The translations under genes were made by a program, and so were the position numbers. A model generated the notes under the pieces. It was not told where the DNA came from. It was given only the letters and a program-made list of their open reading frames with translations, and did not search any database. A stretch of DNA of 28,680 nt from a virus. The stretch spans positions 1 to 28,680 of the IMG/VR virus record IMGVR_UViG_3300034980_000803. One strand, written 5' to 3'. Each line of letters starts with the position of its first letter. The stretch's first letter is position 1. Below, one piece after another: positions 1 to 28,680 of this stretch.

Positions 1-162
1 TCAATCAAGCGCTTGTGTGAAGGCTGGATCGCTGGACACTACCGTGGTTTGATCCGCAATGGCAGCGACCCTCGCTGGGTCCGCTTCGTCGACGGTCGCT
101 GGGAGTTGATTCCTGAGCGTACGGAAGTTGTGCGATTTGCCATCGAGAAGTATCGCGAAGGG
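1..162 (+). pseudogene. Fragment of a large serine recombinase/integrase (3' truncated at a junction)
   Basis: Reading frame 1 on the plus strand is open from the first base. For about 53 residues it reads like the central 'recombinase' domain of large serine integrases: a tract with HYRGLIRNG, DPRWVR, DGRWELIPER and EVVRFAI, followed by KYREG. After about nt 162 the frame stays open to 645, but that part is only the antisense of the methyltransferase gene, so family resemblance ends there. The N-terminal resolvase domain would lie left of the window. The zinc-ribbon and C-terminal parts expected of the family are absent. The family call is from memory of conserved residues, not from a search. 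If right, this is probably the phage's own integrase or a neighbouring element's recombinase, cut by a deletion or recombination. Confidence 0.5.
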
Positions 163-1722
163 TTCTGCTGCGCTGGTGTTCTCGGTGCCGTAGTAGCTGA
201 TCAGGAACGCTGCGACGCGCAGGGCGCCTTGTTCATGCTCCGGCGACAGCTTGTATTCGATCAGAGCGTGATGCTCGGCGCCGGCAGTCATCGTCGGTAC
301 CGGCTCTTCCACGGCCCGGCCAACGCAGTTGCGCCGGAGCGTGGCCAGGCTGGCGGTCACCAAGCGCTGCTGGCTGCCCGTGTTGGTGACTGTGGTCAGC
401 GGCTCGTCTGCGCCCTTGGCTGGTGTGGTGTTAAATCCGCCGTTCGCCTGCTCAATGAACGCGGTGCAGACGCCCATGGCATGCGCAGCACCTGCCGGCC
501 GCTTGTAGTTGCCGCCGCTGGTGATGGTTGGCACCGGCTCCGTCACCGGTGTGCCTTCGCTGTGGAAGCGGAACTTCACCAGGTACGCCGCAGCGAGCGC
601 GTGCTTCACGCCGCCGGCTACGACCGTGCCCAACGGCTGGTCTAGTCCGGGGGCGCGCGGCTGCTGCCCGTTTCGCTCGCCGTAGCCAGTTTGGACCAGG
701 GTAGGGCTCGCCATAGCGAACGACCCGCCGCGCGGCCAGGATGTAATGGTGCGCAGCGGCTCATGTGCGGAATGCGCCAACTCACCCGACCAGTTCGCGA
801 TCGGCACGATGAATGGCTGTGGGTTGTCCAGCACGAACTTCTTCATGCCCTTTGCCACACGGCGCAGCGTTGCGGGCGCCAACTCCTTCTTACGTCCGAA
901 GATGCTCTTGCTCGGCACGCCCCAATCGATACAGTCGGCGGCGGTGCGATACTTCTGCTGGCCCTTGGCTGGGTTCTTGGCGTGGGTAGGCTCTGGCCAC
1001 ACGATGGGCTGGCGATCGCAACGGGCGATCATGAACAGACGCTCGCGGCTGGTCGGTGCACCGAAGTCGCAGGCCTTGATAACCCGCCACTCCACCTGGT
1101 AGCCCATGCCCTCCAGCAGATGAACGAATCGGCGCCAGGTGATGCCGCGGCGATTTGGGTCGGGCACTAGGAACTGCTGCTGCACTGGTACCCGTTCACC
1201 GACGGCGGCCACGGTGCCATCCAGCTTCATCACCCGGCCGGTGGCCTTGTCGCGCTTGGCGATCAGCGGACCCCATTGCAGGATCTGCTTAACGTTCTCT
1301 AGGCTGATCACCCGAGGCCTCTTCTTACCAGCCCACTTCAATCCGATCCACGACAGGTTGCGGATCTCGCGCTTGCGGGGTTGTCCACCTGCCGCTTGGC
1401 TGTGGTGCGTGCAGTCTGGGCTCATGTGGAACCAGCCAACGGGACGGCCCTGGCACTCCTCGTCGGGATCGCCCTCGAAGACGTCGGTCTGAAAGTGGCG
1501 TGCATGCGGATGGTTTGCCGTGTGCATGCTGATGGCTGCTGCGCTGTGGTTCTTGGCCACGTCGACCTTGCGACCCAGGCCCATTTCCAGCCCGGTACCG
1601 GCGCCTCCGCCTCCGCAGAAGAAATCGACCACAAGTTCGTCGTCCTGTGGATGGAGCGCCAAGCCAAACTGGGTTTTGAAGTCGTGCGCTTCGGGCAGTT
1701 TTGCTGCGGAAAGGGACGTCAT
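1..1722 (-). CDS. C5 cytosine DNA methyltransferase (Dcm-like), C-terminus apparently truncated
   Basis: Transfers methyl groups to cytosine C5 in DNA, probably protecting phage DNA from host restriction. The 573-aa product shows motif I (VVDFFCGGGGAG, residues 31-42), a motif IV variant SPDC with the presumed catalytic Cys104, motif VI ENV (142-144) and motif VIII PTSRERLF (223-230). A long target-recognition region carries five repeats of the form EPxxTITxG (near residues 321, 362, 395, 440, 473). The usual C-terminal motifs (LTPRELxRAQGFP and motif X) are missing. After residue ~521 the sequence is the antisense of a recombinase-like frame. The start at 1722 is preferred over an upstream ATG because it has a GGAGG site and overlaps the preceding stop as ATGA. 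It is the last gene of the leftward operon. The family is certain; activity is doubtful. Confidence 0.88.
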   Translation of the reverse strand: MTSLSAAKLPEAHDFKTQFGLALHPQDDELVVDFFCGGGGAGTGLEMGLGRKVDVAKNHSAAAISMHTANHPHARHFQTDVFEGDPDEECQGRPVGWFHMSPDCTHHSQAAGGQPRKREIRNLSWIGLKWAGKKRPRVISLENVKQILQWGPLIAKRDKATGRVMKLDGTVAAVGERVPVQQQFLVPDPNRRGITWRRFVHLLEGMGYQVEWRVIKACDFGAPTSRERLFMIARCDRQPIVWPEPTHAKNPAKGQQKYRTAADCIDWGVPSKSIFGRKKELAPATLRRVAKGMKKFVLDNPQPFIVPIANWSGELAHSAHEPLRTITSWPRGGSFAMASPTLVQTGYGERNGQQPRAPGLDQPLGTVVAGGVKHALAAAYLVKFRFHSEGTPVTEPVPTITSGGNYKRPAGAAHAMGVCTAFIEQANGGFNTTPAKGADEPLTTVTNTGSQQRLVTASLATLRRNCVGRAVEEPVPTMTAGAEHHALIEYKLSPEHEQGALRVAAFLISYYGTENTSAAEPFAILLDGKSHNFRTLRNQLPATVDEADPARVAAIADQTTVVSSDPAFTQALD

Positions 1723-2528
1723 GCCGCGTCCTCCACCAGGGCGGCGCTGGCATGTATACCGCGCAGTTGGGCATGGACGCGAACTGCGAAGGCCTGGATG
1801 TCCCGCTGCTGTTGCATGGCCCGTTTGCGGCCTGGCTCTGTGCCTGGAAGGGCTTTCCAAGTTGCCTCGGCCAGGCGCAATGTCTCGGCCGCATTGGTCA
1901 GCAGGTCATAGTCCGATCTGGTTACCGGCATGCCCTGATAAGACTGATCTGCAGGGATCAGAAACCCGGCTTGCTGCAGTGCGGCTTTAATTGCCTGTGC
2001 CATCTGCTCGGATGTAGCGTAGGCACCGGCTTGCTCGGCCAATGTCGTGTCCATTGCGGCGACAATGCAGCTGACTGGGGAGGGGGGCGTATACCCCTCG
2101 GCAGGCTGCGCGTGCGGGCGATTATTAGCGATTAGCGTTGCATCAGCGGGCGCTGCCTCGCGCAGCTTGTTGTGGGGTATCAGGGCCCCGGCGGGGCTGC
2201 TGAAAGGTGGAATAATGCCTGCTGCTTCGCAGCAGAGGCTTTTTGTTTTTTGTGCGTCGACAGCACGGATTTCGCTGAGCGAAGCGGGAGTGGCTTCGAT
2301 GAGTTCCTGTTGTGTCGCGTGCCCGCTTCCCTCCGAGGTCAAGCCCTGTGGTGGTATCCCCATGATGGTGGTGGTGGTGCGACTGGCATCGCCCAGCAGG
2401 AGATCAAAAAGCAAGCCGCGTTGGTGGTGGGCGCGGCCTGCTTTCCGGCCAAGGAAATAGGCGTAGGTATACAGTCCGACTATGAACGCACTGATAACGA
2501 TGAGGGCGATGACCTGTTGGGTGGTCAT
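1719..2528 (-). CDS. Membrane-anchored phage protein of unknown function
   Basis: A 269-aa protein with one hydrophobic segment at the N-terminus (about residues 7-26, VIALIVISAFIVGLYTYAYFL) followed by basic residues (GRKAGR). This suggests a single-pass protein with a soluble C-terminal part. The middle (about 50-150) is Ala/Pro/Ser rich and low in order. The C-terminal third, with MAQAIKAALQQAGFLIPADQ and a run of charged helices, looks helical. No family was recognised. It lies in the leftward early operon between the PrtN homologue and the methyltransferase, and its stop overlaps the methyltransferase start (ATGA), so the two are probably co-translated. No function is proposed. Confidence 0.7.
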   Translation of the reverse strand: MTTQQVIALIVISAFIVGLYTYAYFLGRKAGRAHHQRGLLFDLLLGDASRTTTTIMGIPPQGLTSEGSGHATQQELIEATPASLSEIRAVDAQKTKSLCCEAAGIIPPFSSPAGALIPHNKLREAAPADATLIANNRPHAQPAEGYTPPSPVSCIVAAMDTTLAEQAGAYATSEQMAQAIKAALQQAGFLIPADQSYQGMPVTRSDYDLLTNAAETLRLAEATWKALPGTEPGRKRAMQQQRDIQAFAVRVHAQLRGIHASAALVEDAA

Positions 2529-2581
2529 GGGTCTAACTCCTTGTGGTGTGCGGGCCGGTGGTGGCGGCCCTTGCTGGGGTG

Positions 2582-2899
2582 TTACTGCTTTTCTTGCTCG
2601 GGTTGTCGAGATTGCTTTTCATCCGCCAGGTAAGCCCTGCTATCGATCAGAGCGGCGACATGGCGGATGTGGGCGAACTTCAGGGCTTTCTGGCTGTTGT
2701 CCAGCGTGGTGATGGGCAAACAGATCCGTCCTACCTTCAGTTGCTCGGCAAAGGTGTCTTCATTGAGGTTGCGGAAGTACTGCACGCGCACCTTGTCGAG
2801 TGGGATGAGCACATCGCCAAAGGTTCGGTACAGCAGTTCAACGGTGGTTGCATCAGGTGCGTGCGGCAGGCGCAGCGCGATTTGGTTGGTATTGCTCAT
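2582..2899 (-). CDS. prtN: PrtN-family transcriptional activator (pyocin activator-like)
   Basis: PrtN activates pyocin gene clusters in Pseudomonas and is released when the PrtR repressor is inactivated after DNA damage. This 105-aa product has the family core LLYRTFGDVLIPLDKVRVQYF followed by AEQLKVGRICLPITTLDNSQKA and RHVAALIDSRAYLADE. The latter pattern fits a small DNA-binding domain and its helical extension. The chosen start gives the usual family length; an upstream in-frame ATG at 3022 would add about 41 atypical residues overlapping the neighbouring gene. It overlaps the upstream small gene by 47 nt and lies 53 nt before the membrane protein gene. In this prophage it is under the leftward promoter, so repressor cleavage would also induce it. 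Its targets are unknown. Confidence 0.8.
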   Translation of the reverse strand: MSNTNQIALRLPHAPDATTVELLYRTFGDVLIPLDKVRVQYFRNLNEDTFAEQLKVGRICLPITTLDNSQKALKFAHIRHVAALIDSRAYLADEKQSRQPEQEKQ

Positions 2900-3068
2900 C
2901 AGGCTTCGGGCTCTCCCTGAGCTTGTGGCGTGACGGGTGGTGCCAAGTGATCTCGCAGTGCTTGCGTACCAGGTCGCGCCATTCTTCAGGAACCTCTTGG
3001 AGCGCAGCGTTGCGCTCCTCACGGGTCTTGAACTGGAGGATCTGGGTCGCGTACTGCCTAGGCCGCAT
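2853..3068 (-). CDS. Small phage protein of unknown function
   Basis: A 71-aa basic product (starting MRPRQYATQILQFKTREER). It contains a helical segment NAALQEVPEEWRDLVRKHCEITW and an Arg/Pro/Ala-rich tail. The start at 3068 is chosen because it overlaps the preceding stop (3058-3060) by a few bases, as is typical of this operon; a start at 3119 would run deep into the KilAC gene. The EEWRDLVRKHC segment resembles small proteins often seen beside early genes in Pseudomonas prophages, but no function is known to me. It probably depends on translation of its upstream neighbour. Confidence 0.6.
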   Translation of the reverse strand: MRPRQYATQILQFKTREERNAALQEVPEEWRDLVRKHCEITWHHPSRHKLRESPKPDEQYQPNRAAPAART

Positions 3069-3348
3069 AGCGCTTGTCTTCCGGTGGTGTCGGAAGTTGC
3101 AGATCGAGACGTTCGGCAAGCCAGGGGATCCCGGCCTGCTTCACGCGTGTCGACTCGCTGTACTGCATGCCGGCTTCGGGGTGAAACCAGCTGCCCTCTT
3201 TGATCCGCAGGTATTCGCGGTCGCGGGTGGGGTAGCGGGGCAGATTGCGCTCGGTCAGCAGTTCGTTCTCACGCATGCGGCGGATCAGCTCGTTCCGGCT
3301 GATCCCGAAGTGCTTGGAGGTCTGTGCAAGTGTGCGTTCCAAGTCCAC
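3058..3348 (-). CDS. Phage antirepressor KilAC-domain protein
   Basis: A 96-aa protein made almost wholly of a KilAC-type C-terminal domain. It has a helix-turn-helix-like start (LAQTSKHFGISRNELIRRMRENELL), then NLPRYPTRDREYLRIKEGSWFHPEAGMQYSES, then TRVKQAGIPWLAERL. The pattern 'SRNxLxxxLRxxxxL ... REYxxIKEGSW' is the signature I associate with this domain. The usual N-terminal Bro/Ant/Rha domain is absent, so it may be a stand-alone DNA-binding protein rather than a full antirepressor. It starts 3 nt after the stop of the 103-aa gene and its stop overlaps the next start. Its role is probably early gene regulation. Confidence 0.7.
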   Translation of the reverse strand: MDLERTLAQTSKHFGISRNELIRRMRENELLTERNLPRYPTRDREYLRIKEGSWFHPEAGMQYSESTRVKQAGIPWLAERLDLQLPTPPEDKRYAA

Positions 3349-3351
3349 CTC

Positions 3352-3663
3352 CTAAGCCACGTCGGCGAGCACAGGCTCGACATGTGGCATGTCGGCTGTG
3401 TCCAGCTTGCCGTTGGCGATAGCTTCGAGATGCGCCGCAACCTTTTGCGCACTGGCGAGGTTGTTCGCTGGCAGCGTCAGGCTGTTCACCGTCGAACCCA
3501 TGCGGATCACCACAGTGACCTGGTCGAGATAGACCTCGGTCTGCATCGTGGCCTTGGCACGGGCGCCATTCGACTCGTCGCGTAGGATGTGGGTGAATTG
3601 CCCGGTCAGGTTGGTCTGCGCCTTGAGGCAGACAAAAGCGTTGCGGCTAAGTGCAAAGCTCAT
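3352..3663 (-). CDS. Hypothetical early phage protein
   Basis: A 103-aa protein with no recognised family. It begins MSFALSRNAFVCLKAQTNLTGQF and has a beta-rich centre (TEVYLDQVTVVIRMGSTVNSLTLPA) followed by a helix (NLASAQKVAAHLEAIANGKL). The start is well supported: a GGAGGG ribosome binding site lies 8 nt upstream, inside the previous gene, and ATG overlaps that gene's TGA. It is the second gene of the leftward early operon. The sequence gives no grounds for a function. Confidence 0.65.
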   Translation of the reverse strand: MSFALSRNAFVCLKAQTNLTGQFTHILRDESNGARAKATMQTEVYLDQVTVVIRMGSTVNSLTLPANNLASAQKVAAHLEAIANGKLDTADMPHVEPVLADVA

Positions 3664-3833
3664 GCTGCGTGCCCTCCGTCGTTAGGGGGCGTGCAGCTAG
3701 GAGCGTGGAAGGACGATGGGCGTTTGGTTGCGACAAATGCGCAGCCGTGTTGCTTGGCCAGTCGCCGGACCTTGAAGGTCAGATCGATGGTCGCGGCTGA
3801 TGGGTGGACGTGCAGTGATGCCGTAGTGTGCAT
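3660..3833 (-). CDS. Small (57-aa) first gene of the leftward operon
   Basis: An ATG at 3833 opens a 57-codon frame (MHTTASLHVHPSAATIDLTF then KVRRLAKQHGCAFVATKRPS) that ends in a TGA overlapping the ATG of the next gene. It sits just downstream of the leftward promoter. A GAGG ribosome-binding-like sequence lies about 8 nt before the ATG, inside the 3' arm of a palindrome. The internal segment with HPSAATIDLTFKVRRLAKQHGCAFVA looks like a small helix-containing phage protein. The last ten or so residues are Pro/Gly rich. Support comes from position, start site and ATGA coupling. No family was recognised. Confidence 0.6.
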   Translation of the reverse strand: MHTTASLHVHPSAATIDLTFKVRRLAKQHGCAFVATKRPSSFHAPSCTPPNDGGHAA

Positions 3834-3837
3834 GGTA

Positions 3838-3869
3838 TTGCCTCACTCTGTGGTGGAAGAGTGAGGCAA
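3838..3869. repeat. Perfect 12-bp inverted repeat at the leftward promoter start
   Basis: TTGCCTCACTCT (3838-3849) and its exact reverse complement (3858-3869) flank an 8-nt centre. Read on the minus strand, the centre is TCCACCAC. The right arm overlaps the -10 box of the leftward promoter and the predicted transcription start is inside that arm. The element could therefore be a DNA operator, or (if transcription starts further upstream) an RNA hairpin covering the GAGG ribosome site of the 57-aa gene. With a start near 3862 only an inner 5-bp stem with the CACCAC loop would remain, at the very 5' end of the RNA. Confidence 0.75.
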
Positions 3870-3897
3870 ATATCAACCAGTGGTTGTTTTGTGTCAA
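3869..3897 (-). promoter_or_regulatory. Leftward early promoter (PL-like)
   Basis: On the minus strand a perfect -35 TTGACA (plus coordinates 3892-3897) is followed after exactly 17 bp by GATATT (3869-3874). It lies between the repressor stop and the first leftward gene and is overlapped by two operator-like sites, at 3873-3887 and 3894-3908. This arrangement fits a sigma70 promoter shut off by the repressor. The expected start is about 3862. Confidence 0.75.
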
Positions 3898-3908
3898 CCG
3901 CAAATTGA
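3873..3908. promoter_or_regulatory. Left operator sites (two repressor half-site pairs)
   Basis: TCAACCAGTGGTTGT (3873-3887, with a perfect core CAACCA-G-TGGTTG) and the weaker TCAACCGCAAATTGA (3894-3908) match the 15-bp pattern TCAAC-N5-GTTGA also found twice at the right operator. One occupies the promoter spacer and the other the -35 box. Binding by the CI-like repressor is inferred from position and shared sequence. Confidence 0.6.
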
Positions 3909-3939
3909 TTTTATCGGCGAGTTGCAGATCGTGGATAGC

Positions 3940-4671
3940 TCATTCGGGTATGAAAGATCCCACTACTTTCCCACAAATGTGGGTTTCTTCCGTGATGTCT
4001 ATGATTGGATACTGTGGATTGATTGGCCTGAGGTACTGGCGCCCTGCGTCTGCCACAAGCACCTTGAACGTCACTTCATTGGTCCTTGGCACCCTTGCTA
4101 TAACGCGATCGCCTGTGTGTGCCTCAACCTCCGGATCGACGAAAATGATGCACCCGGTTGGGTAGCTTCGTCCTGGCCCTGGGTTCGTCATTGAGTCCCC
4201 AAGTACCTTTAGGGCATAGCCGCTATTGCTAATCGGAACCGGGCAGGACAACCAGCTATCTGCTTGGTAAGGCTCAAAATTTGAGATGGCTTCGCACCAT
4301 GCCCCAGCTTGAACCCAGGAAATTAGGGGTACCTTCCCGAATCGCTCAAGTATCCCACTCACATTGGATTGATCGCCGACCTGGAGTTGGTGAGCCTTGT
4401 TGCTAGGGGCCTGAGCTTTGGGAAGCACTCCGTACTCTAGCCATTCGCGGCGTACATTTAACCAAGCGCAGAGCGCGGTCATGCTGTCGGCTTCAGCTAT
4501 TGCCTCCCCATTCAGCCATTTACTGATGGCTTGAGTCGTTTTATCAACCCCGACCAGTTTCAATTGCTTGTGAATGTCCACTCCTCGACCTCGGCTTCTG
4601 ACGCCGGCATCGTCAAGGGCTTCGTGTAGTCGTGCGCTGAAGGCAGCGCGTAGCTCGTTTTTGTCAACCAT
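3940..4671 (-). CDS. CI/LexA-like prophage repressor (HTH + S24 peptidase)
   Basis: The lysogeny repressor: it binds operators as a dimer and is inactivated by RecA-stimulated self-cleavage. The 243-aa product has an N-terminal helix-turn-helix (about residues 10-75, with VGVDKTTQAISKWLNGE). A linker leads to an S24 autoprotease domain with the Ala122-Gly123 cleavage site (SWVQAGAW), nucleophile Ser160 in GDSM and general-base Lys203 in VTFKVLV. All three catalytic features are present, so SOS induction should work. The start at 4671 lies in a 15-bp operator-like palindrome, suggesting autoregulation. An in-frame ATG at 4749 would extend across the whole control region and is rejected. No clear ribosome binding site precedes 4671, so the mRNA may have a weak or short leader. 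Confidence 0.92.
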   Translation of the reverse strand: MVDKNELRAAFSARLHEALDDAGVRSRGRGVDIHKQLKLVGVDKTTQAISKWLNGEAIAEADSMTALCAWLNVRREWLEYGVLPKAQAPSNKAHQLQVGDQSNVSGILERFGKVPLISWVQAGAWCEAISNFEPYQADSWLSCPVPISNSGYALKVLGDSMTNPGPGRSYPTGCIIFVDPEVEAHTGDRVIARVPRTNEVTFKVLVADAGRQYLRPINPQYPIIDITEETHICGKVVGSFIPE

Positions 4672-4737
4672 GGGTTGATGGTTGCACAGAGCTTGCGCAA
4701 TAGTCAGTTGATCTATAATATCAACTCCGGGTTGATA
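4664..4737. promoter_or_regulatory. Right operator region
   Basis: It contains TCAACCATGGGTTGA (4664-4678, over the repressor start codon) and TATCAACTCCGGGTTGATA (4719-4737, perfect arms of 7 bp). It also contains an extra half-site pair, AGTTGAT (4706-4712) facing ATCAACT (4720-4726), around the rightward -10 box. The shared half-site TCAAC/GTTGA recurs at the left operator. A possible repressor promoter on the minus strand uses TTATCA (4734-4739) and TATAGA (4712-4717) with a 16-bp spacer, but the match is poor. Confidence 0.7.
4693..4719 (+). promoter_or_regulatory. Rightward early promoter (PR-like)
   Basis: A perfect consensus -10 TATAAT lies at 4714-4719 with a weaker -35 TTGCGC at 4693-4698 (15-bp spacer, slightly short). 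The -10 overlaps the operator half-sites, and the Cro-like gene begins about 25 nt after the expected start. It should drive the Cro-like gene and, if transcription passes the terminator at 5019, the replication genes. Confidence 0.65.
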
Positions 4738-4749
4738 ATGGAGGTTCAC

Positions 4750-5013
4750 ATGCTGCAGCCCGACGATTTTCCAAATGCGATTGCATTCGCTTTTGAGGCT
4801 GTTGGAGGTATCGGTGCTGCTGCCAAGGTATGCGGTAGAAGCTATCAGGCTTTGAACAAATGGCGCTTAGCTGGCTCATTGCCTCGAACGGATTACACCG
4901 GCGAGACCAAATATGCAGAGCGCTTAGCGCTTGCTGCGGGGCAAAAAGGCAATCCATTTAAGGCTTCCTGGTTGCTTGAAACGGCGGCTCCTCAAAGGCA
5001 GCGGCCCATATAG
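4750..5013 (+). CDS. Cro-like repressor
   Basis: An 87-aa DNA-binding protein, divergent from the CI-like repressor and the first gene of the rightward transcript, so a Cro role is likely. The sequence shows a helix-turn-helix segment (GGIGAAAKVCGRSYQALNKW, about residues 19-38) followed by LPRTDYTGETKYAERLALAAG. This resembles YdaS/Cro-type proteins that pair with S24 repressors. The start at 4750 has a GGAGG site (4740-4744) five bases upstream. An upstream in-frame ATG at 4738 would destroy that spacing, and one at 4675 would lie before the promoter. The stop is followed directly by a terminator. Confidence 0.8.
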   Translation: MLQPDDFPNAIAFAFEAVGGIGAAAKVCGRSYQALNKWRLAGSLPRTDYTGETKYAERLALAAGQKGNPFKASWLLETAAPQRQRPI

Positions 5014-5018
5014 AAAAA

Positions 5019-5038
5019 AGGCGACCCAAAGGTCGCCT
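5019..5038 (+). terminator. Terminator after the Cro-like gene
   Basis: AGGCGACC and GGTCGCCT form a perfect 8-bp stem with a CAAA loop, preceded by a run of six A and followed by CGTTTCC. It is 5 nt past the Cro-like stop. The T-run is better on the minus strand, so it may work in both directions. It is placed like lambda tR1, between cro and the cII-like gene. Confidence 0.65.
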
Positions 5039-5049
5039 CGTTTCCCCCC

Positions 5050-5256
5050 GTAGTACCACCACAGTGCTACCGGGCCGCGTTCAAGGATGTGGCGCACACC
5101 ACGAAACAACTCTCCTTGAGCACGTTATGCCTGGCACGGATGCCAGGAGCCGCTTTCTCCACCACAGAGGGGGCGGCGTTACCGGAAGAGTCCTTGGACA
5201 GTACCGGTAGTGACTCTCTCAAGACACGCGGCGAGTGTAACACCACCCCTCGTCGC
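5050..5256 (+). repeat. Structured repeat unit, copy A
   Basis: Four CACCAC loops at spacings 40, 63 and 81 nt. The first stem (6 bp, 9-nt loop) is followed by CCGGGCCGCGT, and the third hairpin has a 7-nt loop CCACCAC closed by TTTCT/AGAGG. Compare copy B at 5327: the order of elements and the first two spacings agree within one base, though the stems themselves have different sequences. Confidence 0.55.
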
Positions 5257-5326
5257 TGGCACTGGCAGCCTTCACGGGGTAATGCCATGTGCCACAACGG
5301 AGGCGAGTTATCGCCTCCAAAGGCCT

Positions 5327-5566
5327 GCAGTAGCACCACGATACTGCCGGCCGCGTGATAGGTAGGCGGGCACACCACACAGGTCCGTTTGCCTTGATCG
5401 CACCCCCAGGCAGGGAGCCGGGGGGCACCTCCTTCACCACGGGAGGTGGCTGTTTCGCCTGGGGCAGTCGATGGATAGACGCCCCGGCCTGAGGCCGTAA
5501 AAGCCTCTGCTACCCAGCTATTTACTCTCTCAACCGCTATGCGACGCATGCACCACCACTGTATGC
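5327..5566 (+). repeat. Structured repeat unit, copy B
   Basis: Four CACCAC loops at spacings 39, 62 and 116 nt, offset from copy A by 277, 276, 275 and 310 nt. The first hairpin again has a 6-bp stem and 9-nt loop, followed by CCGGCCGCGT. The third is a perfect 7-bp stem (CACCTCC/GGAGGTG) with loop TTCACCACG. Stems differ from copy A while pairing is kept, which is what compensatory change would look like. Confidence 0.55.
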
Positions 5567-5599
5567 CGCAGGCACTGGCTACCGAAAAGGACCAACGCC

Positions 5600-6118
5600 A
5601 TGAGCCGAATTGCAATGAGTTGCACTGAGCGCGCCAAGCGCGAAGTGCTGCCCCTCGAACTCGCGCTGTACCACGCTGTGCGGGACTACACAGGCGGTGC
5701 TGCCGCCATTGCCGCCACCACCGGCCGTAACGCCACCACGCTCCAGCACAAACTGTCTCCCACCCACCCCACCCATATCGTCAATGTTCAAGAATTCAGT
5801 GAGATCTTGGAACTGACCAGGGACCCGCGCATCCTTGACTCGATTCACGCCCTTGTCGGCGACACCATCTGGCAAGAGCTGTCTGACGTATACACCCATG
5901 ACATCCCTGAAACTCTGACGATGGGCCTTGCCGCTTTTTTCCGGCAGGTTGCCGATCTGTCCGAAACCTGGGCTCGCAGCATCGGTGACGGAAAGGTCGA
6001 CGATCAGGAACTGGCTGAGATCCAGCACCAGGTGTTCCGAGGGATTCAGGGCTTATTGGGCATGTATCGCCGGGCCGAATACGTCAACCAGACTACCCGG
6101 GGGTCTCGCCGTGGCTGA
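5600..6118 (+). CDS. CII-family phage regulatory protein
   Basis: A 172-aa protein of the phage regulatory CII (CP76-like) family, expected to be a transcription factor affecting the lysis/lysogeny choice or replication-gene expression. The N-terminal part (about residues 20-75) holds the family pattern LALYHAVRDYTGGAAAIAATTGRNATTLQHKLSP, then HIVNVQEFSEILELTRDPRILDSIHAL. The C-terminal part is helical (LAAFFRQVADLSETWARSIGDGKVDDQELAEI). The start has an AAAAGGA site about 8 nt upstream. It follows the structured leader and overlaps the next gene by 8 nt. Its DNA target cannot be read from the sequence. Confidence 0.8.
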   Translation: MSRIAMSCTERAKREVLPLELALYHAVRDYTGGAAAIAATTGRNATTLQHKLSPTHPTHIVNVQEFSEILELTRDPRILDSIHALVGDTIWQELSDVYTHDIPETLTMGLAAFFRQVADLSETWARSIGDGKVDDQELAEIQHQVFRGIQGLLGMYRRAEYVNQTTRGSRRG

Positions 6119-6329
6119 TATTGCTGACCTAGCGAATGATCGCGCCCAGTGGCACCTGGATCTGGTTCTGTCTACTCGGGCGCCTTTGCCTGCGAGTGAC
6201 TCGCTCGAAGAGTGCCTTGGATGTGGTGGCCCCATTCCGGAGCCGCGCCGTTTAGCAGCTAAAGGCTGCCAGCGCTGCATCGAGTGCCAGGGGCACTTCG
6301 AGAAGAAGGGGGCTCGCTATGCTGGATAA
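6111..6329 (+). CDS. DksA/TraR-type C4 zinc-finger protein
   Basis: A GTG at 6111 opens a 72-aa protein overlapping the end of the CII-like gene. It has an N-terminal helix (ADIADLANDRAQWHLDL) and a C-terminal zinc finger CLGCG ... GCQRCIECQ, with cysteines at 35, 38, 53, 56 and 59. This matches phage members of the TraR/DksA family, which bind the RNA polymerase secondary channel and can mimic DksA with ppGpp. The acidic pair often seen at the coiled-coil tip in full-length DksA cannot be identified in such a short protein. Its stop overlaps the start of the primase gene, so it is part of the same operon. The start codon is inferred because no in-frame ATG gives a sensible protein. Confidence 0.75.
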   Translation: MADIADLANDRAQWHLDLVLSTRAPLPASDSLEECLGCGGPIPEPRRLAAKGCQRCIECQGHFEKKGARYAG

Positions 6330-8532
6330 GGTACTAGACCAGTTGCTTGACTATGGCCTGCAGCCTGATCAGCCCTTGATCTTCGGCAAGCTGACCCGCT
6401 GTCGCACAAAGGACGACAAGGGCAAGGAGAAGAACGGCTGGTATGTCCTGCATGAGCATTTGGCCGAGAAGGGACAAACTCTGATCTTCGGCAGCTTTGG
6501 CGATTGGCGCCTGGGCGAAACGCAGAAGGTGAAGACTGATGGCCGAGGCCTAACCCCGGAAGAGCGTGAAGTGATGCGGGCCCGGCAGGCCGATGCCAAA
6601 CGACGTGCTGCAGAGATCGCGGCCAACGCTGCGCGTCGTGCAGCCAAGCGGGCGGAAGCTCTGTTCAAGCGGATGCCCGAGAAGGGGCGTAGTGCTTATC
6701 TTGATCGAAAGCAGGTGGTCGGTTTTGGCGTTCGTTACGCACCGAAGTCTGGCGCGGTGCTCGTCCCGATGCAGAATGCTCAGGACGCCATAGTCGGCTT
6801 GCAGGTGATTTTCCCGGCGGTCCAAGAGGATACTGGGCGCGACAAGTCCTACTGGCCGCACGGCATGGCCAAGGATGGTGCTTTCCACATGATCGGTGGC
6901 CATCCCGAGCCAGGGGAGCCGGTGCTGGTGTGTGAGGGGTACGCCACAGGCGCTAGTCTGCACATGGCGACCTCCCAGGCGGTGGCCATTGCATTCGATG
7001 CGGGCAACCTGATGGCTGTGGCCAAGCACATGCGCGAGCGTTTCCCCGGCCGATCCATCATCATTTGCCGCGATGACGACTGGAAAACGAAGCGGCCGAC
7101 GGGCGAGCCTTGGAATCCTGGTGAGGAAAAGGCCAACAACGCTGCTGTGGTGGTAGGTGGCCAGGTGGTCGGCCCGATCTTCTCGGTCGAGCGCGAAGCC
7201 AAGTGGACCGATTTCAACGACCTGCACTGCGCCGAAGGCCTCGAGGCAGTTCGTCGGCAGGTCACGGCGGTGATCAAGCCCCCGGCTACTGGTGGCTGGA
7301 AAGACATGCTGGCCAGGACCGAGAGCGGCGCCCTGATCGCTCATATGCAGAACGTCGAACTGATCCTTGCCAATGATGAACGTTGGAGCGGTGTGATCGG
7401 CTACAACGCCTTCAGCTCGAAGATCATGCGTCTTCGTGCCGCGCCCTATGGCGGTGTGCCGGGGGAATGGAGCGACATCGACGACATGCGCGTGATGAAG
7501 TGGCTGGCTCAGCAGGGGTTGCGTGTCAAGGCTTCCCATGTGGTCGAAGCGGTCAGTGTTGTGGCGCACGACAACTCCTTCCATCCGGTGTGTTCCTACC
7601 TGGCCAAGCTCGAATGGGATCGTGTGCCACGCCTCGAGCGCTGGCTTCATGAAATCTTCGGCGTCCCACGGAACGAATACAGCGCCAAGGTCGGGAAGCG
7701 CTGGTTGATCTCGGCGGTGGCCCGAGTGATGAAGCCCGGTTGCAAGGCGGATGCGGTGATGATCCTCGAGGGCGCGCAGGGCGCGGGTAAATCAACGGCG
7801 CTGGGCATCCTCGGCGGCGAGTGGTTCATGGACACGCCCTTTACCCTCGGTGACAAGGACGCGTTCCAGGCGATCCGAGGCAAATGGATCGTCGAGCTGG
7901 GGGAGTTGGACAGTTTCAACAAGGCCGAGAGCACCAAGGCCAAGCAGTTTTTCTCGGCTTCGATCGACACCTACCGCGAAAGCTATGGGCGAAGAACGAG
8001 CGACGTGCCACGCCAGTGTGTTTTCGCGGGAACCACCAACCAAGATGAATACCTCAAGGACGCCACTGGTAACCGGCGATATTGGCCGGTCGCTTGCGTC
8101 AAGGTCGACTTGGAGGCGTTGCGCAGGGTGCGTGACCAGCTGTGGGCTGAGGCAATGTTCTGCTACCAAGCAGGTGATATCTGGTGGGTCACCCGTGAGG
8201 AGGAGGAGCTGTTTACTGCGGAGCAAGAAGAGCGTTTCGTTGTGGATGAATGGGAGGGACCAATACTTGATTGGCTTGAGGCCTCCCAAGTCGGTGAGAC
8301 GGTCACCGGCAGTGAAGTGCTGGGGCAGGCGCTGAACCTGGATCCAGGCCATTGGGGGAAGCCCGAGCAGATGCGTGTGGGGTCGATCATGCACCGCCTG
8401 GGTTGGCGTCGGCGGCGGCTGGCGGCGCTGCCGAAGAGCGGCAAGCGGCCTTGGGCGTATCAGAAGCCCGAGGGCTGGGGCCGTACCAGCGACTTGGAGC
8501 AATCCACACAGCCGAAGGAGGAGTGCTTTTGA
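6319..8532 (+). CDS. Phage primase-helicase (Toprim + VirE-like P-loop domain)
   Basis: A 737-aa replication protein combining primer synthesis and DNA unwinding. The N-terminal half has a Toprim domain: Glu206 in VLVCEGYATG and the acidic triplet Asp252-254 in IIICRDDDW. The C-terminal half is a VirE-type P-loop ATPase: Walker A GAQGAGKST (485-493, Lys491), Walker B-like VELGELD (525-531), then FAGTTNQDEYLKDATGNRRYWPV, whose Asn-Arg-Arg is a typical sensor/arginine-finger region. A basic, Ala-rich stretch (about 85-120) probably links an N-terminal module of unknown role. No CHC2 zinc finger was seen. It starts inside the zinc-finger gene and its stop overlaps the next start. It probably acts at the origin-like region near 8957-9173. 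Confidence 0.88.
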   Translation: MLDKVLDQLLDYGLQPDQPLIFGKLTRCRTKDDKGKEKNGWYVLHEHLAEKGQTLIFGSFGDWRLGETQKVKTDGRGLTPEEREVMRARQADAKRRAAEIAANAARRAAKRAEALFKRMPEKGRSAYLDRKQVVGFGVRYAPKSGAVLVPMQNAQDAIVGLQVIFPAVQEDTGRDKSYWPHGMAKDGAFHMIGGHPEPGEPVLVCEGYATGASLHMATSQAVAIAFDAGNLMAVAKHMRERFPGRSIIICRDDDWKTKRPTGEPWNPGEEKANNAAVVVGGQVVGPIFSVEREAKWTDFNDLHCAEGLEAVRRQVTAVIKPPATGGWKDMLARTESGALIAHMQNVELILANDERWSGVIGYNAFSSKIMRLRAAPYGGVPGEWSDIDDMRVMKWLAQQGLRVKASHVVEAVSVVAHDNSFHPVCSYLAKLEWDRVPRLERWLHEIFGVPRNEYSAKVGKRWLISAVARVMKPGCKADAVMILEGAQGAGKSTALGILGGEWFMDTPFTLGDKDAFQAIRGKWIVELGELDSFNKAESTKAKQFFSASIDTYRESYGRRTSDVPRQCVFAGTTNQDEYLKDATGNRRYWPVACVKVDLEALRRVRDQLWAEAMFCYQAGDIWWVTREEEELFTAEQEERFVVDEWEGPILDWLEASQVGETVTGSEVLGQALNLDPGHWGKPEQMRVGSIMHRLGWRRRRLAALPKSGKRPWAYQKPEGWGRTSDLEQSTQPKEECF

Positions 8533-8894
8533 TCAAGCACATTGATGAGATGCTGAAGCTGTGGGCGCAAGAGCTGCACACGCCAGATGTTCACGGTGGC
8601 GGTTCGGGTGGTGGTAGCATGCTCGGGCTCCTCATGGACTGCCGAGGTGATCTGATCCGTGGTACCAGAGGAAGTCGGGTACTGCTTGATGAGTCTGCGG
8701 ACATCGAGATCATCGTGAACAAGCACCTGGCCCCTCAGTTGTACGTCATTGTGAAAGAGCACTACTGCAACCAGGACAGCCTGCTCGAGCAGAAAATGGC
8801 GTATTGCAGGTGCAGTAGGAAGACGTACTATGAGCGCCTGCACCAGGCCCATGTGGCTATTCAGGGGTTGTTGAAAGGGAAGAGGGCTGCATGA
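8529..8894 (+). CDS. Putative late regulator/antitermination Q-like protein
   Basis: A 121-aa protein starting at TTG, overlapping the primase stop (TTGA) and preceded by a near-perfect AAGGAGGAG site five to six bases upstream. The sequence reads HIDEMLKLWAQELHT, a Gly-rich linker, SMLGLLMDCRGDLIRGTRGS, VNKHLAPQLYVIVKEHYCNQ, then CRCSRKTYYERLHQAHVAIQGLL. The C-terminal 'CSRxTYYxRLHxAH' looks like a helix-turn-helix of the sort found in phage late regulators (Q/ArpU/RinA-like). Position at the end of the early operon before the lysis and packaging genes agrees. I cannot tell whether it is an antiterminator or a sigma-like activator. Confidence 0.55.
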   Translation: MIKHIDEMLKLWAQELHTPDVHGGGSGGGSMLGLLMDCRGDLIRGTRGSRVLLDESADIEIIVNKHLAPQLYVIVKEHYCNQDSLLEQKMAYCRCSRKTYYERLHQAHVAIQGLLKGKRAA

Positions 8895-8956
8895 TCCGCC
8901 ACCTTTGGTCCTACCGTCCCGCTGCGGTCCTGCCGTGTTTTTCGCAGGTTAGCCCA

Positions 8957-9173
8957 GTCCCAGCCCGCGCAGTTCGCGGGCTGTCCCACCGTCCCACCGC
9001 TCACACGAAGGCGCGCACATAGGGCGCATGCAACGCGTTACACGCGCGTTGCGCGCAGCGTGCTTTTAATATCTCTCTTTACACGGGAAAGGGTTAATAA
9101 CAGTTAGACAGTGGGACAGCCCTTGATTTTCGGGGGCTCCACAGGTCCCACTATCGCCACCTCCATTGGGACC
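8957..9173. other. Repeat-rich intergenic region, possible replication origin or late control site
   Basis: No gene is seen between 8895 and 9406. GTCCCAC occurs at 8983-8989, 8991-8997, 9145-9151 and, inverted, at 9111-9117, with near copies at 8916, 8957 and 9168. There are three strong stems: CAGCCCGCG/CGCGGGCTG (8961-8969/8975-8983), GCAACGCG/CGCGTTGC (9030-9037/9045-9052), and AGTGGGACAGCCC pairing around 9110-9122/9134-9152. An AT-rich patch lies at 9062-9102. Iteron-like repeats plus an AT-rich patch next to the primase-helicase suggest an origin. A late promoter or Q-response site is the alternative. Confidence 0.4.
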
Positions 9174-9365
9174 TATGGGGCAGCGCCAAAGTAAAGCTAA
9201 GCCGGGAAGGTGTATTCCCCCGAGATTCGCCAGACATTCCCAAGACGTTTACCCCTTATTGCCGGGTGGCATTAAAACCCGCTTGCTGCCAGGAAACTCG
9301 ACCTGCAAAATGTACCCATCTTCGAGACGTGCGGGCGCACAAAGCGGCCCGCCAAACACTGAAAA

Positions 9366-9390
9366 CCCCGGCCTTGGTGCCGGGGTTTTT
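9366..9390 (+). terminator. Rho-independent terminator before the holin gene
   Basis: CCCCGGC (9366-9372) and GCCGGGG (9379-9385) form a perfect 7-bp GC stem with a 6-nt loop, followed by TTTTTG and preceded by AAAA. It would end a transcript coming from the early operon or from the 9170-9360 interval, in which no gene was found. The lysis and packaging genes beyond it would need antitermination or another promoter. Confidence 0.8.
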
Positions 9391-9406
9391 GCATTTGGGG
9401 GATTCG

Positions 9407-9754
9407 ATGAACAGCGAGCAGCAAGCGTTAGTTGAGATGCCAATCTGGTTGGTGATCTTCCTGTCCTTGGTCGGCGGCGTCTCAGGCGAGATGTGGCGGG
9501 CCGACATGGCCGGCGTTAGCGGCTGGTTCATTTTCCGTCAGGTGCTGCTGCGTTCAGGCGCCTGTGTAGTATGCGGGCTGTCGACCATCATGCTGCTGTA
9601 CTCGGCCGGTATGTCCATGTGGTCGGCAAGCGCCATTGGTTGCCTCACCGCTACTGCTGGTGCGGATGTCGCCATCGGCTTGTACAAGCGCTGGGTCGCC
9701 AAGCGTCTGGGCGTCTGCGATGTCCAGCCCCGGAGTGGTGAACCTGGTCAGTGA
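9407..9754 (+). CDS. Putative holin
   Basis: A 115-aa membrane protein with three hydrophobic stretches: about residues 11-26 (MPIWLVIFLSLVGGVS), 36-65 (WFIFRQVLLRSGACVVCGLSTIMLLYSAGM) and 68-87 (WSASAIGCLTATAGADVAIG). It ends in a basic cytoplasmic tail (LYKRWVAKRLG). Size, topology and position between early control and packaging genes fit a phage holin, which forms inner-membrane holes to time lysis. The start at 9407 is chosen because the upstream extension would cross the terminator. No endolysin follows, which is unusual. Confidence 0.65.
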   Translation: MNSEQQALVEMPIWLVIFLSLVGGVSGEMWRADMAGVSGWFIFRQVLLRSGACVVCGLSTIMLLYSAGMSMWSASAIGCLTATAGADVAIGLYKRWVAKRLGVCDVQPRSGEPGQ

Positions 9755-9914
9755 TCTGACCGCCAGCCCCGGCGGGGCCGGGGACCCTGGTGATATGGCC
9801 GGGGTACGGGGCAGGAAACCCGCGGCTCTTCGCTAGCGGACAGTTCACCAGCTTAGTGAACTGCGGTGAACTGGTTAACCCCCCGAATTCATTGGGTGAA
9901 CTGGACTTTCCGAC
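9755..9914. other. cos-like site upstream of the small terminase gene
   Basis: GTGAACTG occurs three times (9856-9863, 9866-9873, 9896-9903) and once inverted as CAGTTCAC (9841-9848), making an 8-bp inverted repeat with a 7-nt centre. A GC-rich stretch (about 9766-9785 and 9802-9822) precedes these repeats. In lambda the gpNu1-binding R sites of cosB occur as three repeats beside the Nu1 gene and cosN lies alongside. Position and repeat number agree here. Exact cut sites cannot be read. Confidence 0.45.
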
Positions 9915-10514
9915 ATGACTTATCTCACCAAATCGGAGTTCGCCGCCCGCCACGGATGGTCGAAATCCTACGTTTCAAAACTCGGCAAGCAAGAGCGCCT
10001 GGTGCTTTGCTCGGACGGCAAGGTCGACGTCGAAGCCACCGAGGCGCTGCTGGCCGAATCGGCCGATCCGAGCAAGGCCGCCGTCGCGGCTCGGCATGAA
10101 GAAAACCGAGTCGAGCGGGATGTGCGTAGTCACCTCCAACCTGGCGGCGACACACCTGCGGTGCAGCAACCGGAACTGTCGCCTTCTGGTGGCCCTAATT
10201 TCCAGCGATCGAAGGCTCATCGCGAGTTCTACCTTGCGGGTCTGGCGGAGACCGAGTTCTACAAGGTTCGAGGCAATCTGGTTGAGCGGGCCGCAGTCGA
10301 AGGCGCGGCGTTCGCAGCGGGGAGGCTGCTTCGTGAGCAGTTTTTCGGCTTGGCCCCACAGCTAGCTGGCGAGCTGGTTGGGATGAGCGACTTGTGGGAA
10401 GTCGAGAGGCACCTCATTGACACTTTCCGTCGGGTCTTCACCGAAGCCGCAAACATGAACAGCGCCGATCTCGAACAGGCCATTGGCCTGAAAAAATCCA
10501 CTAACCAGAGCTGA
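9915..10514 (+). CDS. Terminase small subunit (Nu1-like)
   Basis: A 199-aa protein with an N-terminal winged-helix DNA-binding domain (YLTKSEFAARHGWSKSYVSKL, about residues 3-23, then DGKVDVEATEALLAES). This is the pattern of lambda gpNu1-like subunits that recognise cos. A middle linker (60-95) is polar. The C-terminal helical part (HREFYLAGLAETEFYKVRGNLVERAAVEG ... EVERHLIDTFRRVFTEAA) would contact the large subunit. It directly precedes the large subunit gene, and GTGAACTG repeats lie just upstream as candidate binding sites. There is no clear ribosome binding site before the ATG. It is longer than the small subunits of several other phages but usual for this Pseudomonas type. Confidence 0.82.
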   Translation: MTYLTKSEFAARHGWSKSYVSKLGKQERLVLCSDGKVDVEATEALLAESADPSKAAVAARHEENRVERDVRSHLQPGGDTPAVQQPELSPSGGPNFQRSKAHREFYLAGLAETEFYKVRGNLVERAAVEGAAFAAGRLLREQFFGLAPQLAGELVGMSDLWEVERHLIDTFRRVFTEAANMNSADLEQAIGLKKSTNQS

Positions 10515-10518
10515 GCTT

Positions 10519-12567
10519 ATGCCCACCGGATACGCAGACGGTGCAGAGGTGTACCGCGAAGCGTTTTGCCGTGGGCTTACGCCTGACCCTGATCTTTGGG
10601 TCGACGAATGGGCAGATGAGTACATGCGAATCCCGCGTGGTACCGGTGCCGCAGAGCCTGGCAAGTATCGCACCGCGCGTACGCCGTATGCCCGCGAACC
10701 TATGCGCTGCCTGTCACCTGCTCACCCGTGCAAGCGGGTGGTAACCAAAATCGCCTCGCAGCTGATGAAAACGCAGATCGCCCTGAACTGGATCGGAGCG
10801 CTAATCCACATGGCTCCGGCCAACATCTTGACGCTACTGCCCACCGGGAGCTTGGCGAAGCGGGTGTCTTCTCGGATCGGCAAGACCATCGATTCAGTCC
10901 CTGAGCTGAAAGCGCGGGTGGCGGCTGTCCGGTCCAGGGATTCCCGTAATACATTGGATACCAAGGAATTTGATGGTGGCGCACTGTTTGCCACTACGGC
11001 CGGCTCGGCGGCCAACCTGTCTGAGCTTTCGGCTCGGTATGTGTATGGCGATGAGGTTGATCGATGGGAGGTGGACGTCAACCAGGAAGGTGACCCGATC
11101 AAGCTGGCCGAAGCTAGGGGTAGTACGTTTGGGCGTAACGCTAAGTTCTACTTTTCTAGCTCTCCGCTCATCAAGGGCATGTCACGAATTGATGACCTCT
11201 ACATGATGGGGGATCAGCGGCACTACTACGTGCCTTGCCCGCATTGCGGGCACATGCAGGTGTTGGTCTGGGAGCGGCTGTTGTATTCGGCTGATTTCAG
11301 CACCACGCACTACCAGTGCGCGGGATCTGAGTGCGATGTGCTCATTGAGGAGCACCACAAGGCAGATATGCTGACCAAAGGTGAGTGGCGCGCTCATGCG
11401 CAAGGTGATGGCGAGACGGTGAGCTTCCACTTAAGTGCGTTATATGCCCCTTTAGGTTGGCAATCTTGGGCCACGTTGGCTCGGGAATATGAAGAAGCCA
11501 AGCTTGCTCAGAATCGCGGCAATCTGCACCCCATGCAGGTTTTCTACAACACCCGGTTGGCTGAGGTCTGGGATAGCGCAATTGAGCAGACCAAGGCCGA
11601 GGTGCTGCAGGCCCGCGCGCTGCAGGAGGACTACGTCCTGGGCACCTTGCCTGTGGGAGCGCTGGCGCTGACGGCCTCCGTTGACGTCCAAGCCAACCGC
11701 CTCGAGATGATGGTTATGGCCTGGGGCGCCGGCATGGAGCGCTGGATAGTAGATCACCAGGTGATCCCTGGCGACCCGGCCGACGAACGTACCTGGGCTT
11801 TACTGGATGACCGCTTGAAGCATCGCTACCGGCACCCTTGTGGGGTGAGCCTCGCGATCCTGGCCACTGGCATTGACTCCGGCGGTCACCATACGCATGA
11901 GGTCTACCAGTTCACCCGTGTGCGTCGATGGCGCAACGTGTTCGCGCTCAAGGGTGCGAGCAAGCCGGGTAAGGCTGTGATCGCCCAGCGTCCGTCACAG
12001 GTTGACGTCACCTGGAAAGGCCAGACCGAACGCAATGGTGCCGAGTTGTGGATTGTTGGTACCGACACGGCCAAAGACTGGATCTACAACCGTTACAACT
12101 TTGAAAAAGGGCCTGGCGCGCTGCATTTCGCCAAGGACCTGCCCGATGAGTTCTTCCAGCAGTGTGTCGCCGAGCGCAAGGTCGTCCGGTACGTGAAGGG
12201 TCATGAGCGGTTCGAATGGATCAAGAGCAAAGCAGAGCGAAACGAGGCGCTTGACCTCATGGTGTACAACCTGGCCATGGCCTATTTCCTCGGCCTTCAC
12301 CGCTACGTCGAGCACGACTGGGACAAGCTGCGGCAGGCGCTCGCGCAGGCGAGCCTCTTCGAGCAAGGCGAACCGCAGCCAGCCCGGCCCCAGGCTGCCG
12401 AGCCCGACGCCGACGATCAGGACGAAGACGATACACCGTTGAGGTCTGCAACTCCGCCGGCGCCGGTCAGGCGCAGCGATCCGCCGCCACCCCAGCAGGC
12501 CCCTCGGGCGGCGCCGCAACCCATGCAACGCCGCAGCTCCAGCAGCGGCTACCTAAAGAGACGCTGA
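10519..12567 (+). CDS. Terminase large subunit (lambda gpA family)
   Basis: The 682-aa packaging motor and nuclease. Family marks are FCRGLTPDPDLWVDEWADEYMRIPRG near the N-terminus, a degenerate Walker A region around KIASQLMKTQ (77-86), Walker B with Asp178-Glu179 in YVYGDEVDRW, and a Cys pair at 240 and 243 (CPHCGH) with further cysteines near 285. A nuclease-like part follows, with IDSGGHHTHEVYQF. The last 60 residues are Gln/Pro/Ala rich and probably flexible. It begins 4 nt after the small subunit stop and ends one base before the gpW-like gene. The lambda gpA family packages from cos sites, which agrees with the repeat cluster before the small subunit gene. Confidence 0.95.
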   Translation: MPTGYADGAEVYREAFCRGLTPDPDLWVDEWADEYMRIPRGTGAAEPGKYRTARTPYAREPMRCLSPAHPCKRVVTKIASQLMKTQIALNWIGALIHMAPANILTLLPTGSLAKRVSSRIGKTIDSVPELKARVAAVRSRDSRNTLDTKEFDGGALFATTAGSAANLSELSARYVYGDEVDRWEVDVNQEGDPIKLAEARGSTFGRNAKFYFSSSPLIKGMSRIDDLYMMGDQRHYYVPCPHCGHMQVLVWERLLYSADFSTTHYQCAGSECDVLIEEHHKADMLTKGEWRAHAQGDGETVSFHLSALYAPLGWQSWATLAREYEEAKLAQNRGNLHPMQVFYNTRLAEVWDSAIEQTKAEVLQARALQEDYVLGTLPVGALALTASVDVQANRLEMMVMAWGAGMERWIVDHQVIPGDPADERTWALLDDRLKHRYRHPCGVSLAILATGIDSGGHHTHEVYQFTRVRRWRNVFALKGASKPGKAVIAQRPSQVDVTWKGQTERNGAELWIVGTDTAKDWIYNRYNFEKGPGALHFAKDLPDEFFQQCVAERKVVRYVKGHERFEWIKSKAERNEALDLMVYNLAMAYFLGLHRYVEHDWDKLRQALAQASLFEQGEPQPARPQAAEPDADDQDEDDTPLRSATPPAPVRRSDPPPPQQAPRAAPQPMQRRSSSSGYLKRR

Positions 12568-12568
12568 C

Positions 12569-12775
12569 ATGGCATACACGAAAGCAGACCTCGCCACCGT
12601 CGAGCGTGCGATCGCGCGTGGTGAAAAGATCGTTCGGTACTCGGACCGCACCGTCGAGTATCGAACGGTTGACGAGTTGATCAAGGCCCGCGATCTGATC
12701 CAGTCCGAACTGGTCAAGGCAGCGGGGCCGCGCTCGCGCGTTACACGCCTCTACCACGGGGGCAAGGGACTATGA
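12569..12775 (+). CDS. Head-tail joining protein, gpW-like
   Basis: A 68-aa protein with two helices flanking a short beta hairpin: DLATVERAIARGEKIVRYSD then RTVEYRTVDELIKARDLIQSEL. This is the gpW pattern (LxxLRxAxxxGxxxVxYxDxxVxYRSxxDLxxxxxxL). In lambda, gpW completes the connector after packaging. Its place between the large terminase and portal genes is the lambda order, and its stop overlaps the portal start by ATGA. A small, confident call. Confidence 0.88.
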   Translation: MAYTKADLATVERAIARGEKIVRYSDRTVEYRTVDELIKARDLIQSELVKAAGPRSRVTRLYHGGKGL

Positions 12776-14253
12776 GCGGGCGTTACATGTCCATCGGCCG
12801 CTCGGGAATCTTGGTGCCCGAGCGGATCAAGGCCAGCTACGAAGGCGCCGCCGAGGGGCGGCGCTCGTCAGGGTGGGATGCGCCGGATACCGGTGTGAAC
12901 AGCCTGATCATGCCGGCCTTGCGCAACCTGCGTTCTCGCTCGCGCAGTGCGGTGCGCAATGATCCATACGCTGCCAACGTCATCGATAAGCGTGTCAGCA
13001 ACCTGATCGGCACCGGCATTACACCGCATCCACAGCTCGCCGACAAAGAGGTGCGCAAGGCGATGCAGGTCCTGTGGGAGGACTGGGTAGATGAGGCTGA
13101 TGCTGATCAGCTCACGGATTTCTACGGCCTGCAGGCCTTGGTGGCCCGAACGGTCGAGCAGTCGGGCGAATGCTTCGTTCGCTTGCGTCCGCGCCGGTTG
13201 GAGGATGGCTACGCCGTGCCGCTGCAGCTGCAATGCCTGGCCCCAGAGTTCGTCCCGCACGACAAGTTCGAGGTGACCCGCTTCGGCAATGTCATCCGCG
13301 CAGGGATCGAGTTCAACGGCATGGGGCGGCGGGTGGCGTACTGGTGCTATCGCGTCCACCCCAGCGACAAGTCCTCGCTGAATGTCGGCTACAACCAGTT
13401 GGTACGTGTCCCCGCCGAGCAGATGCTCCACATCTTCGAGCCACTGGAGCCGGGGCAGCTGCGCGGTGTGCCGCGCCTCGCGCCCGTCCTGAAGCGCTTG
13501 CGCAGCCTGGACAACTTCGATGATGCGGTGTTGTTCCGGCAGGAAGTGGCCAACCTGTTCGCAGGTTTCGTGCGAAAGCCAGCGCCGGATGGTCGGCCAC
13601 AGCTTGATCCTATAACCGGGGCGGCCGTCGACCTCGACCGGGATGGGTTCACGCCAATGGTGGGTTTGGAGCCCGGCACGGTGCAGGAGCTGGGGGCAGG
13701 CGAGGAGATCGAATTCTCCGATCCGCCGGACGCAGGCAACAACTACCGCGACTTCATGCGGCAGCAACTGATAGCTGCTGCTGCCGGTACCGGCTTGCCC
13801 TACGAGCTGATGACCGGCGATATGCAAGGCGTGAACGACCGGGCGATCCGCGTGGTGCTGAACGAGTTTCGACGCCGGCTGGAGCAGCTCCAGTTCCAGG
13901 TCTACGTCCACCAGTTGTGCCGTCCTGTGCGGAAAGCTTGGTTAGACATGGCTGTGCTGGCCGGGGCGCTCGACCTGCCGGACTACTCGCAGCGGCGCCG
14001 CGAATACCAGCGCACCCGCTGGGTGCCCCAAGGCTGGGCCTACATCCATCCCGTTCAAGACGTCCAGTCCCGGCAGATGGAAATCGCGGCTGGATTCACC
14101 ACTCGCAGCGAGACCTGCTTGCGCAACGGTACGGATGCCGAAGTGGTGGACGAAGAGAACGCCGCCGATCTCGCCAGGGCGAAGGTCCTGGGTATCAAGT
14201 ACAGCACTTTGTCGGCGGTCGATGACGATCCCGACGAAAAGGAGAAAACATGA
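12772..14253 (+). CDS. Portal protein (lambda gpB family)
   Basis: The 493-aa portal, which forms the dodecameric ring at the head vertex through which DNA passes and where the terminase docks. The sequence has the family features RNDPYAANVIDKRVSNLIGTGITPHP (about 60-85), the basic stretch FVRLRPRRLEDGYAVPLQLQCL, HIFEPLEPGQLRGVPRLAPVLKRLR and the long stem/clip part ending NDRAIRVVLNEFRRRLEQLQF. The C-terminal tail is acidic. It overlaps both neighbours through ATGA junctions, so translation is coupled with the gpW-like and protease genes. Confidence 0.94.
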   Translation: MSGRYMSIGRSGILVPERIKASYEGAAEGRRSSGWDAPDTGVNSLIMPALRNLRSRSRSAVRNDPYAANVIDKRVSNLIGTGITPHPQLADKEVRKAMQVLWEDWVDEADADQLTDFYGLQALVARTVEQSGECFVRLRPRRLEDGYAVPLQLQCLAPEFVPHDKFEVTRFGNVIRAGIEFNGMGRRVAYWCYRVHPSDKSSLNVGYNQLVRVPAEQMLHIFEPLEPGQLRGVPRLAPVLKRLRSLDNFDDAVLFRQEVANLFAGFVRKPAPDGRPQLDPITGAAVDLDRDGFTPMVGLEPGTVQELGAGEEIEFSDPPDAGNNYRDFMRQQLIAAAAGTGLPYELMTGDMQGVNDRAIRVVLNEFRRRLEQLQFQVYVHQLCRPVRKAWLDMAVLAGALDLPDYSQRRREYQRTRWVPQGWAYIHPVQDVQSRQMEIAAGFTTRSETCLRNGTDAEVVDEENAADLARAKVLGIKYSTLSAVDDDPDEKEKT

Positions 14254-15401
14254 CCCCCTTGAAACCCCTCCGTATTTTCAACAAGGCGCCCACGCAGCAG
14301 CCCGAAAACGAACAGCACTGGTACCGGATCAGCGCTGCCACTAAAGTCGAGGGCGCTGCAGACGCTGAGCCAACCCCGATCGAGATCTACATCTATGGCG
14401 AGATCGGTGGCTGGGGCATCACCGCCAATCAGTTCCTCCGCGACCTGAAGGCAGTCGATGACGGTGTCTCACCGGTTCAGGTGGCCTTCAACACCAACGG
14501 TGGCGACCTGTTCGAAGGCGTGGCCATCCACAATGCGCTGCACCGGCTGGGCGAGCGCTGCACCGCCCGTATCGATGCGCTGGCTGCCAGTGCAGGTAGC
14601 GTAGCGGTATGCGGCGCCCACCGGGTGGTGATGGCGTCCAACGCGATCCTAATGATTCACAACCCCTACACCTGGATCGAAGGCGACGCCGAAGAGCTGC
14701 GGCGGGTAGCCGATGTGCTCGACCAAGCCTTCGAGGTGATCATTGCGGCTTACAAGGCAAAATCGCCTGACATCGACGAAGTCGAGCTGCGTCGCCTGGT
14801 CAACGCTGAAAGCTGGCTGACCGCTGAGGAGGCGCTCGCGCTCGGGCTCGTCGATGAGATCGGCTCCGGCGTGCAAGTCCGCGCTTGTCTGGGCAATGGC
14901 GCGGCCATGGCCCGCTATCAGAAAACCCCGCAGGCCTTGCTTGATCAGTTGGCCAGCAAGCCGCCGGCTGAAGACCCACTAAGGCCGCCTGCGCCCACAA
15001 AACCTGAAGTTGCTGACGCAGCGACGCTGGCGCTCATGATCACTCAGGAGTGCGCCAAGGTTGGAATCGGCAACCTGGCTGAAACGCTTATAGCTTCGAC
15101 CAAGCTGATTGACGCTAGCACGGTGCAGGCAGCGCTGAAGAAGGCCAAGGCCGTGCACGGTCTTTGTGTCGCGGCGCGGTTGCCCGAGCTCGCGAAAGAG
15201 TACGTCGCTGCCGGCCTGGACGCTGATGCGGTGCGGGCGCGGCTGTTCGAGAAGATTGTCAGCTCCGGTAAGGGCTTCGAGATCAACAACGCCTTGCCGC
15301 CGGCCGACGATGAGCAGGAGAAGGTCAAGGCGCAGTTACCCAATCCATCCAGCATCTGGGCTGCCCGCCGGCAGGCCGCCAATAAAGGAGCACGACCATG
15401 A
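14250..15401 (+). CDS. Head maturation protease, ClpP-like, with scaffold-like C-terminus
   Basis: A 383-aa protein. Residues about 43-205 have the ClpP/S14 fold: IEIYIYGEIGGWG, FNTNGGDLFEGVAIHNAL, the nucleophile Ser114 in LAASAGSVAV and catalytic His137 in ILMIHNPYTW. WLTAEEALALGLVDEIG follows near 189-204. It would cut the scaffold and other head proteins during prohead maturation. The C-terminal 140 residues are Ala-rich and helical (MITQECAKVGIGNLAETLI ... KEYVAAGLDADAVRARLFEKIV), as expected of a fused scaffold; no separate scaffold gene is seen. In lambda this position holds gene C with the nested scaffold Nu3. It is ATGA-coupled to portal and decoration genes. Confidence 0.88.
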   Translation: MTPLKPLRIFNKAPTQQPENEQHWYRISAATKVEGAADAEPTPIEIYIYGEIGGWGITANQFLRDLKAVDDGVSPVQVAFNTNGGDLFEGVAIHNALHRLGERCTARIDALAASAGSVAVCGAHRVVMASNAILMIHNPYTWIEGDAEELRRVADVLDQAFEVIIAAYKAKSPDIDEVELRRLVNAESWLTAEEALALGLVDEIGSGVQVRACLGNGAAMARYQKTPQALLDQLASKPPAEDPLRPPAPTKPEVADAATLALMITQECAKVGIGNLAETLIASTKLIDASTVQAALKKAKAVHGLCVAARLPELAKEYVAAGLDADAVRARLFEKIVSSGKGFEINNALPPADDEQEKVKAQLPNPSSIWAARRQAANKGARP

Positions 15402-15745
15402 GTAACATCCGCCAGGAGCCGGTGCACGCCGGTGAGTTCCTGCTCTCCGAGGGTGCAGGAAAGATATCCCGCGAAGCCATCAACGTCGCTGCTGGTCCTG
15501 GTCTGGTCGCTGGCCAAGTGCTTGGCCTGGTAACAGCCAGCAGCGAATTCACTGCCTACGACCCCGCTGCAGAAGACGGCAGCGAAAAAGCCGTGTGCAT
15601 TCTCTATGCCTCGCTCGGCGAGTCCGAAACAGTTCGGCGTGGCCGCGCGGTGGTTCGGCTGGCCGAGGTCAGTGAGGCCCTGCTGACCGGCATCGACGCC
15701 GATGCGGAACAGGCATTGGCAGCGCATTTCATCATCCTGCGCTGA
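15398..15745 (+). CDS. Head decoration protein (lambda gpD-like)
   Basis: A 115-aa protein matching the gpD-type decoration family: EPVHAGEFLLSEGAGKISREA at the N-terminus, an Ala/Gly-rich middle (VAAGPGLVAGQVLGLVT), then ASLGESETVRRGRAVVRLAEVSEALLTG. Trimers would bind the expanded shell at three-fold sites and stabilise it against DNA pressure. The start overlaps the protease stop (ATGA). A terminator-like hairpin follows before the major capsid gene, so capsid expression may be tuned separately. Confidence 0.88.
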   Translation: MSNIRQEPVHAGEFLLSEGAGKISREAINVAAGPGLVAGQVLGLVTASSEFTAYDPAAEDGSEKAVCILYASLGESETVRRGRAVVRLAEVSEALLTGIDADAEQALAAHFIILR

Positions 15746-15764
15746 CCCGACTCTCTCTCATCCC

Positions 15765-15785
15765 AACCCCGCCCTGAGCGGGGTT
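15765..15785 (+). terminator. Hairpin between decoration and capsid genes
   Basis: AACCCCGC (15765-15772) and GCGGGGTT (15778-15785) form a perfect 8-bp stem with a CCTGA loop, followed by CTTACTTTTT. It looks like an intrinsic terminator and could partly end transcription, or could protect the 3' end of a processed mRNA just before the capsid gene. Confidence 0.6.
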
Positions 15786-15805
15786 CTTACTTTTTGGAGT
15801 ACCTC

Positions 15806-16801
15806 ATGGCTGAAATTGCCATTTTCCAAGACGACGCGTTCGGCGTTGCAGCACTCACCGCTGCTATTAACGATCAGGAATACGTGCCAGGACGCCTCGC
15901 AGCTCTTGGCCTGTTCCAGGAAGAGGGTGTCGCCACCCTTACCGTGCAGATCGAGAAAGACGGCGACACGCTTGCCCTGGTGCCGGCGGGTGAGCGCGGT
16001 ACCTCTGGTCTGGTGGTGGGTGGTAGCAAGCGCACTCTGATCCCGTTCAACACTGTTCACCTGCCGCAGCGCTTTGCGATCAAGGCAGATGAGATCCAGG
16101 GTATTCGCGCGTTCGGCACGCTGACGGAACTACAGGCCGTACAGGATGTGGTCAACAAGCGTCTGGCCAAGGCGAAACGCCAACTGGATGCCACTCACGA
16201 GTTTCATCGGATGGGGGCAATCAACGGCAAGGTGCTCGATGCAGACGGCTCGTCAGTGCTGTTGGACATCTACAAGGTCTTCGGGGTGTCGCAGCAGAAG
16301 CAGTCGATGGGGCTGAATGACCCGAATGCCAACATTCAGGTGCAGTGCGTGGATGCCCTGGACATGCAAGAAGATGCGCTCGGCAACGTGACCACTACCG
16401 GTGCCCGCGCTTTCTGCGGCAAGACGTTCTGGAAGAAACTTATCGCCCACTCTTCGGTTGTCGATACCTACAAGGGTAGCCAGCAGGCCGCATCGCTTCG
16501 TGGCGACGGGCGTGAAACGTTCGAGTTCGGTGGTATCAGCTGGGAGCGTTACCGGGGCAAGGTAGCGGGTGTTCCGTTCGTCCCTGACGATGAAGCGCGC
16601 CTGGTGCCGGAGGGTGTTTCCGAACTGTTCCTGTCTGTCTACGCGCCGGCAGACTACATGGAAACCGTCAACACCGAAGGCTTGCCGTATTACAGCAAGC
16701 TGGAGGAGATGCCCTTCGGTAAGGGTGTTGCAGGTGAGGCTCAGTCCAACCCGTTGCACATCTGCACGCGTCCCCGTGCAGTTATCCGCCTGACCGCCTG
16801 A
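15806..16801 (+). CDS. Major capsid protein (lambda gpE family)
   Basis: The 331-aa shell protein. It has the family's N-terminal region (IFQDDAFGVAALTAAINDQEYVPGRL), a central IPFNTVHLPQRFAIKADEIQG, and a C-terminal half with GISWERYRGKVAG, LVPEGVSELFLSVYAPADYMETVNT and PLHICTRPRAVIRLTA. The start at 15806 has a GGAG site seven bases upstream; an in-frame TTG four codons earlier is less likely. It follows the decoration gene and a hairpin, and precedes the head-tail joining gene, as in lambda (D-E-FII). It is expected to be the most abundant protein of the virion. Confidence 0.93.
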   Translation: MAEIAIFQDDAFGVAALTAAINDQEYVPGRLAALGLFQEEGVATLTVQIEKDGDTLALVPAGERGTSGLVVGGSKRTLIPFNTVHLPQRFAIKADEIQGIRAFGTLTELQAVQDVVNKRLAKAKRQLDATHEFHRMGAINGKVLDADGSSVLLDIYKVFGVSQQKQSMGLNDPNANIQVQCVDALDMQEDALGNVTTTGARAFCGKTFWKKLIAHSSVVDTYKGSQQAASLRGDGRETFEFGGISWERYRGKVAGVPFVPDDEARLVPEGVSELFLSVYAPADYMETVNTEGLPYYSKLEEMPFGKGVAGEAQSNPLHICTRPRAVIRLTA

Positions 16802-16803
16802 TC

Positions 16804-17118
16804 ATGGGCTTCCGCGACCTGATCGACGACGTGGACGCGGTGGTGTTCGATGTTCTGGGCGATACCGCTCTAATCGAGGGGCGTGAAGTGCTGGGTATGT
16901 TTTCGGCGCCGTGGCTGCAGCCCAAGCTCGGCCAGATCAATACTGGCCTGCGTGAGCCGCACCTGGTCATCCGCGTTGGTGACAACGCGGGTGTCGATAC
17001 GCGGCAGAGTGTGGTGGTCGATCTCCCGCCAGAGGACGGTGGTGGCAACTACATCATCACGCGCATAGAGCCAGGCGGCGACGGCCTGGTAACGCTCGTT
17101 CTGAGGAAAACACCATGA
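16804..17118 (+). CDS. Head-tail joining protein (lambda gpFII-like)
   Basis: A 104-aa protein of the FII/attachment family, which forms the ring that joins the head connector to the tail. The sequence is beta-rich: DDVDAVVFDVLGDTALIEGREV, FSAPWLQPKLG, then HLVIRVGDNAGVDTRQSVVVDLPPEDGGG and GLVTLVLRKT. It is immediately downstream of the major capsid gene, and its stop overlaps the start of the Z-like gene (ATGA). Length and order agree with lambda, although the tail downstream is P2-like. Confidence 0.75.
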   Translation: MGFRDLIDDVDAVVFDVLGDTALIEGREVLGMFSAPWLQPKLGQINTGLREPHLVIRVGDNAGVDTRQSVVVDLPPEDGGGNYIITRIEPGGDGLVTLVLRKTP

Positions 17119-17777
17119 GTGTCGGCAGCTATCACAAGTTGTCAGCCAGTGCAGGGCTGTTGACCCTGCAGATGAGCCCGGAAGACGTCAAAGGCTTCGA
17201 GGACTTTGCCAAGCTGGTACCCAAGGCCATGTCTGCAGCTCAACGACGTGCGATTAACAAAACGCTTCGCTGGCTTCGCGGGCAGGTTGCGCGTGAGGTG
17301 GGGCGGCAAGAGCGTATCGCTATCGCTGCTGTGAGGCAGCGGATTAAGGCTTTCCCGATGGGTAGCAACGGGCAAGGAAAGCTGTGGTTCGGTATCCGAC
17401 CCATCGAAGCCAGTCGCGCTGGTCGTCCTCGGCAAACCCGAACAGGTGTCTCGGTGGCTGGGCGCCGGTACCCGGGGGCGTTCTATCGGCAGGTATACGG
17501 GGGCAGACCGGATATCTGGATTCGCACAGCCAGCAAGCACTTCGATGCTGCCGACTACCCGGAAAGCGAAGTCTCCGGTGGCGGTGGACGGCGGTCCGGC
17601 TGGATTTCCGAGAACGACAGTCGCTTCCCGTTGGCGAAGGCGAAGATCTCGCTCGATGACGTTCGACCTCACTTCGAAGCCTGGACTAACCGCGCTCACG
17701 AACGGTTGAAGGTGGTCCTTGAACAAGAGCTGAACTTTGAACTGCAGAAGTATTTGCGGAGAACAGGCAATGGTTGA
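17115..17777 (+). CDS. Minor tail protein Z-like (tail completion)
   Basis: A 220-aa basic protein of the GPZ family. In lambda, gpZ is a tail completion protein at the end that joins the head. The N-terminal half holds LVPKAMSAAQRRAINKTLRWLRGQVAREVGRQERIAI and VRQRIKA. The middle has GKLWFGIRPIEASRAGRPRQT and RRYPGAFYRQVYGGRPDIWIR, and the C-terminus an amphipathic helix (ERLKVVLEQELNFELQKYL). The gene overlaps both neighbours. Its presence in a phage with a P2-type contractile tail is notable, since P2 uses gpR and gpS for completion. Confidence 0.8.
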   Translation: MSVGSYHKLSASAGLLTLQMSPEDVKGFEDFAKLVPKAMSAAQRRAINKTLRWLRGQVAREVGRQERIAIAAVRQRIKAFPMGSNGQGKLWFGIRPIEASRAGRPRQTRTGVSVAGRRYPGAFYRQVYGGRPDIWIRTASKHFDAADYPESEVSGGGGRRSGWISENDSRFPLAKAKISLDDVRPHFEAWTNRAHERLKVVLEQELNFELQKYLRRTGNG

Positions 17778-18300
17778 TGACCCAATACCTCTCGCTGGGA
17801 TCTACGCGGCGATTGAACAACACATCAGTGCTGCCATCCCCGGGCTCGCCTATGTCGGCACCATGCCGGACGGGATCGAGGTCGTGCCGATGCCAGCGAT
17901 AGTGCTGGAGTTGGCTGGCCTTGAGAGTGCGGACAAGGATCCTGGCACAGGTGAAACTGCCGTCGATGCTCGCTTCGAGGCGCGAGTGATTGTTGGCGTA
18001 GAGGTGCCCAACTGTCTGCATGTGGCCGCTTTCGCTGCGGCCCAGCTGGCGGTCCTGCTACGGATGCAGTCCTGGGGCTTAGCCGTTGAGTTTGCCCAGT
18101 TCGTAAGGGCAGAGCGGGACTGGAGCCGGCCCGAGCTGGATAGTTACGCGGTCTGGGTGGTTGAGTGGACCCAGGTCATCTATCTCGGAGAGGAAGAGTG
18201 GCCGTGGCCACGAGAACCCGGCCCGCTGGTGGTCGCCTTCGATCCTGACAGTGGTCTAGGCAACGAGCATCTCTACCAATCGCCTGAGGCTCTGGAGTGA
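17770..18300 (+). CDS. Putative tail terminator (gpU-like by position)
   Basis: A 176-aa protein. The start at 17770 overlaps the Z-like stop by 8 nt; an upstream in-frame ATG would run further into that gene. The sequence begins IYAAIEQHISAAIPGLAYVGTMPDGI and continues with beta strands (AIVLELAGLESAD ... ARFEARVIVGVEVPN), a helix (HVAAFAAAQLAVLLRMQ), and DSYAVWVVEWTQVIYLGE. This alpha/beta order resembles tail terminators, which cap the tail and stop its growth. In lambda U follows Z, which supports the idea. Similarity is too weak to be sure. Its stop overlaps the GTG start of the spike gene. Confidence 0.5.
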   Translation: MVDDPIPLAGIYAAIEQHISAAIPGLAYVGTMPDGIEVVPMPAIVLELAGLESADKDPGTGETAVDARFEARVIVGVEVPNCLHVAAFAAAQLAVLLRMQSWGLAVEFAQFVRAERDWSRPELDSYAVWVVEWTQVIYLGEEEWPWPREPGPLVVAFDPDSGLGNEHLYQSPEALE

Positions 18301-18899
18301 GTTACGCGAGCGCCGAGCACGACCGGATGCTGGCCTGCGTCGTGATCAAAGGCTATGTGGTAGCGGTCGACCTGGATGCTGGCAAGCTGCGCATGTCGGA
18401 CGGTACCGGCTGGAGCAGTGCCTGGGTGCGCTGGCACTCGTTGGCTGCCGGCAAGGCGCGACACTGGCGTGCACCAAGTCTGGGGGAGCAGGGCGCGCTG
18501 ATCAGTCCTAGCGGTGACCCCGCTCAGGGCACTTTCATTCCCGGCCTGTACGGCAATGCCGGCGAGCGTCCGGACAACCGCGACCATGTCGAGGTGTGGC
18601 GCTTCGATGATGGCGGGTCCCTGGTCTACGACTGGGCGGACAATAGCTACACCATCAAGCTGCCCACCGGCACGGTCAACATCGAGGTCGGCAGCAGCAA
18701 GGCGGTACTGACCGACGACGCGATCACCGCCAAGTCGACGGCGATCGGTGCCGAGGCCGAGAGCATCACGGCCAAGGCAACCATGATCACCCTGCAGGGC
18801 GCCGTGCAGATCGATGGGCCGTTACAAGTAACGGGCGACATCTTCGGCCTCGGGAAGATCATCGACACCACCGGCAACACGCCGAACCACAAGCATTGA
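18297..18899 (+). CDS. Baseplate spike protein (P2 gpV family)
   Basis: The 200-aa central spike that pierces the cell envelope. It starts at GTG overlapping the previous stop. The N-terminal part (about 10-80) is the OB-fold typical of gpV: VIKGYVVAVDLDAGKLRMSDGTGWSSAWVRW and SLGEQGALISPSGDPAQGTFIPGLYG. The rest is a repetitive beta-helix (AVLTDDAITAKSTAIGAEAESITAKATMITLQGAVQIDGPLQVTG). The C-terminal end is NHKH, with His198 and His200 forming the HxH motif that binds iron at the tip of gpV-type spikes. It marks the switch from lambda-like to P2-like genes. Confidence 0.92.
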   Translation: MSYASAEHDRMLACVVIKGYVVAVDLDAGKLRMSDGTGWSSAWVRWHSLAAGKARHWRAPSLGEQGALISPSGDPAQGTFIPGLYGNAGERPDNRDHVEVWRFDDGGSLVYDWADNSYTIKLPTGTVNIEVGSSKAVLTDDAITAKSTAIGAEAESITAKATMITLQGAVQIDGPLQVTGDIFGLGKIIDTTGNTPNHKH

Positions 18900-18906
18900 G
18901 GTTGAT

Positions 18907-19227
18907 ATGGCTGAACAGGACCCGCAGGCCCCGATTAATGGGACCGACCGTCACATGGTCGAAAAAATGGTTGGCTACGGCATCACCGGCTTTGCGGATC
19001 ACTTCCGCATGCTGAGCTACTGGCGTCGGCTGCTGGCGGGTGAGAACGACCCGGAAGAAATCGCTCAAGGCCTGGCCATGGCGCTTATGTCTGGGCGCTA
19101 CATCCCTACGCCGCGCCCGACCCGAGCCCCGGCCATCACCATCAACGTGTCGGGAAACCTCGACCCGGAGGCGCTGGCAAGTGCAATCAAATCGGCGGTT
19201 GAGCAGGCTTTTGCTGGCCATCGCTGA
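18907..19227 (+). CDS. Uncharacterised baseplate-region protein
   Basis: A 106-aa protein with no recognised family. The N-terminal half has a helical pair (DRHMVEKMVGYGITGFADHFRMLSYWRRLL, then DPEEIAQGLAMALMSG). The C-terminal half starts with a Pro/Thr/Arg stretch (IPTPRPTRAPAITINVSGN) and ends in an amphipathic helix LDPEALASAIKSAVEQAFAG. It follows the spike gene by 7 nt and is followed by a terminator. In P2 the spike gene V is directly followed by W, so this gene is inserted relative to P2. A structural or assembly role is possible from position alone. Confidence 0.6.
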   Translation: MAEQDPQAPINGTDRHMVEKMVGYGITGFADHFRMLSYWRRLLAGENDPEEIAQGLAMALMSGRYIPTPRPTRAPAITINVSGNLDPEALASAIKSAVEQAFAGHR

Positions 19228-19250
19228 TCCTGAAACTCAATCCATAAAGG

Positions 19251-19276
19251 CCCGCTTTTGCGGGTTTCGTCTTTTC
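19251..19276 (+). terminator. Terminator after the 106-aa gene
   Basis: CCCGC (19251-19255) and GCGGG (19260-19264) form a 5-bp stem with a TTTT loop, followed by TTTCGTCTTTTC. It lies between two genes that have no P2 counterpart. The stem is short but GC-rich, so activity is likely but may be partial. Confidence 0.6.
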
Positions 19277-19287
19277 TGGAGAGCCTT

Positions 19288-19536
19288 ATGGCAGTCAAGA
19301 GAACAGCTGCGGATGACGCAGCTACGGACGCGGCCGCCTCCGCCGCTGAACCTGTCGCGCCGGCCTGCGTGTCTTTCACTGACAGCGCCTACACCTCGCG
19401 CTCGCTGTTCCTGCAGACCGGCGACGACCTGCGCGAGTTCAAGGTGCTGGCCGGACGCGTGACCGTCCAGGCCGACGACGACGAGGCGCTGGCGTTCCTG
19501 GGCGGTCACGCCGACCTGCAGCGCTTGGACGGCTAA
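19288..19536 (+). CDS. Uncharacterised small protein in the baseplate region
   Basis: An 82-aa protein starting at 19288 with a GGAGAG site upstream; an upstream in-frame start would lie in the terminator. It begins MAVKRTAADDAATDAAASAAEP, an Ala/Asp-rich and probably disordered tail. Then comes a compact domain: FTDSAYTSRSLFLQTGDDLREFKVLAGRVTVQADDDEALAFLGGHADLQRL. The second half resembles small phage structural proteins of unknown fold (strands ending in a helix). It sits 2 nt before the baseplate W gene, so is probably translated with it. No function is assigned. Confidence 0.6.
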   Translation: MAVKRTAADDAATDAAASAAEPVAPACVSFTDSAYTSRSLFLQTGDDLREFKVLAGRVTVQADDDEALAFLGGHADLQRLDG

Positions 19537-19538
19537 CC

Positions 19539-19865
19539 ATGATTGGCGTGGACCGGCGAACCGGCCAGCCACTTTCGGGCCTCGATCACCTGAAACAGTC
19601 GATTGAGGACATTTTGACCACGCCCTTGGGTACCCGGCGCATGCGGCCGGAGTACGGCAGCAACCTGCGCCGCTTCGTCGATATGCCGGTTAACGAGGGC
19701 TGGAAAAGCGCCGTGCAGGCCGAGGTCGCGCGCGCCTTGGGCCTTTGGGAGCCGCGCATTCGTCTGGAGCGGGTCCAGGTCGTTTCAATCGTCGGCGGCC
19801 AGATCGGCCTGCTGCTGACCGGGCAGTACCTGGGCAACGCTGCTGTCGTGGAGGTAACCGCATGA
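19539..19865 (+). CDS. Baseplate wedge protein (P2 gpW / T4 gp25 family)
   Basis: A 108-aa baseplate protein with the gp25 lysozyme-like fold. Family features are DHLKQSIEDILTTPLGTRRMRPEYGSNLRRFVDMPVN, where the PLGTR and RPEYGS motifs are diagnostic. They are followed by LGLWEPRIRLERVQVV. In contractile tails gp25 initiates sheath polymerisation at the baseplate. It is ATGA-coupled to the J gene. It lies in P2 order (W-J-I-H) from here onward. Confidence 0.93.
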   Translation: MIGVDRRTGQPLSGLDHLKQSIEDILTTPLGTRRMRPEYGSNLRRFVDMPVNEGWKSAVQAEVARALGLWEPRIRLERVQVVSIVGGQIGLLLTGQYLGNAAVVEVTA

Positions 19866-20842
19866 TTGACCTTTCTTTGCTCCCGCCGCCCGATGTGGTG
19901 GAAACCCTTGAGTTTGAGGCGATTTATCAGGAAGTGGTGGGCGTTTTCCGCAGCCACATGGGCGACCAGTGGACGGCGCTGCTGGAGTCCGACCCGGTCG
20001 TCAAAATCATGGAGACCATTGCCTACCGCGAGCTGCTGATGCGCGCGCGGGTCAACTCGGCGGCCAAGGCCAGCTTGTTGGCTTATGCCAAGGGTGCCGA
20101 CCTGGACAACCGCGCCGCCGACTACGGTGTGCAGCGGTTGACCATCCGCGCGGCCGATCCTGATGCGGTGCCGCCGGTGGCGGCCGTCATGGAAGACGAC
20201 GAGGCGCTGCGCTACCGCACGCGGCTCTCGCTTGAGGCGCTGTCCGTTGCCGGTAGCCGTGGCGCGTATGAGTACCACGGCCTGACCGCTTCGGCCGAGC
20301 TGGCCAACGTGTCGGTCGATTCGCCCCGCTTTTCCGGGGTGGCGCTCGACGCCGCGGTTAGAGCGTTGCTGCCGGCCGGGGCCATTGTGGTGGTCTGTGA
20401 CTACGACGCCGGGCTGGATAAACCACTGCCCGGCGACGTGTCGCTGGCCATTCTGCCAAGGCTGGATAGCACTTCGCTGCCGGCCCAGCTGGTGGCCACG
20501 GTGCAGGCGGCGCTGTCGGCCGAGAGCGTGCGGCCGGTCACCGACCGACCGCGCGTGCAGGCAGGTGCGCCGACCGACTTCAAGGTGCAGGCCGCCCTGC
20601 ACGTCGAGGCCGGGCCAGATCCGGCGGTAGTCAAAGCGACCGCCCGCAAAGGCCTGGAAGCGGCCATTGCTGAGGCCAGGCGGCTGGAGGGGCAGTTGCC
20701 GCTGTCGGCCATCTACGCGGCATTACACGTAACGGGTATTAGCCAGGTTGACCTGGTGTATCCGACTGCAGGCATTGCGTGTGACAAGCGGCATTACCCC
20801 AACTGTACGTCAATCGAGCTGACCACTGAGGTGGCAACGTGA
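19862..20842 (+). CDS. Baseplate protein J (P2 gpJ family)
   Basis: A 326-aa baseplate wedge component of the gpJ/gp47 family. It has LPPPDVVETLEFEAIYQEVVGVFRSHM near the N-terminus, MRARVNSAAKASLLAYAKGADLDNRAADYGV (about 60-90), EALRYRTRLSLEALSVAGSRGAYEYHGL, and a C-terminal VHVxG-type end (LHVTGISQVDLVYP). It anchors the wedge and helps transmit the signal for contraction. The start overlaps the W stop (ATGA) and its stop overlaps the GTG start of I. An upstream in-frame extension to 19745 is antisense-like overlap and rejected. Confidence 0.93.
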   Translation: MIDLSLLPPPDVVETLEFEAIYQEVVGVFRSHMGDQWTALLESDPVVKIMETIAYRELLMRARVNSAAKASLLAYAKGADLDNRAADYGVQRLTIRAADPDAVPPVAAVMEDDEALRYRTRLSLEALSVAGSRGAYEYHGLTASAELANVSVDSPRFSGVALDAAVRALLPAGAIVVVCDYDAGLDKPLPGDVSLAILPRLDSTSLPAQLVATVQAALSAESVRPVTDRPRVQAGAPTDFKVQAALHVEAGPDPAVVKATARKGLEAAIAEARRLEGQLPLSAIYAALHVTGISQVDLVYPTAGIACDKRHYPNCTSIELTTEVAT

Positions 20843-21561
20843 GCCTGTTACCGCACAACGCCACGGTGCTGGAGCGCGCCCTGGAGCGGGCTGCCGAGCA
20901 GGGCATAGACCCGGAAATCATCCGGGGTGTGGCCGACTCGACGCGCTGCCCGCCGGACTTTCTGCCGTGGCTCGGCTGGGCCTGGAAGGTCGAAGGCTGG
21001 GAGGCGGCCAACACCAACGCCCAGCGCAGGGAACTGGTCCGCGAGGCGATTCCGGTTCACAAGACAAAAGGCACCGTCGGTGCAATCCGGCGGGTGCTCA
21101 AGGCGGTGCGGGTCAACGCGGATTTCAAGGAATGGCACCAGATCCCGAACGCGGCCCCGTACACGTTCCAGGTCACGGCCTGGGCGAACGAGAACCGCGA
21201 GGGGGAGGGCTCGATTATCTCGCCGCAGTTGGGCGCGCGTCTGCGCGCCCTGGTTGACGCGGCCAAGAACGAGCGCAGCCACTACGAGTTTCGCCTGGGA
21301 GCGCGCTTCGACGGCGGTCTGTTGTTCGCCAACGCGGCCCGAGGGCGCGGCCTGCAGCGTCTGAGCATGAATGCCCAGGCGGTGCAGATCGACGTGGCGG
21401 TGCAGGGCCTGCAGTTTGCCAACGCCACCCGGTCGCTCGGCGTGTCTCGGCGTTCTGTCGAGGCCCTGGGCGTGCCGATCAATGCTGAATCGGGCTTTGT
21501 GGTCGCCAGTGCGACCCGTGCCCTAGTCGTCGTGCGCAGCACGATGGAGGCTGTTCTATGA
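20839..21561 (+). CDS. Baseplate/tail protein I (P2 gpI family) with C-terminal repeats
   Basis: A 240-aa protein. Residues about 1-115 are the gpI domain: LLPHNATVLERALERAAEQ, the ADSTRCPPDFLPWLGWAWKVEGW pattern, and KTKGTVGAIRRVLKAV. It links the wedges to the tail fibres. The C-terminal 80 residues contain two full and one partial copies of a ~30-aa unit: 159-187 (LLFANAARGRGLQRLSM), 188-217 (LQFANATRSLGVSRRSV) and 218-240 (FVVASATRALVVVRSTM). The start is GTG, overlapping the J stop. Repeats of this kind are not part of P2 gpI as I know it. Confidence 0.9.
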   Translation: MSLLPHNATVLERALERAAEQGIDPEIIRGVADSTRCPPDFLPWLGWAWKVEGWEAANTNAQRRELVREAIPVHKTKGTVGAIRRVLKAVRVNADFKEWHQIPNAAPYTFQVTAWANENREGEGSIISPQLGARLRALVDAAKNERSHYEFRLGARFDGGLLFANAARGRGLQRLSMNAQAVQIDVAVQGLQFANATRSLGVSRRSVEALGVPINAESGFVVASATRALVVVRSTMEAVL

Positions 21562-22244
21562 GTACCGCGTTACAACCCGTGATCACCAAGGTGGGGCTGG
21601 CGGCGATCCTGCGTGCCGATAACACCGGCATAGCAGCGGAGATCACCCATGTTGTCCTGGGCACCTCGGGCTACACGCCGTCGGCCGACCAGAAAAGCCT
21701 GGTTGCGCAAACGGCCAAGTACCCGATTGCCGGCGGCGAGCGCCTGAGTAGCACCTTGCTGCACCTGACCGCCCTGGCTGATGGCGACCGCGCTTTTTGG
21801 GTGCGGGAAATCGGCTTTCTGCTGAGCGACGGCACCCTGTTGGCGGTGTGGTCCGATTCATCTACCCCGCTGGCCTACAAGTCGGCGGACACCGACTTGC
21901 TGCTGGCCTATGACCTGTCGCTGGCGGCGCTGCCGGCGGACAGCGTGACGATCATCAGCAACGAGGCCGGGCTGAGTCTGAGCTTGGCCGGGCCGCTGGC
22001 TGCGCAGGCGCAGGCATTGATTGCCGAGCAGCTGCGCGGCCTGCAGCAGCAGGACCAAGCTGACGCCCAGGCCGCCAAGCAGCGCATTGCTGGCGAGCAG
22101 ATTGCCAACCTGTTGCAACGCATGAAGGCCGCTGAGCAGCGCCAGGACACTGACCGCGACAACCTGCTAAGCGCGGTGGTCTGCAACGCCGCCGGGGTGA
22201 TCGCCCTGCAAACCCTTGTTGTTCAACATATCCATGGAGCATAA
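21558..22244 (+). CDS. Tail fibre N-terminal protein (P2 gpH-like, short)
   Basis: A 228-aa protein matching the N-terminal baseplate-attachment domain of P2-type fibres (phage tail-collar fibre family): QPVITKVGLAAILRADNTGIAAEITHVVLGTSGYTPSADQ, LVAQTAKYPIAGGERLSS, FWVREIGFLLSDGTLLAVWSDS. The rest is a helical, coiled-coil-like segment (QAQALIAEQLRGLQQQDQADAQAAKQRIAGEQIANLLQRMKAAEQRQD). There is no receptor-binding domain, so the distal part is probably supplied by the next gene product. The start overlaps the I stop. P2 gpH is roughly three times longer. Confidence 0.88.
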   Translation: MSTALQPVITKVGLAAILRADNTGIAAEITHVVLGTSGYTPSADQKSLVAQTAKYPIAGGERLSSTLLHLTALADGDRAFWVREIGFLLSDGTLLAVWSDSSTPLAYKSADTDLLLAYDLSLAALPADSVTIISNEAGLSLSLAGPLAAQAQALIAEQLRGLQQQDQADAQAAKQRIAGEQIANLLQRMKAAEQRQDTDRDNLLSAVVCNAAGVIALQTLVVQHIHGA

Positions 22245-22250
22245 GACGCT

Positions 22251-22985
22251 ATGAGTCTTGAGACTGACGTTGCCAACCTGGTGACCAAAGCCACCCAATT
22301 GATCGATTACTTCAACGGCAAGAAGACCGGCATTGACGCTGCTGTGGCGGCTGCAATTGCAGCGGTCCCGGCGATGAGCAAGACCTTCTATGTCGATTCC
22401 GTCGCTGGCATCGATACCAATGACGGCAGCCTGAGCGCGCCACTGAAAACCATTGATAAGGCGGTGGCGAACACGCCGGCAGGTGGAATCTGCGTGGTTA
22501 ACCTGGTCAATGACTACACCATGACTGGGACCATCACCAACAGCTTGCAGCTTTTGCATATCAAAAGTTCGCTCTCGCAAACAAAGCGCAAGCTCAACCT
22601 CGGCTACTACCTGCAAGAGAGCGATTACCGGCTGGCCGGGTTTACCTTCGGTACGGGCGGTACGGTGATGCTGACCGACATTACGCTGGGCTTTCCTTCT
22701 ATCGCAGGGCTAAACCCGGCGCCGCAGCCGTTCTACAACACGTTTTTCAAAACGGGGTCCGTGGCGGGTATTCCGTTGATTGCGGTGAAGATGAGCCGCT
22801 GTGATGTGCAATCGGCCGCTGATGGTACGGGAGCACTGTTTGTTCGGCTGTCGTCTGCTGTGGCTCTGATGGTGGCAGAAGTGACGTTCCCGTCTGGCTT
22901 TGGAGGTCGTTACATCTCTGGTATTGCCTCGGGCGCAGACCCCAAGGCCTACGCCGATATCATTACTAACCTGACCGCGCTCTAA
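22251..22985 (+). CDS. Putative receptor-binding fibre or spike protein (beta-helix-like)
   Basis: A 244-aa protein. The first 40 residues are a helix with VTKATQLIDYFNGKK and an Ala-rich stretch, probably a trimerisation or attachment segment. Then KTFYVDSVAGIDTNDGSLSAPLKTIDKAV appears, the start pattern of right-handed beta-helix (pectate lyase-like) tailspikes. The rest is rich in short strands and turns (LQLLHIKSSLSQTK, GGTVMLTDITLGFPS, SAVALMVAEVTFPSGFGG). It follows the short gpH-like protein by 6 nt and precedes a fibre-assembly-like gene. Host recognition is inferred. No catalytic residues of a depolymerase are evident. Confidence 0.7.
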   Translation: MSLETDVANLVTKATQLIDYFNGKKTGIDAAVAAAIAAVPAMSKTFYVDSVAGIDTNDGSLSAPLKTIDKAVANTPAGGICVVNLVNDYTMTGTITNSLQLLHIKSSLSQTKRKLNLGYYLQESDYRLAGFTFGTGGTVMLTDITLGFPSIAGLNPAPQPFYNTFFKTGSVAGIPLIAVKMSRCDVQSAADGTGALFVRLSSAVALMVAEVTFPSGFGGRYISGIASGADPKAYADIITNLTAL

Positions 22986-23003
22986 GCGCTTGGACTTCAC
23001 GAC

Positions 23004-23468
23004 ATGCAAACCCAAAACATCAATGTGGATTTTGGTGGCCAGTCTTATGTTGGCTTTGGCTTCCACTCGTTGCCCTTGGCGCCCGCCCTGTTGGTCGCAG
23101 CCCAGCAGATCGACCAAGCCGCCGATCAAGCGCGAAGCGCCGTGCTGGGAGACCCGCTGCGCGCCGTGGAATACCGCCTGACCGCCGAGCAGGCCGAGCG
23201 CTTTGCCGCTTCCGACTGCGTTGGCCCGGTGCCGCCAACGGTGCAAGCCTGGATGGATGCCGCCGACCTCGATGCCCGGGCGGCCACCGACAGCATTCTT
23301 GCCGAGTCCCGCGCCTGGGAGGCGGCGATTTATACCATTCGCTCCGAGCGCCTGAAGGGCAAACAGGGCGTGCTCAAGGCCACCAGCCACGAGCAGGCCG
23401 AGGCGCTAGCAGATGCGGCTATTGCCGCGATCAAGGCCAGCATTCAGGGCGTTGGCAACGCCGCCTGA
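23004..23468 (+). CDS. Putative tail fibre assembly/chaperone protein
   Basis: A 154-aa, mainly helical protein: LVAAQQIDQAADQARSAVLGDPLRAVEYRLTAEQAERFAASDCVG, PPTVQAWMDAADLDARAATDSILAESRAWEAAIYTIRSERL, then KGKQGVLKATSHEQAEALADAAIAAIKA. The C-terminal form, with EAAIYTIRSERLKGKQGV and a repeat of EALADAAI, resembles small proteins that follow fibre genes in Pseudomonas P2-like prophages and pyocins. It should help fibres fold or attach. The family call is moderate. It ends before a strong terminator. Confidence 0.55.
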   Translation: MQTQNINVDFGGQSYVGFGFHSLPLAPALLVAAQQIDQAADQARSAVLGDPLRAVEYRLTAEQAERFAASDCVGPVPPTVQAWMDAADLDARAATDSILAESRAWEAAIYTIRSERLKGKQGVLKATSHEQAEALADAAIAAIKASIQGVGNAA

Positions 23469-23496
23469 CCTGATCGTCACCCGTAAAACCCCAAGG

Positions 23497-23516
23497 GCCG
23501 CTAAGCGGCTTTTTTT
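23497..23516 (+). terminator. Terminator after the fibre module
   Basis: GCCGC (23497-23501) and GCGGC (23505-23509) with a TAA loop are followed by seven T (23510-23516). This is a good intrinsic terminator separating the fibre genes from a small membrane protein gene and the sheath gene. Confidence 0.8.
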
Positions 23517-23533
23517 GTGCCTGGAGGGCACGC

Positions 23534-23857
23534 ATGAATCGAACCCACTTCGAGCACGTCCTGGCGGCGTTGCTGATCATGGGCGCCCTGTGGGGCGTCC
23601 TGGCCCTGCTGGGCGTGCCCGCTGGCCACTGGGCCGGCGCCGCTGCCGGCATCTTCTTTTTCGCTGGTCGCGAGTACACCCAGGGCGAGCGCAACCTGGC
23701 GCACGTCGAGGCGGTGCACCTGGCCAATCTGCGCTGGTACGACGGCCTGCGCATCTGGCGATGGACCGTAGACGGTCGCCTCGACTTCTTCTGCCCGCTG
23801 GTGGCCTGCCTGATCGTGGCGCTGCTGGTCGAGGTGCTGCAGATCCTGCAGCGCTGA
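23534..23857 (+). CDS. Small two-helix membrane protein, unknown function
   Basis: A 107-aa protein with hydrophobic segments at about residues 9-27 (HVLAALLIMGALWGVLALLG), 30-44 (AGHWAGAAAGIFFFAG) and 85-105 (FFCPLVACLIVALLVEVLQIL). They are separated by a polar loop (REYTQGERNLAHVEAVHLANLRWYDGLRIWRWT). It could be a second holin, an antiholin or a superinfection-exclusion protein. No family is recognised. It lies between two hairpins (23497 and 23881) and sits between fibre and sheath genes, where P2 has none, so it looks like a moron-like insertion. A GGAGG-like site (TGGAGGG) precedes its ATG. Confidence 0.6.
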   Translation: MNRTHFEHVLAALLIMGALWGVLALLGVPAGHWAGAAAGIFFFAGREYTQGERNLAHVEAVHLANLRWYDGLRIWRWTVDGRLDFFCPLVACLIVALLVEVLQILQR

Positions 23858-23880
23858 CAGTTTTATTTCTCCCATCCTCG

Positions 23881-23899
23881 GGCCGCGCATGACGCGGCC
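23881..23899 (+). terminator. Hairpin before the tail sheath gene
   Basis: GGCCGCG (23881-23887) and CGCGGCC (23893-23899) form a perfect 7-bp stem with a CATGA loop, followed by TTGTGCTTTC. The T-run is broken, so termination would be weak. It may also protect the sheath mRNA after processing. Confidence 0.5.
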
Positions 23900-23920
23900 T
23901 TGTGCTTTCTGGAGTTTCAA

Positions 23921-25087
23921 ATGTCTGGATTCTTTCACGGCGTTACCGTAACGAACGTCGATACCGGCGCGCGCAATGTCGCGTTGCCGTCGTCCTCGAT
24001 CATTGGCCTGGTTGACACCTTCACCGAGGGCGCCGGTGCCACGGCGAAAATCGGCGACCTGGTGCTGATCACCAACGAGCGCGAGGCGGTCGCCGCGTTC
24101 GGCCCGACCTCGGCCGTTACCAAGGCCTGCCAGGCCATCTATGCCCGTTCCAAGGCGGTCATTGTCGCCACCGGCGTGGCCAAGGGCGCGGATGCAGCGG
24201 CGCAGACCACGGCAGTCATTGGTGGCGTGCAGGCGAACGGCAAGCGTACCGGCCTGCAGGCGCTGCTGGATGGCAAGAGCCGTTTCAACGCGCAGCCGCG
24301 ACTGATCATCGCGCCCAAGCACAGCGCGACCCAGGCGGTGGCCACCGCCATGCAGTCGATTGCGGAAAAGCTGCGCGCGGTCGCGATCATCGACGGCCCC
24401 GGCACTACCGACGAGGCGGCCACCACCTACGCCAAGCTGTTCGGCTCCAAGCGCCTGTACATGGTCGATCCGGGGGTGCAGCAGTGGGACGCCACCAGCA
24501 ACGGGACGGTCGACGCGCCGGCCTCGGCCTGGGCTGCAGGCGTGTTTGCCTACACCGACAGCGAATACGGCTTCTGGTCGTCGCCGTCGAACAAGGAGTT
24601 TGTCGGCATCACTGGTACCACCCGTGCCATCGAGTACCTGGACGGCGACGAGACGTGCCGGGCCAACCTGCTGAATAACGCCAACATCGCGACCATCATT
24701 CGAGACGACGGTTTCCGCCTGTGGGGCAACCGCACCCTGTCGAGCGATTCGAAATGGGCGTTCGTCACCCGTGTGCGGACCATGGACATGGTCATGGACG
24801 CCATCCTGTACGGCCACAAGTGGGCAGTAGACCGGGGCATCACCTCGACCTATATCCGAGACGTGACCGAGGGCCTGCAGGCCTTCATGCGCGACCTGAA
24901 AGCCCAGGGCGCAATCATCAACTTCGAGGTTTACGCCGACCCGGTGCTTAACACGGCCAGCCAGCTGGAGCAGGGCAAGGTCTATTGGAACATCCGTTTC
25001 ACCGATGTGCCGCCGGCAGAAAACCCGAATTTCCGTATCGAAGTCACCAATCAATGGCTGACCGAAGTCCTCGATCAAGTCGCGTAA
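23921..25087 (+). CDS. Tail sheath protein (P2 gpFI family)
   Basis: The 388-aa contractile sheath subunit, with the family features FFHGVTVTNVDTGARNVALPSSSIIGLVDT at the N-terminus, KAVIVATGVAKGADAAAQ, YTDSEYGFWSSPSNKEFVGITGT near the middle, and LWGNRTLSSDSKWAFVTRVRTMDMVMDAI followed by YWNIRFTDVPPAENPNFRIEVTN at the C-terminus. The start at 23921 has a GGAG site six bases upstream; an in-frame ATG at 23900 lies in the preceding hairpin region. The tube gene follows directly. Contraction of this protein drives the spike into the cell. Confidence 0.96.
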   Translation: MSGFFHGVTVTNVDTGARNVALPSSSIIGLVDTFTEGAGATAKIGDLVLITNEREAVAAFGPTSAVTKACQAIYARSKAVIVATGVAKGADAAAQTTAVIGGVQANGKRTGLQALLDGKSRFNAQPRLIIAPKHSATQAVATAMQSIAEKLRAVAIIDGPGTTDEAATTYAKLFGSKRLYMVDPGVQQWDATSNGTVDAPASAWAAGVFAYTDSEYGFWSSPSNKEFVGITGTTRAIEYLDGDETCRANLLNNANIATIIRDDGFRLWGNRTLSSDSKWAFVTRVRTMDMVMDAILYGHKWAVDRGITSTYIRDVTEGLQAFMRDLKAQGAIINFEVYADPVLNTASQLEQGKVYWNIRFTDVPPAENPNFRIEVTNQWLTEVLDQVA

Positions 25088-25099
25088 GGAGCGCAACAC

Positions 25100-25609
25100 A
25101 TGGCAATGATTCCCGAAATGCTGGCCAACATGAACCTGTTTGTGGACGGCGTCAGTTTCCAGGGCGATATCCCCAGCCTGACCCTGCCCAAGCTCACCCT
25201 CAAGACCGAAGAACACCGCGCCGGCGGCATGGATATGGCCATTGAGATGGACATGGGCATGGAGAAGATGGAGGCCAGTTATACCTCTACCGGCGTGCGC
25301 AAGGAGTCGCTGAAGTTCTTTGGTCTGGCCGACGGCAACGCCTTCAACGGCACGTTCCGTGGCACCTACAAGATCCAGAAAGGCGAAACCAAGGCGGTGA
25401 TCGTCACCCTGCGTGGCACCCAGAAAGAAATCGACTTTGGCGACTGGAAGCCCGGTGACAAGGCCGAGCTTAAACACAGTGTGGCTGTGACTTACTACAA
25501 GCTGGAAGTCGGCGGCGAGGTGATCTACGAGATTGACCCGGTCGGCATGAAGCGCGTTATCAACGGCGTTGACCAGCTCGCCAGCCAGCGCCGCGACCTC
25601 GGCCTGTAA
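25100..25609 (+). CDS. Tail tube protein (P2 gpFII family)
   Basis: The 169-aa inner tube protein that stacks as hexameric rings inside the sheath. It begins MAMIPEMLANMNLFVDGVSFQGDIPSLTLPKL, as is typical of gpFII, with later EMDMGMEKMEASYTSTGV and TVxx/RGTQKEIDFGDWKPGDKAELKHSVAVTYYKLEVGG. The gene lies 12 nt after the sheath stop, has a GGAG-like site before its ATG, and precedes the tail chaperone gene as in P2. Confidence 0.95.
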   Translation: MAMIPEMLANMNLFVDGVSFQGDIPSLTLPKLTLKTEEHRAGGMDMAIEMDMGMEKMEASYTSTGVRKESLKFFGLADGNAFNGTFRGTYKIQKGETKAVIVTLRGTQKEIDFGDWKPGDKAELKHSVAVTYYKLEVGGEVIYEIDPVGMKRVINGVDQLASQRRDLGL

Positions 25610-25657
25610 CCCCCTGCAACCTTTCCGCATTCCTTTCCGATTCAAGGACACCGACTC

Positions 25658-25954
25658 ATGAGCAAGCCTGCACCGAAGTACCTCAAGCTGACCGCTGAAA
25701 ACGTCACCATCACCCTGACCAAGCCAACCGAGCTGAATGGCATCAAGGTGGACACCATCACCCTGCGCGCGCCGACCGTGCGCGACATGCGCATTTCCAG
25801 TCAGACCTCGGACGGTGACGACGAGCAGCGCGAGCTGAACCTGTTCGCCTCCCTGGCCGAGGTTGGCGTAAAGGATCTGGAGGGCCTGACCTACAAGGAC
25901 TACAACCGTATCTCGGTCGGTTACACCTTTCTGGTGCGAGAGGACGAACTGTAA
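25658..25954 (+). CDS. Tail assembly chaperone (P2 gpE family)
   Basis: A 98-aa protein (KYLKLTAENVTITLTKPTELNGIKVDTITLRAPTVRDMRISSQTSDGDDEQRELNLFASLAEV ... LTYKDYNRISVGYTFLVREDEL) of the tail-tube-associated chaperone type that coats the tape measure before tube assembly. It lies between the tube and tape measure genes, the usual place. In P2 and relatives a proportion of ribosomes shift frame near the end to add a second domain. A downstream frame encoding such a domain is present here (25941-26066). Expression of the shorter form is certain; the fusion is inferred. Confidence 0.85.
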   Translation: MSKPAPKYLKLTAENVTITLTKPTELNGIKVDTITLRAPTVRDMRISSQTSDGDDEQRELNLFASLAEVGVKDLEGLTYKDYNRISVGYTFLVREDEL

Positions 25955-26066
25955 TCCCGACAGCATGAAGGCGGCCGCCAAGCGACTGGCGGCCGAGCTG
26001 AATTTCTCGGCCGAGGAAATCATGACCATGCCCTATTCGGACGTGATGTGGTGGCTCTCGGACTGA
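25941..26066 (+). CDS. Frameshift extension of the tail chaperone (E'-like)
   Basis: The +1 (equivalently -2) frame is open from about 25890 to a TGA at 26064-26066. Downstream of the chaperone stop it reads MKAAAKRLAAELNFSAEEIMTMPYSDVMWWLSD, which matches the spirit of P2 E' (a short helix with a small Trp-containing end). There is no ribosome binding site before its ATG at 25965, so independent translation is unlikely. At CGAGAGG (25937-25943) a tRNA reading GAG can re-pair with GAG two bases upstream, giving the right frame. TTTC at 25928-25931 could alternatively allow a +1 shift. Coordinates assume the -2 shift. Confidence 0.6.
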   Translation, partial: RTNCNPDSMKAAAKRLAAELNFSAEEIMTMPYSDVMWWLSD

Positions 26067-26085
26067 GCCGGCGAGGGGGTAAGCA

Positions 26086-28680
26086 ATGGCGTTAAAGCCT
26101 TTGATGCTGGTCATCGGGGGTGCCGTCGCTTCAACGGTCGGCACCGCCTTTAAGACGGTCGAAAGTGGCATCCAGAAGCTGGAAGCCAAGGGCAACAAGG
26201 CCAAGGTGCTGAAAAGCACCATTGGCGAAACCATCAAGCTGCGCGAGGAATGGAAGCGCGCGCACGACAGCGGCGCCGCCGGCGCCGACAAGCTGCTGCG
26301 CAAACTGAACGGCAACCTTGAGGCGCTGCGCAATCAGGGCGTCGAGGTCGGCCGGCTCAGTCGTGAGTATCAACGCCTGGGCCGCGAGGCGCGCGCCGCC
26401 GATCTGCAGGTCAAAGGCCACCAGCAGGTGCAGGCGGGAAAAGAATCGCTCAGGTCGAACATTGGCAAGACGGCGGCAGCCACGGCCGCTGTTGCCGTGC
26501 CGACGATGGTCAGCGCGAACTATCAGGCGATCATCCGCGACATTGCGATCAAGGCCGATATTGCCAACAAGCCCGAGGAGCAGCAGCTAACCCGGACGGT
26601 GATCGATACGGCCGCCGGCACTGGGATGGCGCGCAATGAGGTGGCCGACCTGGTCAACCAGTTGGTCGGCGCCGGCATGGACCTGAACAAGGCCCTGTCC
26701 TATGCGCCGGTGGCGGCCAAGTTCGCCATTGGCCAAGGTGCCTCGGGCGTCGACACAGCGTCGATGATCCAGGCCTTGGAGCAAAACGCCAAGATTAGCG
26801 ACCCCAAGGTTATGCAGCAGGCCTTGGAGGCCATCGCCTATCAAGGCCAGGCGGGTAGCTTCGAGGCCAGCGACATGGCCAAGTGGTTCCCGCAACTGCT
26901 GGCCGGCATGGAGAAAAACGGGATCACCGGGCTAGATGCGGTGACCTCGCTGGGCTCCATGCTGCAAGTGCAGATGAAGACCGCCGGCAGTTCGGACGAA
27001 GCGGCGAACAACTTCAAGAACTGGATGGAGAAGATCGGCGCCGGCGATATCAAAAAGGCCTACAGCGATGTAGGCATTGACTATCAGGCCTCGCTGAACA
27101 CCGGCTTGCAGAAGGGCATGAACGTCATTGAGGCGTCCATGGCCCTGGCCATGAGATACGTCGAGGCGACCGACCCGGCCAAAGCCAAAAAGATCAAGGA
27201 CGCCCAGGCTAAGATCGACAAGGAAGTCGACCCGGAGAAGGCCAAGGCAGCGCTGGAGGCGCTGGAGAAAACCCTGCGCACCGGCGATATCTTCGCCGAC
27301 ATGCAGGTCAAGGCCGCGCTTACCGCCTACGGCCAGAACCGGGGTCTGTATGAGGAGCTTAAAGCCGACTCCAAGAAGGCCTCGGGCATCCTCGACAAGA
27401 ACCTGGCCGAGCGCCGCGAAACTTCGGCGCAACAATGGGCGGAGACGGTCCAGGCGGCTGACGATGCCATGCGCAGCATTGGCGATGCCATCCGCCCGGC
27501 CACTGACCTGGCGGCCAAGGGGCTAACCGCTGTTGCCCAAGGCATCACCACGCTGTCGGACAAGTTCCCGGCGGTCGTGACGGGCATTGCCGGTACTGTG
27601 GCGGCCCTTCTGGCGCTGAGCACTGCTGCCAGCGCGTACCGGATCGGCAAGGGTGCGCTCAACATCGCGCGCGGCGGCTGGCTGGGACGTGGCAGCAAGG
27701 AAGACGAGGCGCCGACGCGCCGGCGCGTGACCGGCAACAAGGTGGTCGACGCCGGCCTGGGCGTGCTGGACAAGGTGCTGTCGCCGCGTTCGCCCGATGC
27801 CGAACCGGCCAACGATCCGCTGGGGGCCGTCAAAGACCCGCAGCGTGTGTTTGTGGTTAATGCCGATGCCTTCGGCAAGATCGGCGGCGCTGTCGCTAAT
27901 AGCGGCCCTGCAGGGCCTGCTAGGGGTAGTCGCAGAAGTCGCCGTCGGGAGCGCCGGCGCTCGGCAAGGCAAGGCGCTGCAGCGCGGCCGGTGGCAGCGG
28001 TCGAGGCCCCTCAGGCCCCGGCGCCCAGGCCTCGGCCGCTTCCTGCAGCCGCCAGGGCGCTGACCGCCGCCGGCGAGCTGGGCAATGTCGCCCGCTCGAT
28101 GCGCGGCGTTACGCGGCTGGCCAAGCGCTTGCCAGGCGGCAATTTCCTCGACGCCGGCACGGCTGCGCTCGATGTTGCCCTGAATGCCAAGACCCAGGAC
28201 GAAAAGGCCGAGGGCTACGGCGCCGCCGGCGGCAGTCTCGCGGGTACGCTCGCGGGCGCCGCTGCAGGCGCTGCGATTGGCTCGGTGGTGCCGGTTATCG
28301 GCACTGCCGTGGGTGGTGCCGTCGGCGCCGTGCTGGGCGGCATGGGTGGCGAGTCGGTCGGTGCCTGGCTGGGTAAGCGCTGGTTTGGTGAGGAGGCGGC
28401 CGAAGGCGAGGACAAGGCGTCGACGCCGGCCGCCCCTGGTGAGGCGTTACGCGTAACGCTGGAGCCGCAGGAGGTCAAACAAGCCGCCCCGGTCGTGCTC
28501 GATGCCGGCAAGCCTGCGCCTGTGGTGGTCGACAGCCGGGATCCGGTCGCCGTACCGCCGGCGGCGCCGGTACCTGCCCTGGGCGATACGGTGCGCGATC
28601 AGGCCAAGCCTGTTCCGCCGGCGTCCGCGCCGGTGGTAGTGCCTCCTGCAGCAGCGCCTGCAGTACGCGTTGCTGTGCCC
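26086..28680 (+). CDS. Tape measure protein (P2 gpT-like), continues past the window
   Basis: An open frame from ATG at 26086 (RBS GAGGGGG five bases upstream) runs to the window edge, giving at least 865 residues without a stop. It sets tail length and reaches the cell during DNA ejection. The N-terminal region is helical (MLVIGGAVASTVGTAFKTVESGIQKLEAKGNKAK, with REEWKRAHDSGAAGADKLLRKLNGNLEAL). The core (about 150-420) has the P2-type phage tail tape measure domain with AIIRDIAIKADIANKPEEQ and NEVADLVNQLVGAGMDL. Hydrophobic glycine-zipper stretches (about 505-520 and 717-755) may insert in membranes. An Arg-rich stretch lies near residues 613-635. The C-terminal visible part is Pro/Ala/Val rich. 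Confidence 0.93.
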   Translation, partial: MALKPLMLVIGGAVASTVGTAFKTVESGIQKLEAKGNKAKVLKSTIGETIKLREEWKRAHDSGAAGADKLLRKLNGNLEALRNQGVEVGRLSREYQRLGREARAADLQVKGHQQVQAGKESLRSNIGKTAAATAAVAVPTMVSANYQAIIRDIAIKADIANKPEEQQLTRTVIDTAAGTGMARNEVADLVNQLVGAGMDLNKALSYAPVAAKFAIGQGASGVDTASMIQALEQNAKISDPKVMQQALEAIAYQGQAGSFEASDMAKWFPQLLAGMEKNGITGLDAVTSLGSMLQVQMKTAGSSDEAANNFKNWMEKIGAGDIKKAYSDVGIDYQASLNTGLQKGMNVIEASMALAMRYVEATDPAKAKKIKDAQAKIDKEVDPEKAKAALEALEKTLRTGDIFADMQVKAALTAYGQNRGLYEELKADSKKASGILDKNLAERRETSAQQWAETVQAADDAMRSIGDAIRPATDLAAKGLTAVAQGITTLSDKFPAVVTGIAGTVAALLALSTAASAYRIGKGALNIARGGWLGRGSKEDEAPTRRRVTGNKVVDAGLGVLDKVLSPRSPDAEPANDPLGAVKDPQRVFVVNADAFGKIGGAVANSGPAGPARGSRRSRRRERRRSARQGAAARPVAAVEAPQAPAPRPRPLPAAARALTAAGELGNVARSMRGVTRLAKRLPGGNFLDAGTAALDVALNAKTQDEKAEGYGAAGGSLAGTLAGAAAGAAIGSVVPVIGTAVGGAVGAVLGGMGGESVGAWLGKRWFGEEAAEGEDKASTPAAPGEALRVTLEPQEVKQAAPVVLDAGKPAPVVVDSRDPVAVPPAAPVPALGDTVRDQAKPVPPASAPVVVPPAAAPAVRVAVP

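Follow-up and report, generated by a model that had tools for sequence, protein, structure and literature searches.

We show that the stretch of viral DNA analyzed here (the window, 28,680 nt; virus record IMGVR_UViG_3300034980_000803, positions 1 to 28,680) carries, between its Cro-like repressor gene and its cII-like gene, a duplicated structured RNA built from hairpins with CACCAC in their loops, and that the same hairpin is found at the predicted start of the leftward early transcript. The CACCAC hairpin is probably an unrecognized RNA switch for early phage gene expression, since its placement is that of the transcription antiterminators of coliphages. These elements would be nut- or put-like sites on both early transcripts, most likely serving processive antitermination, perhaps with a small protein encoded on the leftward transcript. 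We give this reading a probability of about one half and rate it highest because one site coincides with +1 of pL and the others follow cro on pR.

The array occupies the 559 nt from 5041 to 5599, between the Cro-like gene (4750 to 5013, plus strand; phrog_35) and the cII-like gene (5600 to 6118, plus strand; Phage_CP76, PF06892, E = 3e-20). CACCAC starts on the plus strand at positions 5057, 5097, 5160, 5241, 5334, 5373, 5435, and 5551/5554, i.e., nine overlapping matches that represent eight sites. The original prediction held that eight such sites exceed chance, and this was borne out, in that nine matches were never reached in 2000 dinucleotide shuffles of the interval (shuffle mean 0.74, maximum 5). 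The sites form two sets with spacings of 40/63 and 39/62 and a set-to-set offset of 277/276/275 nt, exactly as had been claimed. Seven of the nine matches are within stems scoring ≥15, compared with only 4% of CACCAC matches in shuffled sequence, and the fold of the whole array region gave a z of -7.09 against shuffles (-5.2 in a repeat run on 5042 to 5599).

All array hairpins described here are on the plus strand, and the five stems reported earlier (those of H1, H3, H4, H1′, and H3′) are present. Unit 1 contains H1 (5046 to 5074, loop CACCACA), H2 (5077 to 5127, a long stem with GCACACCAC in its upper part, from the fold and alignment), H3 (5149 to 5177, loop CCACCAC, matched by our covariance model R1 at 40.3 bits, E = 2e-6), and H4 (5228 to 5256, loop TGTAACACCACCC). 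Following a spacer hairpin seen in the fold (GGAGGCGAGTTATCGCCTCC, 5299 to 5318), unit 2 contains H1′ (5322 to 5352, loop GCACCACGA), H2′ (5360 to 5394, loop ACACCACACAG), H3′ (5423 to 5451, loop TCACCAC), and H4′ (5546 to 5566, loop CCACCAC), with the 3′ end of H4′ located 33 nt upstream of the cII ATG. Alternating with these is a second class of hairpin with GGA in a small loop, represented in unit 1 by CCTGGCACGGATGCCAGG (5130 to 5147, seen in the sequence and the alignment of relatives) and in unit 2 by two hairpins identified by alignment, one with an AGGGA loop (5403 to 5425) and one with a GATGGATA loop (5461 to 5485). A stretch resembling CTCTCTCAA upstream of H4 is a candidate boxA. 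The two ORFs over the array interval had no protein family match, and the array DNA had no BLAST match among phage records. The Rfam covariance search proposed along with the original prediction returned no relevant family for the array element, either at E ≤ 5 or at gathering scores, and we found no literature on a CACCAC-loop motif or on an equivalent in a Pseudomonas phage.

The original prediction confined the element to 5041 to 5599; the array is indeed there, but a further copy is present on the leftward transcript. This copy, LH1 (TTGCCTCACTCT-TCCACCAC-AGAGTGAGGCAA, minus strand, 3869 to 3838; R1 match at 3840 to 3867), is a perfect 12-bp hairpin with the loop TCCACCAC, located at the predicted +1 of the leftward promoter pL (3869 to 3897, minus strand; TTGACA, 17 nt, GATATT). 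The predicted promoter adjoins operator-like ATCAACC repeats and is the sole sigma-70-like promoter match in positions 1 to 12000 of the window; its -35 box is kept among relatives, and the operators around LH1 vary. The first gene after LH1 is a 57-aa ORF (3660 to 3833, minus strand; PHROG match to phrog_35204), with its Shine-Dalgarno sequence, GAGG, in the 3′ arm of LH1 and its ATG a few bases downstream of the end of the hairpin. Differences at codon positions 1/2/3 of this ORF (0.27/0.20/0.42 in its middle part) are greatest at third positions, and we therefore consider it a real coding gene. The 57-aa protein is perhaps the partner of the CACCAC hairpins. AlphaFold predicts a beta-alpha-beta arrangement with a loose tail (pLDDT 75), in which we recognize no RNA-binding fold; the protein has no Pfam match, and a fold search against solved structures gave nothing with E below 1. 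Elsewhere on the minus strand, a hairpin GGGCCG-CCACCAC-CGGCCC is located between two leftward ORFs (2552 to 2570), with similar ones in relatives, and a long hairpin at 2447 to 2399, with CCCACCACCAA in its loop and followed by TTTTT within a 269-aa leftward ORF, is a possible terminator bearing the same loop.

Searches with the CII protein yielded 160 related loci, made up of 80 viral contigs and 80 Pseudomonas prophage loci, and nearly all of these carry the element between cro and cII. CACCAC occurs within 330 nt upstream of cII in every locus except L347, the sequence of which starts only 79 bases before cII. The typical locus contains one unit, with CACCAC near -283, -240, -172, and -47 from the cII ATG; two units are present in the window and 16 close kin, and L003 and L007 contain an additional partial unit copy. 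The number of copies therefore varies, with at least three consecutive CCACCAC hairpins before cII in the diverged relative L393. A relaxed scan located LH1 in 71 of the 80 prophage loci, each time at the predicted pL +1; two of the other nine are cut by contig ends, and the remaining seven (L318, L323, L331, L336, L342, L343, and L352) have an altered loop or stem at the place of LH1. An LH1-type hairpin followed by an ORF was present in 98 loci, with an ORF length that is nearly always 53 to 59 aa. Both sites are kept in far diverged phages (CII 34 to 58% identical), including the P. aeruginosa phage vB_Pae_U5 and the Halomonas phage H4907. In vB_Pae_U5, where LH1 is at positions 3281 to 3309 of locus L360 (minus strand), the small ORF after LH1 (MQRSATVHVHPAC...) lacks annotation, its place being taken by an overlapping hypothetical gene on the reverse strand.

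R1, which was built from array-type hairpins and run on both strands of 49 sources (0.94 Mb) at E ≤ 1, gave 73 matches, 47 in arrays on the plus strand and 26 leftward at pL on the minus strand, with none elsewhere in the 0.94 Mb. Strong CACCAC hairpins in 20-kb windows of 80 prophage loci are mainly on the plus strand before cII and on the minus strand in the leftward early operon. Of 149 Pseudomonas genomes drawn from across the genus, 26 (query genome included) contained a match to the hairpin model, and among 274 genomes sampled across the class there were matches only in the query genome and two weak ones. We rejected these two matches, which are in other Gammaproteobacteria: the CACCAC at one of them (L488) is inside a 269-aa ORF, and there is an array at neither locus. 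Six whole host genomes contained no model match besides the prophage copy, and on these grounds we rejected a host origin of the hairpin.

This distribution bears on the main rival explanation, in which the pR array would be a decoy, or sponge, titrating an RNA-binding protein of phage or host that represses the first leftward genes through LH1, much as RsmY/RsmZ or CsrB act. The presence of many sites on one transcript and of a single site overlapping a Shine-Dalgarno sequence on the other is consistent with a decoy, as is the alternation of CACCAC hairpins with GGA-loop hairpins such as CACGGATG, which we take to resemble the CsrA/RsmA consensus; the GGA loops could concurrently bind RsmA/RsmE-type proteins. 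However, GGA loops are common among the units of relatives but absent from some, with the preceding loop being CGAG or CTAG in L364-type units, and a decoy leaves the location of sites at +1 of pL and after cro unexplained. No host RNA in the six whole genomes bears the hairpin, which makes a host regulator with this hairpin as its normal target unlikely, and we regard the decoy as a whole as a rather unlikely explanation.

Alignment of the arrays of relatives shows fixed loops and changing stems. We counted covariation on single hairpins, since the covariation term from RNAalifold, run on a mafft alignment of complete arrays, was weak for either strand, which we attribute to the imprecision of that alignment. 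In 21 hairpins of one geometry (29 nt), some of which were chosen for pairing ability, covariation was 0.545, versus 0.219 ± 0.025 after shuffling (0 of 500 shuffles) and at most 0.163 in slid-partner controls. Among 47 hairpins not selected on pairing, 45 retain at least five of the six outer pairs. The outer stems vary by compensation around a fixed loop, and the conserved RNA fold with a constant loop that was originally predicted is strongly supported by this covariation in homologs and by conservation in relatives. Such hairpins could also act as DNA, either as single-stranded hairpins or as iteron-like sites for downstream replication proteins (primase/VapE-like), and the array is upstream of the primase gene. 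Across all array hairpins, a count of mismatched pairs gave no strand preference, as a DNA-level element would allow (99 G-U, 109 A-C), and the mean fold z of 33 arrays was only marginally better for the plus strand (-4.9) than for the minus strand (-4.4). However, LH1 starts at the promoter start site and tracks the transcript, and on the CACCAC strand of the 21 aligned hairpins G-U exceeds A-C (16 vs 5), making a role at the DNA level very unlikely.

The array had also been described as lying after a terminator. A hairpin is present at 5018 to 5039 (intrinsic terminator, 9 bp, T6, giving a U6 tail), but its strong orientation is antisense, on the minus strand, and the plus strand is weak. 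The terminator and its A6/T6 tract are conserved in the main Pseudomonas clade. Any leftward transcript crossing the array would be stopped there, which fits an RNA of the immunity or antisense type (P4 CI-, C4-, or OOP-like) produced from either strand. Against such an RNA, the terminator is missing in diverged relatives that keep the hairpins, such as vB_Pae_U5, the sites face outward on both early operons, and we found no GUGGUG or other complementary target within the array. An immunity RNA like P4 CI or C4, which formed part of the original prediction, is thus not supported, and we consider this reading extremely improbable. Two other parts of that interpretation, a conserved fold and a put- or nut-like role, are supported, the role by the geometry of an LH1 hairpin at the pL +1 together with an array that follows cro.

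Comparison of the two sites argues for a common recognizer. In all 77 loci that have a CACCAC loop in array hairpin H3 and in which both loops were read, the LH1 loop is CACCAC as well. In a clade where the H3 loop is UACCAC, the first C of the LH1 loop is also lost in 14 of 15 loci, L326 being the exception. This concerted change, which is probably one evolutionary event, ties array H3 and LH1, as judged from loop sequences, to one putative recognizer.

In our model of antitermination, the array would provide recognition hairpins in the nascent pR transcript, with a single counterpart at the start of the pL transcript. A single factor, or RNA polymerase itself, would recognize a shape made up of an inner stem CUCU/AGAG, a 7-nt loop CCACCAC, a bulge or mismatch, and a variable outer stem, and binding would most likely protect early elongation complexes against pausing and termination. 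By position, the ~58-aa product of the gene immediately following LH1 would correspond to lambda N, and LH1 may also control the next gene, the ribosome-binding site of which sits in its 3′ arm. Within this model we infer antitermination, from placement, as well as the partner and any effect on translation. A sub-case, differing in the need for a partner, is that the hairpins bind RNA polymerase directly, like HK022 putRNA, with no protein involved. The promoter geometry is that of putL/putR (PMC9378689), and a 1x1 mismatch or bulge below the inner stem is conserved, as this sub-case would have it; however, putRNA is a two-stem fold of ~70 nt versus one ~30-nt hairpin in LH1, and the HK022 early region has no CACCAC-loop hairpin (one CACCAC) and no R1 match. 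Recognition by RNA alone is therefore improbable in our view, and a protein partner in the style of boxB is likelier, given that LH1 consists of one ~30-nt hairpin whose short loop is invariant. Tentatively, the elements could form a new Pseudomonas phage antitermination system, in which the ~58-aa beta-alpha-beta protein, the first made from pL, would bind CACCAC-loop hairpins on both early transcripts and control itself through LH1, with an expandable array on pR.

Several observations count against the antitermination reading. The presence of four to nine hairpins on one side versus one on the other exceeds what antitermination needs, and the overlap of LH1 with a ribosome-binding site suggests translational control. 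The lack of a strand preference across all array hairpins, the small advantage of the plus strand in folding, the absence of a recognizable RNA-binding fold in the small protein, and the probable single origin of the concerted loop change also weigh against it. Two sense-strand terminators ~3.4 to 3.8 kb beyond cII, ahead of the holin gene, recur in most relatives examined (in the window at 9044 to 9063 and about 9365 to 9392, plus strand; in many relatives at about +3465 and +3787 from cII). Their recurrence speaks for antitermination, but both could instead be part of a late (Q-type) system. A 121-aa phrog_4300 protein is encoded just upstream of them, where Q would be (8529 to 8894, plus strand), and its homolog in a Halomonas phage is annotated as an "antitermination protein." The same scan found no strong terminator in the leftward operon of the window.

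If antitermination is correct, prophages that are widespread in Pseudomonas (26 of 149 genomes) gain a defined early-control RNA that is matched by no Rfam family and by no paper found, and, with a recognition loop, two sites, and a candidate partner named, the way in which these phages escape early termination can be tested directly. For an antitermination system, it would also be unusual to have a repeated, duplicable set of sites on one transcript.

Comparison with known systems shows likenesses to three of them. As in CsrB and RsmY/RsmZ, the hairpins form arrays with conserved loops, GGA loops being common among them but not present in every unit; unlike in those RNAs, the main loop is CACCAC, and the array is within an early phage operon with a single additional promoter-proximal copy. 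HK022 carries RNA elements with internal stem mismatches on both early transcripts, with putL immediately after PL and putR ~270 nt past the PR start (PMC9378689). In the window, LH1 is at +1 and the array begins ~330 nt after the likely pR start, so that in both phages the pL copy is at the transcript start and the pR element ~270 to 330 nt downstream. However, put comprises two stems in ~70 nt, once per transcript (PMC9378689), whereas here pR carries an array of four to nine hairpins and the start of pL carries one. We rejected identity with HK022 put, as neither its sequence nor its two-stem fold is present. The boxB hairpins of lambda nutL/nutR are also short, have an invariant loop, and occur on both early transcripts, and the gene for the small N protein is likewise first in the pL operon. 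The loops differ from boxB in sequence and size, pR carries multiple copies here, and N is arginine-rich, whereas the small protein here is predicted to be beta-alpha-beta rather than an arginine-rich peptide. The element may well work like the N/nut system.
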